The notes beneath the pieces were generated by a model. The model had not been told where the DNA came from. It worked only from the letters and a program-made list of their open reading frames with translations, and made no database searches. Both the position numbers and the translations under genes were made by a program. This document shows positions 1-49,867 of a stretch of DNA of 49,867 nucleotides, piece after piece. The number at the start of each line of letters is the position of its first letter. Position 1 is the stretch's first letter. This stretch comes from Persephonella sp. (GTDB lineage Bacteria; Aquificota; Aquificia; Aquificales; Hydrogenothermaceae): NCBI RefSeq assembly GCF_015487465.1, contig NZ_WFPS01000065.1, forward strand, positions 1 to 49,867, read 5' to 3'.

Positions 1-54
1 AAGGATCTCTACCTTTTTCTTCAGTAAATCCTCTCTGATTTTTTCAATATCCAT
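1..54 (-). CDS. N-terminal fragment of a leftward gene, function unknown
   Basis: An ATG at 54 reads leftward off the window edge. The 18 visible residues begin MDIEKIREDLLKKK and are highly charged and helical. A GGGAGG ribosome binding site lies just upstream (complement of cctccc near 62-67), so the start is credible. The charged helical opening resembles the N terminus of TraR/DksA-type zinc-finger proteins, but the fragment is far too short to name. It is divergent from the tRNA promoter. Confidence 0.5.
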   Translation of the reverse strand, partial: MDIEKIREDLLKKKVEIL

Positions 55-150
55 GGTTCGTCCTCCCGCTGTTAAATGAGCATACTAAATATAACTTTTT
101 TTCTCAAAAGTCAAGCCTATTTTGACATTTTCGGAATATTTTAAAAATTG

Positions 151-179
151 TTGACAAAATTAGAAGGTCTGCATATAAT
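151..179 (+). promoter_or_regulatory. Consensus sigma-70 promoter for the tRNA pair
   Basis: A perfect -35 hexamer TTGACA (151-156) and a perfect -10 hexamer TATAAT (174-179) are separated by exactly 17 bases. Transcription would start near 186-188, a few bases before the mature 5' end of tRNA-Lys at 195. It fits a strong housekeeping promoter for a stable RNA operon. Confidence 0.9.
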
Positions 180-194
180 ATTTGCCTGTTGGTT

Positions 195-270
195 GAGCCG
201 CTAGCTCAGTCGGTAGAGCACCGGTCTTTTAAACCGGTGGTCCTGGGTTCGACCCCCAGGCGGCTCACCA
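195..270 (+). tRNA. tRNA-Lys (anticodon UUU)
   Basis: A 76-nt cloverleaf. The acceptor stem is gagccgc (195-201) paired with gcggctc (260-266), followed by discriminator A267 and an encoded CCA (268-270). The anticodon stem ccggt/accgg closes the seven-base loop cttttaa, which places UUU at the anticodon and so decodes lysine. The T arm holds ggttcga. It is the first gene behind the consensus promoter. Confidence 0.97.
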
Positions 271-274
271 TTAC

Positions 275-349
<75 letters not shown>

Positions 350-350
350 T

Positions 351-791
351 TTATTTTATATATCTAAAAACATCTTCCGGCCTGTATATCTGAATAACCC
401 CTTCAACATTATGAGTTTTGTATCCAAGAACAGTTTTTCCAAAAATTTTGCTGTAGGCTATCTCTGACAGTGTGCCGTAATTTCCTGAGATAGCTACAAC
501 TATCTCACCGGTGGCAACAACGATAGGGTTTCTAAGATGTCCAAGACCTGTATTTACCTTTAAATCAACGTAGGGATTAGCCTCTTCGCCAGTCAAAGAT
601 GGCATTATACCTATTGTCAAACCTCCTTCCTCCTTTACACCTTTGCATACAGCTTCCATAATACCTTCTCTTCCACCGCAAACAACAGCAAAACCTTTTC
701 TTCCTATCAGTTTTCCAAGTCTGTAAGCAAACATATACTCATCGCTATTTTCTTTAGCTGTAGAACTGCCTATTACAGATATGACTCTCAT
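351..791 (-). CDS. LOG-like Rossmann protein (TIGR00725 type)
   Basis: This 146-residue protein belongs to the family often mislabelled lysine decarboxylase. A Rossmann opening (VISVIGSS, residues 3-10) is followed by GGREGIMEAVCKG (39-51) and a second glycine-rich motif, SGNYGTLSEIAYS, near 103-115. Relatives with the PGGxGTxxE motif release free base from nucleoside monophosphates; here that motif is altered, so the substrate is unknown. I place the start at the ATG at 791 rather than a longer frame from 827. It has an AAGGA sequence upstream and begins just past the stop of the preceding TPR gene (793). It is last in a leftward group after the TPR lipoprotein. Confidence 0.8.
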   Translation of the reverse strand: MRVISVIGSSTAKENSDEYMFAYRLGKLIGRKGFAVVCGGREGIMEAVCKGVKEEGGLTIGIMPSLTGEEANPYVDLKVNTGLGHLRNPIVVATGEIVVAISGNYGTLSEIAYSKIFGKTVLGYKTHNVEGVIQIYRPEDVFRYIK

Positions 792-792
792 T

Positions 793-1263
793 TTAATATC
801 CTTCAGATTTGTATATCTTTTCTTCAATCTCTTTAAGAGTATTCAGATATTCTGTTTTGAACTTTATTGATATAGCCCTTTTAATAAGTCTTAAAGCTTC
901 AGAGTATTTACCTTCAAGAGAGTAAAGATATGCCAGATTGTTCATGGCATCTGTATTTTTTGGGTTTATCTCAATGGCTTCTTTATAATATTCTTCTGCT
1001 TTTTTATAATCTTTTTTCTTAAAATAAACATTCCCCAGATTAAAATAAGGAATGTCCCAGTTTTTTCTTTTTTTTATAGCCTTTTTATACTCTTTTTCTG
1101 CAAGATCAAGCATACCCTTTTTTTCATAAGCCACACCAAGATCATTATGTTCTTCTGCAGAAAGGGGGTCATCAAGAATCACTATTTTGGGCATACTACA
1201 GGAAGCAATCAAAACAAATATCAGCGGTAAACAGAAAGGAAAACATTTCCTAATTTTTTCCAT
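793..1263 (-). CDS. TPR-repeat lipoprotein
   Basis: A 156-residue protein with a lipoprotein signal: basic start, hydrophobic stretch and lipobox IASC, with Cys22 as the likely lipidated residue. Three tetratricopeptide repeats follow at about 36-68, 69-103 and 104-136, the second and third with clear LGNVYFKKKDYKKA and LAYLYSLEGKYSEA patterns. It would sit on a membrane facing the periplasm as a protein-protein scaffold. It overlaps the end of the upstream peptidase gene by 43 bases, but no later start keeps the signal peptide. In PA2778-type proteins, as I recall them, the peptidase and TPR parts are one polypeptide; here they seem to be separate genes. Confidence 0.85.
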   Translation of the reverse strand: MEKIRKCFPFCLPLIFVLIASCSMPKIVILDDPLSAEEHNDLGVAYEKKGMLDLAEKEYKKAIKKRKNWDIPYFNLGNVYFKKKDYKKAEEYYKEAIEINPKNTDAMNNLAYLYSLEGKYSEALRLIKRAISIKFKTEYLNTLKEIEEKIYKSEGY

Positions 1264-1703
1264 ATCTTTTCAAACTCTTTGTAAGGTATTAACTTATTTT
1301 TTTCGTAGCCTGTGTGAACTATAAATCCTTTTTCATTATAACCTACAACAACAAAGTAATGGGGTTTTGATATAATCCAAAAACCCAGATCAACAAGAAC
1401 AATAACAGGAATGTTGTTATCTATAAATGATTTTATCTTTTCTATACTTCCCTGACCAGATTTGGTTTTAAATCCTCTGGATTTTGCGAAGTTTTCAAGA
1501 TCAGATATAAGAGCACCTTTTAGTTTCGGCGTATAAACTTTTTCTCCTATCTCTTCCTGAGATATTCCAAAACCATAATATCCAAAAACTGAGGAGAGAG
1601 CAGCCGGACCGCAGAACTGGGAATGTTGTTTAACAAAGGGAACATCAAGTATTTTTCCAAAAGCAAGCCCGGCAGTCAATAAAAAAGCTAAAATTATCCT
1701 CAA
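1221..1703 (-). CDS. Secreted C39-like cysteine peptidase (PA2778-like)
   Basis: A 160-residue papain-like protein. An N-terminal signal peptide (about residues 1-16) is followed by the C39 opening DVPFVKQHSQFCGPAAL, with Cys31 as nucleophile, and the histidine motif KPHYFVVVGY, with His115. The usual C39 aspartate region reads FIVHTGYE, so the third catalytic residue is uncertain. ABC-transporter C39 domains cleave double-glycine leaders inside the cell; this one lacks a transporter and is exported. Its start is TTG at 1703 with no clear ribosome binding site, four bases after the stop of the PA2779-like gene, suggesting coupled translation. Confidence 0.8.
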   Translation of the reverse strand: MRIILAFLLTAGLAFGKILDVPFVKQHSQFCGPAALSSVFGYYGFGISQEEIGEKVYTPKLKGALISDLENFAKSRGFKTKSGQGSIEKIKSFIDNNIPVIVLVDLGFWIISKPHYFVVVGYNEKGFIVHTGYEKNKLIPYKEFEKIWKKLGNVFLSVYR

Positions 1704-1707
1704 TATT

Positions 1708-2103
1708 TCAGGCTATTATTATCTCTTTTCCTAAAAGTTTCAGTATTAACACAATAAGAAGAACAATAATGAGAACAGCTATAATAGTTCCCAGAATATC
1801 CCCTCCAGCAAGAACCCTGTCTGAAGCCTGAGCGAGCATGTGTATCTGTTGGTCTGACATCTGGGAGAGCTTCTGATTTACCTCTTCAGGTGTAAGTCCA
1901 TAAGCTTTAAGCTTTTCTCTTACAAGCTGGTTTTCAAGAGCTCTTTGTATTTTGTTTATTTCCATTTCTCTTAAAGATTGGGTGGTCTGTCCTTCAGATG
2001 TAACAGAACCTACCATTCCTGCAACAGCACCAGATGTGTTCAGAAATATAAAATAAACAGCCATGAATACAACAATTAGAGGGTGTGAGGCTTTTTTCAG
2101 CAT
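1708..2103 (-). CDS. PA2779-family membrane protein (DUF6627-like)
   Basis: A 131-residue protein with an N-terminal hydrophobic segment (9-30), a helical region with the pattern VREKLKAYGLTPEEV (61-75), the motif ASDRVLAGGDILG (93-105) and a very hydrophobic C-terminal helix (about 103-125). This order, especially the AGGD-ILG motif running into the last membrane helix, is what I recognise as the PA2779 family, whose function is unknown. The family is usually encoded next to a PA2778-type cysteine peptidase, as here. A strong GGAGGAGGG site precedes the ATG at 2103, and it is first of the leftward group. Confidence 0.8.
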   Translation of the reverse strand: MLKKASHPLIVVFMAVYFIFLNTSGAVAGMVGSVTSEGQTTQSLREMEINKIQRALENQLVREKLKAYGLTPEEVNQKLSQMSDQQIHMLAQASDRVLAGGDILGTIIAVLIIVLLIVLILKLLGKEIIIA

Positions 2104-2164
2104 ATTGCCCTCCTCCAGATTTTATTTATAATATCTTTCGTCAATTAATATATCGGAGCTTGAA

Positions 2165-2575
2165 TTGGAATACAACCTTGTTCATGCAATGTTAGGAAGG
2201 TTTGGGATTTTGATCCCTCTATTGGGTCTTTTTTTTGAGATCGCATCTATAGTTTCACAAAAAAAATTGGTTTCAAAAATAGCAGGAGGAATAGTTATCT
2301 TAGGATCTTTGTTAGTCATAGGTGCAACTTTAACAGGACTTGAAGAGATAAATTATCTCAGATCAATGAACCAGAATATACAGCCTTTTAGAATACATAT
2401 GGTTATTGGGGGAGCTGTTGCTGTAGTTTTCACAATTCTTTCATTAATAAGAATATATTTATATACGAAAGTAAATGAGAGAGTTGTGATTGTTTATATG
2501 GTTATTTATACACTTACTGTAATGGCTAACCTTTTTAGTAATGAGATCGTAATCCACAGTTTAAGGGGGGAGTAA
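2165..2575 (+). CDS. DUF2231-like four-helix membrane protein
   Basis: A 136-residue protein with four hydrophobic helices (about 10-27, 38-57, 77-98, 106-125). His7 before the first helix (LVHAMLGRFGIL), a TGLEE motif after the second, and His78 before the third (RIHMVIGGA) resemble the DUF2231 family, thought to bind haem or sit with redox proteins. The start is TTG at 2165 with GGAG at 2155-2158. A possible promoter, TTGCCC (2105-2110) with TATAAT (2127-2132), lies in the divergent gap. It runs directly into the kamA-like gene. Confidence 0.6.
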   Translation: MEYNLVHAMLGRFGILIPLLGLFFEIASIVSQKKLVSKIAGGIVILGSLLVIGATLTGLEEINYLRSMNQNIQPFRIHMVIGGAVAVVFTILSLIRIYLYTKVNERVVIVYMVIYTLTVMANLFSNEIVIHSLRGE

Positions 2576-2576
2576 G

Positions 2577-3749
2577 TTGAGAATACTTGAAAAAGATTAC
2601 TGGAAAAAAATTCCCCAATGGAAAAATGTCTCAAGATGGGAATGGGAAGACTGGAGGTGGCAGATAAGAAATAGGCTAAAAAATATAGATGAAATAGGGA
2701 AGGTTTTAGGTAAAGACCTGTCTAAACTAAAAAAAGTTGAACAAGTATTTAGGACTGGAACTACACCTTATTATATCTCCCTTGCGAATGATTTTTCTGA
2801 TCTTGAAAATCCTATACTGAAGCAGATACTTCCTTCATGTGAGGAGATTGATCCATTTATACAATCAGAAGGAAATTTTGACCCGTTCAAGGAGGAGATA
2901 TTAAGCCCAGTTAACGGCTTGACCCACAGATATCCTGACAGGGTTTTGTTAAGAACAACAAATTTTTGTTCTGTTTACTGTCGGCACTGTATGAGAAAGA
3001 GGATATTTCTTGAAGAAGAAAGGGCAAGAAGATACGAAGACTATATCAATATGTTTAAATACATAAAAGAAAATAAGCAGATAAAAGAGGTAATTATATC
3101 AGGGGGAGATCCTTTAACGCTACCCAATAGGAAGATAGAATTTATTCTTGAAAATCTACAGAAAATAGATCATGTTGAAAGCATAAGGATCGGGACAAGG
3201 GAACTTGTTGTAAATCCATACAGATTTTTTGATGAAGGACTTCTTGAAATACTTGAGAGAAACGACAAGGTCTGGATTGTGTCCCATTTTAATCACCCTG
3301 ACGAGGTAACAGATGTTGTTAAAAGGGCTGTAAAAAATATCCTGTCGGCAGGAATACCTGTTTTGAACCAGACAGTTCTTCTGAGGGGAATAAATGATGA
3401 TCCTGAAACAATGGAAAAGCTTTTTAGATCACTGATACAGGTTAAAATAAAACCTTACTACCTTTTTTACTGTGATCCAACGAAAGGTGTTCTTCACTTC
3501 AGAACACCGATAGATAAGGGAATAGAAATCATTGAATATTTAAGAGGTAGGGTGTCAGGAATAGCAATTCCAACATATGCTGTTGATCTTCCAGGGGGTC
3601 TTGGTAAGGTTCCACTTGAGCCTGATTACATAGTTGAGAAAACAGATCAATACATAATCTTCAAAAATTACGAGGGTAAGACAGTCAGATTTAACAGATG
3701 TAAATTTGATATAATAGATACAAAAAAATCGGAGGATTTATGTTTATAA
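2577..3749 (+). CDS. kamA: L-lysine 2,3-aminomutase (radical SAM, KamA)
   Basis: A 390-residue radical SAM enzyme that converts L-lysine to L-beta-lysine using a 4Fe-4S cluster, SAM and PLP. The cluster motif CSVYCRHC provides Cys131, Cys135 and Cys138. The PLP lysine motif PGGLGKVPL gives Lys344. Asp300 (YCDPT) and Asp337 (AVDLPGG) match the two aspartates that bind the lysine amino group in the clostridial enzyme; glutamate 2,3-aminomutase replaces both, so lysine is the better substrate. The TTG start follows a GGGGGGAG site and lies one base after the preceding stop. The length suits KamA rather than the shorter EF-P-modifying EpmB. Beta-lysine may serve as an osmolyte precursor or in another role. 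Confidence 0.85.
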   Translation: MRILEKDYWKKIPQWKNVSRWEWEDWRWQIRNRLKNIDEIGKVLGKDLSKLKKVEQVFRTGTTPYYISLANDFSDLENPILKQILPSCEEIDPFIQSEGNFDPFKEEILSPVNGLTHRYPDRVLLRTTNFCSVYCRHCMRKRIFLEEERARRYEDYINMFKYIKENKQIKEVIISGGDPLTLPNRKIEFILENLQKIDHVESIRIGTRELVVNPYRFFDEGLLEILERNDKVWIVSHFNHPDEVTDVVKRAVKNILSAGIPVLNQTVLLRGINDDPETMEKLFRSLIQVKIKPYYLFYCDPTKGVLHFRTPIDKGIEIIEYLRGRVSGIAIPTYAVDLPGGLGKVPLEPDYIVEKTDQYIIFKNYEGKTVRFNRCKFDIIDTKKSEDLCL

Positions 3750-4882
3750 AGGAGAGGCTGTTTACCCCTGGTCCAGTTCCTCTTCCACCCCAGGTTATAA
3801 AAGCTCTCGGACAGCAGATAATACACCACAGAACACCTGAGTTTACTAAGATATTTTTAGATGTAAGAAAAAAACTCCAGAAACTTCTGAAAACAGAAAG
3901 AGATGTTATTCTTCTTGCATCTTCAGGAACTGGAGGAATGGAAGCCTCTGTTCTTAATTTCTTCAGGAAAGGAGACAGGGTTCTAATTATCAATGCTGGA
4001 AAATTTGGACAGAGATGGAAAGAGCTTGCAGAAACCTTTGAGCTTAAGGTAATAGATTATGAGATATCCTGGGGTAAAACTTACGATAAAGAAAAAGTTC
4101 TCCAGATTATAGGAGAGTTTCCTGATATAAAAGGTATATTTGTCCAGCAGTCTGAAACTTCAACAACAACCTATCACGATGTTAAGTTTCTGGGAGAAGT
4201 TTCAAACAAACTTGAAGACTGTATTCTTGTTGTTGACGGAATTACATCTGTAGGTGTTTATGAGGTTTATCCTGAAGAGCTTGGAATAGATGTTCTTATA
4301 ACAGGCTCCCAGAAAGCACTTATGCTTCCTCCCGGACTTGCTGTTGTTTATTTCAGTAAAAAGGCAGAAAAAAGACTGGAAAAGAGCAACATTCCGAAAT
4401 ATTACTTTGATCTAAAAAAAGAGGCAAAAAAACAGAAAAATGGTCAGACAGCATATACACCGGCAATAAATCTGATAATCGCTCTTAATGAGAGCCTCAG
4501 CCTGATGCTTGATGAAGGAATTGAAAACCTTGCAAAAAGGCACCACATATTGGCAGAAGCTACAAGGGAGGCTGTAAAAGAAATAGGACTTAAACTTCTC
4601 TCTGAAAGCCCATCAAACTCTGCAACAGGTGTTTACTCTCCTGCGGGAATAAATGCAGATGATTTAAGAAAACAGCTTCTAAAAATAGGGTTTAGAGTTG
4701 CAGGAGGACAGGATCATCTCAAAGGGAAGATATTCAGGATAGCCCATATGGGTTATTTTGATTTTAATGACATTATTCAGGTTATATCAGGGCTTGAGAT
4801 GGCTTTGTATAAGATAGGATTTGATATTGAGATTGGCAAAGGTGTAAAAAAAGCCCAAAAAATCATTCTTGAAAACTCATAA
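3740..4882 (+). CDS. Class V aminotransferase (serine/phosphoserine or alanine-glyoxylate type)
   Basis: A 380-residue PLP enzyme. The N terminus LFTPGPVPLPP is typical of the alanine-glyoxylate/serine-pyruvate branch. ASSGTGGME binds the cofactor phosphate, VVDGITSVG carries the PLP aspartate, and ITGSQKALMLPPG supplies the Schiff-base Lys192. It overlaps the kamA end by 10 bases behind a GGAGG site and is followed after 11 bases by phosphoserine phosphatase. That position suggests it may be the missing phosphoserine aminotransferase between SerA and PspA. This is inference; alanine-glyoxylate or serine-glyoxylate transamination remains possible. Confidence 0.85.
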   Translation: MFIKERLFTPGPVPLPPQVIKALGQQIIHHRTPEFTKIFLDVRKKLQKLLKTERDVILLASSGTGGMEASVLNFFRKGDRVLIINAGKFGQRWKELAETFELKVIDYEISWGKTYDKEKVLQIIGEFPDIKGIFVQQSETSTTTYHDVKFLGEVSNKLEDCILVVDGITSVGVYEVYPEELGIDVLITGSQKALMLPPGLAVVYFSKKAEKRLEKSNIPKYYFDLKKEAKKQKNGQTAYTPAINLIIALNESLSLMLDEGIENLAKRHHILAEATREAVKEIGLKLLSESPSNSATGVYSPAGINADDLRKQLLKIGFRVAGGQDHLKGKIFRIAHMGYFDFNDIIQVISGLEMALYKIGFDIEIGKGVKKAQKIILENS

Positions 4883-4893
4883 AGGAGAGGAAA

Positions 4894-5532
4894 TTGGCAG
4901 TAAGGATTATATATGTCAGACATGCTGAGAGTTTATGGAACCCTATCGGAAAATATCAGGGAAGGCTTGATCCTGAACTATCTGAAAGAGGGCACAAACA
5001 GGCTGAGCTTCTTGCACTTACCCTAAAAAAATATAACCCAACAGCCCTTTACTCAAGCCCTCTTAAAAGAACATACATGACAGCCGAATATATATCAAAA
5101 GAGCTTGGACTTGAAATACAAATAGATGAAGACATAATAGAGATTGACCACGGTGAATGGTCAGGAATGCTTGTTGAAGAGGTAAAAGAAAAATATCCTG
5201 ATCTTTTTAGACAGTGGCTTTACGAACCTGAAAAGATTAAATTTCCTCATGGTGAAACACTTGTTGATGTTTTTAATAGAGTTAAAAGATTTCAGGAAAA
5301 GATGCTTGAAAAACACGAAGGAGAAACTGTTGTTGCTGTCTCTCACACAGTCCCCATAAGAGCATCTTTTGTGGCTGGGCTTGATCTTCCCCTTGCTAAA
5401 TTCTGGAGTTTTGGGTGTGATAACGCTTCATATTCAATATTAGAGTATGAAAAGGTCAGACCAATTCTTTATAAAGTAAACAACACATACTTTTTAGGGG
5501 ATCTTTTTATCCCTGCTTTAGATGCGCTGTAA
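4894..5532 (+). CDS. pspA: Metal-independent phosphoserine phosphatase (histidine phosphatase family)
   Basis: A 212-residue histidine phosphatase. VRHAESLWN gives the phospho-accepting His10, EIDHGEWSGM the acid/base region, and VSHTVPIRASF the second catalytic histidine. It would otherwise be called a phosphoglycerate mutase, but the segments LDPELSERG, EIDHGEWSGMLVEEV and KFWSFGCDNASYS closely match, from memory, PspA of Hydrogenobacter thermophilus, shown to be a phosphoserine phosphatase. The TTG start at 4894 sits behind AGGAGAGG (4883-4890). With serA elsewhere in the window and an aminotransferase next door, it would complete serine synthesis. Confidence 0.85.
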   Translation: MAVRIIYVRHAESLWNPIGKYQGRLDPELSERGHKQAELLALTLKKYNPTALYSSPLKRTYMTAEYISKELGLEIQIDEDIIEIDHGEWSGMLVEEVKEKYPDLFRQWLYEPEKIKFPHGETLVDVFNRVKRFQEKMLEKHEGETVVAVSHTVPIRASFVAGLDLPLAKFWSFGCDNASYSILEYEKVRPILYKVNNTYFLGDLFIPALDAL

Positions 5533-5542
5533 TGGAGAAAAG

Positions 5543-6793
5543 ATGAATATAGACATTCCTTCTGGAACAAGAACATTCAGTCGAGCTGAAACCTTCCAGA
5601 TAAACAAAATCCTGAATGATATTAGCAGAACATTTGAGCTGTGGGCTTATGAAGAGATAAAACTTCCTTATTTTGAATATCTTGATGTTCATAGTAAAGG
5701 TCTTGATGAAGATGTTGTGGGAAAAAGCTTCAAATTAGTTGACAGGAATACCGGTGAGATACTGTGTTTGAGGGCTGATTTTACAGCACAGATAGCAAGA
5801 TATTTCTCATCTTTAAAAAGAAAATCACTCCCAAAAAGATACTACTACATAGGAACTATATTCAGATATTCACAGCCAAAAGGTGAAAACCTTTGGGAAA
5901 AGTTACAGACAGGTGTTGAGCTTATCGGGTCAGATAGACTTGAGGCAGATGCTGAAGTGATAGCTGTGGCATGCCAATCTTTAAAAAATTTAGGAATAGA
6001 TAATTTTCAGATAGATATCAACAACACAAGATTGTTCAGCTTTCTAAAAGAGTATGTTGATCTTAATGAAAAAGATTACAAACTGTTTATGGAAATAATA
6101 AAAAAACGGGAGATATTCAATATTGAAAAATTTATATCTAATAAAAATATAGATAAAGAAATAGCAGAGTTTATTATTAATATTCCTAAACTTCAGGGAG
6201 ATATTTCTCTCATTAAAAAACTTTCAAAAAAATATTCCCTCTTTAAAGATATCTTCAATCAGCTTTTGGAAATTTACAGAATACTTGATGAATACGGGCT
6301 TTCTGAAAAGGTTGTTTTTGATCTTGGGGAACCTAAGGAATTTTCATACTATACAGGAATAGTTTTTGAAATTTTTATAAAAGGATTTCCTAAACCTGTG
6401 GGACAGGGAGGCAGATATAACACCCTTATTTCAAAATACAACGGAGATGTTCCGGCTACAGGTTTTGCCTTTGATGTTTTTAACATATGGGAATATATGA
6501 AAGATATGGGTCTTATAAAAGAAAAAAACTTTAAAGATTTTTTCATAATAGACCTTACGCCTGAAAAAAAATATGCATACAGAATAGGTAAGACATTAAG
6601 AGAAAAAGGGTACACAGTTGGCAGGGACATAATAGATAGAGATCTTAAGAGCTCTCTGGAATTTGCTTTTGAAAATAGATACAAAAAAGCTATAGCTATC
6701 GGACTGGACAGCAGTGAAAAAGAGATATATATTTATTCATCTAAAAATGAGTTTGAAAAGCTGAGTATTGAAGAATTTTTAAAAAAAATATAG
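5543..6793 (+). CDS. hisZ: ATP phosphoribosyltransferase regulatory subunit HisZ
   Basis: A 416-residue paralogue of histidyl-tRNA synthetase that activates the short form of HisG in histidine synthesis. Class II features are present: LRADFTAQIARYF, YIGTIFRYSQPKG (motif 2) and GQGGRYNTLISKY (motif 3 region). The HisRS signature RGLDYYTG is changed to KEFSYYTG, as expected of HisZ. The start at 5543 is chosen because TGGAGA (5533-5538) precedes it and the alternative at 5522 overlaps pspA. No hisG is in the window. Confidence 0.88.
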   Translation: MNIDIPSGTRTFSRAETFQINKILNDISRTFELWAYEEIKLPYFEYLDVHSKGLDEDVVGKSFKLVDRNTGEILCLRADFTAQIARYFSSLKRKSLPKRYYYIGTIFRYSQPKGENLWEKLQTGVELIGSDRLEADAEVIAVACQSLKNLGIDNFQIDINNTRLFSFLKEYVDLNEKDYKLFMEIIKKREIFNIEKFISNKNIDKEIAEFIINIPKLQGDISLIKKLSKKYSLFKDIFNQLLEIYRILDEYGLSEKVVFDLGEPKEFSYYTGIVFEIFIKGFPKPVGQGGRYNTLISKYNGDVPATGFAFDVFNIWEYMKDMGLIKEKNFKDFFIIDLTPEKKYAYRIGKTLREKGYTVGRDIIDRDLKSSLEFAFENRYKKAIAIGLDSSEKEIYIYSSKNEFEKLSIEEFLKKI

Positions 6794-6807
6794 TGCATTT
6801 TGCACTA
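6791..6807 (+). promoter_or_regulatory. Perfect inverted repeat between hisZ and slyD
   Basis: The 7-base arms tagtgca and tgcacta flank a 3-base spacer ttt. The left arm overlaps the hisZ stop codon. No T tract follows, so it is not an intrinsic terminator. It could be an RNA hairpin or an operator upstream of slyD, whose ribosome binding site AAAGGAG lies at about 6817-6823. Confidence 0.45.
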
Positions 6808-6830
6808 AATACATATAAAGGAGTTTTTTT

Positions 6831-7319
6831 ATGAAGGCTACAAGCAACAAAGTGGTAACTTTTCACTACACACTCAAAGACAAGGAGACAGGTCAGGTTC
6901 TTGACAGCAGTCAGGAATACGGACAGCCTCTTACAGTTCTATTTGGAGCAGAGAACATTATTCCTGGTCTTGAAAGCAGAATGGAAGGAATGGAAGTTGG
7001 AGAACAGAGAACTATTGAAGTTCCTGCTTCTGAAGCCTACGGAGAGAAAAATCCTGAGCTTATCCAGCAGGTTCCAAGAGAGTATTTTCAGGGGATAGAG
7101 CTTGAGAAAGGAATGCCCCTTCAGGCTCAGACACCAGACGGTCAGATCATAAACATGATAGTTGTTGATTTTGATGAAAACAGCGTTACTGTTGATATGA
7201 ACCACCCACTGGCAGGTAAAGATCTTGTTTTTGATGTTGAGGTTGTTAATGTTAGAGATGCCTCATTAGAGGAGATACAGCACGGACACCCGCATGGTGA
7301 AGGTGGAGTTCAGCATTAG
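6831..7319 (+). CDS. slyD: FKBP-type peptidyl-prolyl isomerase, SlyD type
   Basis: A 162-residue cytoplasmic prolyl isomerase and chaperone. The FKBP half (FHYTLKDKETGQVLDSS, then IIPGLESRMEGMEVGEQR) is followed by the insert-in-flap domain (about 75-120) and the return strand VDMNHPLAGKDLVFDVEVV that marks SlyD. The tail HGHPHGEGGVQH has four histidines, a short version of the E. coli nickel-binding tail. It has its own AAAGGAG site and is closed by a terminator hairpin. Confidence 0.92.
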   Translation: MKATSNKVVTFHYTLKDKETGQVLDSSQEYGQPLTVLFGAENIIPGLESRMEGMEVGEQRTIEVPASEAYGEKNPELIQQVPREYFQGIELEKGMPLQAQTPDGQIINMIVVDFDENSVTVDMNHPLAGKDLVFDVEVVNVRDASLEEIQHGHPHGEGGVQH

Positions 7320-7322
7320 TAT

Positions 7323-7347
7323 AAAGGGGCTTTTTTAGCCCCCTTTT
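7323..7347 (+). terminator. Terminator hairpin between slyD and the GDPD gene
   Basis: GGGGC (7326-7330) pairs with GCCCC (7338-7342) around the loop tttttta and runs into C plus TTTT. On the opposite strand the same hairpin is followed by TTTA, so it may stop both converging genes. The stop codon of the leftward gene (7335-7337) lies inside the loop. Confidence 0.65.
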
Positions 7348-8057
7348 AATCTTTCCCTCCACTCAACAGCTTTATCTGGATAATCTGATGCGATAGCATC
7401 TGTTTTTCTTTCATACATGATTTTTGTTGTTTCAAAATCATTTATAACCCATGAAACGACTTTTAGTCTTAGTCTGTGGGCAAAGGCTATGGCTTTTTCG
7501 GTGGCAAGTCTGTATAAAGGGAGAACTATTTCTGCTCCTATCTTTTTTGCTTCTATTATTTTTCCCGAAGGTCTCATGTAGATAATCCCCGTTTTCAGGT
7601 TGTTATCTATCTTCTTAACCTCTATTAACGCTTCCTCGTAAAAAGAGATAAACCCAACCCAGTTGTCTGCATTTTTTTCTTTTACAATTTTTACAATCTG
7701 CTGTGTTGTTTCAGGCTCTTTTATTTCTATGAAAAGTCCTGCCCTTTTGTCTACCCTTTCTATAGCCTCTTCAAGTGTTGCCACAGGCTCTCCTTCTATG
7801 GTTATATTCTCTCTTATAAACTCAAAATCAAGATCTGAAGGAGAAAGGGCTTTACCTATAAGCCTTTTAAAATCCTTATCATGCAGAAGTATTAGCTTGC
7901 CGTCCTTCGTTCTTCTGACATCAACCTCAACAATGTCTGCCCCGGATTTTATCCCGTATTCTATAGCACTGATTGTGTTCTCAGGTTTAACACCTTTTGC
8001 TCCCCTGTGTCCAACAATACAAAAAGGCTTTATACTCAATCTTTGTAAAATATCCAT
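7335..8057 (-). CDS. Glycerophosphodiester phosphodiesterase
   Basis: A 240-residue TIM-barrel GDPD protein that hydrolyses glycerophosphodiesters to sn-glycerol 3-phosphate and an alcohol. GHRGAKGVKPENT has the catalytic His-Arg, ADIVEVDVRRTKDGKLILLHD has the metal-binding Glu-x-Asp and second histidine, and LFIEIKE carries a further acidic ligand. There is no signal peptide, so it is cytoplasmic like UgpQ. Its ATG lies one base past the stop of the CopA reading frame, so it is translated from the copA transcript. Confidence 0.9.
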   Translation of the reverse strand: MDILQRLSIKPFCIVGHRGAKGVKPENTISAIEYGIKSGADIVEVDVRRTKDGKLILLHDKDFKRLIGKALSPSDLDFEFIRENITIEGEPVATLEEAIERVDKRAGLFIEIKEPETTQQIVKIVKEKNADNWVGFISFYEEALIEVKKIDNNLKTGIIYMRPSGKIIEAKKIGAEIVLPLYRLATEKAIAFAHRLRLKVVSWVINDFETTKIMYERKTDAIASDYPDKAVEWRERLKGG

Positions 8058-8058
8058 T

Positions 8059-9993
8059 TTATACCTCTAATTTTTTGATCTGGAGTCTGAGGGCATTTGC
8101 AACAACCGTAACAGAACTGAAAGACATAGCTATACCTGCAAAAATCGGCTTTAAAAAAATTCCAAAAACGGGATAAAGTATTCCTGCAGCTATAGGAATT
8201 CCAATTATGTTGTAAATATAAGCCCAAAAAAGATTTTGTTTTATTATCCTAAAAGTTTCTTCAGAAAGTGAGTAAGCCTTAAGAACAGACTTCAGATCAT
8301 CTGACAGTATGATCATATCCCCTGCCTCCTTGGCAAGGTCTGCAGCCTGAAGCACAGCTATACCAACATCAGAAACAGCCATTGCAGGTGCATCATTTAT
8401 ACCGTCCCCTATAAACAATGTTTTTCTTCCTTTTTTCTGATAGCCCCTAACTATTCTGTATTTGTCTTCAGGGAGAAGCTCCCAGTAACATTCATCAAAT
8501 CCTGCTTCACTACAAACACTTTTTGCAGATAGCTTTTTGTCTCCTGTCAGCAAAACGGTTTTTATCCCTTTTTCTTTTAATTTTCTTATAACATACTCAG
8601 CATCTTTTTTCATTTTGTCCTCAAGGAAGAAAACCCCTACCACCTTTTTGTCAACGGCTATTACAACCTCTGTCCTGCCTTCAGGAAGATGTATTTTTAG
8701 ACCATTTTCTTCCATAAAATTCCTGTTTCCTATTATTACCTGTTTGCCTTCAACAACAGCCTGAACTCCCTTGCCAGGAAATGTTTTTAAATCCGTCACC
8801 TTTTTGTCATAAGAAGGTATGTGTGGCAAAATAGCATCAACAACAGGGTGTTTAGACTGGGAAATGACAGGATATGCAAATTTCAGCATATTTTTGTCAT
8901 TGACTATGCTTTCCACAACAGCAAATTTCCCCTCAGTTATCGTTCCTGTTTTGTCAAAAAAGGCTGTATCCACATCAGGTATTCTTTCTATAACGTCAGG
9001 ATTTTTTAGCAGAATACCCTCTTTAGCTCCCCTTCCAACAGATGAAACAACAGCTATTGGGGTTGCTATCCCCAGTGCACATGGGCAGGCTATAATAAGG
9101 ACGGAAACAGAAGTCAAGAAAGCTATATCAGGACGGTCAAAAATATACCACAAATCAAAAGTTATTATTGAAATTATAAGAATAGACGGAACAAACACAG
9201 CCACTATCCTGTCTGCAAGTTTTCCCACAGATGGTTTTTTTTCCTGAGCTTCAAAAAGAAGTTTTGTCATCTGGGAAAGAAATGTTTCTTTTCCTGTTCT
9301 TACAGCCTTTAAGATGATATATCCATCTGTAATAATAGTTCCCCCTATCACACTATCCCCTTCTTTTTTTAAAATAGGAAGAGACTCACCTGTTATCATT
9401 GATTGATCTACTTCTGCAGAACCTTCAATAATAACACCGTCAACAGGAATTCTCTCACCTACCTTAACAATAACCATGTCCCCCTTTACAATACTGTCAG
9501 CAGGAACTTTTATCTGTTTTCCATCAACAAGAAGTGTGGCTTCCTGAGGTTTAAGGCTAAGTAGTTTTTTCATAAAGTCTGTTGCCTTATTCCTTGAACG
9601 GCTTTCAAGATACCTTCCCATAAGAACAAAAGTTATTATTGATGCTGAGCCTTCAAAATAAAGGCTTCTCATCTGGGGAGAAAAAATTTCAGGAATAATC
9701 ATAACAAACAGAGAGTAAAAAAAAGCTGCAGATGTTCCAATAACTACAAGAAGGTTCATATCGGCGATCCTGTTTTTAAGTCCACCTAAGGCAGATCTGT
9801 AGAACTCAAAACCACAATAAAACTGGACAACAGAAGCCATCAGAAGAATAAGGATATTTTTGAGAGTAAAAAACTGGTTCAACAGAGGTTGTTCAAGGAA
9901 AGGAATACTGGAAAAATGGAGTAAAAATATGAAAATAGTAAGGGTCAGAGAAATAAAAAATCTTTTTCTAAGATCCCTCTCTTCCTCTAACTT
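8059..9993 (-). CDS. copA: CopA copper-exporting P1B ATPase, membrane/catalytic part (-1 frame)
   Basis: This frame carries the body of a copper-transporting ATPase: the actuator motif MITGESLP, transport motif IACPCALG, phosphorylation motif FFDKTGTITEG and hinge GDGINDAPAM. From the first possible internal start (TTG at 9882, no ribosome binding site) it has 607 residues but lacks the HMA domain and the first membrane helix. In the same frame the sequence continues upstream with KLEEERDLRKRFF and a hydrophobic helix (ISLTLTIFIFLL) back to the A9 run at 9992-10000, where it meets the end of the HMA gene. Joined by a -1 shift, the two give one protein of about 758 residues from the TTG at 10334, a normal CopA size. 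Whether the shift is programmed, a mutation or a sequencing error cannot be told here. Confidence 0.88.
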   Translation of the reverse strand, partial: KLEEERDLRKRFFISLTLTIFIFLLHFSSIPFLEQPLLNQFFTLKNILILLMASVVQFYCGFEFYRSALGGLKNRIADMNLLVVIGTSAAFFYSLFVMIIPEIFSPQMRSLYFEGSASIITFVLMGRYLESRSRNKATDFMKKLLSLKPQEATLLVDGKQIKVPADSIVKGDMVIVKVGERIPVDGVIIEGSAEVDQSMITGESLPILKKEGDSVIGGTIITDGYIILKAVRTGKETFLSQMTKLLFEAQEKKPSVGKLADRIVAVFVPSILIISIITFDLWYIFDRPDIAFLTSVSVLIIACPCALGIATPIAVVSSVGRGAKEGILLKNPDVIERIPDVDTAFFDKTGTITEGKFAVVESIVNDKNMLKFAYPVISQSKHPVVDAILPHIPSYDKKVTDLKTFPGKGVQAVVEGKQVIIGNRNFMEENGLKIHLPEGRTEVVIAVDKKVVGVFFLEDKMKKDAEYVIRKLKEKGIKTVLLTGDKKLSAKSVCSEAGFDECYWELLPEDKYRIVRGYQKKGRKTLFIGDGINDAPAMAVSDVGIAVLQAADLAKEAGDMIILSDDLKSVLKAYSLSEETFRIIKQNLFWAYIYNIIGIPIAAGILYPVFGIFLKPIFAGIAMSFSSVTVVANALRLQIKKLEV

Positions 9994-10000
9994 TTTTTTT
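9941..10000 (-). promoter_or_regulatory. Candidate -1 frameshift site in copA: A9 run with downstream hairpin
   Basis: In the leftward mRNA, the HMA frame reads GAA AAA AAA AGT TAG. Slipping back one base on A AAA AAA continues as AAG TTA GAG into the ATPase frame. Thirteen bases further on, AGGG-A-TC (9978-9972) can pair with GA-CCCT (9946-9941), stacked on AGAAA (9969-9965) with TTTCT (9953-9949), giving an imperfect hairpin. A9 runs also permit polymerase slippage. Confidence 0.55.
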
Positions 10001-10334
10001 CAAAACTTTCTGTATCTTCGGAGGCATCATAACCAAGATCTTTTATTCTCTGGATAATATCCTGTTTTGATATTTTAGAAGGATCATATTCAAAAACACC
10101 CCTTGATGTTGCCAGATTTACAGAAGCAGATATCACCCCATTTGTAGCTTTAAGAGTTGCTTCAATTCCTGCGACACAACCTGCACAGTGCATTCCTGAT
10201 ATGTTAAGCTCAAGTTTTTCAGTATCTCCAGAAGTTTTATCAGCCTTTCCATCTTTTTCCTTTTTTCCAAAGAAAAACCAGCCTATACCTCCTATCATCA
10301 ACATCGAGACAGAAAGAACCGCAACCTTATCCAA
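9987..10334 (-). CDS. Membrane-anchored HMA copper-binding domain (N-terminal part of CopA)
   Basis: In the unshifted frame this encodes 115 residues: a hydrophobic helix (about 4-22), a lysine-rich linker and one heavy-metal-associated domain with GMHCAGC, where Cys50 and Cys53 bind Cu(I). It ends with GYDASEDTESFEKKS and a stop immediately after the A9 run. I choose the TTG at 10334, six bases from AGGAGG (10341-10346); a GTG at 10337 is also possible. The longer frame to 10574 is rejected because it overlaps the alanine racemase gene. Without frameshift the product would be a tethered copper chaperone; with -1 frameshift it is the N terminus of CopA. Confidence 0.8.
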   Translation of the reverse strand: MDKVAVLSVSMLMIGGIGWFFFGKKEKDGKADKTSGDTEKLELNISGMHCAGCVAGIEATLKATNGVISASVNLATSRGVFEYDPSKISKQDIIQRIKDLGYDASEDTESFEKKS

Positions 10335-10424
10335 CACATTCCTCCTGATAAGTTTATAACCATAATTTATACCTGTTTTTAAGAAAAAGAAAGGGTTTTT
10401 TGATAAAATTACGAAAAGATAATT

Positions 10425-11528
10425 ATGATGATAACAGAGGAAAAGATATACATTAAAGGTTTTAGAAGTTGGGCTGAGATCAACAAGGATAGACTGATCC
10501 AAAATGTTAAAACCATTTACAGCAGTGTAAATAAAAAGATATTTGCAGTTGTAAAGGCTGATGCCTACGGACACGGGGCTTTAAAAGTATCAGAAATCCT
10601 TCAAGAAATCCCCTATGTTAAATACCTGTGTGTTGCAACAGCTGAAGAAGGAAAAGAGTTAAGAAAAAAGGGCATAAAAAAGGATATACTTGTCTTAGGA
10701 GGAATTCTGAGAGATGAGATAAAATGTTTCAAAGAATACAGCCTTGTTCCTGTAGTTTCTGATTTTGAGCAGTTAAAGACAGTTAAAGAAAACAATATCC
10801 AGAAAATACATATCAAGATTGACACAGGAATGCACAGGCTTGGCTTTCTTCCAGAAGATGTGGAAGATATACTTAAAAAAGTAAGCGGCTTAAAAGTTGA
10901 AGGACTTATGTCCCACTTCCCATCTGCCGATACCGATCCTGAGCTTACACAAAAACAGATAACAGAATTTGAAAAGATTATAAAAAAGTTTAGATCTTAC
11001 GGTATTGATCCTGAATATGTTCATCTTCAAAACAGTGCAGGTCTTATGTATGAATGCAGTTACTGCAATGCTGTAAGGATAGGTTTATCAATATACGGTG
11101 AAAAACCTTCAGACAGTTTTAACATTCCTGTAAAGACTGTTATGTCAGTAAGATCAAAAATTATCACTGTGAAAAAGATAAAAAAAGGTCAGACCATTTC
11201 TTACGGGGGCAGGTTTAAAGCAGATAGGGATATGAAGATAGGGGTTGTGGCTTTTGGGTATGCTGACGGACTTCCAAGGGAATTATCTAACAGGGGCTAT
11301 TTTTTGATTAATGACATAAAGGTTGAGATAGTAGGAACAATAACAATGGATATGACGATGGTTGATCTAACAGATATAGATGGTGTTAAACCTATGGACA
11401 CTGTAACAATAGTTGGAAAAGACGGTAAAAAAGAAATATATTTTGATGAAATTGCAAAGATGTGCAACACTATACCTTATGAGATAATGTGTAGAATATC
11501 AAAAAGGGTCAAAAGGGTAGTTGTTTGA
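10425..11528 (+). CDS. alr: Alanine racemase
   Basis: A 367-residue PLP enzyme interconverting L- and D-alanine for peptidoglycan. VVKADAYGHG places the PLP lysine at Lys44, HIKIDTGMHRLGF is the conserved barrel strand, and VVAFGYADGLPR holds the second-subunit catalytic tyrosine region. Two adjacent ATGs (10425, 10428) are possible starts; no strong ribosome binding site precedes them. It is divergent from copA and overlaps the next gene by one base. Confidence 0.93.
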   Translation: MMITEEKIYIKGFRSWAEINKDRLIQNVKTIYSSVNKKIFAVVKADAYGHGALKVSEILQEIPYVKYLCVATAEEGKELRKKGIKKDILVLGGILRDEIKCFKEYSLVPVVSDFEQLKTVKENNIQKIHIKIDTGMHRLGFLPEDVEDILKKVSGLKVEGLMSHFPSADTDPELTQKQITEFEKIIKKFRSYGIDPEYVHLQNSAGLMYECSYCNAVRIGLSIYGEKPSDSFNIPVKTVMSVRSKIITVKKIKKGQTISYGGRFKADRDMKIGVVAFGYADGLPRELSNRGYFLINDIKVEIVGTITMDMTMVDLTDIDGVKPMDTVTIVGKDGKKEIYFDEIAKMCNTIPYEIMCRISKRVKRVVV

Positions 11529-12889
11529 TGGAAAATCAGAATTTTTCTATTCTAATTGTTGATGATGAAAAAAATATAACAGACCTTTTGAAAGACATTC
11601 TTGAAGATGAAGGATTTAATGTTGATGTTGCATTTGATATATCGTCAGCAAAGGAAAAGATAAAGGAAAAAGATTTTGATATAGTTTTTTTAGATGTATG
11701 GCTTCCTGATGGTGAAGGCACTGATCTGATTCCTATAATAAAAGAAAGCAACCAGATAACCAAGGTCATAATGATCTCAGGACATGCAAACATACCTATA
11801 GCGGTAAAGGCTTTAAAGGAAGGTGCTTATGACTTTCTTGAAAAACCAATATCAACAGAATCAATATTCGCTGTAATTGAGAAAGCTGTAAAAGAGATAA
11901 AAAAAGATCTTGAGTATATATTTTTAAAGCAAAAACAGACAAAAGATATTGAGATAATAGGAAACAGTCCACCTATCCTAAAGCTGAAAAAACAGATACA
12001 GAAAGTAGCGAAAACAAATGCATGGGTAATGATTTTTGGTGAAAACGGAACAGGAAAAGAGCTTGTTGCAAAATCTATTCATTTTTTAAGTGAAAGAGCA
12101 AACAAACCGTTTGTTGATATAAACTGTGCTGCACTTCCTGATGATCTTGTTGAGGCTGAACTTTTCGGTTATGAAAAAGGTGCATTCACAGGGGCTGTAT
12201 CAAGAAAGCCGGGCAAACTTGAGATAGCAGATGGAGGAACACTTTTCTTAGATGAGGTAACAGATCTTAGCCTTTCAGCACAGGCAAAACTGCTGAGGGT
12301 TCTTGAGGAAAAAGAGTTCACAAGGCTTGGAAGTAATCAGAAAATAAGGGTTGATATAAGAGTAATATCTGCAACAAATAAGGATCTTGAAAAAGAGGTT
12401 GAAGAAGGTAGGTTCAGGCAGGATCTTGCTTTCAGACTTGCTGTTGTTCCTATATATGTTCCACCTTTAAGGGAAAGGGGGGAAGATATAATCCTCCTTG
12501 CAGAGCATTTTCTGAAAAAATCATGTATTGAAAACAAGATGGATCCTGTAAAGCTTTCTGAAGATGTTAAAAAAGTCCTGCTGAAATATGACTGGCCGGG
12601 AAATGTTAGAGAACTGAAAAATCTGATGGAAAGGCTGTGTATCTTTGCTGTAGGAGACGAGATTACAGTTGAAGATCTTCCCCCTTACATATTCAAAGGA
12701 AGATCACCTGTTGGAAGCAGAAAAATCGAGATAAAACCTCTAAAAAAGGTTAGAGAAGAAGCTGAAAAGGAAGTTATAAAGCTTGCCCTTGAAAAATACG
12801 GAAGAAATTTAAAAAAGGTAGCGAAGGCTCTTGAGATAGATCTTTCTTCCCTTTACAGAAAACTAAAACAGTATAATCTGGAGGAATAA
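11528..12889 (+). CDS. Sigma-54-dependent response regulator (NtrC/NtrX type)
   Basis: A 453-residue three-domain regulator. The receiver (about 5-120) has the acidic pair Asp12/Asp13 and phospho-acceptor Asp56 in FLDVWLPDG. The AAA+ domain has GENGTGKE, GAFTGAV (sigma-54 contact loop) and GGTLFLDEV. A Fis-type helix-turn-helix ends the protein (NLKKVAKALEIDLSSLYRKL). I start at the ATG at 11528, in TGATG overlap with alr, rather than the TTG one codon earlier. No partner histidine kinase is encoded nearby, so its signal and targets are unknown; the flexible-loop form resembles NtrX. Confidence 0.92.
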   Translation: MENQNFSILIVDDEKNITDLLKDILEDEGFNVDVAFDISSAKEKIKEKDFDIVFLDVWLPDGEGTDLIPIIKESNQITKVIMISGHANIPIAVKALKEGAYDFLEKPISTESIFAVIEKAVKEIKKDLEYIFLKQKQTKDIEIIGNSPPILKLKKQIQKVAKTNAWVMIFGENGTGKELVAKSIHFLSERANKPFVDINCAALPDDLVEAELFGYEKGAFTGAVSRKPGKLEIADGGTLFLDEVTDLSLSAQAKLLRVLEEKEFTRLGSNQKIRVDIRVISATNKDLEKEVEEGRFRQDLAFRLAVVPIYVPPLRERGEDIILLAEHFLKKSCIENKMDPVKLSEDVKKVLLKYDWPGNVRELKNLMERLCIFAVGDEITVEDLPPYIFKGRSPVGSRKIEIKPLKKVREEAEKEVIKLALEKYGRNLKKVAKALEIDLSSLYRKLKQYNLEE

Positions 12890-12890
12890 T

Positions 12891-13076
12891 ATGCCTTACG
12901 TCAATGTAAAAGTTGCCGGCGAACTTTCAAAAGAACAAAAAAGAAAAATTGTGGAAGGAATAACAAAATTACTTGAAGATGTTGCAGGAAAACCTCCGTC
13001 AGCGACATATGTGGTTATAGAAGAAATCAGCAGGGAAAATTGGGGAAAAGGGGGAAAACTTCTTTCAGACAAATAA
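12891..13076 (+). CDS. 4-oxalocrotonate tautomerase family protein
   Basis: A 61-residue protein of the 4-OT family. Pro2 becomes the N-terminal catalytic base after methionine removal. The sequence MPYVNVKVAGELSKEQK, the GKPPSATYVVIEE strand and the ending ENWGKGGKLLSDK fit the full usual length of about 62. The arginine expected near position 11 of classic 4-OT is replaced by leucine/serine, so the true substrate is unclear. It starts one base after the regulator's stop with GGAGG before it, so it is co-translated with the sigma-54 activator. Confidence 0.85.
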   Translation: MPYVNVKVAGELSKEQKRKIVEGITKLLEDVAGKPPSATYVVIEEISRENWGKGGKLLSDK

Positions 13077-13099
13077 CCGTTTCCCCCAAACTATAATAC

Positions 13100-13867
13100 T
13101 TAGAACAACAGTCCAACCTGTGCATAAGGCTGTTTTATTTTTATGTCTGCACTTGTGTCATCTATATCATCTATTTTCAGTTTTTCATATTTGTAACCCA
13201 GTCCCACAAACAGATTAGCCAGAAGTGTTCTAACAGGCTTTATTCTAAGCTCTCCCGATACATCGTAATAATGGTGTCCCTGATAGGCTATACCGTTAGC
13301 TTCAATCAGAAAAGAGAAAAGATCAACCGGTTTTATCTCAAGCGATCCGTGGAGCATAGGGATTGGTGCAACAAAAGATGTTGAGTCTTCCTGATTTCTG
13401 TCAACATTCCTAACTTTGCCGTAAAAATCTATAACTCTAATGTTAATTCCGATCTCTCCATCTACAACCTGAAGAAGATTTATAAAAGGCAGATTGTAAA
13501 AAAGAACAAAATCATAATGGTCTAAATCAAGTTTAGTCTGAACTCTTTCGTTTACGTTAACAGTCACATTACCAAATGTGTAACTTCTTTGAACTCTTCC
13601 GTCTCCTGAAAATCTCATTCTTTCATACATCAGTTTTATGTTAGGAAGAATGGGAATAGGATGCTCAAGTTTTGCTTTAACAAAAAATGAGTTTTCAGTG
13701 CCTATCTTCAGATCGTTATCAACATCTACTTCATTACCCTGGTATTTTACCCATCCGCTTATGTCCTGTTTTATGTATCCTGCTGATATCTCCCCATCTA
13801 CCCCTGGAACAGCATAGGCTGAAAGTGAAACAACCCCTACTGAAGCCAAAGCGGTTATTTTTTTCAT
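13100..13867 (-). CDS. Outer membrane beta-barrel protein (TIGR04219-like)
   Basis: A 255-residue exported protein. The signal peptide ends near SAYA-VPGV. The mature part alternates polar and hydrophobic residues in many short strands and ends YAQVGLLF, with the terminal aromatic residue that marks outer membrane barrels. The pattern PGVDGEISAGY followed by FFVKAKLEHPIPILPNIKL resembles the TIGR04219 family of outer membrane proteins of unknown function. It follows ino1 by 24 bases and may be the last gene of that leftward unit. Confidence 0.75.
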   Translation of the reverse strand: MKKITALASVGVVSLSAYAVPGVDGEISAGYIKQDISGWVKYQGNEVDVDNDLKIGTENSFFVKAKLEHPIPILPNIKLMYERMRFSGDGRVQRSYTFGNVTVNVNERVQTKLDLDHYDFVLFYNLPFINLLQVVDGEIGINIRVIDFYGKVRNVDRNQEDSTSFVAPIPMLHGSLEIKPVDLFSFLIEANGIAYQGHHYYDVSGELRIKPVRTLLANLFVGLGYKYEKLKIDDIDDTSADIKIKQPYAQVGLLF

Positions 13868-13891
13868 AATAGCCCTCCTTGAATTTTTATA

Positions 13892-15001
13892 TTATCTTTC
13901 TCGGATACCTGCTATAAATTCTTCAACCATTTCTCTTGCCTGCCAGTCTTTATACTGTATAGGAGGGTGTTTCATTGTGTATGCAGATATAGAGTATAAA
14001 GGTCCCCCTATACCTCTATCCTGTGCAAGTTTAGCACATCTTATAGCATCAATAGCCACACCTGCACTATTTGGAGAGTCTTCAACATCAAGCCTGAGCT
14101 CTAAATGCATCGGAACGTCTCCAAAAAGCCTTCCCTCCAGTCTTATAAATGCTACCTTTTTGTCCTTCAGCCAAGGTACATAATCTGAAGGTCCTATATG
14201 TATGTTTCTCGGATCCATTCCATAAGGTATCAAAGATGATACAGCTTCTGTTTTTGATCTTTTCTTTGTTGAAAGCCTACTTCTTTCAAGCATATTAAGA
14301 AAGTCTGTGTTTCCGCCCACATTAAGCTGGTATGTTCTGTCTATTTTTACACCTCTTTCCAAAAGAAGCTGGGTTAGAACCCTGTGTGTTATCGTTGCCC
14401 CAACCTGTGATTTTATATCATCTCCGACAGCCGGAATACCTTCAGACTCAAACTTCTTAGCCCATTCATCATCTGAGACTATAAAAGTGGGCATACAGTT
14501 TATAAAGGCAACACCTGCCTTTAAACATGCCTCAGCATAATATCTTGCTGCCTTCTCAGATCCAACAGGAACATAATTTATAAGAACATCTGCTTCGCTT
14601 TCTACTAAAACCTTAGCAACTGTATCAACGCTGTCCTCCCTCGCATCTGATAAAACAAAAGCGTTCTCAGGAGGATAATTTTTCATATGCTCGGGAAATC
14701 CATCAAGAACCTTTCCCTTTCTTACCTTAACACCAGTTTTTGGAATATCTCTGTGAAATACAGTTGTGCAGTTTGGAGGGTTGAATATAGCTTCAGATAT
14801 GTCATACCCAACCTTCCTTTCATCAATATCCCATGCTGCAACAACCTCTATATCCCACGGTTTGTATCCACCTATATCTTCATGCATAAGACCACTTGCT
14901 TCAATGTTTTGCTTTTCTTTGTAATAATAAATACCCTGTATTAAGGCACTTGCACAGTTTCCAACCCCTGCAATGGCTATTTTTATCTTTTTCTCAGACA
15001 C
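13892..15001 (-). CDS. ino1: Myo-inositol-1-phosphate synthase
   Basis: A 369-residue NAD-dependent enzyme converting glucose 6-phosphate to inositol 1-phosphate. The dinucleotide fold [13 protein letters not shown] opens the protein. Family motifs include [49 protein letters not shown] and [12 protein letters not shown]. In thermophiles the product feeds di-myo-inositol phosphate, a heat-stress solute, or inositol phospholipids. It lies two bases after serA, so the two are translated together. Confidence 0.93.
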
Positions 15002-15003
15002 CT

Positions 15004-16599
15004 CTAACCTCCTAATATTATCTGTTTAACCTTTAGTATTTCAGGTATGTCCTGAATTTCTTCAAGTATGACCTCATTAACTTTCTCATCAAGCTGGAGT
15101 GCACCAAGAGCTATTTTTCCTTTCTCAAGCCTTCCCAGTCTAAATCCAGCTATGTTTATTTTATGCCTTGCAAGAATTTCCCCTACCTTTGCAATTACAC
15201 CAGGAACATCTTTGTTTTCAAACATAAGAATAACACCTTCAGGATCTATATCTATCCAGTATCCGTCCACAAGCATTATTTTAGGAATCTGTCCGTAAAA
15301 CGCTGTCCCACCGACTATGTGTTCTTTACCGTTCTCCACAGCTGTTATTTTGATAAAGTCCTTAAACACAAGACCCTCTTCCCTTGAAGATTCTACAATG
15401 TTTATTCCCCTTTCCTTTGCTAAAAACGGTGCATTAATTATATTTACAGGTCTATCAAGTATCGGTTCAAGAAAGCCCTTTAGTATGTATGCTGTTATAG
15501 GTTTAATATGTTCAGAGATTGATCCTCTCACTTCAACATTAAGCTCTTTAAAGTTCCCCCCTGCATACTGGGTCAGGAAACTTCCAAGCCTTTCTGAAAG
15601 AAGGAGAAATGCCTTTATATTTTCAAAACCTTCTGTTATGGTAAAGGGAGCATTTACAGCTGCTTCAACAAACTGTCCTTTTAGGGCAGCGATTACCTGC
15701 TGGGCTATTTTGACAGCAACCTTATCCTGAGACTCGTAAGTATTTGCCCCAATGTGGGGAGAAAGGCTTATATTTGGAAACTCAAAAAGCCTTCTTATCC
15801 TGTCATCAGGAGGTTCTTTGCCGAAAACATCAAGACCTATACCGGCGAACTTTCCTTTTTTCATATATTCATACATGGCATCTTCATCAACTATCCCACC
15901 TCTTGCACAGTTTATAAAATAAACGCCATCTTTCATAATCTCAAACTCTTTCTCACCTATCATTCCCCTTGTTTCCTCGGTAAGAGGGCAGTGGAGAGAT
16001 ATTATGTCTGACCTTTTGATAAGTTCATGAAGGGTATCAACAAGCTCAACCCCAAGCCTATCACCCTTTTCTCTCGGAATATATGGATCATAGGCTATTA
16101 CTGTTGCCCCTGAAGCCTTACATCTTATTGCAACCTGTGAACCAACATTACCAAGCCCTACAATACCAACAACTTTACCGTCAAGCTCTTCTCCCATAAA
16201 TTTCTTTCTGTTCCACTCACCGTTCATCATAGACTGGTGGGCAAGGTGAAGTTTTCTCAAAACGGTATAAAGATGTGCTATTGTAAGCTCAGCAGCACCT
16301 ATTGTATTTGCTCCCGGTGTGTTTACAACAAGAATACCTCTTCTGGAACATGCCTCCAGATCAACATTGTCAACTCCTACACCAGCTCTTCCAACAACTT
16401 TAAGATTTTTTGCTCTTTCAAGGAGTTCCTCAGTTACAGGTGTTCTGCTTCTTGTTATTACAGCATGAAACTCTCCTATAATCTCAAGAAGCTCCTCCCA
16501 TCTTATCTCAGGCTGGTAATCTAAATCTATCTCCGGATCAGAATTCAAAATATCCAGACCTTTACTTGATATATGATCTGTAACAAGAACTTTGAACAT
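15004..16599 (-). CDS. serA: D-3-phosphoglycerate dehydrogenase, long form
   Basis: A 531-residue enzyme for the first step of serine synthesis. Substrate and NAD domains carry [42 protein letters not shown] and [13 protein letters not shown] (catalytic His). An intervening allosteric substrate-binding domain (about 320-450) and a C-terminal ACT domain ([18 protein letters not shown]) mark the long type that may be serine-inhibited. The ATG at 16599 follows AAAGGAGG. It heads the serA-ino1 unit; its likely partners are the aminotransferase and PspA at 3740-5532. Confidence 0.95.
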
Positions 16600-16668
16600 A
16601 TCAGATGTATTCCTCCTTTAATAATGATTAAAAGTAAATATTATTATACTTTAGAATTCTATTAATAA

Positions 16669-16746
16669 TCACTTCTTCATTCCTATGATTATTCCAGCAA
16701 CAACAAGAAGTGCAAAAAAGACCATAATTATTGCAAGTTTTTCCAT
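16669..16746 (-). CDS. 25-residue single-pass membrane peptide, unknown
   Basis: A short frame encodes MEKLAIIMVFFALLVVAGII and then IGMKK. It is almost entirely one hydrophobic helix with positive residues at the C terminus. AAAGGTG lies six to ten bases before the ATG at 16746. It sits alone between serA and a divergent membrane-peptide gene. I do not recognise a family; such peptides often stabilise larger membrane complexes. Confidence 0.5.
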   Translation of the reverse strand: MEKLAIIMVFFALLVVAGIIIGMKK

Positions 16747-16810
16747 TTTGCACCTTTTTTATATAGGTGTTTTTAAAAAATTATATAACAAACAAGGTTA
16801 ATAAATACTA

Positions 16811-16829
16811 ACCACTAATGTGGTAGAAT
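16811..16829 (+). promoter_or_regulatory. Dyad next to a candidate -10 box, upstream of the 46-residue gene
   Basis: ACCAC (16811-16815) and GTGGT (16820-16824) form a perfect 5-base dyad with spacer taat. A TAGAAT -10-like hexamer (16824-16829) abuts it. No good -35 is visible, which suits an activator- or repressor-controlled promoter. The downstream gene has a complete AAGGAGGTGAT ribosome binding site (16836-16846). Confidence 0.35.
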
Positions 16830-16850
16830 TAGATTAAGGAGGTGATAAAA

Positions 16851-16991
16851 ATGGAAAACAACTGGTGGGAATTGGCAGGGATTATTTTCTTTTCTTTTAT
16901 GGTTATTACCGTAGGTCTTATATGGGCTCTGGCTATTAAAGCAAGCTATAACGAGGAAAAGGAAAAACAGAAACAGCAGGAAAATAAATGA
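16851..16991 (+). CDS. 46-residue membrane peptide, unknown
   Basis: The frame encodes a short protein starting MENNWWELAGIIFF, with one hydrophobic helix (about 8-29) and a charged tail rich in Glu, Lys and Gln. An almost perfect anti-16S sequence AAGGAGGTGAT precedes the ATG, so it is strongly translated. Its stop overlaps the next start (ATGA at 16988), coupling it to the DUF302-like protein. The positive tail suggests N-out, C-in topology. I do not recognise a family. Confidence 0.7.
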   Translation: MENNWWELAGIIFFSFMVITVGLIWALAIKASYNEEKEKQKQQENK

Positions 16992-17479
16992 AAAAAAACT
17001 GGCCCTTTATCATAATTACAGGATTTGGTGTGGTGGCTACTTTGATATTTGTTTATATCTTTGTTTACGGACTTGCTGTAAATACAGTCAAATCTGCCGT
17101 TTTACTGGAAAAAGCCTACCCCCACATTAAACCTCAGGAGTTTATGAACCTACTACAAAAAAAGGCAAAAAATAACAATCTGAAAATCATTAAAATAAGC
17201 TCTGAAGAAAATCTGTTTTTAGTCCAGATGGTTGATGAAAAACAGCTTGAAGAAATTCTTTCTCTTGCTCCCCAGATATCCCCTCTGTCCATTGTGAACC
17301 TTGTTATATACGACCTTGGAGATGGAACAGGAATTGTCGGGAATAATCCTTATCTGTGGGATATTGTTATAGACAATCCAAAGGTTGATGAGATGGCAGA
17401 AAATTTTTCTGACAGGCTATCTGATCTTTTAGACAGCATATACTGGGACTACAAAAAAGGAAAGGAGACCTTAAAGTAA
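16988..17479 (+). CDS. Membrane-anchored DUF302-like protein
   Basis: A 163-residue protein with one N-terminal hydrophobic helix (about 6-31) and a soluble domain. The soluble part has the pattern NNNLKIIKISSEENLFLVQM, LSIVNLVIYDLGDG and GNNPYLWDIVIDNPKVDEMA; the G-NP and strand-turn order resemble the DUF302 fold, but without a clear diagnostic motif. The partners are the preceding 46-residue membrane peptide (ATGA overlap) and the following pterin enzyme (TAATG overlap). Function unknown. Confidence 0.65.
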   Translation: MKKNWPFIIITGFGVVATLIFVYIFVYGLAVNTVKSAVLLEKAYPHIKPQEFMNLLQKKAKNNNLKIIKISSEENLFLVQMVDEKQLEEILSLAPQISPLSIVNLVIYDLGDGTGIVGNNPYLWDIVIDNPKVDEMAENFSDRLSDLLDSIYWDYKKGKETLK

Positions 17480-17826
17480 TGCCTTACATAATTAGAGTAA
17501 AAAGAGAGTTTCAGGCGGCACATTACCTGACAGATTACCACGGAAAACCTGAACCGCTTCACGGACATACATGGGAGGTTGAGCTTTTTATAAAGGCAGA
17601 AAAGTTAGATAAAGGGGGAATGGGTTTTGATTTTGTAGAAATTCACAGATTTTTAGACCAGATTCTTCCAGATTACCAATGTATGAATGAGATATACGAC
17701 TTTTCACCAAGTGCTGAAAATGTCGCCAAATATATATACCAGAAAGTAAAAGAAAAATACCCTACCCTCCAAAAAGTAGTCGTATGGGAAACAAGACATG
17801 GGGGGGCTGAATACTACGAAGAATAA
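17479..17826 (+). CDS. PTPS-III-type 6-pyruvoyltetrahydropterin synthase family protein (probable folate role)
   Basis: A 115-residue T-fold enzyme. Zinc ligands His15 (AAHYL), His28 and His30 (LHGHTW) are present. QueD and classic PTPS carry a catalytic Cys in CxxxHGH; here the residues before the HGH are E25-P26-L27, giving ExxHGH. The Glu-for-Cys change is the mark of PTPS-III proteins, which replace dihydroneopterin aldolase (FolB) in folate synthesis. I therefore prefer a folate role over queuosine. SPSAENVAKYIY is the usual PTxEN-like helix. It overlaps the preceding gene by one base. Confidence 0.8.
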   Translation: MPYIIRVKREFQAAHYLTDYHGKPEPLHGHTWEVELFIKAEKLDKGGMGFDFVEIHRFLDQILPDYQCMNEIYDFSPSAENVAKYIYQKVKEKYPTLQKVVVWETRHGGAEYYEE

Positions 17827-17829
17827 GTA

Positions 17830-17857
17830 TTGACAGTGTTTAGAATGATTATATCTT
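17830..17857 (+). promoter_or_regulatory. Promoter for the KaiC-like/HTH operon
   Basis: A perfect -35 TTGACA (17830-17835) is followed after 16 bases by TATCTT (17852-17857). It lies between the pterin gene and the KaiC-like gene, whose ribosome binding site AAAGGAGGG is at about 17878-17886. Confidence 0.65.
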
Positions 17858-17892
17858 AATAACTGTAAAACAACCATAAAGGAGGGAAAACA

Positions 17893-18792
17893 TTGGCTGA
17901 GGACCCAAAATTTCATGAGGAGGGAGAAAGGGTTCATGAGTATAGAGAACCTAAAGTAGTAAAAGAAAGTATATTCACAGGAAGTAAAGCCCTTGAAAAA
18001 GCCCCAAAAATCTACGGTATCCCAACAGGAATAGAAGGACTTGATGATCTTTTTTTTGTTGTGGAATCTGAAGATGGAAAAGTAGTAAAAAAATCTCTTG
18101 GAGGTATACCTGCTTACTCTGTGTTCAACATCACAGGTGTCAACGACACAGGAAAATCCCTTATGGTTGAACAGTTTACAGTAGAGCAGGCAAGAAAAGG
18201 GCATAAAGTTGCTTTTATTACCGTAGAGTCTCCTGCGAACTTTGTTATAGCATCTATCAAGCTGAGAGCCTCGGCGATGGGATACAATTTTGATGAATTT
18301 GAAGACAACGTGATACTTATTGATGCAGCATCACACTCAACACTAAGGGAAAACCTTCCTGATCTTCTTGCAACCCTTGCCTACGCCATAAAAACTTACC
18401 ACATAAAGTTCACGGTAATAGACTCTGTTACAGGTCTGTTTGAAAACAGGGAGATGATGGCAAGGGGAGTTGTAAGAAGGCTGTTTAACTTTATGAAAAA
18501 GTGGTATCAGACGGCACTGTTTGTTTCCCAGAAAAGAAGCGGACATGAAGAGCTTACAGCAGAAGCTGCAGGAGGATACGCTGTTGGACACATTGTTGAC
18601 GGAACTATGGTCCTGGCAAAAGAGCTTATTGATTCATCATTTAAAGCAAAACTTTACAAAAAAGAGATAGGGGAGATTGTAAGACTTTTCAGGATAGATG
18701 GTTGTAGAATGTCAGGACACGACACAAGAACACACTACCTTGAGATAACAGATACAGGTCTTGTAAGAATACTGGGACCGATAGGAAAGTAA
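17893..18792 (+). CDS. KaiC-domain RecA-like ATPase, thermophile family (AF_0795/TIGR03878 type)
   Basis: A 299-residue single-domain KaiC-like ATPase. Walker A is GVNDTGKS (82-89), VAFITVESPANF follows, and the Walker B strand is KFTVIDSVTGLF. The opening GIPTGIEGLDDLF is the standard KaiC entry. Sequence and neighbour match what I recall of TIGR03878, a family scattered across archaea and bacteria but confined to thermophiles, of unknown function. The TTG start lies behind GGAGGG. The next gene, 24 bases on, is the matching near-KaiC regulatory protein. Confidence 0.85.
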   Translation: MAEDPKFHEEGERVHEYREPKVVKESIFTGSKALEKAPKIYGIPTGIEGLDDLFFVVESEDGKVVKKSLGGIPAYSVFNITGVNDTGKSLMVEQFTVEQARKGHKVAFITVESPANFVIASIKLRASAMGYNFDEFEDNVILIDAASHSTLRENLPDLLATLAYAIKTYHIKFTVIDSVTGLFENREMMARGVVRRLFNFMKKWYQTALFVSQKRSGHEELTAEAAGGYAVGHIVDGTMVLAKELIDSSFKAKLYKKEIGEIVRLFRIDGCRMSGHDTRTHYLEITDTGLVRILGPIGK

Positions 18793-18816
18793 AAACAAAA
18801 TAAGGAGGGTAAAAAA

Positions 18817-19473
18817 ATGGTAGTACTAATAACATCAAAACCTGTTAATGAGCAGGATCTTGAACATTTAGTTGCAAGGGTCTTTTTCAAAGCTATTGAT
18901 CTTCTTGGAGGACTTCACAAGCTTGCCGAGTATAGAACATTAACATGGCTTCCATCTCTCGCAAGAGCTTCATTTGCAATAGTTCTCAGGGAGGAATACC
19001 TGAAAACAGAGGAAGAGATAGCAGAGATAGTAGGATTAACAAGAAATACAGTAAGAAACATTCTTAGAGCTGATCCAAATGCTGCCATGTTTAAGATTGA
19101 ACACATGGATGAGCTTACAAAAGAGGAGAAGAAAGAGCTCAGGGTTCATACTGCCGGAGGTGTTGCAAAACTTGCTTACAAGCTTGTTAAAGAAGGTCAG
19201 GAAGCACAGACACTCCTTGAGTTTTGCAGAGAAATGTCTGCAAAAGCTGTTCAGGTCTGTGAAGCACCATGGGCTTACACAGTTCTCAAGCACAGCAAAG
19301 GTCTGAAATATCCTGTTGAAAATGCAGACACACTGAAGGAAAAACTTTCTGGAATAACAATAAAAGGTTTGTCTGGAGAAGAGGTTGCAGACGGTCTTAC
19401 CTATCCTATAAGAAATCCAGCACAGCTGTTACACGAAATAAAAGAGTTCCTGCAGATGAAAGGTGTAGAGTAA
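18817..19473 (+). CDS. KaiC-associated helix-turn-helix regulatory protein (TIGR03879-like)
   Basis: A 218-residue soluble protein. A helix-turn-helix (about 68-90, TEEEIAEIVGLTRNTVRNIL) lies in the N-terminal half, after a helical region with LTWLPSLARASFAIVLRE. The C-terminal half (about 110-218) is helical with no motif I know. It matches the protein described as the probable regulatory domain encoded beside TIGR03878 KaiC proteins. An AAGGAGGG site precedes the ATG. It may bind DNA or relay the ATPase state; the target is unknown. A strong terminator follows it. Confidence 0.78.
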   Translation: MVVLITSKPVNEQDLEHLVARVFFKAIDLLGGLHKLAEYRTLTWLPSLARASFAIVLREEYLKTEEEIAEIVGLTRNTVRNILRADPNAAMFKIEHMDELTKEEKKELRVHTAGGVAKLAYKLVKEGQEAQTLLEFCREMSAKAVQVCEAPWAYTVLKHSKGLKYPVENADTLKEKLSGITIKGLSGEEVADGLTYPIRNPAQLLHEIKEFLQMKGVE

Positions 19474-19479
19474 AGAAGG

Positions 19480-19500
19480 CGGGCTTTAAGCCCGTTTTTT
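19480..19500 (+). terminator. Intrinsic terminator after the KaiC/HTH operon
   Basis: The near-palindrome cgggct-tta-agcccg (19480-19494) is followed by six T's (19495-19500). It separates the KaiC/HTH pair from reverse gyrase, which starts 24 bases later, so rgy must use readthrough or a promoter in this short gap. Confidence 0.9.
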
Positions 19501-19523
19501 ATTTTTGGAAACAGGGGCGTAAA

Positions 19524-22500
19524 ATGGAAAAAAAGGTTATACCTATTATTTATAAAGACATGTGTCCAAACTGCGGAGGGGATATAAGCTCTGAAAGACT
19601 CTTTAAAGGTCTTGTATGTGAAAACTGTCTTCCTGAAGAAGTTCCAAGGGAAGATCTGTGCGATTTTTTAGGATACGGGAAATTCCTTGATGTATGCCAG
19701 CTGTGGAGCAAGGTAAAGGACTTTAAAGGGTTTTTCAGGGAGATCATTAAAAATGATTTATGGTCTATTCAGGAAACATGGGCAACAAGATTTTTCCTCA
19801 ATATATCCTACGCACTTCTTGCCCCTACAGGAATAGGAAAGACAACATTCGGGCTTGTTTTATCAAAGTATCTTAAAGATAAAGAAAACAAAAAAGCTTA
19901 TCTTATATTTCCAACACAGATGCTTGTTAATCAGGCACACGAGAGGCTCGTATCCTTTGGAGTTCCTGAGGAAGACATACTTGCATATACATCAAAATTT
20001 GCAAAAACCAAGAAAAAACAGGAAGAGTTAAAAGAAAGAATAAAAAATAACGATTTTAAAATTCTTCTGACTACAACAATGTTTCTGTATAAAAACATAG
20101 ACATAATACCAAAGGGAGAGTACGGTCTTGTTTTTGTTGATGATGTTGACAGCGTTCTGAAAACAGCAAAAAATATAGACAAAGTGCTTATGCTTTTAGG
20201 CTTTTCTCAGGAGGATATAGAATACACCCTTAAGTTTATCACCTTTAAGCAGAATTTATTTAAAAAAGGACAGCCTACAGAGGAAGATTTTGAACTTCTA
20301 CAGCACTGGCAGTCAAAAGTCCAGAAAATCACAGAAAAAAGAAAAGGTGTCCTGATAGTTTCATCTGCCACATCAAACCCCAGATCAAAAAGGGTAAACC
20401 TGTTTAGAGAGCTTTTAGGATTTGAGGTTGGAAGACCGTCCCTAACGCTGAGAAATATTGATGATATATACGAAAAACCTGAAGATGTATGGAAAAAAAG
20501 CGTTGATGTAATAAAAAAATTAGGAAAAGGGGGACTTGCATTCTTATCCTCTTCAGAAACCAGAGAAACACTGGAAAAGTATGTGGAATTTCTGAAACAA
20601 AACGGTATAACAGCTGTTTCTTATGAAGAGCTTATGGACAGAATAGATGAATACAGAGAAGGAAAAATTCAGGTTGCTGTAGGTTTTGCAAGCTATAGAA
20701 ACCCACTTGCAAGGGGAGTAGACCTTCCAGATGTTATCAGATACGCCGTTTTTGTAGGCGTTCCGAAACTACAGTTTAATATAAGGTTTGAGGAGGAGTT
20801 TATACATCTATATTACTTTATGCTTTCTCTTACACCATTTCTTGCAAGAAAAAAGCTCCTTGATCCTATCCAGATAAAACAGCTTTACGATTACATAAAC
20901 TACCTGAAGATATACGCTTTTATCCCGGCTGAAAAGCTTGAACCTGAAAAGCTTGAAAAAATGAGAAAGATACAGCTATATGTGAAAAGCCTTATAGAAA
21001 AGCCAGAAGTGTTCTCAGCTGTCCAGCAGTCTCCTGAGATAACTCTGAGAAAGGAAGGGGATACATTCATACTGACAACGGCAGATGTTACAGGGTATAT
21101 ACAGGCATCAGGAAGAACATCAAGACTTTATGCAGGAGGTTTAACAAAAGGTCTTGCATACCTCCTTGTTGATGATGAGAAAGCATTTTACTCCTTGCAA
21201 AAGAAAGTAAGATGGTTCAGTGAAGACATACAATTTAAGCCTGTTGATCAGGTTAACCTTGATGATATTCTGAAAAAGGTTGATCAGGACAGGGAAAAGG
21301 TTAAAAAAGTTCTGTCAGGAGAGTTTATAAAGGAAGAAAGACAGTCATTTTTGACAACAGTTGTTATTGTTGAGTCCCCAAATAAAGCCAGAACAATAGC
21401 AAACTTTTTTGGAAAGCCTCTTAGAAGAAAGCTGAAAAATCTTGATGCTTACGAGATAGCCATCGGGGAAAGATTTTTAACGATAGTTGCAAGTAAAGGG
21501 CATGTATATGATCTGAATAAAGAGGAGTATTACTTTGGTGTAAAGAAAAATGGTGATCTTGTTCCTATATTTGAACCGATAGACCAGTCTAAAGACCAGA
21601 TAATAAACAGCATTAGAGAGCTTGATCTTGAGGTAAACGAGATATTTATAGCAACAGATCCTGATACTGAAGGGGAAAAAATAAGCTACGACCTTTATCT
21701 TAACTCCCTTCCTTACAACTACAACATAAAAAGGGCAGAGTTCCATGAGGTAACAAAAAGGGCATTTTTAGAAGCTCTGCAAAACTACAGGGATTTTGAT
21801 GTAAATCTGGTAAAGGCACAGCTTGTAAGAAGAATAGCAGACAGATGGATAGGATTTACCATATCCCAGTATATACAGCAGAAACTCCACAGACACTGGC
21901 TTTCGGCAGGAAGAGTTCAAACACCTGTTTTAGAGTGGATCATTGAGAGAACAGATCAGGCAAAGCAGAAGATAGCGATAATCAGGGTGAATATAAATGG
22001 TTATCCTTTTGAGTTTCAGTTTGAGGATAGGAAGAAGGCAAAATGGTTTTACGACTATCTTGAGTTTATTCTGATAAAGGAGTTAGAAAAGAAAGAGGAG
22101 GATCTTTATGTAAAACCATTCACAACAGATATTATGCTTTCTGAAGCAGCAAGGGAGCTGAGATTTTCTCCTCAGGAAACGATGCAGCTTGCACAGGATC
22201 TGTTTGAAGCAGGATTGATAACATACCACAGAACAGACAGCATAAGGGTTTCAGAAGCAGGGGTTTATGTTGCAAAAGAGTACATAACAGAAAATTTTGG
22301 AGAGGAATATTTTAAACCAAGAACATTCTCAGCTGCAGGGGGAGCACACGAATGTATAAGACCAACAAGACCTATGGACGCAGATGACCTCAGATCAATG
22401 ATATACACGATGAACCTACAGGGAATAACAAACAGACATATAAAGCTGTATGATCTGATATTCAGAAGGTTTATAGCATCACAGATGAGGGAAACGGTCG

Positions 22501-23027
22501 TTGAGAAAACAACATACCATCTCAAAGCGTTTGATCAGGAGCTTCAGGAAGATGTTTTAACAAGGATAGTTCAGCATGGATACGATCTGATACTTCCTGT
22601 TAAGATTTACTCAATACCTGAAGGAAAAGTTGATGTAAAAGATAAAAAATCATACCACCTTAAGCCGAAAGTTCCTTACTATACATTTGCCACTATTGTG
22701 CAAGAGATGAAAGAAAAAGGTATAGGAAGACCTTCCACCTATGCTGTAACAGTTCAGAAACTTTTAGACAGACATTACATAATTGAAAGGAGAGGGTATT
22801 TGTTCCCTACAAAGCTTGGAAGAACAGTAGTCTCTCTTATCAAAAAAAGAGAGGATATATATAGATTTGTTAATGAGAACTACACAAAAGAGCTTGAAGA
22901 GATTATGGACAGGGTTGAAAGGGGAGAGGCAGATTACCAGAAAGAGATTGAAAAACTGTTTGAAGAGCTGAAAAACAGAAAGCTGTTCTTTAAGGTTGAG
23001 ATAGGAAAATACGCTTACGAGGAGTAA
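19524..23027 (+). CDS. rgy: Reverse gyrase
   Basis: A 1167-residue fusion of an SF2 helicase and a type IA topoisomerase that introduces positive supercoils at the expense of ATP. It is the hallmark protein of hyperthermophiles. An N-terminal zinc finger has Cys14, Cys17, Cys32 and Cys35. Walker A is APTGIGKT (100-107), and the characteristic DDVD box is at 206-209. The TOPRIM domain has VIVESPNKARTI (Glu617) and DPDTEGE (Asp712, Asp714). The active-site tyrosine is Tyr901 in LITYHRTDS. I see no second Cys4 finger in the topoisomerase half. Length and motif order are complete. It converges on gatB with only five bases between stops. Confidence 0.97.
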   Translation: MEKKVIPIIYKDMCPNCGGDISSERLFKGLVCENCLPEEVPREDLCDFLGYGKFLDVCQLWSKVKDFKGFFREIIKNDLWSIQETWATRFFLNISYALLAPTGIGKTTFGLVLSKYLKDKENKKAYLIFPTQMLVNQAHERLVSFGVPEEDILAYTSKFAKTKKKQEELKERIKNNDFKILLTTTMFLYKNIDIIPKGEYGLVFVDDVDSVLKTAKNIDKVLMLLGFSQEDIEYTLKFITFKQNLFKKGQPTEEDFELLQHWQSKVQKITEKRKGVLIVSSATSNPRSKRVNLFRELLGFEVGRPSLTLRNIDDIYEKPEDVWKKSVDVIKKLGKGGLAFLSSSETRETLEKYVEFLKQNGITAVSYEELMDRIDEYREGKIQVAVGFASYRNPLARGVDLPDVIRYAVFVGVPKLQFNIRFEEEFIHLYYFMLSLTPFLARKKLLDPIQIKQLYDYINYLKIYAFIPAEKLEPEKLEKMRKIQLYVKSLIEKPEVFSAVQQSPEITLRKEGDTFILTTADVTGYIQASGRTSRLYAGGLTKGLAYLLVDDEKAFYSLQKKVRWFSEDIQFKPVDQVNLDDILKKVDQDREKVKKVLSGEFIKEERQSFLTTVVIVESPNKARTIANFFGKPLRRKLKNLDAYEIAIGERFLTIVASKGHVYDLNKEEYYFGVKKNGDLVPIFEPIDQSKDQIINSIRELDLEVNEIFIATDPDTEGEKISYDLYLNSLPYNYNIKRAEFHEVTKRAFLEALQNYRDFDVNLVKAQLVRRIADRWIGFTISQYIQQKLHRHWLSAGRVQTPVLEWIIERTDQAKQKIAIIRVNINGYPFEFQFEDRKKAKWFYDYLEFILIKELEKKEEDLYVKPFTTDIMLSEAARELRFSPQETMQLAQDLFEAGLITYHRTDSIRVSEAGVYVAKEYITENFGEEYFKPRTFSAAGGAHECIRPTRPMDADDLRSMIYTMNLQGITNRHIKLYDLIFRRFIASQMRETVVEKTTYHLKAFDQELQEDVLTRIVQHGYDLILPVKIYSIPEGKVDVKDKKSYHLKPKVPYYTFATIVQEMKEKGIGRPSTYAVTVQKLLDRHYIIERRGYLFPTKLGRTVVSLIKKREDIYRFVNENYTKELEEIMDRVERGEADYQKEIEKLFEELKNRKLFFKVEIGKYAYEE

Positions 23028-23032
23028 AAGGG

Positions 23033-24463
23033 CTATCCGTTAAGAAGCTCAGAAAGTATTTTGTTTACAAGTTTTGGGTTTGCTTTTCCCTTCGTTGCTT
23101 TCATAACCTGACCTACAAAAAATCCCATAAGTTTTGTATTTCCTTCCCTATACCTTTTTACCTCTTCAGGGTGGTTAGACAAAACTTCCTCAACTATATT
23201 TCTTATCTCACCCTCATCTGATACCTGTTTAAGACCTTTTTCCTCAACTATCTGTTTAGGTTCTTTTCCTGTTTTGAATACCTCATCAAAAACCTGCTTA
23301 GCTATTTTTGATGATATCGCTCCACTGTCTATAAGCTGAACGATCTGGGCTATATGTTCAGGTTTTACAGGACTTTTATTTATATCAAGACCTTCCTCAT
23401 TAAGTTTCCCTAAAAGCTCATTTATTATCCAGTTAGCTATAGATTTTGGGTTTTCAGGATAGATTTTTACGACTTTTTCAAAATAATCAGCCCTTTCTTT
23501 ATCAGCAACAAGAACCTCTGCATCGTATTCAGTCAGTTTAAACTGCTCAACATACCTTTTTTCCTTTTCGTCTGGAAGCTCAGGAAGGGAGTTTTTTATT
23601 TTTTGTATGTAGTCTGATGTTATTCTTACAGGAATAAGATCAGGATCAGGAAAGTATCTGTAGTCGTGTGCCTCCTCTTTTGATCTCATTGTGAAAGTTT
23701 TTCCCGTTTTTTCATCAAAAAGTCTTGTTTCCTGAACTATCTCTCCACCTTTTCTCAAAATCTTTGCCTGCCTTTCTATCTCATACTCTATAGCTTTCTG
23801 GACAAACCTGAATGAGTTTATATTCTTTATCTCAACCTTTGTTCCAAACTTTTCCTCCCCTTTAGGTCTAAGGGATATGTTAACGTCGCATCTGAGCTGA
23901 CCCTTTTCCATATCTGCATCAGATACACCAATGTATCTCATTATGTTCCTCAGCTTTTCAAGGTAAAGCCTTGCTCCAACTGCAGATCTTATATCAGGCT
24001 CCGAAACTATTTCCATTAATGGAGTTCCGGCTCTATTAAGATCAACATAAGAGTATCCACCTTCATGTATAGTTTTTCCTGCGTCTTCTTCCATATGAAG
24101 TCTGTGTATCCTGACCCTTTCAGTTTTTCCTTCCACCTTTATATCAATATAACCGTCTGTTGCAAGAGGCTTATCATACTGTGATATCTGATACCCCTTA
24201 GGAAGATCAGGATAAAAATAATTTTTCCTTGCAAAAACAGAAAGCTGATGAACCTTGCAGTTAAGTGCAAGGGAAGCTTTTACAGCATACTCAAGAGCTT
24301 TTTTATTCAAGACAGGAAGACTTCCTGGAAGTGCAAGACATACAGGGCATACGTTTGTGTTTGGCTCTGCCCCATACTCAACCCTGCAAGAGCAGAAACA
24401 TTTTGTTCTTGTTGCCATCTGCACATGAACTTCAAGCCCAATAACAGGTTCAAACTCTCCCAT
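23033..24463 (-). CDS. gatB: Aspartyl/glutamyl-tRNA amidotransferase subunit B
   Basis: A 476-residue kinase-like subunit of GatCAB, which converts Glu-tRNA(Gln) and Asp-tRNA(Asn) to the amides. It opens [11 protein letters not shown]; the zinc-binding cysteines are in CFCSC and [22 protein letters not shown] is the family signature; and a C-terminal YqeY-like tail ends [13 protein letters not shown]. gatA and gatC are not in the window. It is a single leftward gene divergent from ahcY. Confidence 0.95.
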
Positions 24464-24504
24464 CTTTTTCTCCCAATTTATTGTTTTATTAGATTATCAA
24501 AAAA

Positions 24505-24550
24505 GAAAACCGATGTGAAGAACGGTTTTTCATTTACTATGTAGTATAAT
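24505..24550 (+). promoter_or_regulatory. ahcY leader: hairpin plus -10 box
   Basis: GAAAACCG (24505-24512) can pair with CGGTTTTT (24523-24530) across a 10-base loop. A TATAAT hexamer (24545-24550) follows, with no good -35 at the right spacing because the hairpin occupies that place. The element is too short for a known SAM or SAH riboswitch. Confidence 0.4.
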
Positions 24551-24572
24551 AACTAAACTAAAACAACCATGA

Positions 24573-25838
<1,266 letters not shown>

Positions 25839-25840
25839 CA

Positions 25841-26203
25841 ATGAACGTTAGACTAAAGTTAAAAGAACAGATTTTAAATGAGATATTTAAGGTTTTAGAC
25901 AGAGAAAAGGTTTGTGTTGTGTTGTTTGGTTCTTCAGCGTTAGATAAAGGCTCCCCCTATTCTGATATTGATATTGGATTATTTTATACAGAAGGAATAG
26001 ATGATGAAACATTTTTAAATCTAAAAAAAAACTTAAATTACTGGGTTGACACAGCAAGAATTATTGACCTGGTAGATTTTCAGAGAGTAGATCTGGATTT
26101 TTTAGAGTTTGCTTTAAAAGGAGCTGTCATATGGCATGTGGGGAAAGAATTCTTAAAAAACTTACTCAAACAGAAAAAGCCTTTAGAAAACTTAAAGAGA
26201 TAG
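25841..26203 (+). CDS. MNT-domain nucleotidyltransferase (MntA-like antitoxin)
   Basis: A 120-residue minimal nucleotidyltransferase. The active-site motif is GS-x10-DxD, with Gly30-Ser31 and Asp42/Asp44 in YSDIDIG, exactly the spacing of MntA-type enzymes. A third acidic region (DTARIIDLVDF) follows. Such proteins modify or neutralise a HEPN partner, which is encoded next with a 73-base overlap. It starts two bases after ahcY, so the pair has been placed inside a metabolic operon. Confidence 0.85.
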   Translation: MNVRLKLKEQILNEIFKVLDREKVCVVLFGSSALDKGSPYSDIDIGLFYTEGIDDETFLNLKKNLNYWVDTARIIDLVDFQRVDLDFLEFALKGAVIWHVGKEFLKNLLKQKKPLENLKR

Positions 26204-26526
26204 AAAATTTGACAGATGAACTTAAAGATGAAATTTTGTATGAGGTTTCGGCGAAAAGATTTGAGTATACATTCGAAAGTTTATGGAAAACTTTAAAGGT
26301 TTTTTTAGAAGAAGAAAAAGGAATAATATCCAACTCACCAATGGATTGCTTTAAGCAGTTTTACAAAACTATGAATTTAGACGAAAAGTTTGAGGACAAA
26401 ATTCTAAAATCGGTTAGATTTTGTGACGAAATTGTGCATATTCATGACTACGAAACTGCAGAATTTATATATAAAAACCCTGAAAACAATGTTTTCCCTA
26501 ATTTGAAGAAACAGTTGTTAAGATAA
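26131..26526 (+). CDS. HEPN-domain partner protein (HI0074/HepT-like)
   Basis: A 131-residue helical protein of the nucleotidyltransferase substrate-binding type, the presumed toxin or RNA-binding half of the MNT/HEPN pair. AAAAGGAG precedes the ATG at 26131, inside the MNT gene. The HEPN signature region reads R96-FCDEIV-H103-I-H105-D-Y107. HepT toxins use Rx4HxY; taking HDY as HxY, the arginine position is Glu100, while Arg96 and His103 give an Rx6H alternative. The RNase motif is therefore unusual and activity is uncertain. Confidence 0.8.
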   Translation: MACGERILKKLTQTEKAFRKLKEIENLTDELKDEILYEVSAKRFEYTFESLWKTLKVFLEEEKGIISNSPMDCFKQFYKTMNLDEKFEDKILKSVRFCDEIVHIHDYETAEFIYKNPENNVFPNLKKQLLR

Positions 26527-26557
26527 AGAATTACTGCCAAGGGAAAGGAGGATAAAA

Positions 26558-26782
26558 ATGACAAGAGAAGAAGCCATCAAAATTTTACTTGAGACAGACG
26601 AAGAATTCAAAAAATGGCATGATGAGAGACAGGAACTGAAATGGAAGATACAAAAGCTTGAAAAGCATTATCCACCTGATCCTGAACTTGAAGCCGAAGA
26701 AGAAAGAATGAAAAGAAGAAAACTGTATCTTAAAGACATGATGGAACAGAGAATTAAAGAATTTCTGGAAAAAAACAAATAA
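26558..26782 (+). CDS. YdcH/DUF465-like small coiled-coil protein
   Basis: A 74-residue charged helical protein, MTREEAIKILLETDEEFKKW onward, with the HYPPDPELEAEEERMKRRKLYLKD pattern of the DUF465 (YdcH) family. It is all coiled coil with no catalytic motif; the family's role is unknown. GGAAAGGAGG precedes the ATG, and ilvD starts 10 bases after its stop. Confidence 0.75.
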   Translation: MTREEAIKILLETDEEFKKWHDERQELKWKIQKLEKHYPPDPELEAEEERMKRRKLYLKDMMEQRIKEFLEKNK

Positions 26783-26792
26783 GAGGTAATTA

Positions 26793-28466
26793 ATGAGAAG
26801 TGATATAGTTAAAAAAGGTTTTGAAAGGGCACCCCACAGAAGTCTTCTCAGAGCATGCGGGCTTACAGATGAGGACTTTAACAAACCTTTTATCGGAATT
26901 GCCAATTCTTATATTGACATTATTCCTGGTCATGTCCATCTGAGAGAGTTTGCACAGGTAGTTAAAGATGCCGTCAGGGAAGCAGGAGGCGTTCCATTTG
27001 AGTTTAATGTGATAGGTGTTGATGACGGAATAGCTATGGGACACTCCGGAATGCATTATTCACTGCCGAGCAGAGAGCTAATAGCTGATTCTATAGAAAC
27101 TGTTGTTGAAGCACACAAACTTGACGGTCTTGTTTGCATTCCTAACTGCGACAAAATAGTTCCCGGTATGATAATGGCTGCTGCAAGGTTGAATATTCCG
27201 GTTATTTTTGTTAGTGGTGGTCCGATGGCTGCAGGTCATCTCCCTGACGGAAGAGCTATAGACCTCGCTACAGCTTTTGAGGCAGTTGGGGCTGTTGCAC
27301 AGGGGAAAATGACAGAAAATGAGCTAAAAGTTATAGAAGAAAACGCCTGCCCATCATGTGGGTCATGCTCCGGAATGTTTACAGCGAACTCAATGAACTG
27401 TCTTTCTGAAGTATTAGGTATAGCTCTTCCGGGAAACGGCTCAATACTGGCAACCGATCCAAGAAGACAAGAGCTTGCCAGACAGGCAGGAAAACAGATC
27501 ATAAAACTTGTTGAAAAAGACCTTAAATTCAGAGATATAGTAAATGAGCAGACAATAGAAAATGCCTTTACACTTGATATAGCGATGGGAGGATCATCCA
27601 ATACAGTTCTTCACCTGCTTGCCATAGCAAATGAAGCTGAAATAGACTTCCCGGTTGAAAAAATAGACCAGATATCAAGAAGAACACCAACACTGTGCAA
27701 ACTTGCACCCGCAAGCCATTACCACATGGAAGATCTTGACAGGGCAGGAGGAATATCTGCCATACTAAAAGAACTTTCCAAAAAAGGTCTTCTCCACCTT
27801 GACAGACCTACGGTAAGCCTAAAAACATTAGGTGAAGTGATAGAAGATGCTCAAATAAAAGATCCAGATGTGATAAGACCCATAACAGACCCTTACAGCG
27901 AAACAGGAGGTCTTGCAATACTTTTTGGGAACATAGCCCCATACGGAAGCGTTGTTAAGGCTGCTGCCGTTGATCCGTCTATGCAGGTCTTCAAGGGAAC
28001 AGCTGTGTGTTTTGACAGTGAGGAAGAGGCTATATCTGGAATATTTGGGGGAAAGGTTAAAGAGGGAAATGTTGTTGTCATAAGATACGAAGGACCTAAA
28101 GGAGGTCCTGGCATGAGAGAGATGCTTTCTCCAACCTCTGCGATAATGGGAATGGGTCTGGGAGACAAGGTATCCCTTATAACAGACGGAAGATTTTCAG
28201 GTGCAACAAGGGGAGCATGTATTGGACACATATCACCTGAAGCTGCCGCAGGGGGACCTATAGGAATAATAAAAGACGGTGATCAGATACTCATAGACAT
28301 TCCAAACAGAAAACTTGAGCTTCTCATAACTGAAGAAGAGTTTGAAAAAAGAATGAAACAGTTTAAACCAAAACAAAAAGAAATAAAAAGCAGATGGCTC
28401 AAAAGATACTCAAAACATGTAACCTCTGCAAACAAAGGGGCTGTTTTAGAAGATGAATGTTTTTGA
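26793..28466 (+). CDS. ilvD: Dihydroxy-acid dehydratase
   Basis: A 557-residue iron-sulfur enzyme of valine, isoleucine and pantothenate synthesis. Cluster cysteines lie in [10 protein letters not shown] and [39 protein letters not shown] and the C-terminal region are typical. Full length. The RBS is AGAGGT just before the ATG. It sits between a YdcH-like gene and metK without gaps, so it is part of a mixed rightward operon. Confidence 0.96.
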
Positions 28467-28474
28467 GGTAAAAG

Positions 28475-29608
28475 ATGAAAATTATCAAAAGTGCTGAGTC
28501 TGTATGTCAGGGGCACCCTGACAAAACAGCAGACATCATAGCAGATGCGATATTAGACGAGCTTATTATAAAAGATCCATACACACGGGCATCAATAGAA
28601 GTTCTTATTACAACAGGGCTCGTCCATGTTTCTGGAGAACTTTCTACAGATGCATATGTAGATATCCCTAACATAGCAAGAGGAACCCTAATAGAGATAG
28701 GATACACAAAGCCAGAATACGGTTTTGACGGTTATACTGCCGGTGTTATATCAACAATAAGCGACCAGAGTCCTGAAATAGCTCTTGGTGTGCCCTCTGA
28801 AGGTGCAGGTGACACATGTATAGTTGTTGGATATGCAACTAACGAAACAGAAAATCTGATGCCCCTTCCCTGCAACATTGCCAATAAAATAACCCAGACT
28901 ATTGATGAGCTCAGGAAAGATGATATTATCCCATTTTTCAGACCAGATGGGAAAGCTGTTGTTGTAACCCAGTATGAAAATGGGAAGCCGATTAGGGTAG
29001 ATTCTATTACCGTTCTGGTTCAGCACGAGCCCTATGTTTCTGAACTTGATATAAAAAATGCTGTTGAGGAAAAGGTTTTAAAAAATGCTGTTCCACAACA
29101 GTTTATTGATCAGAAAACCAAAGTAGTTATCAACCCGATAGGCAGATTTATCATAGGGGGACCTATGGCAGACACAGGTTTAACAGGTAGAAAAACAATA
29201 GCCGATGCTTATGGAACAGCAGCAGCATCAGGAGGAAGTGCTTTTTCAGGAAAAGATCCAACAAAGATAGACAGATCAGCTTCCTATATGGCAAGATACA
29301 TAGCAAAACATATAGTTGCTTCAGGTATAGCTAATGAGTGCAACGTTGAGATGGTTTATGTTATTGGAGGCGATTATCCTGTTTCTTTTAACATAAAGGT
29401 TGACACAGACATAGATACGCAGAAATTAAATAAAAAAGTAAAAGATTTATTTGATCTTTCTCCTACAGGAATAATAGAAAAATTGGATCTGAGAAGACCT
29501 ATTTATAGAAAAACCTCCTCTTATGGTCATTTTGGGAGGAGAGGTGAGGAATTTTTATGGGAAGAGATAGATAAAAAAATTCTGGAGGAATTAAAAGATG
29601 TCCCTTGA
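28475..29608 (+). CDS. metK: S-adenosylmethionine synthetase
   Basis: A 377-residue enzyme forming SAM from methionine and ATP. SAESVCQGHPDKTADIIADA is the ATP-binding N terminus, and GGPMADTGLTGRKTIADAYG carries the central motif. The ending YGHFGRRGEEFLWE is typical. The usual GPxGDxGLTGRKIIVDTYGG reads with some substitutions but the key residues remain. It follows ilvD by eight bases with GAGGT, and overlaps the next start by 11 bases. Confidence 0.95.
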   Translation: MKIIKSAESVCQGHPDKTADIIADAILDELIIKDPYTRASIEVLITTGLVHVSGELSTDAYVDIPNIARGTLIEIGYTKPEYGFDGYTAGVISTISDQSPEIALGVPSEGAGDTCIVVGYATNETENLMPLPCNIANKITQTIDELRKDDIIPFFRPDGKAVVVTQYENGKPIRVDSITVLVQHEPYVSELDIKNAVEEKVLKNAVPQQFIDQKTKVVINPIGRFIIGGPMADTGLTGRKTIADAYGTAAASGGSAFSGKDPTKIDRSASYMARYIAKHIVASGIANECNVEMVYVIGGDYPVSFNIKVDTDIDTQKLNKKVKDLFDLSPTGIIEKLDLRRPIYRKTSSYGHFGRRGEEFLWEEIDKKILEELKDVP

Positions 29609-30035
29609 AGAACATATTTATGATTTTGAGGTTTTTAAAGCCCTCATTGAGCTTGAGATCAGAAGAATACAGAGATACGGAAAAAACTCCTCTTTTTCAA
29701 TAGCTTTTCTATATGCACCCGAACTGGCTTCAAAAATCAAACAAAACAAAAAAGGATTTGAAGAGATAGATGTGGCTTTTATCATAAAAGACAACATAAG
29801 ATCTGTTGATGTTATCTCCCCTGTTGAAGAGGATTTTGTTTTTCTGTTTTTTCCTGAAACTGAAAGGGAAAGTGCACAGAAAGTAATAGACAGGTTAAAA
29901 AAAGTATTAGGAGAGAAAAACATAATAGAAGGGATAGCAAGTTATCCTGAAGATGGAAAAGACAAACAGGCTCTTTTTACAAAGCTTGTTGAAACCATGA
30001 ATGAGAGATTAATCCCTGTGATAAATATAGAATAA
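29598..30035 (+). CDS. Degenerate GGDEF-like domain protein
   Basis: A 145-residue single-domain protein. The pattern LIELEIRRIQRYGKNSSFSIAFLYA, DNIRSVDVISPVEEDFVFLFFPET and a late IIEGIASYPEDGKDKQALF follows the order of a diguanylate cyclase domain (LxxEIxRxxRYG, IRxxD, GGDEF, GIAxYPxDG). The GGDEF signature is gone (PVEEDF), and the metal and substrate residues are not kept. It is therefore a fold relative without cyclase activity. ATG at 29598 lies inside the metK end, so translation is coupled to metK. Confidence 0.6.
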   Translation: MSLEEHIYDFEVFKALIELEIRRIQRYGKNSSFSIAFLYAPELASKIKQNKKGFEEIDVAFIIKDNIRSVDVISPVEEDFVFLFFPETERESAQKVIDRLKKVLGEKNIIEGIASYPEDGKDKQALFTKLVETMNERLIPVINIE

Positions 30036-30037
30036 AT

Positions 30038-31429
30038 TTAAAAAAGTTTACCAACAGAAACATCATAAGTGGCAAATAAAAATATCTCACTTAGAGACGG
30101 GTGAAAATATATGAAATCATGTATCTGATCTGCTGCCATTTTTTGTTTTAATGCGTATCCCATAACATGTATTATCTCTGAAGCTTCAATCCCTACAACT
30201 GTTGCTCCGATTAACTCTTTTGAGTTTTTTTCAAAAACAAGCCTGACAAAACCCTCAGGCTCAAGTTCATCAACAGCTTTCTCGTTATAAGTATAAGGAT
30301 AATAACCTGTCACCGTTTGTATTCCCTTTTCTCTGGCTTCATCTTCTGTTAGCCCCACATGGGCGATCTCAAAAGCTGTAAAAATTGCCCACGGAACTAC
30401 AGAATAATTTCTTTTTTCTTTTTTTCCCATAAACATATTTTTCACAGCAATTCTTGCCTCGTATGATGCAACATGTGCAAGCATAGGAGAATTAACAACA
30501 TCTCCGCAAGCATAAATATTATCAAAATTGGTCTGGAGATAATCATTAACCTTAATAAAACCCCTTTCATCTTTTTCAATTCCTATCTGATCAATATCTG
30601 ATGTGTTTGGTTTTCTTCCAACAGAAAGCAAGACTTTATCTGCCGTAATCTCGCTTCCGTCTGAAAGTGTAAGAACAACCTTACCGCTCTTCACAGAGTA
30701 TTCTTTCACATAGGTATTCAGTCTTACATTAATACCTTTTTTATTCATTACCCTTTTGAGATTTCTTGAAACCTCTAAGGAAATAGAAGGTATAGGAAGA
30801 AGTCTATCTTTTATCTCAATAATGGTAACTTTTGAACCGTAAGTTGATGCTATATATCCGATTTCACAGCCTGCAACTCCACCTCCTACAATACACAGGG
30901 TTTCAGGAATTTCTTCCAGCCTTTCCATAAAATCTTCAGTTGTTATTACATACTCCCCATCAGGAATTATACCACCTACTGATGTTGGAACAGAGCCTGT
31001 GGCAATCAGAATATATCTTCCTTCAATTGTTTCCTTTGATCCGTTCTCTTTAATTACCTCAACCTGATTTTTTCCTACTATTTTTCCTGTGCCTTTGTAA
31101 ACCGGTGTTTTTTTTGCCTTCAGAAGCTGTGAAAGGGATTTTCTTAAAAAACCTATAGCCTGATCTTTGTTAAGTTTTGCTTCCTTAAATGATATCTTCT
31201 TAATTTCAAGATCAAGACCGTACTTTTCTGCCTTTTTAAGTTTGTCTATAAAATGTGATCCGGCTCTGTAGTATTTTGTCGGAATACATGCCCTGTTAAG
31301 ACAGTTTCCCCCCAACTTATCCTTTTCAACAACAGCAATATTCAGTTTCAGCCTCAGAGCCGTCATTATGGCTTCATATCCACCGGGTCCTGATCCTATT
31401 ATTATTAGATCATACATGTTATTACTCAT
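30038..31429 (-). CDS. lpdA: Dihydrolipoyl dehydrogenase
   Basis: A 463-residue FAD disulfide oxidoreductase, the E3 partner of 2-oxoacid dehydrogenase or glycine cleavage complexes. IIGSGPGGYEA binds FAD; the redox pair is Cys43/Cys48 in GGNCLNRACIPTK; VGGGVAGCEIGYIAS binds NAD; and FHPSLSEIF carries the catalytic histidine of the partner subunit. The redox motif differs from the usual GGTCLNxGCIPSK but keeps both cysteines. Its start overlaps the pilQ stop by eight bases; an internal Met5 (31417) is an alternative start. Confidence 0.92.
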   Translation of the reverse strand: MSNNMYDLIIIGSGPGGYEAIMTALRLKLNIAVVEKDKLGGNCLNRACIPTKYYRAGSHFIDKLKKAEKYGLDLEIKKISFKEAKLNKDQAIGFLRKSLSQLLKAKKTPVYKGTGKIVGKNQVEVIKENGSKETIEGRYILIATGSVPTSVGGIIPDGEYVITTEDFMERLEEIPETLCIVGGGVAGCEIGYIASTYGSKVTIIEIKDRLLPIPSISLEVSRNLKRVMNKKGINVRLNTYVKEYSVKSGKVVLTLSDGSEITADKVLLSVGRKPNTSDIDQIGIEKDERGFIKVNDYLQTNFDNIYACGDVVNSPMLAHVASYEARIAVKNMFMGKKEKRNYSVVPWAIFTAFEIAHVGLTEDEAREKGIQTVTGYYPYTYNEKAVDELEPEGFVRLVFEKNSKELIGATVVGIEASEIIHVMGYALKQKMAADQIHDFIYFHPSLSEIFLFATYDVSVGKLF

Positions 31430-33245
31430 ATATTATTCTTGGAGTTATGAAGATAAGCAGTTCTCTGTTCTCCAAGTTTTTGTTTTTGGTTTTAAACAAC
31501 CAGCCAAGTATAGGTATGTGCATAAGACCTGGAACTCCCTTTTCACCTACTTCTTCAGTTTTTTCAAGAATTCCACCTATAACTATTGTTTGCCCATCTT
31601 TTGCAACAACTTTACTTGTTACACTTTTTGTCTGGATAGGGGGCTGTCCTGCAACTGATTTTGCAAAGTCAGGTATGTCCTGAGTAAGGTCAATTGTCAT
31701 TATTATATTTCCATCTGGAGTGGTTCTTGGTATAACATTAAGCTTTAAAAGAGCCTGTTTAAACCGAACATTAGCAATAGCAGCTCCTCCTGCTGCACCA
31801 AAAGTTGTGTACGGTATCTCAAAACCCTGAGATATCTCTGCTCCTTCACCATCTATTGTGATAACCTTTGGTCTTGATAAGACTTTAGACTTACCTATCT
31901 GCTCTAATGCTGAAAGCCTAAGATCAATGAAGTTGTTTGCCGTTCCATACATTAATCCTACGGCTGCACCGCTTCCAGTTGTAACACTTGCACCGGGAAA
32001 ATCAAAAACATAAGATGATCCTGTTAGATAACTTGTTGTCAATCCTGCTCCAGAAAGCTGGAAGCTTCCTTCTGTTATCTTACCACCCCACTGGATACCA
32101 AGATCTTTTTTATATGTGGACTGGATCTGGACTATTCTTGCTTCTATTGCTATCTGGTAAGGTCTTTTCAGGAGTATGTTTGAAAAGTTTTTGTAGATTT
32201 TATCAACAACAGAAGGAACATCTGTTATACATATCTTTGGAAGAGATGTTATTATGTTTCTTTCTTTTTCTGTTGCAGACGTGGCTGTTGTTGATCCTGC
32301 AGTTCCTCCCACTGTCATTCTCTTTTCCAGACCAACAGCTTTAGATGTCTCTTTTGATTTAAATATGATAGATCCATACTTTGTAAGGTAGTTTTCACTT
32401 ATGGTCATCAGAAGTTCTGCAGGTTCAAGGGCTCTGACATAATAACATTTCGTTACTATATCAATCTTTTGAGCTTTTGCAAGAATTTTACTTATTTTTG
32501 AAAAGTTATTCCTGACCTCAACTATAGTCAGTTTCTGTTTTTTTGGGTCGTATGAGTATTTTCCATATGGTGATAATGTTTCTATTAGCTCATCTTCAAT
32601 AGCTTTAAACTCTTCCAGATTTACCTTTATTTCTTTTTTCAACAGCATTGATTCAAGCTTTGCTTTTGCAAGAGCGGCTTCTTTCATCTGTTTTTCTTTT
32701 TCTTCTTCAATTTTTGCAAGCTTCTCAGCCTCTTTCTGGAGAGGCTTTAAAAATTCAGCAACAACTTTTTTTACATTCCTTACATTTTCTTTTGCATCTC
32801 TGATGTAGACAGCGTTGCTCGCTTTGTATATTTTAAAATCAGCAGTGTTTGAGATATTGTCCTTTATTATGCTGACAAAAGAGTCAAACACATCCTTGCC
32901 AAGATATTTAACAACTTCTGGAGGAATAGTTATTAATGCCTCTTCAGCTGCTTTTATTTTGTATATCGTCCCTTGTTTTACATATGTTAGATCATACTCT
33001 TTGAGTGCAAGCTTAAAAAGGGTTTCAACAGATACAGGTTGTCTTATTGTAAGGTAAACGGAGGTTGAGGATTTTGTCGCTGCCTCTTTATCCCAGATTA
33101 TATTCTTGTTAGAAAGTTTTGAAACCACATCTATCACAGTGCTTAACTTTGCACCGTAAAACTCTGCTGTTATTTTTGTTTGTGCCCAGCTCACAGCAAC
33201 AGTTGCAAGAATGAGCATCACAGATAATGAATACTTAACTCTCAT
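31422..33245 (-). CDS. pilQ: Type IV pilus secretin PilQ
   Basis: A 607-residue outer-membrane secretin that forms the pilus exit channel. It has a signal peptide ending near SWAQ, an STN/N0 domain (about 22-95), an N1-like domain, a charged coiled coil (about 165-215, repeated K/E/A), a further N domain, then the secretin core (about 350-607) with VLSRPKVITIDG, VAKDGQTIVIGGILEK and the ending NRELLIFITPRII. The AMIN domains seen in proteobacterial PilQ are absent. It is the last pilus gene of the pilM-N-O block. Confidence 0.92.
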   Translation of the reverse strand: MRVKYSLSVMLILATVAVSWAQTKITAEFYGAKLSTVIDVVSKLSNKNIIWDKEAATKSSTSVYLTIRQPVSVETLFKLALKEYDLTYVKQGTIYKIKAAEEALITIPPEVVKYLGKDVFDSFVSIIKDNISNTADFKIYKASNAVYIRDAKENVRNVKKVVAEFLKPLQKEAEKLAKIEEEKEKQMKEAALAKAKLESMLLKKEIKVNLEEFKAIEDELIETLSPYGKYSYDPKKQKLTIVEVRNNFSKISKILAKAQKIDIVTKCYYVRALEPAELLMTISENYLTKYGSIIFKSKETSKAVGLEKRMTVGGTAGSTTATSATEKERNIITSLPKICITDVPSVVDKIYKNFSNILLKRPYQIAIEARIVQIQSTYKKDLGIQWGGKITEGSFQLSGAGLTTSYLTGSSYVFDFPGASVTTGSGAAVGLMYGTANNFIDLRLSALEQIGKSKVLSRPKVITIDGEGAEISQGFEIPYTTFGAAGGAAIANVRFKQALLKLNVIPRTTPDGNIIMTIDLTQDIPDFAKSVAGQPPIQTKSVTSKVVAKDGQTIVIGGILEKTEEVGEKGVPGLMHIPILGWLFKTKNKNLENRELLIFITPRIIYE

Positions 33246-33254
33246 GACCGCACC

Positions 33255-33506
33255 TCACTCTTCCCTGATTTCAAAATCTTTTTTTGTTATTCCGTAATCT
33301 TCCTTTATTACCTCTTCAGGATCTTTTTTTGTTTTTATCAGTTTTGCCCTTCCATCTGGAGTTTCAACCACTATATATCTGTTACCGTCTGTATCCTTAA
33401 CATATCCAACAACATTTTCCCCTTCATAAAAAGGCTCATCTTCTGATGCTATAGCCACAACAGTTAAACTTATTGCCAAAACAAGACCGGTTAAAAATAT
33501 CCTCAA
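33255..33506 (-). CDS. Small exported protein in the PilP position
   Basis: An 83-residue protein with a signal peptide (about 1-20, ending VAIA-SED) and an acidic/lysine-rich body with a GYVKDTDGNRYIVVETPDG strand pair. It lies between pilO and pilQ, where the pilot lipoprotein PilP is normally encoded. It has no lipobox and is half the usual PilP length, so I cannot call it PilP by sequence; position alone suggests it helps link PilO to PilQ. Confidence 0.7.
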   Translation of the reverse strand: MRIFLTGLVLAISLTVVAIASEDEPFYEGENVVGYVKDTDGNRYIVVETPDGRAKLIKTKKDPEEVIKEDYGITKKDFEIREE

Positions 33507-33518
33507 CTTTGACCTCCT

Positions 33519-34187
33519 TTACATAAAGTATGTGGAAACCACAAGTTTAATATTGAACTGCTCTAATCCTTTTCCTTTTCTTTTTTCTATGGACAACCTA
33601 TCCAGTCTGAGAAATCTATCACTTCTTCCAAGCTGTTTTAAAAATGATATTATTTCTCCAACTGTTCTGCTATTCATATCAAGGGTTATTCTAATTCTGT
33701 TTATTTTTATGAAAGATTTATCCTTTTTTTTCTGCTTATCTGTAACAATTTCAAGGGTGTCTTTAGATTTGTTGTATCTCATGTAAATCTCTTCAGGCTG
33801 GGATACCTTAAAATTGTTTAGGGAAACTTTAGACCTTAAAGCTGAATCTGTTATGAATCTGAGTATGTCCTGAGTCTTCTCCTCTGTTGGAACAACAGAT
33901 TTCATCTCTTCAAGCTGTTTGTTCAGGTTTGCTATCTCAGCTCTTATTGAATTTAGTTTGTCTTCTAATTTCTTTCTTATTTCAGGTCTTGCAAATCTTT
34001 TCAGCCTGTCCACCTGAATACGGAGATTTTCAACCTCTGATGTTAATCTTTTTTCTTCTATCTTTTTTGGATCTATAACCAGAGTATAAAAACCATACAT
34101 TATTAAAACGGTTATCAGACCTACGAGAAGAATCTTCTGCCACTCAGGAAGCCCTTCCCACTGTGCCTTAAGGCTTTCCAGATCCAA
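33519..34187 (-). CDS. pilO: Type IV pilus inner-membrane protein PilO
   Basis: About 222 residues: a short cytoplasmic start, one membrane helix (ILLVGLITVLIMYGFYTLV), a periplasmic coiled coil (about 45-95) and a ferredoxin-like C-terminal domain with TVGEIISFLKQLGRSDRFLRLD. I choose the TTG at 34187 because GGGAGG (34197-34202) precedes it. The longer frame to 34229 overlaps pilN by over 60 bases. It pairs with PilN to align the pilus motor with the secretin. Confidence 0.88.
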   Translation of the reverse strand: MDLESLKAQWEGLPEWQKILLVGLITVLIMYGFYTLVIDPKKIEEKRLTSEVENLRIQVDRLKRFARPEIRKKLEDKLNSIRAEIANLNKQLEEMKSVVPTEEKTQDILRFITDSALRSKVSLNNFKVSQPEEIYMRYNKSKDTLEIVTDKQKKKDKSFIKINRIRITLDMNSRTVGEIISFLKQLGRSDRFLRLDRLSIEKRKGKGLEQFNIKLVVSTYFM

Positions 34188-34803
34188 TATTATTTCCTCC
34201 CTTTTCCTTGTTCTTTTTCCAGCCTCCAAAACTAAAACTAAAAGAGTAATACTTCAGACTTATCGCTTTTTTCTTAGATACATTTTTTGAAACTGTATCA
34301 AATTTTATACTTGAATAATAACCGCTCAGGTTGTCGTAAAAGTTTGAAATAAATTTAGGATTAAAGGCAAAACCTGTTAAATTTCCACCACTTCTCAGAA
34401 TATCAACTTTTCTTAACCATACCCCATCTGGAAGGCTTACGGCTATAGCTTTTATCATTGGTATAAAATCTGCTTTTTCCGACGCAAGCTTATTAAAAAC
34501 AGCTATTTTCAACTTTGTTGTTTCCTTTAACCTTTCAGATTCGGCAACAGCTTTCTTTAGCTGATTTATTTTTCTCTCCACATCTTTATACTTAGCCCTT
34601 TCCTGGATTAACTGCTGTTTTTTATCTATCAGATCATTTATTTTACTGTTAAGATACACAGAGTATACAATCTCTGCAGCTATAAGTATTGCAGGTATCC
34701 CTATGTAAAGAATCCCTTTATTTTTTAAGGTTATGGAAGGGGGTCCTCCCCTCTTTACAGCTTTCGGCTTTCTTTTTTCAGGATTAAGGTTTATCTTAAT
34801 CAT
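34168..34803 (-). CDS. pilN: Type IV pilus assembly protein PilN
   Basis: A 211-residue protein starting MIKINLNPEKRKPK, the conserved cytoplasmic motif by which PilN binds the PilM groove. One membrane helix (about 33-50), a coiled coil (about 55-105) and a periplasmic domain with SLPDGVWLRKV and LTGFAFNP follow. The start is ATG at 34803, preceded by AGGAGA at seven bases, rather than the TTG two codons earlier. It overlaps the pilM stop by eight bases. Confidence 0.9.
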   Translation of the reverse strand: MIKINLNPEKRKPKAVKRGGPPSITLKNKGILYIGIPAILIAAEIVYSVYLNSKINDLIDKKQQLIQERAKYKDVERKINQLKKAVAESERLKETTKLKIAVFNKLASEKADFIPMIKAIAVSLPDGVWLRKVDILRSGGNLTGFAFNPKFISNFYDNLSGYYSSIKFDTVSKNVSKKKAISLKYYSFSFSFGGWKKNKEKGGNNIGSGKP

Positions 34804-35749
34804 TCCCAAATCTCCTGTAAGCTAATCCAAAAGGTATGTTGTATATACTTAAAGGCACATTGCTCTCAAAATCTATATTTAACGCTTTAACAGGATCAAG
34901 CTCTACCAGATTAAACCTTGTGCTAAATTTAAGTTGCATATATGCCTGTATTTCTGGATATTTTGCAAAGAACCCTGATGTGTAAATAATTTTTGGTTCG
35001 TTAATGGTAAGGAAGAAGTAGTTTATCTCATTTATAAGCCTGTCTATCGCCTTTTCTTTATCGTCAGGATCAAGCTCCTCATATTTCTTTGAATCAAAGT
35101 TAAGGGACTGGACTGTTATGTTTTCATGGAAAAATATAAGGTATGAGTCGTTTATATCTAAATGTATGATACATATGTTGCTCTCTTCTCTCAGCTCTGG
35201 ATTGTTGTTCTTTTCAGCCTCTGCAAGATTTATAAGAGCTATCCCTTCAGAATCAATAATGTCAGGTTCTATACCGGCATACTTCATTATCTCCCTTATG
35301 TTTTCAATATCATCAATCTTTGATATAACAACGACTATATTCATACTGTCGTCGGTTTCCCCTATTATGTCGTAATCGTAAACTGTGGTTCCTTTAAGGC
35401 TTTTTATGTCTTCTCTTATATTCCACTCAACAGCTTCTTCTATCTCTTTTGGGGTCATCTTTGGAACTTTCAAGGTTTTAAAAAGGGTAGATGCAGTTGG
35501 AATGCTGACAACTGCGTTTTTTATGTTTATATCCCTTTTGTCTAACTCTTCCTTAAGTAGCATTCCTGCCTGTTCTTTATTATCAACAAGAGAAACCTCA
35601 AAGGGCATCAAAGGGATTGTGAACTTACCCCCTTCCTTATCAAGAACTGCTACTCTGGCAAAACCTCTATCTAACTGAATTCCAAGGCTTAATTTCTCCC
35701 TCTGGAGAACTCCTGATATCGGCTCTTTGATTTTTTGTAGTATGTTCAT
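34796..35749 (-). CDS. pilM: Type IV pilus assembly ATPase-fold protein PilM
   Basis: A 317-residue actin-like cytoplasmic protein. LGIQLDRGFARVAVLD is the first phosphate-binding strand, VVSIPTASTLFKTLKVPKM and VEWNIREDI are typical of PilM, and the C terminus keeps VELDPVKAL and the FGLAYRR helix. It is first of the leftward pil block. The platform PilC and motor PilB/T genes are not in the window. Confidence 0.9.
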   Translation of the reverse strand: MNILQKIKEPISGVLQREKLSLGIQLDRGFARVAVLDKEGGKFTIPLMPFEVSLVDNKEQAGMLLKEELDKRDINIKNAVVSIPTASTLFKTLKVPKMTPKEIEEAVEWNIREDIKSLKGTTVYDYDIIGETDDSMNIVVVISKIDDIENIREIMKYAGIEPDIIDSEGIALINLAEAEKNNNPELREESNICIIHLDINDSYLIFFHENITVQSLNFDSKKYEELDPDDKEKAIDRLINEINYFFLTINEPKIIYTSGFFAKYPEIQAYMQLKFSTRFNLVELDPVKALNIDFESNVPLSIYNIPFGLAYRRFGND

Positions 35750-35791
35750 TTTTATATAACTCCCCTCGGTATTAGAGAGACAGATCCTTTT

Positions 35792-35807
35792 ATGTATTAA
35801 TATACAT
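35792..35807. promoter_or_regulatory. Dyad upstream of the pil block
   Basis: ATGTAT (35792-35797) and ATACAT (35802-35807) are perfect inverted arms around taat. The dyad lies about 45 bases upstream of pilM, in the promoter region of the leftward operon. It could be a repressor or activator site; no function can be assigned. Confidence 0.35.
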
Positions 35808-35813
35808 TATCGG

Positions 35814-35840
35814 AAAAAAAAGGGAAGGCTTTACCTTCCC
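35814..35840 (-). terminator. Intrinsic terminator of ppsA
   Basis: Read leftward, GGGAAGG (35840-35834) pairs with CCTTCCC (35828-35822) around a five-base loop and is followed by eight T's (35821-35814). It lies 21 bases past the ppsA stop and closes the glyQ-glyS-ppsA group before the pil promoter. Confidence 0.92.
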
Positions 35841-35861
35841 ACCCATCAAATTTTTATCAGG

Positions 35862-38294
35862 CTACTGAAGTCCAAGTTTTTTCTCTATCTCTGCTATAGC
35901 TTTTGTTGTTTTCAAAACAGCATCTGGATTGATTGATATGGTATCAATTCCCTGCTCAACAAGAAACTGGGCAAAATCAGGATAATCTGAAGGTGCCTGT
36001 CCACATATACCTATTTTTCTTCCTTTTTGTTTAGCTGTTTTGATAACCTGAGCTATAAGTCTTTTTACAGCTTCATTTCTTTCATCGTATAGATGAGCAA
36101 CCAGCGATGAATCCCTATCAAGACCGAGAGTAAGCTGGGTAAGATCATTTGATCCTATTGAAAACCCATCAAAATGCTGGGCAAACTGGTCAGCAAGAAC
36201 GACGTTTGATGGAAGTTCACACATAACATAAACTTCCAGACCATTGTCTCCCCTTTTAAGCCCATACTCCTCCATAACTTTGAGAACCTTTTCTCCCTCT
36301 TCAGGTGTTCTGCAGAAGGGCACCATAACTTTAACATTTGTCAGCCCCATCTTATTTCTAACCCTAAGAATAGCTTTACACTCAAGACCGAAAGCTTCCT
36401 TAAACTCTTCAGAGTAATACCTTGATGCTCCTCTCCAGCCTATCATAGGGTTTTCTTCTATTGGTTCAAAATACTTACCACCTATCAGATTTGCATACTC
36501 ATTTGATTTAAAATCTGAAAACCTGACAATGACAGGTTTTGGATAAAATGCTGCAGCTATCCTTGCTATACCGTAAGACAGCTTTTTGATGTAATACTCT
36601 TCTTTATTGTCGTAACCAAAAGTCTTATCCTCTATAATCTCGGCAAGTTTAGGATCCTTTTGTTTGATCTCATCAAATCTTATCAGTGCAAGGGGGTGTA
36701 TCCCTATGTAGTTATTTATAATAAATTCTTCTCTTGCAAGTCCTACCCCCGCGTTTGGAAGGAAGGAAAAATCAAATGCTCCTTCAGGAGAAGCCACATT
36801 CATCATAATAGGGGTTTTTGTTTTCGGAAGCGTGTTTACATCAACCTCCTCAACTTCGTATTCTATCTGACCGTCATAAACATAACCAACATCTCCCTCA
36901 GCACATGAAACGGTAACAAGTTGACCATCTTTTAATACTTCTGTTGCATTACCTGTTCCAACAACAGCCGGAACACCAAGCTCTCTTGCAACAATAGCAG
37001 CGTGACATGTTCTCCCGCCCCTATTTGTTACAATGGCTGATGCCATCTTCATTATTGGTTCCCAGTCAGGGTCTGTCATATCTGTAACAAGAACATCTCC
37101 TGCTTTAAAATCTTTTGCATCTTCAAGTGAATACATAAGTTTTACATTTCCTGTAGCAACTTTGTCCCCTACAGCTATTCCCTGAACAAGAATTTTTTTA
37201 GATCTTACTTCATATGGCTCTGTGATTTTGTATGTTACTATTTTGGAATGATCCTTCCTTGAATGTATCGTTTCAGGTCTTGCCTGAACGATGAACAGTT
37301 CATTTATCTCACCGTCCTTAGCCCACTCAACATCCATAGGAGTCCATTTATCATATTTTTTTGAGTAGTATTCCTCTATCTTCATTATCCAGTCAGCAAG
37401 TTTAAGAACTTCCTCATCTGTAAGACAGAACTGTTTCTGCTTTTCTTCAGGAACAGAAACAATCTTAACCCTTTCATCTTCTGTAGTTCCATAAACCATC
37501 TTCTTATCTTTTTTACCTAATTTTTTCTCTATAATTGCTTCATACCCTTTCCTGAAGGTAGGTTTAAAAACAAGCCATTCGTCAGGGGTAACAGCCCCCT
37601 GCACAACCATCTCGCCAAGTCCGTAAGACCCGTTTATTAAAACAACATCTTTAAATCCACTCTCTGTATCAAGTGAAAAACCAACACCTGCAGAAGCAAG
37701 GTCAGATCTGACCATCTTCTGAACACCTACAGCAAGACCTATAGAAAAGTGATCAAAACCAAAAGATTCCCTGTAAGAAATAGCTCTATCTGTAAACAGA
37801 GAGGCAAAACAATTCCTTATAGCATTTAGGAGGGTTTCGTCCCCTTTTATGTTCAGGTATGTTTCCTGCTGTCCTGCAAATGATGCATCAGGCAAGTCTT
37901 CTGCTGTAGCTGATGACCTGACAGCAACATCAACCCTGTGTTTACCATACATCTCACTGAGCTGTGCATAAAAATCAAGTATCTGTTTTCTCAGATCTTC
38001 AGGAAACTGCCCTCCTTTGATCATCTCTCTTACTGTAAGACCTCTTTTCTGGAGGTCAAAAACATCATTTGGATTTAAGCCTTTCAGTGTTTCTTTTATT
38101 TTTTCTTTCAGATTATTAAAATCAATAAAGTATCTGTAAGCTTCGGCTGTCACAACATAACCCATAGGTATTTTAATTCCCATTGGAGAAAGCCCCTTAA
38201 TCATCTCCCCGAGAGATGCATTTTTCCCACCGACCAACTCAACATCTTCCATTCCAACTTCGTTGAGCCAGACAACAAGCTTTTTGTTGGACAT
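35862..38294 (-). CDS. ppsA: Phosphoenolpyruvate synthase
   Basis: An 810-residue enzyme making PEP from pyruvate, ATP and water. The N-terminal ATP-grasp part has GGKNASLGEMI and VRSSATAEDLPDASFAGQQE. The swivel domain has the phospho-histidine motif GGRTCHAAIVARELG. The C-terminal PEP barrel has VMCELPSNV, FDGFSIGSNDLTQLTLGLDRD and KIGICGQAPSD. In an autotroph using the reductive TCA cycle it feeds gluconeogenesis. GAGGA precedes the ATG, and the strong terminator follows. Confidence 0.96.
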   Translation of the reverse strand: MSNKKLVVWLNEVGMEDVELVGGKNASLGEMIKGLSPMGIKIPMGYVVTAEAYRYFIDFNNLKEKIKETLKGLNPNDVFDLQKRGLTVREMIKGGQFPEDLRKQILDFYAQLSEMYGKHRVDVAVRSSATAEDLPDASFAGQQETYLNIKGDETLLNAIRNCFASLFTDRAISYRESFGFDHFSIGLAVGVQKMVRSDLASAGVGFSLDTESGFKDVVLINGSYGLGEMVVQGAVTPDEWLVFKPTFRKGYEAIIEKKLGKKDKKMVYGTTEDERVKIVSVPEEKQKQFCLTDEEVLKLADWIMKIEEYYSKKYDKWTPMDVEWAKDGEINELFIVQARPETIHSRKDHSKIVTYKITEPYEVRSKKILVQGIAVGDKVATGNVKLMYSLEDAKDFKAGDVLVTDMTDPDWEPIMKMASAIVTNRGGRTCHAAIVARELGVPAVVGTGNATEVLKDGQLVTVSCAEGDVGYVYDGQIEYEVEEVDVNTLPKTKTPIMMNVASPEGAFDFSFLPNAGVGLAREEFIINNYIGIHPLALIRFDEIKQKDPKLAEIIEDKTFGYDNKEEYYIKKLSYGIARIAAAFYPKPVIVRFSDFKSNEYANLIGGKYFEPIEENPMIGWRGASRYYSEEFKEAFGLECKAILRVRNKMGLTNVKVMVPFCRTPEEGEKVLKVMEEYGLKRGDNGLEVYVMCELPSNVVLADQFAQHFDGFSIGSNDLTQLTLGLDRDSSLVAHLYDERNEAVKRLIAQVIKTAKQKGRKIGICGQAPSDYPDFAQFLVEQGIDTISINPDAVLKTTKAIAEIEKKLGLQ

Positions 38295-38322
38295 AATTTA
38301 TTCCTCCTGATTATCTTTTTTC

Positions 38323-40443
38323 TCAAGCTGTTGTTATTTTTGTAAAGTCTGCAATTTTCAAAAACATTCTGTTTATAATTTTCATCAAAGACAGCCTATT
38401 TTTCCTCAGTTTTTTATCTTCAACCATAACCATAACATTGTCAAAAAATTTGTCAATAAACGGCTTCAACTTAAGAAGTTCCCCAAGGGCTTCCTGATAT
38501 TTCTTTTCCTTTACATTTAGTTCAAAACTTTTTTCTATCTTTTTTAGTTCTTTATACAGATCTTTTTCCTCTTTTTCTTGTAAAAGAGACTCTGAGAATG
38601 TTTCTTCAAACTTCTCAGGTATAATTCTGCCGACCCTCTTGAAAACTATCATGATGTTCTCAAAATCAGGGTTTTCTTTTAGGTTCTGCAGGCTTTTTAT
38701 TTTCAAAAATGCCCTGTAAAGATTTGTTTCTTCTGTTGAAACAACAGCGTTTATTATATCTGAATCAAATCCTTTTTCCTTCAGGTAAGCTGTAAACCTT
38801 CCAATAATAAACTGAAGTATCTCAGGTATTATTTTGTCATCAAATATTACTTTCCAATTTTTTTCTATCTCGGCAAATTTCAGAATTTTTGTTTTTTTCT
38901 CCTGCTGTGAAATCTTGTCTAAAAGGGTTTTCAGATCTAAATCAATTCTTTTCTCAACTAATAATCTAACAATTCCTATAGCATTTCTTCTTATACCGAA
39001 TGGATCTGCCGTTGCTTTTGGCTTTTCACCTATTGATATAAATGAAATCACCGTATCAAGTTTATCAGCCAGTGCTAAAATCGTTCCAGTCTCTGTCTGG
39101 GGAAGCTGGTCTTCTGCTGATTTTGGAAGGTAATGTTCATATATGGCTTTTGCTACTTCTTCATTTTCACCCTGTTTTAATGCGTAATGCATTCCCATTA
39201 TTCCCTGAAGCTCATCAAACTCCTTGACCATTTCCGTAAGAAGATCACATTTTGAGAGCTTATTCGCCCTGAAAAGATATTCCTTTTTACCAAATCCTAC
39301 CGTTTCAGATATTAAAGATGCTATCTCTCCGTTCCTCTCTACCTTTTCAAGCATTGATCCAAGCTTATGGTGAAACTGTATACCTGAAAGTTTAGGATAA
39401 AAATCCTCAAGGTTGTGTTTCAGGTCCTCTTCATAGAAGAATAATGCATCTTCAAGCCTCGCCTTGAGCACCTTTTCATAACCAGCTTTTAGAACTTCTC
39501 TGTCAGAAACAGATATGTTAGAAAAAGCCAAGAATTTCGGGATAAGCTCTCCATTTTTTTCAAAATTAAAATATCTCTGGTGAACCTTACATACAGTTAT
39601 AATAACCTCTTTTGGTAGAACTAAGTACTCAGGTGAGAAATCCCCCAGAATACCAACTGGAAATTCTGTCAGGTTCGTTACCTCATTTAGAAGTTCTTCA
39701 TCAATTATAGGCTCTGCACCTAATGTTCTTCCAAATCCTTCAATTTGGGTTCTTATAGATTTCTCCCTCTCTTCATAGTTTGATATCACAAAACCTAACT
39801 TTGTTATTTCCTTGTAGACTGACGCTTTGTTAATACTTTTTCTTTCGCCTCTACCGACAGGCTGTGTCATAAATCTATGCAAATGGGTATATCTATCTGC
39901 ATTTACTCCCCCTATCTCAACAGGAATAACCTCATTATCAAGTAGAGAAACAACCCATCTTATCGGTCTTGAAAATCTGTAGCCTGTATCATTCCACCTC
40001 ATAGTTTTTGGAAATGGAATTTTTTTTATAAGCTGAGGAATGTTTTCCGTTATAAACTGTTTAACGGATCTTCCCTCAATAGATATCTCTGCACCTATAT
40101 ATTTTCCTTTCTCATTTTCAATTATCTGAAGATCTTCAACAGGTATGTTATTTTTGGAAGCAAAAGCGAGGGCTGCCTTTGTAAATTTTCCTTCGCTGTC
40201 AATTCCAACCTTTGCAGGAGGTCCTATCACAATTTTTTTTGTATTAGGCTCTTTTTCATTCAGATTTTTCAGCAAAAATCCTATTCTTCTGGGCGTTCCG
40301 AAAATTTCTATATTGTCAGGGGTCTGGTAGGCAAAAAAATTTTTAAAAAGAACAGGCAGTTCACCTTTAAAATAAGAAACAGCTGTATTTACAGCTTTTG
40401 AGGGAAGTTCCTCTGTTCCAATCTCAAGCAGGTAGTTTTTCAT
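38323..40443 (-). CDS. glyS: Glycyl-tRNA synthetase beta subunit
   Basis: A 706-residue tRNA-binding subunit of the bacterial alpha2-beta2 GlyRS. It begins [14 protein letters not shown] and has [26 protein letters not shown] and the HD-like central part [16 protein letters not shown] with YALKQGE. The C-terminal helical region ends in [15 protein letters not shown]. Its ATG overlaps the glyQ stop by four bases, giving equal subunit output. Confidence 0.95.
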
Positions 40444-41348
40444 TTATTCTCCCTTACCTCTCTTTTTAATAAAGGAAATCCAAGCTCTTCCCTGTGTTTA
40501 ACAAACGCTTTTGCACATTCTTTTGAAAGGTTTCTAACTCTTGCGATAAACCTTGCCCTCTCATTTACAGATAATGCCCCCCGTGCATCAAGAAGGTTAA
40601 ATATATGGGAGCACTTAAGAGCATAATCGTAGGCAGGAATTGGAAGGTTGTTTTCCACAAGTTTGAAACCTTCCTTTTCATACATATCAAAAGTTTTCAA
40701 AAGCATATCAATATCTGCTATCTCAAAGTTGTAAATAGACCACTGCCTTTCTGATTCTCTGTATATATCACCGTATTTAAGCCCAGGTGCCCAGATAATA
40801 TCATAAACGCTGTCAACATTTTGCAGATACATGGCGATTCTTTCAAGCCCGTAGGTTATCTCAACACTTATTACAGGAAGATCAAGACTGCCCACCTGCT
40901 GAAAGTATGTAAACTGGGTTATCTCCATTCCGTCAAGCCATACTTCCCAGCCAAGACCCCATGCTCCAAGCGTGGGGCTTTCCCAGTCGTCCTCAACAAA
41001 TCTTACATCATGCTTAGTCAGATCTATTCCTAAAGCTGTCAAACTCTGCAGGTAAAGCTCCTGGGGATTTTCAGGTGCAGGCTTTAAAATAACCTGAAAC
41101 TGGTAGTAATGCTGAAGTCTGTTTGGATTCTCCCCGTATCTTCCATCTTTTGGTCTTCTTGAAGGCTCCACATAGCATACATTCCAGTCTTCAGGTCCCA
41201 GTGATCTTAAAAATGTTGCAGGGTTCATAGTCCCTGCACCAACTTCTATATCATAAGGCTGCCACAGTATACAGCCCTGATCAGTCCAAAATTTTTCCAG
41301 CGAATGGATAATATCCTGAAATGTTAAAATATTCTCCTCCTGTGTCAT
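40440..41348 (-). CDS. glyQ: Glycyl-tRNA synthetase alpha subunit
   Basis: A 302-residue catalytic subunit of Gly[40 protein letters not shown] is shortened here to its key parts: [15 protein letters not shown], then [21 protein letters not shown] (motif 2) and LERIAMYLQ (motif 3). Full length. GGAGGAG precedes the ATG. It is first of the glyQ-glyS group and divergent from PBP1A. Confidence 0.95.
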
Positions 41349-41480
41349 TAAGTCCTCACACTAATTTTTAGCTTACCTAATTTTATCTTATTTTGTCGGG
41401 ATTTAACAATAAAAGTTAAAAATGTTTGAAATTTAAAGTAGAATTTATATTTTGATTAAAAAATTAAAAAGGTAGGTAAA

Positions 41481-43745
41481 TTGCTCAGATACTTAAAACT
41501 TATATTTCTTATATCTGTATTTCTCGGGCTTGTAGGTATAGCCTTATTTGTATTTATAAACACAAGGAACCTTCCAGATGTGAGAAATCTGGAACACTGG
41601 AAACCAAGTCAGGTTTCTCAGGTTTTTGCAGCAGACGGTTCATTATTAACGGAGTTTTATATACAAAGAAGGCAGTATGTAACTATTGATAAAATACCTG
41701 ATCATGTTAAAAATGCCTTTATCGCGATAGAGGACAGAACATTTTATGACAATCCTGGTATAGATTTCTGGGGAATCCTTAGAGCCGCTTTTATTAACCT
41801 TACGTCAGGTAGGATAGTAGCCGGAGGGAGCACTATATCACAACAGCTTATTAAAAATCTTTTCCTGACACCTGAAAGAAGTTTCAGAAGAAAGTTTAAG
41901 GAAATGATTTTAGCCATAAAGCTAAATCAGGTTTATCCAAAAGATAAAATCCTTGAGATGTATCTCAACCAGATATATCTTGGACACGGTGCATACGGTA
42001 TAGAGTCTGCATCTCAGGTCTACTTTGGAAAACATGTCTGGGAGCTTGATGTATGTGAAGCTGCTGTTCTTGCAGGGCTTCCAAAAGCACCAAGTAGATA
42101 CGATCCATATAAAAATCCTGAAGGGGCTATCCAGAGGAGAAATGCTGTTCTCCAAAGTATGGTTGAGGAGGGGTATATAGATATTTACACAGCCAAAGAG
42201 TGCTATGAGAAGCCTATAACACTTAGAGAAAAAGAAGAGGAAGATGTTAACATTCATGACTACTTCACCGAGATGGTTAGACTGTGGTTTGGTGAAAGAT
42301 ACGGGATAGATCAGCTTTACAAAGGCGGTTATAAGATATACACAACAGCAGATAAAAATCTGTTGAGGGATACCCATTACATAGTAAAAGATCATATAGA
42401 ACTTCTTCAGCAAGATGTTGGATTTCCAAAACTTACAGAGGAGGAGCTTAATAAACTTCTTGAAGAATACAGAAACCAGAAAATTAAAAAACTGCAGAAA
42501 AACCATGTATATATAGGTCTTGTGGAAAAGATCAGAGGAAAAAACATATATTTCAAAATTGGAGATATAGAAGGTAAGGTTAAATTCTTAGGCTCTTTAA
42601 AAAATGCAGAAAAAGGAATTCCCATCTACGTAAGGTACACAGGAGATAACAGTTTTGAGTTTGTTCCATATCTTGAGACAGCTGTAGTTTCAATAGACCC
42701 TAAAACAGGAGCGATAAGAGCCCTTTCCGGCGGTTATGATTTTGTAAAATCCAAATACAACAGGGCGGTTCAGGCAAAAAGGCAGCCGGGGTCTGCATTT
42801 AAGCCTATAGTTTATACAGCAGCAATAATGAAAGGATTTACCCAGATATCTGTTATAGAAGATGAACCTGTTGCCATATGGGATCCTGATAGATTTGAGG
42901 AATGGATACCAAGGAACTATGAAGGGGAATATCACGGAAAGGTAACATTAAGGGAAGCTCTAACAAGAAGTTTAAACGCAGCGTCTGTTAATCTGTTTCT
43001 TGAAGTAGGATACGAACCTGTTATTTCTCTGGCATATAAACTTGGGATAAAAACAAAAATACCTAAAGTTCCTTCTCTTGTTCTTGGGAGTATTGATGTG
43101 TCGCCTTTGGAACTTGCCTCCGTTTATTCAGCGTTTGCAAATGGCGGAGTGAGATGCAAACCTTACTTCATTGAGAAAGTTGAGGATCCTAACGGCAATG
43201 TTATTTACCAACACCAGCCTGAATGCCAACAGGTTATACCTGAAGATGTTAACTCCGTCATGGTTGATCTCTTAAAGGCTGTTATTAAAGAAGGAACAGG
43301 AAAAAAAGCAAAGATACTGGGGTTTCCTGTTGCAGGAAAAACAGGAACTACAAACGATTATACTGATGCGTGGTTCGCAGGCTTTTCAACAGAGCTTATA
43401 ACGGTTGTGTGGGTAGGATACGACTTTAAGAAAAAGATAGGGTGGAGAATGACAGGTGCAAAGGCAGCTCTCCCGATATGGATAGATCTTATGGCTACAG
43501 CCCACGCAGACAGGGAAATTGCAGATTTTGAGTTTTCCCCTGATACAGTTTACATCCCTATTGATCTTGAAACGAAAACTGTATCCGATGGCATATGTCC
43601 AAATGAGGATATACTATTTATAAAAGGAACAGAGCCTGAAATAGACTGCTCAGGAAACATTATTTTAAAACCACCATACCAGGAGAAAAAAGATGATTTT
43701 ATTTTTGATATAAACCAAGATCAGGGAGAAAATGATGGATTATAA
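41481..43745 (+). CDS. Penicillin-binding protein 1A (bifunctional)
   Basis: A 754-residue class A PBP that polymerises and cross-links peptidoglycan. One N-terminal membrane anchor (about 5-27) is followed by the GT51 glycosyltransferase ([49 protein letters not shown]). The transpeptidase has the active serine Ser438 in PGSAFK, the SLN motif in RSLNAAS, and [13 protein letters not shown]. An OB-like insert lies at about 330-390. The TTG start at 41481 follows AAAAGGTAGG. It overlaps trpB by 14 bases. Confidence 0.93.
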
Positions 43746-44985
43746 ATTTCCAGATGAAAAAGGTTACTACGGCATATTCGGAGGAAAATTTCTACCTGAA
43801 ACGCTTATCCCAGCCCTTGAAGAACTTGAGGAGCAGTATGAAAAAATTAAGAATGACGGAGATTTTCAAAGGGAGCTAATTTACTACCTTCAGGAGTATG
43901 CAGGAAGACCAACTGTTCTTTACTACGCTCACAGACTTACTGAGGCTGTAGGTGGGGCAAAGATATACCTCAAAAGGGAGGATCTTCTCCATACAGGAGC
44001 ACACAAGATAAATAACACTCTTGGTCAGGTATTACTTACAAAAAAGCTTGGGAAAAGAAGAATAATAGCAGAGACGGGGGCAGGACAGCACGGCGTATCA
44101 ACAGCAACAGCAGCCTCACTTTTTGGTCTTGAATGTGTTGTTTACATGGGAGAGGAAGACGCAGAAAGGCAGGCTTTAAATGTTTTCAGAATGAGACTTC
44201 TTGGTGCAAAGGTTGAGATAGTTAAAGCAGGAAGTAGAACACTGAAAGATGCTGTTAATGAGGCTTTAAGAGACTGGGTAACCAATGTAAGGACAACACA
44301 TTATGTGATAGGATCAGCCCTTGGACCCCACCCCTTCCCTGTTATAGTAAGGGACTTTCAGTCTGTTATAGGAAGGGAAACAAAAGAGCAGATAGTTGAG
44401 ATAGAAGGAAGGCTTCCTGATGCTGTTGTTGCCTGTGTTGGTGGTGGAAGCAACGCTATAGGTATCTTTTACCCATTTATACAGGATGAGAGCGTCAGGC
44501 TTATAGGTGTTGAGGCAGCAGGGTACGGACTTGAAACAGGACAGCATGCAGCAAGTATAAACGGTGGGTCTGTTGGTGTTCTCCACGGAATGAAAAGTTA
44601 CTTCCTCCAGAATGAATGGGGACAGATAGAGCCAACCCATTCAATATCTGCAGGTCTTGATTATCCGGGAGTGGGACCTGAACATGCACATCTTAAAGAG
44701 ACAGGAAGGGCTGAATATATAACAGCAACAGACGAGGAAGCACTTGAGGGCTTTATGCTTCTTTCAAGAACAGAAGGAATAATACCTGCACTTGAAAGCT
44801 CACATGCCGTTATAAAAGGAGTAGAGATAGCAAAAGAGATAGGAAAGGGAGGTATAGTTGTTATAAACCTTTCAGGAAGAGGAGACAAAGACGTTCAGCA
44901 GGTAAAAAACTTCCTTGATACAAACCCAGATATTTACAAAAAACTTGAGGACAACCTGAAAAACAAATACAGGGGGAGGTTATGA
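43732..44985 (+). CDS. trpB: Tryptophan synthase beta subunit
   Basis: A 417-residue PLP enzyme condensing indole and serine. [19 protein letters not shown] opens it, Lys92 in HTGAHKINN binds PLP, and [10 protein letters not shown] binds the phosphate. The length and GAGQHG motif are those of TrpB1. Two ATGs (43732, 43735) lie within the PBP1A end after GGGAGAAA, so translation is coupled. trpA is not adjacent, so any TrpA partner is encoded elsewhere. Confidence 0.95.
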
Positions 44986-45359
44986 AAAGGTTTGTTTTTA
45001 TTTTTTCGATAGTTCTAACAGTTTTTCTTTACGGCTGTGAAGACAAGCCGTCTGACAGCCTTGTTCTAAAACAGCTTGAAGGTCTGAACCTGATAGGTGA
45101 GGTAAAAAATTACAAAAGGCTGAACGGATACAGAGACGGGAATTACTATGTTGTTGAGTTCCAGTACGATCTGTATATAGACAAAGATAAAATAAAGAAG
45201 TTAGATAAACGGACAAATAAAGATCTTTTCACAAACATGCAAGTTGGTCTTTTGCTTGTGGGAATTGTTATGAGATGCGGGGACAAAAACCCTTGCACCA
45301 TGAGGGAAAGGCTTAAATTTGTTAAAGGAGAAAAAGGCTGGAGTGTAGTTGAGGAATGA
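44982..45359 (+). CDS. Small lipoprotein, unknown function
   Basis: A 125-residue protein with a lipoprotein signal (lipobox LYGC, Cys19) and a soluble domain with strands around [23 protein letters not shown]. Two further cysteines, in [15 protein letters not shown], could form a disulfide. It overlaps trpB and rlmN by four bases each. I recognise no family. Confidence 0.8.
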
Positions 45360-46426
45360 TAAACCTTAAAGATTTTAATTATCCTGAGCTTGAGAGATGG
45401 GTAAGAAAACAGGGCTGGAAAAAGTTCAGAGCAAAACAGTTATCAAAATGGATCTATACAAAGAAGGCAGGTTCGTATGACGAGATGACAGATCTTTCAA
45501 AGGATATAAGAAACTATCTTAAGGAAAATACTAAACTTAACGCCCTTGAGCTGATCACATACGAAAAATCGAAAGAAGATGGAAGCATAAAGCTTCTGTG
45601 GAGGCTTGAGGACAGCCATACAGTAGAAACCGTCTTTATCCCTGAAAGGGATCACTATACTCTGTGTGTATCTACACAGGTAGGGTGTGCTGTTGGCTGC
45701 ACATTCTGTTTCACAACAAAAGACGGACTTATAAGAAATCTGACAACTTCAGAGATCATTGATCAGTACATACAGACACAGAGATTTGTGGGCCTTGATA
45801 AAAGAATATCAAATGTTGTTTTCATGGGAATGGGAGAGCCTCTTGCAAACTACGACAATGTTAAAAAGGCAGTCCAGATTATGACAGATGAGAAAATGCT
45901 TGGTCTATCAAACAGAAAGATAACAATTTCATCAAGCGGAATAATACATCAGATAAAAAAAATGTATGAAGATCCGACATTTCCACAGGTAAGACTTGCC
46001 GTCTCCCTGAATGCTCCTGATCAGAAAATAAGGGAAAAGATAATGCCCATATCACAAACAAACAGGATTGAGGATCTTATGAAAACCCTTAACTCTCTTC
46101 CGATGAAAACAGGTTACAGAATAATGCTTGAGTATGTTCTGATAAAAGACATTAACGACAGGCCTGAAGATGCCCACAAACTTGCAAGGCTTATAGGAAA
46201 AAACAAAAAAAGATACAAAGTAAACCTTATACCTTTCAATCCCTTTCCCGGATCACCTTACCAAAGACCTGACGAAGAAAGGGTAAACATATTCCACAAA
46301 ATACTGTGGCAGTATAACATCGGAGCCTTTGTGAGATGGAGTAAAGGAAAAGATATATCAGCAGCCTGCGGTCAGCTGAGGAAAAAAGAGATTGCAAACA
46401 AAAGTATTCAGTTTATTAAATCTTAA
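45356..46426 (+). CDS. rlmN: Dual-specificity RNA methyltransferase RlmN
   Basis: A 356-residue radical SAM enzyme that methylates C2 of A2503 in 23S rRNA and A37 in some tRNAs. The cluster cysteines are Cys111, Cys115 and Cys118 in CAVGCTFC. FMGMGEPLANYDNV and SSSGIIHQI follow, and the mechanistic C-terminal cysteine is in SAACGQLRKK. RlmN usually reads CATGxxG after the cluster; here FTTKDG is a small variation. It overlaps the lipoprotein gene by four bases. Confidence 0.94.
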   Translation: MINLKDFNYPELERWVRKQGWKKFRAKQLSKWIYTKKAGSYDEMTDLSKDIRNYLKENTKLNALELITYEKSKEDGSIKLLWRLEDSHTVETVFIPERDHYTLCVSTQVGCAVGCTFCFTTKDGLIRNLTTSEIIDQYIQTQRFVGLDKRISNVVFMGMGEPLANYDNVKKAVQIMTDEKMLGLSNRKITISSSGIIHQIKKMYEDPTFPQVRLAVSLNAPDQKIREKIMPISQTNRIEDLMKTLNSLPMKTGYRIMLEYVLIKDINDRPEDAHKLARLIGKNKKRYKVNLIPFNPFPGSPYQRPDEERVNIFHKILWQYNIGAFVRWSKGKDISAACGQLRKKEIANKSIQFIKS

Positions 46427-46491
46427 AATGAAATAGATCATCTTTAATACTACCTGCCTGTGTTAATATTTTTCAAAAAACGGGGTAAAAA

Positions 46492-48564
46492 ATGGTAATA
46501 GATACAGTATGCACTTATTGTGGTGTAGGCTGTGATATATCATTCAAATTAGATAACGGTCAGATAGTTAAAGCCTTTGCAAAAAAAGAAGGAACGGTAT
46601 CACAGGGAAAACTATGTATAAAAGGAAGAAAAGGCTGGGAATATTTATATTCACCATACAGAATAAAAAAACCAAGAATAAAAAAAGAGTTTATCAAGAA
46701 GAATAAAGATCTATTTCCAGATCATATAAAAAAGAGATTAAACAGCCTTTTTGATTACGATGAAAATTTTTACGAAGTAGATCTTGATCTTGCAACTGAC
46801 ATAGCAGCATGGAAGCTAAAGCAGATAAAAGAAAAGTATTCCCCCTATTCAATTGCAGGGATAGGCGGAGCAAGAACAAGCTGCGAAAGCTCTTACTTTT
46901 TCCAGAAGTTTATAAGAAAATACATAGGATCTCCCCACATAGACAACTGTGCAAGGGTATGCCACTCTCCTTCATTAAAAGGTATGAGAACAACAATAGG
47001 TGAGGGAGCTGCAACAAACCCTTTTGATGATATATACAAAACAGAATTTATAATCGTAATAGGTTCAAATACTACAGAAGCCCACCCTATCGTTGCAAAC
47101 AGAATTCTTGATGCCGTCAGAAAAGGAACAGAGCTTGCCGTTATTGATGTGAGACAGATACCCCTTTCAAAATTTGCAGATTACCATCTAACTATACCGT
47201 TTGAATCAAACCTTCTTGTTATGAATATGATAGCAAGGGTAATTATAGATGAGGATTTATATAACAAGGAGTTTATAAGAAAAAGAGTTAAAGGGTTTGA
47301 TGAATATAAGAATAAAATACTAAACGATCCTTATTCAGATCCTGATCTATTCAAAAAAATACCCGGATACGAAGACTTATCAGAAAAAATAAGAGAAGTA
47401 GCCAGAAAATACGCAACAAAAAAATCAATGATACTTTGGGGTCTTGGTGTAACTGAGCATATAGACGGAAGCTACACAGTGATGGCTATTACGCACCTTG
47501 CTCTTTTGACAGGAAATATAGGGAAAGAAGGGGCAGGATTGATGCCCCTCAGGGGCCAGAACAACGTTCAGGGAACATGTGATATGGGCTGTCTTCCATA
47601 TTTTGATCCAGACTACAGAAAACCTTCTGAAATAGGTCTTATGACTCCTGATATTATTGACGCAATACTGGAAGGGAAAATAAAAGCGATATACAACATA
47701 GGTGAGGATATAGCCCACATACACCCAAACCAGAACAAGGTTCATAAAGCTCTAAAAAAACTTGAGCTTATTATTGTGAATGAAATATTCCCAAACGAGA
47801 TCACAAAGTATGCTGACATAATATTCGGTGTAAAAAGCGCTTATGAGAAGGAAGGGGTTTACATAAATGCAGAAAGAAGGCTTCACCTTTCCCAGCCTGT
47901 TTTAAAAATAGATCTTCCTGACGACTGGGAAGTTCTGAACCAGATTGCTAACAAAATGGGTATAAAAACTAAATACCAGAAAACACAGGATGTATGGAAT
48001 GAAGTAAGAACTGAAGCTCCCGAGAGATTTTCAGGGGCAAGCTACGAAAAGCTAAAGGAAAACAGGCTGAAAGGCCTTCAGTGGCCTGTTAAAGAAGATG
48101 ATACTCCAAGGCTACATATAGAAAAGTTCAGAACAGAAGATGGATATGCAAGGTTTTCCTACAAACAGTGGGAAAAAAGGGGTATGGTAAAGGAACTTCT
48201 TGAAAAAGGAGAGTTTAATGATTTTTACCTTACAACAGGAAGAAACCTGATCCACTACAACAACGCTGTCCAGACAAAAGAGTGTCTTTCTTTGATATCA
48301 AAGATAAACGGAGATATTTTATTTTTAAGTGAAAAAGACAGAGAATATCTTGGATCTCCAGAAAAAGCCATTCTAAAATCAAAGTATGGTGAGACAGATG
48401 TCCTTCCTGTAAAATACGTCAGCTGGCTTAAAAAAGGAACAGCATACACAACTTTTCATTTTGCAAAAAGCAGAATAAACTTTTTGTTTGGAGACGAGTC
48501 AGATATATTTGTCAAAACAGCCAGATTTAAATCTGTAAAGGTAAAAATCATACCGATTCATTAA
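46492..48564 (+). CDS. Formate dehydrogenase alpha subunit, cysteine type (molybdopterin oxidoreductase)
   Basis: A 690-residue Mo/W-bis-MGD enzyme. The N-terminal 4Fe-4S ligands are in CTYCGVGC and GKLCIKG. The metal ligand is Cys157 in CARVCHSPS, where many formate dehydrogenases carry selenocysteine; the codon is TGC, so no SECIS is needed. MPLRGQNNVQGTCDMG and the C-terminal MopB domain (FYLTTGRNLIHYNN) are typical of FdhF/FdhA. There is no signal peptide and no adjacent beta or gamma subunit or FdhD. It may oxidise formate or reduce CO2 in the cytoplasm with a partner encoded elsewhere. Confidence 0.85.
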   Translation: MVIDTVCTYCGVGCDISFKLDNGQIVKAFAKKEGTVSQGKLCIKGRKGWEYLYSPYRIKKPRIKKEFIKKNKDLFPDHIKKRLNSLFDYDENFYEVDLDLATDIAAWKLKQIKEKYSPYSIAGIGGARTSCESSYFFQKFIRKYIGSPHIDNCARVCHSPSLKGMRTTIGEGAATNPFDDIYKTEFIIVIGSNTTEAHPIVANRILDAVRKGTELAVIDVRQIPLSKFADYHLTIPFESNLLVMNMIARVIIDEDLYNKEFIRKRVKGFDEYKNKILNDPYSDPDLFKKIPGYEDLSEKIREVARKYATKKSMILWGLGVTEHIDGSYTVMAITHLALLTGNIGKEGAGLMPLRGQNNVQGTCDMGCLPYFDPDYRKPSEIGLMTPDIIDAILEGKIKAIYNIGEDIAHIHPNQNKVHKALKKLELIIVNEIFPNEITKYADIIFGVKSAYEKEGVYINAERRLHLSQPVLKIDLPDDWEVLNQIANKMGIKTKYQKTQDVWNEVRTEAPERFSGASYEKLKENRLKGLQWPVKEDDTPRLHIEKFRTEDGYARFSYKQWEKRGMVKELLEKGEFNDFYLTTGRNLIHYNNAVQTKECLSLISKINGDILFLSEKDREYLGSPEKAILKSKYGETDVLPVKYVSWLKKGTAYTTFHFAKSRINFLFGDESDIFVKTARFKSVKVKIIPIH

Positions 48565-48571
48565 AAAAGTA

Positions 48572-48619
48572 TTGACTTTTTATTTTTTACCATCAATTTA
48601 ATTACTACAATAAATAGTA
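48572..48619 (+). promoter_or_regulatory. Promoter and possible operator of the copB unit
   Basis: A near-consensus -35 TTGACT (48572-48577) is followed by TTTAAT (48597-48602) at a long 19-base spacing, typical of promoters needing a regulator. TACTA (48603-48607) and TAGTA (48615-48619) form a weak dyad just downstream. No exact CopY or CueR box is seen. Confidence 0.4.
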
Positions 48620-48629
48620 GGAGTTTGTT

Positions 48630-48734
48630 ATGATGGATTCAATGGGACACAGTTTTATGTGGTTGTGGTGGATTATCCTTGCTGTTTTTCTTATTACTGG
48701 ATCGCTGGCATTTATTAAATACCTAATGAAATAG
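48630..48734 (+). CDS. 34-residue membrane peptide before copB
   Basis: The frame encodes MMDSMGHSFMWLWWIILAV and a hydrophobic continuation ending KYLMK. It is one membrane helix with an N-terminal Met/His cluster (five Met and one His in the first ten residues) able to bind copper. AGTAGGAG precedes the ATG, and the ATPase starts 10 bases after its stop. I know no family for it; the position suggests a copper-export accessory. Confidence 0.65.
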   Translation: MMDSMGHSFMWLWWIILAVFLITGSLAFIKYLMK

Positions 48735-48744
48735 GGGTTTTATC

Positions 48745-49867
48745 ATGGAAGGGCACAAACATAAAGATCACAGAAAACATAAGCAACACGATCACACAGC
48801 ACACATACAGGATTTCAAAATAAGGTTTATTGTATCTATTATCCTGACTGTTCCTGTGCTTCTCCTTTCAGAAATGATACAGAGATGGTTCGGTTTTAGC
48901 ATAACAATACCTTTTCAAAAATGGGTTCTTCTTATTCTTTCTTCAGTAATCTATTTTTACGGCGGATATCCCTTTTTAAAAGGTCTTTTTGGGGAAATCA
49001 AAAAGAAACAGCCGGGTATGATGACACTTATAGGAACAGCTATATCTGTAGCATTTTTTTACTCTGCCTTTACGGTTTTTGCTGGCTTTGGGAAGGAGTT
49101 TTTCTGGGAGCTTGCAACACTTATTGATGTTATGCTGATAGGTCACTACATAGAGGCAAAAAGCGTTCTCGGGGCTTCAAGGGCACTTGAGGAGCTTGTC
49201 AAGATAATGCCCACAACAGCCCATCTTATCAAAGATTCCCAGGTGGTGGAGGTTCCTGTTTCAAAGCTAAAGAAAGGGGATATTGTTCTTGTTAAACCAG
49301 GTGAAAAGATACCGTCAGACGGTTTAGTCATAGAAGGAGAAAGCTATGTAAATGAATCTCTTTTAACAGGTGAGTCAAAGCCTGTTCTTAAGAAAAAAGG
49401 ATCAAAGGTTATTGGAGGATCAATTAATGAGCAGGGTGTTTTAAAGGTAAAAATAGAAAAAACAGGGGAAGAAACATATCTATCTCAGGTTATAAAGCTT
49501 GTGAAACAGGCACAGGAAAGCAGATCTAAAACACAGGATTTAGCAAATAAAGCCGCAGCATTTTTGTTTTATGTCGCTGTAATTGTTGGAACAATAACAT
49601 ATCTGTTCTGGTTTTTTAATGGCAGTCCGGATTTTGCCCTTGAAAGGGCTGTTACAGTTCTTGTGATAGCATGCCCCCATGCCCTTGGTCTTGCAGTTCC
49701 TCTTGTTGTTGCCCTATCAACAGCAATAACAGCAAAAAACGGCATTCTGATAAGAGACAGAAGAGCTTTTGAGCAGGCTAAAGATCTAACAGCTGTTATA
49801 TTTGATAAAACAGGAACATTAACAGAAGGAAAGTTTGGTGTAACAGATGTTGTTTCCTTAATAGATC
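48745..49867 (+). CDS. copB: CopB-type copper P1B ATPase, N-terminal part (runs off the window)
   Basis: At least 374 residues are visible and the frame is open at the window edge. The N terminus holds seven histidines in the first 20 residues (His4, 6, 9, 12, 15, 17, 20) instead of an HMA domain. The transport motif is Cys310-Pro-His312 (ACPHALG), which marks CopB-type pumps, in contrast with the CPC of CopA at 8059-9993. LLTGESKP and the phosphorylation site Asp354 (FDKTGTLTEG) follow. ATG at 48745. CopB-type pumps export Cu(I)/Cu(II) or Ag(I). Confidence 0.92.
   Translation, partial: MEGHKHKDHRKHKQHDHTAHIQDFKIRFIVSIILTVPVLLLSEMIQRWFGFSITIPFQKWVLLILSSVIYFYGGYPFLKGLFGEIKKKQPGMMTLIGTAISVAFFYSAFTVFAGFGKEFFWELATLIDVMLIGHYIEAKSVLGASRALEELVKIMPTTAHLIKDSQVVEVPVSKLKKGDIVLVKPGEKIPSDGLVIEGESYVNESLLTGESKPVLKKKGSKVIGGSINEQGVLKVKIEKTGEETYLSQVIKLVKQAQESRSKTQDLANKAAAFLFYVAVIVGTITYLFWFFNGSPDFALERAVTVLVIACPHALGLAVPLVVALSTAITAKNGILIRDRRAFEQAKDLTAVIFDKTGTLTEGKFGVTDVVSLID

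Follow-up and report, generated by a model that had tools for sequence, protein, structure and literature searches.

In Escherichia coli, -1 ribosomal frameshifting within the copper-ATPase gene copA gives rise to two proteins, CopA and CopA(Z) (Meydan 2017 and Drees 2017, as cited in PMC7558416 and PMC9548414). In this gene the zero frame encodes the pump and slippage leads to a short product of 70 amino acids (PMC5009743); the slippery site is accompanied by a pseudoknot and nascent-chain stimulators (PMC7558416). For dnaX of Thermus thermophilus, slippage during transcription was described at a run of nine A's (PMC1088944, PMC5009743). Slippage at the level of transcription also joins two open reading frames (ORFs) in Shigella mxiE and in IS transposases (PMC1088944), and two-ORF dnaX genes with A7-A10 runs are known from Chlorobi and other bacteria (PMC3711429).

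The split copA described here shares traits with each of these systems. As in E. coli, a single copper-ATPase gene would be recoded right after its HMA domain and would yield a short HMA protein besides the full pump. In contrast to E. coli, the zero frame leads to the short product and slippage would lead to the pump, i.e. the polarity is reversed; the site consists of nine consecutive A's (A9) and lacks a conserved stimulator, and the short product carries a membrane helix. As polarity, site and probable level of slippage differ, the locus seems to work like the E. coli copA system rather than to be a member of it. Thermus dnaX resembles the locus in its A9 run, its thermophilic host, the close stops in the alternative frames and the short and long products of one gene. 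It is, however, a different gene, and its unslipped mRNA encodes the long product, whereas the unslipped mRNA here encodes the short one and slippage is deduced by comparison. Slippage uniting two overlapping frames into one long protein is what mxiE and the IS transposases have in common with the presumed mechanism, although they encode a regulator and transposases instead of a metal pump and the mxiE run consists of U. In the Chlorobi-type dnaX genes the zero frame likewise stops past the A-run, so that the long product requires a shift, but these genes encode a clamp loader and their run length differs between species. A search confined to the open literature retrieved no published report of this copA case, and the GeneTack paper lists no copper or P-type entry in its main text.

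Organisation of the split copA locus

The window analysed is a stretch of 49,867 nucleotides from Persephonella sp. (contig NZ_WFPS01000065.1 of assembly GCF_015487465.1). Nine T's at 9992-10000 of the plus strand correspond to G AAAAAAAAA G on the minus strand, on which copA is encoded. The HMA frame ends AGT TTT GAA AAA AAA AGT TAG, the last five codons occupying 9987-10001. One base back, the codons AAA AAA AAG TTA GAG lead into the body frame, which opens with KKKLEEERDLRKR and continues to 8059. The product of the HMA frame begins with MDKVAVLSVSMLMIGGIGWFFFGKK, followed by the HMA domain, and its TTG start at 10334 (alternatively GTG 10337) lies six bases after AGGAGG. The joined frames encode 758 amino acids. 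The following features were assigned:

10341-10346, minus strand: AGGAGG ribosome-binding site of the HMA frame, read from the sequence; a similar site precedes the same start in most relatives
9987-10334, minus strand: zero-frame ORF of 115 amino acids with N-terminal membrane helix and HMA domain; TTG start with GTG at 10335-10337 as alternative, relatives using the homologous codon
10263-10325, minus strand: hydrophobic N-terminal helix VAVLSVSMLMIGGIGWFFFG, then KK..K; read by eye from the sequence and present in all orthologues listed
10026-10208, minus strand: HMA domain (PF00403, 67 bits) with GMHCAGC, its CxxC at 10176-10187
9992-10000, minus strand: putative slippery run of exactly nine coding-strand A's; length and phase exact in 30 of 31 genomes
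9987-9989, minus strand: zero-frame stop TAG closing the short product of an A9 mRNA; in all orthologues a stop follows 4-6 codons from the GAA codon
9968-9970, minus strand: third-frame stop TAG, by which A8 and A11 mRNAs would also give a short product; third frame shut within 5-12 codons in 26 of 26 copies
8059-9999, minus strand: pump body in the -1 frame, 646 codons and stop, with E1-E2 ATPase and hydrolase domains
9910-9960, minus strand: first pump helix FFISLTLTIFIFLLHF, preceding every start codon of the body frame
9880-9882, minus strand: earliest body-frame start codon (ATG, GTG or TTG), a TTG inside the second helix; unconserved

The TTG at 9882 is located 118 nt past the run start and beyond the first pump helix, and the 607-residue body ORF alone is therefore not the whole pump. 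An earlier note made from the window's sequence had read copA as broken at the nine-A run with the same HMA frame end, had derived a CopA of about 758 residues from one -1 slip, and had described the body as lacking its first membrane helix; the sequence agrees with it in all these respects.

Sequence criteria identify the split gene as copA, encoding a P1B-type ATPase predicted to export Cu(+). The fused protein of 758 residues reaches 572 bits with TIGR01511 (cut-off 397), and besides its two domains the body contains DKTG and CPC together with P1B-1 helix motifs, as expected for the P1B type. The fused protein also aligns with solved CopA structures, the match with the Legionella pump (3rfu) beginning at residue 117, just past the run. 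The window contains another heavy-metal P-type ATPase at 48925-49851; it shares about 40% identity with the copA body and runs off the contig end.

Conservation of the junction in Hydrogenothermaceae

Hydrogenothermaceae are hot-spring and vent bacteria. The body, used as query against 60 relatives, revealed same-family orthologues with an open frame of nearly always about 637-665 codons, never fused to an HMA domain. The HMA frame, searched against 136 genomes of the phylum, gave 31 matches, all of them separate frames and all from Hydrogenothermaceae; close copies are found in records named Persephonella, Sulfurihydrogenibium and Hydrogenothermaceae. In 30 of the 31 genomes, across eight genera and down to a body identity of 50%, the junction is exactly A9 plus a following G, always in the same phase. 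This count comprises 26 junctions read first, all with A9, and six further loci (four with A9, one with A8 and one repeat genome). The frame break is thus confirmed as real, and its recurrence is far beyond chance. The A8 run occurs in a fragmented metagenome bin (G108, L082). Another bin, of 55% completeness (G009, L086), keeps A9 in front of a pump body full of stops and frame breaks.

The 11 columns of G-A9-G do not vary among the 26 copies, whereas the flanks do. The run is held at nine by an AAG as third Lys codon behind the shift, found in every copy although AAA makes up 81% of the Lys codons of a closed relative. Both halves of the gene are under purifying selection, with dN/dS values of 0.07-0.14 for the HMA part and 0.09-0.19 for the body (three pairs). 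A maximum-likelihood tree with nine in-frame rows, too few to fix the root, groups all split copies in one clade (100/99) and implies a single state change; its subclades track the genera.

The absence of an in-frame, fused copA from all 31 genomes with the HMA frame, purifying selection on either half and the common clade of the split copies make programmed recoding at A9 close to certain. Programmed recoding had been suggested in the earlier note together with a comparison of run length and stop position across relatives, and the comparative data lend the proposal very strong support. Relatives with an intact fused copA and no A-run, which the note had named as the case against it, did not occur among the 31 genomes. 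As a practical consequence, gene callers may break up a genuine copper pump, or drop it altogether, throughout the Hydrogenothermaceae.

Explanations that dispense with recoding were weighed against the same data. Homopolymers are error-prone and the draft assembly of the window genome comprises 89 contigs, which could point to a sequencing or assembly error, but the identical break is present in 30 independent assemblies, some of them of one to five contigs. A dying pseudogene is contradicted by the dN/dS values of HMA part and body and by the catalytic and metal-binding motifs, which are retained in nearly all copies. Error and decay are ruled out by the 30 of 31 genomes and by the dN/dS values, and we consider either hardly conceivable. 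Alternatively, the locus might comprise two separate genes, the body being translated alone by re-initiation or from an internal start; overlapping genes near A-runs are indeed frequent in these genomes (A6 and A7 controls). However, the first ATG, GTG or TTG of the body frame lies 43-247 nt past the run at unconserved positions (26 junctions), while the first pump helix is found within 30 codons of the run, so that separate translation would cost the body one or more membrane helices in most species. The conserved KKKL-EEE stretch directly after the run, moreover, is coding in the -1 frame. Without a conserved start near the run, internal start and re-initiation were ruled out, and an arrangement of two independent genes is very improbable. 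No more credence can be given to phase variation, in which the length of the run in the DNA would switch the pump on (A10) or off (A9). A-runs can be hypermutable, and two further genes, cca-like and polB-like, show A9 or A10 in different genomes; yet A10 is absent from the copA junction in all 31 genomes, i.e. the on-state was never seen.

Slippage by RNA polymerase or ribosome

Given programmed recoding at A9, the level at which slippage would take place was assessed from run statistics of a closed genome of the same genus (G007, 1.91 Mb, loci L087-L182), with expected counts for its ORFs derived from synonymous shuffles. Sense A9 runs amounted to 7 versus 145 expected and A10 to A12 runs to 0 versus about 90, A7 was found at 1.08 of expectation, and A8 was depleted alike in the three codon phases (0.49, 0.51, 0.49). 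Sense runs of A9 or longer are about 20-fold or more depleted, with an onset at 8-9 bases and without phase preference. T9 runs are depleted as well (2 versus 41). Single A7 runs in the ribosomally slippery phase were observed at 0.90 and in-phase A_AAA_AAG at 1.09 of expectation; for all A_AAA_AAA heptamers, longer runs included, the values were 0.61 in phase and 0.70 and 0.54 out of phase, a depletion without phase effect. Since a ribosome would be phase-sensitive and a polymerase would not, such phase-blind purging of A-runs is polymerase-like, although part of it could stem from replication slippage and not from transcription.

Comparison of the copA copies revealed neither a conserved downstream RNA structure (mean folding z -0.7, 4 of 26 below -2) nor a conserved SD-like stimulator. 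With the third frame closed early in every copy, each mRNA other than A10 (or A7, A13) would give the short product. The phase-blind purging of A9 and longer runs, the in-phase seven-base sites that are not specially avoided and the missing conserved stimulator favour slippage of RNA polymerase, resulting in an A10 mRNA, over -1 slippage of the ribosome, and we regard transcription as the probable level. Three traits of Thermus dnaX recur here: about nine A's in a run of conserved length (30 of 31), near stops in the non-productive frames and, in G007, avoidance of runs in coding sequences irrespective of phase.

In a ribosomal mechanism the mRNA would keep A9 and a fraction of ribosomes would slip back at A_AAA_AAA to produce the pump. 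The closed relative possesses only tRNA-Lys(UUU), as does E. coli, which is in line with such slippage. The heptamer furthermore is correctly phased (GAA AAA AAA) in every copy and may serve as a ribosomal slippery site, and frameshifting in E. coli copA is ribosomal (PMC7558416). Seven A's would however suffice for the ribosome, yet exactly nine are kept; neither downstream structure nor upstream SD is conserved, and A8 and A9 are purged in every phase while in-phase A_AAA_AAG and single A7 are tolerated. Frameshifting by the ribosome is therefore unlikely, albeit to be taken seriously. An exact A9 held over family-wide divergence in a metabolic gene offers a clean natural test of transcriptional versus ribosomal slippage in thermophiles.

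Taken together, we assign a probability of roughly 0.7 to the complete explanation, namely that copA undergoes programmed -1 recoding at exactly A9 through polymerase slippage and yields the short HMA protein as well as the complete pump. RNA polymerase would slip on A9 and generate mRNAs of mixed run lengths. Those with 9 A's, and likewise with 8 or 11, would reach a stop within a few codons and give the membrane-anchored HMA protein of about 115 amino acids; those with 10 A's would have the frames joined and give the CopA of 758 amino acids, whose N-terminal part contains this HMA domain too. The short protein would probably act as copper donor and replace the CopZ gene, which is absent from Hydrogenothermaceae with the split gene. 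Product ratio, topology of the short product and chaperone role are what we infer from sequence.

Predicted short product and A9 breaks in other genes

The window genome contains one HMA domain only, that of copA. Most genomes of the sister family have an in-frame HMA-CopA and a separate HMA frame, often of 70-85 codons. A stand-alone HMA frame of CopZ size was found in none of the genomes with a split copA; the extra HMA matches of G017 and G024 belong to frames of 545-550 codons, probably mercuric reductases, or to a 101-codon frame beside one. This distribution fits a single gene supplying both the chaperone-like domain and the pump. With the best CopZ model the short product reaches 63.5 bits, below the curated cut-off of 95. 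As it also carries the N-terminal membrane helix, it would differ from a plain soluble chaperone, but it may still work like CopZ. The conserved hydrophobic N-terminal helix followed by positive residues suggests that its HMA domain is tethered on the cytoplasmic face. An AlphaFold model of the 115-residue product, built from a three-row alignment, was too poor for use (pLDDT 47).

Of the functional picture drawn in the earlier note, a part can be retained. A copper chaperone and a pump were proposed: frames for an HMA protein and for CopA are present, but the former carries a membrane helix and stays below the CopZ cut-off. The logic of E. coli copA applies as far as two products after the HMA domain are concerned, with opposite polarity. 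Polymerase slippage, mentioned there as possible, fits better than the A AAA AAA ribosomal site. If the explanation holds, it represents a second, mechanistically different way to obtain a copper pump and a copper-binding partner from a single gene, and suggests that the product ratio is important enough to be fixed by recoding.

Among the seven sense A9 runs in ORFs of G007, two sit at an ORF end with the -1 frame open, one in copA and one in a CCA tRNA nucleotidyltransferase-like gene. In the window genome and eight others, this cca-like gene has A9 followed by G, its HD-type C-part being open in the -1 frame; in the draft relatives G005 and G016 it has A10 in frame, and in other genomes no run. 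A gene resembling DNA polymerase B (polB-like) combines A9 with an open -1 frame in three genomes, is in frame with A10 in G008, and is in frame without an A9 run in G020. In the window genome (G000) these genes are located as follows:

contig C67, 5851-7436 (L193; further copies L185-L188, L190-L192, L194): cca-like split gene with A9 and -1 break
contig C8, run at 51994-52002 (L056, L197; further copies L198, L200): polB-like split gene with A9 and -1 break

Both are weaker cases than copA because their run varies between A9 and A10, a variation never seen in copA. One can tentatively speculate, with somewhat less than even confidence, that Hydrogenothermaceae exploit polymerase slippage on A9 runs to express several genes, namely copA, cca and the polB-like gene. 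In copA it would replace a separate copZ, and the two products known from E. coli copA would be reached independently, with the polarity inverted and the copper donor tethered to the membrane. The dnaX gene of the window genome was considered as a further split case and rejected for the part matched, which lies inside one open frame of 481 codons. A second A9 run of the window, at 26023-26031, is located inside a nucleotidyltransferase-like ORF (25841-26203) whose frame is unbroken.

Follow-up and report, generated by a model that had tools for sequence, protein, structure and literature searches.

A KaiC-like ATPase and a helix-turn-helix protein recurrently encoded next to reverse gyrase in bacteria and archaea

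Results and Discussion

The KaiC2-HTH-rgy Locus

The window, i.e., the whole analysed stretch of 49,867 nt from Persephonella sp., carries three intact ORFs in the order KaiC2, HTH, and rgy at positions 17893-23027 (Table 1). All three products exceed the NCBIfam cut-offs of their families, with 459.4 bits (cut-off 232.2; positions 1-258 of the 259 profile positions covered) for KaiC2 and TIGR03878, 126.2 bits (cut-off 65.1) for the HTH protein and TIGR03879, and 1251.9 bits (cut-off 471.7) for the rgy product and TIGR01054. The latter combines the zf_Rg, DEAD, Toprim, and Topoisom_bac domains in one chain; it is a reverse gyrase by family criteria, with positive supercoiling as its predicted activity. 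A first-pass annotation had described a KaiC-like gene with an adjoining HTH partner, followed by reverse gyrase after one terminator, and this description is borne out: the HTH gene starts 24 nt behind the KaiC2 stop codon, and a single hairpin precedes rgy.

The PTPS/QueD-like gene upstream of KaiC2 is also present in the window's genus and in G080, and is absent from the rgy module outside of these. Farther downstream, at 25841-26526, overlapping MNT-type nucleotidyltransferase and HI0074/HepT-like genes resemble a type VII toxin-antitoxin pair; both score below the NCBIfam equivalog cut-offs.

Table 1. Coordinates of the genes and putative signals at the locus, given as positions of the window.
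Feature	Position	Strand	Remarks
PTPS/QueD-like gene, 5' of KaiC2	17479-17826	+	QueD model score below cut-off
Sigma-70-like promoter candidate for KaiC-HTH	17830-17857	+	TTGACA, 16 nt, TATCTT
KaiC2 ORF, 299 aa	17893-18792	+	TTG start after AAAGGAGGG; TIGR03878 (thermo_KaiC_2)
HTH partner ORF, 218 aa	18817-19473	+	TIGR03879 (near_KaiC_dom)
Intrinsic terminator-like hairpin with T tail	19474-19506	+	HTH/rgy gap; hairpin 19474-19500
rgy (reverse gyrase) ORF, 1167 aa	19524-23027	+	intact; TIGR01054

Features of the KaiC2 and HTH Proteins

KaiC2 is a single-domain ATPase of the KaiC/RecA fold with the Walker A motif GVNDTGKS and the Walker B motif VIDS. The Walker motifs are kept and the stretches SQKRS and RIDGCR are invariant in the KaiC2 proteins of archaea and bacteria, which are 49-55% identical to the window protein in the organisms compared. 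The HTH protein shares 38-45% identity with its archaeal relatives, including an invariant LTWLPSLA core and the helix-turn-helix. Its TIGR03879 domain comprises residues 28-127 and is followed by a C-terminal portion of approximately 85 aa; the C-terminal half is missing in Thermomicrobium roseum and in L109. Weak matches of the HTH core were obtained to the HTH_23, sigma-70 region 4, and ParB HTH models. The structure model of the HTH protein is all-helical (pLDDT 81.9) and gave no Foldseek match against the PDB at E<=0.001, the best Z being 4.8. In case of KaiC2, the structure model is poor (pLDDT 62.9).

Promoter and Terminator Signals

The site at 17830-17857, named as a possible binding site in the first-pass annotation, is the best promoter-like candidate upstream of KaiC2. 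Its TTGACA element is kept upstream of KaiC in the relatives L026, L030, L031, L151, and L037; in the region as a whole, promoter-like sites are fewer than in shuffled sequences (7 versus 13.2). The terminator downstream of the HTH gene recurs with altered stem bases in L026, L030, L031, and L151, the members of the genus examined at this position, and is also situated 3' of the HTH gene in G080, where rgy is located approximately 60 kb off. In the window, the rgy start codon lies approximately 17 nt past the T run, and thus the gap offers no room for a full promoter. Due to this location just past the terminator, rgy is probably transcribed either by read-through from KaiC-HTH or from a promoter located within the HTH gene.

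Adjacency of the Pair and rgy in the Aquificota

Among 136 Aquificota genomes, KaiC2, HTH, and rgy were detected above the cut-offs in 114, 116, and 123, respectively. For the 106 genomes with both KaiC and HTH, the two genes are at most 5 kb apart in 42, farther apart on the same contig in 12, and on separate contigs in 52. The distance between KaiC and rgy is at most 5 kb in 12 of the 108 genomes that have both. Eleven of these belong to the window's genus and show the order KaiC, HTH, rgy throughout, and the twelfth is G078 of another genus, in which rgy is divergent. In G085, a further member of the window's genus, another gene follows HTH. Since 11 of the 12 cases fall into one genus, the adjacency looked local within the Aquificota alone; the local curiosity expected from this count was overturned by the archaeal loci. 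The genus and family names used here for the Aquificota relatives (Hydrogenothermaceae-, Aquifex-, and Sulfurihydrogenibium-like) are presumed assignments. In G124 and G125, both of one genus in family f5, KaiC2 and rgy are 16 kb apart, which is closer than in other f5 genera with both genes on one contig.

Adjacency outside the Aquificota

The helicase half of reverse gyrase was compared to named genomes, and the best 80 of 429 relatives, ranked by similarity to an Archaeoglobus sequence and mostly archaeal, were considered. The pair is located directly upstream of rgy on the same strand, in the order KaiC, HTH, rgy, at 19 of these best 80 loci, and three more of them show HTH and rgy in this order up to the contig end. 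Operon loci occur predominantly in the Thermoplasmatota; single ones are labelled Aenigmatarchaeota, Bathyarchaeota, and Euryarchaeota, and the remainder stem from unnamed archaea and from one record labelled as a bacterium. The HTH/rgy junctions range from overlaps of 1-11 nt (8 nt in the group of L065, L072, L079, and L087, 11 nt in L109) to gaps of approximately 37 nt, with most other junctions 1 to approximately 37 nt apart. The operon is also found in the single-contig genomes G218 and G251 and is thus not merely a binning artefact. G559 carries it too, G564 has the order rgy, KaiC, HTH, and the pair is separated from rgy by 2.6 kb in G452 and G544 and by 6.3 kb in G442. At L106 (6285-8358), a second KaiC-family gene is situated near the operon on the opposite strand.

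KaiC, HTH, and rgy thus follow one another on one strand in unrelated lineages. A restriction to one or two close relatives, which would have refuted the idea of the first-pass annotation, was not observed, since the adjacency extends over the Thermoplasmatota, MAGs labelled Aenigmatarchaeota and Bathyarchaeota, a genome that we take to be Archaeoglobus-like, and, twice, the Aquificota. In a whole-genome search, KaiC2 was present in 39 of 50 genomes picked from the best 80 of 429 rgy loci, a figure that runs high due to a sample built around all 19 operon loci. Considering 60 hand-chosen KaiC-HTH loci, many of them fetched via rgy, the commonest neighbour family is rgy with 23 loci, the next best reaches 4, and no gene family other than rgy recurs beside the pair.

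Neighbouring of rgy with the TIGR03878/TIGR03879 genes was also counted against chance, as had been proposed with the first-pass annotation. KaiC2 and rgy are at most 10 kb apart in 5 of 20 genomes at an expectation of 1.2% per genome (binomial p ~3e-6), in a hand-chosen sample with both genes on a near-whole-chromosome contig, one genome per genus in the Aquificota, single species or lineages in the archaea, and some lengths given as rounded genome sizes. A KS test on all KaiC2/rgy distances in this set gave p = 0.06, so that the excess lies with the close pairs.

Independent Origins of the Adjacency

All rgy trees and the second of the KaiC trees were built by a quick method. The rgy type of the window clusters in the rgy tree with other Hydrogenothermaceae-type genes, which are located elsewhere in their genomes. 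Because rgy is situated beside a metK-like gene in G077 and G080, its position behind KaiC-HTH in the window's genus looks derived. The rgy gene of G078, divergent to an Aquificota KaiC-HTH pair, groups with one of two Aquifex-like copies. In G559, an archaeal KaiC-HTH pair is joined to an rgy gene of the Hydrogenothermaceae type, i.e., of bacterial type, with the proviso that its long-branched KaiC row calls for care in tree placement. In case of the archaeal operons, the KaiC and rgy trees give largely the same sub-groups. The adjacency had more than one origin, with gene order, orientation, and rgy lineage differing between cases.

Several further features were observed at the rgy loci. The genes 3' of rgy in G078 (L034:7774-14339) look like ribonucleotide reductase and cobalamin adenosyltransferase genes, and the archaeal loci L099 and L107 have homologues of both just past rgy as well. 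The rgy frames of L155, G475, and G140 are overlong (1571-1688 aa), as an intein or a fusion would give. In a Sulfurihydrogenibium-like genome (G098:C44:1469-3427), rgy contains an in-frame TGA.

Co-Occurrence and Joint Loss

In the Thermoplasmatota (243 genomes), 13 genomes have both KaiC2 and rgy, none has KaiC2 only, one has rgy only, and 229 have neither. In the rgy-only genome, rgy begins at a contig edge; in 12 of the 13 genomes with both, the two genes are direct neighbours on the same contig. For the phylum of G139 (246 genomes) the corresponding numbers are 31, 2, 11, and 202, and for a third archaeal phylum, that of G185 (29 genomes), 3, 1, 18, and 7. No association between KaiC2 and rgy was observed in the phylum of G185, where 18 of the 21 rgy genomes are devoid of KaiC2. 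Genomes with KaiC2 also have rgy in 13 of 13, 31 of 33, and 3 of 4 cases, respectively. Of the genomes with rgy or KaiC2, 10 in the Thermoplasmatota and 14 in the phylum of G139 had already been reached via rgy; omitting genomes reached in this way leaves 3 with both, none with KaiC2 only, and one with rgy only in the former, and 20, 2, and 8 in the latter. These archaeal counts come without completeness figures, and the Fisher tests of co-occurrence ignore relatedness.

Among the 65 Aquificota genomes with a completeness of >=98%, 61 have both genes, one has KaiC2 only, one has rgy only, and two have neither. In the KaiC2-only genome, G075, rgy is present in pieces over two contigs. Aquificota with rgy and without KaiC2 include G113, G044, and G042. 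Within 14 named controls, KaiC2 occurs in Thermus composti alone, which has rgy, and Thermotoga maritima, Methanocaldococcus jannaschii, and Sulfolobus acidocaldarius have rgy and lack KaiC2. KaiC2 without detected rgy was found in G498, G545, and G677. The megaplasmid of Thermomicrobium roseum carries KaiC-HTH and no rgy, a statement covering the plasmid record. It was the only plasmid record with KaiC and HTH, 18 Thermus plasmid records contain rgy, and two scans of viral contigs gave no matches. The dependence is thus one-sided: KaiC2 rarely occurs without rgy, and rgy often occurs without KaiC2. The association of the pair is with lineages that carry rgy; T. roseum is one of the exceptions.

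Two complete genomes of one genus, G030 and G033, differ in this respect, G030 keeping KaiC, HTH, and rgy. In G033, a deletion of approximately 3 kb has left the two ends of the rgy gene, and its flanks share 90% identity with those of G030. At a second locus, the region from KaiC to HTH (approximately 3.3 kb in G030) is deleted except for the first 130 bases of KaiC, and the flanks adjacent to this break are 89-93% identical to G030. The two loci are 1.08 Mb apart in the coordinates of G030, or approximately 0.47 Mb the short way round. Since the deletions are separate and affect unlinked loci, the three genes were lost in at least two events. G079 (99% complete) also lacks KaiC2, HTH, and rgy; as the genes adjoin in its congener G078, one deletion or gap could explain this absence. 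In G030 (L043:7530-9350), approximately 1.8 kb separate KaiC from HTH, which are adjacent in the relatives G032 and G034, and a short sequence preceding HTH has matches at two other places in G033. An insertion element is perhaps involved.

A Putative Accessory Pair of Reverse Gyrase

KaiC2 and HTH form a gene couple in archaea and bacteria that repeatedly builds an operon with rgy and largely shares its retention or loss, even at unlinked loci. The recurrent trio and its joint retention and loss suggest that the two proteins are dedicated helpers of reverse gyrase. On the basis of gene content and arrangement, we consider an accessory pair dedicated to reverse gyrase the probable explanation, by a modest degree of confidence. 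The KaiC2 ATPase may assemble with the HTH protein on DNA in an ATP-dependent manner, and the complex would control where or when reverse gyrase acts by recruitment, gating, or clearing, possibly where DNA is strained or melted in the heat. In archaea, the tight and often overlapping junctions would ensure a joint supply of the three proteins. Many rgy genomes without KaiC2, a few KaiC2 genomes without rgy, and the separation of KaiC and HTH themselves in 64 of 106 Aquificota genomes speak against such a role. It is tempting to speculate, and more tentatively so, on a three-protein machine for positive supercoiling in which the KaiC-type ATPase and the HTH protein would gate or place reverse gyrase on DNA in Aquificota, Thermoplasmatota, Archaeoglobi-type organisms, and others. 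In lineages devoid of KaiC2, reverse gyrase would rely on a different partner or do without one.

A serious rival is transcriptional control, in which the HTH protein would repress or activate rgy, and perhaps further heat genes, with KaiC2 as ATP-dependent switch; we regard it as rather unlikely. It is consistent with the weak matches of the HTH core to DNA-binding models and with the terminator between HTH and rgy in the window, which makes a control point possible. Furthermore, according to PMC10746257, PF1931 (KaiC-domain) and PF1932 (predicted regulator) of Pyrococcus furiosus are targets with a Phr motif and are up in heat shock; the two may or may not belong to the KaiC2 and HTH families. 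The first-pass annotation had proposed a heat-linked unit of the three genes, which is backed by the repeated adjacency and by co-occurrence in two of three archaeal phyla, and within it a KaiC switch acting through the HTH protein on rgy or on supercoiling, for which no shared upstream motif was found. For 26 pairs, the 150 bp preceding KaiC were compared to those preceding rgy; the best match averaged 12.08 of 16 for own pairs and 12.06 for shuffled ones, in a crude comparison of ungapped 16-mers upstream of first-possible ORF starts. By this crude comparison, a shared operator of KaiC and rgy was rejected, since own-pair scores equal those of the shuffles. In addition, the degree of HTH identity to archaea, which use a different promoter system, is more than would be expected of a repressor reading a local operator. 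Due to the gene overlaps, the conservation of HTH across two transcription systems, and the lack of a shared upstream motif, we favour an accessory function exerted on the protein level.

The genes might also co-occur simply because all are useful in the heat, with adjacency resulting from compact genomes and gene transfer. The missing association in the phylum of G185, the KaiC-HTH pairs without detected rgy, and the KS result agree with such a shared niche, which nevertheless appears improbable considering the operon with overlapping genes, the proximity within 10 kb in a quarter of the 20 genomes, and an adjacency with several origins, involving different rgy lineages and orientations and no other recurrent neighbour of the pair. 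A cassette easing entry into hot habitats, kept by selection for joint transfer and not for joint action, would fit the operon under several phylum labels and the like grouping of operon rows in the KaiC and rgy trees, but is very improbable, as pair and rgy are mostly at separate loci in the Aquificota and still largely retained, and as the archaeal pair of G559 is joined to an rgy gene of bacterial type.

Among the genes that mark hyperthermophiles, reverse gyrase is the best known. To our knowledge, no conserved gene partner of it has been established. A gene pair that joins, follows, and leaves with rgy would offer a genetic handle on how the cell directs and restrains reverse gyrase, and would also give a function to the two families. 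No paper joining KaiC-HTH to reverse gyrase in substance was found in the literature searched, in which the single paper mentioning both KaiC and reverse gyrase deals with heat shock in P. furiosus; Makarova et al. (2017) may already describe the family.

Comparison to Known Systems

The two families and the KaiC-HTH neighbourhood are already known and modelled in NCBIfam. The window proteins score far above both cut-offs of TIGR03878 and TIGR03879, and the name near_KaiC_dom already marks the neighbourhood of KaiC; the lines of these models are silent on reverse gyrase, and the link to rgy is the addition of the present analysis. With circadian KaiC, KaiC2 shares the ATPase superfamily. It differs in having one domain in 299 aa instead of tandem domains, and reaches 32.8 bits with the circ_KaiC model (cut-off 546.25).

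The single-domain RecA/KaiC fold is also found in SSO2452 (2w0m), which we take to be an archaeal RadA paralog, and in the UPF0273 protein PH0284 (2dr3), both distant sequence matches of KaiC2 (E 1.6e-9 and 4.2e-10, respectively). Their families are separate from KaiC2, since KaiC2 reaches 62 bits with the TIGR03877 model (cut-off 307). KaiC-like ATPases are described as hubs of signal transduction in archaea (Makarova et al. 2017, mBio, as cited in PMC5847659). Like these, KaiC2-HTH combines an ATPase of the KaiC superfamily with a partner of DNA-binding type; unlike these, it is tied in presence, gene order, and loss to one enzyme, reverse gyrase.
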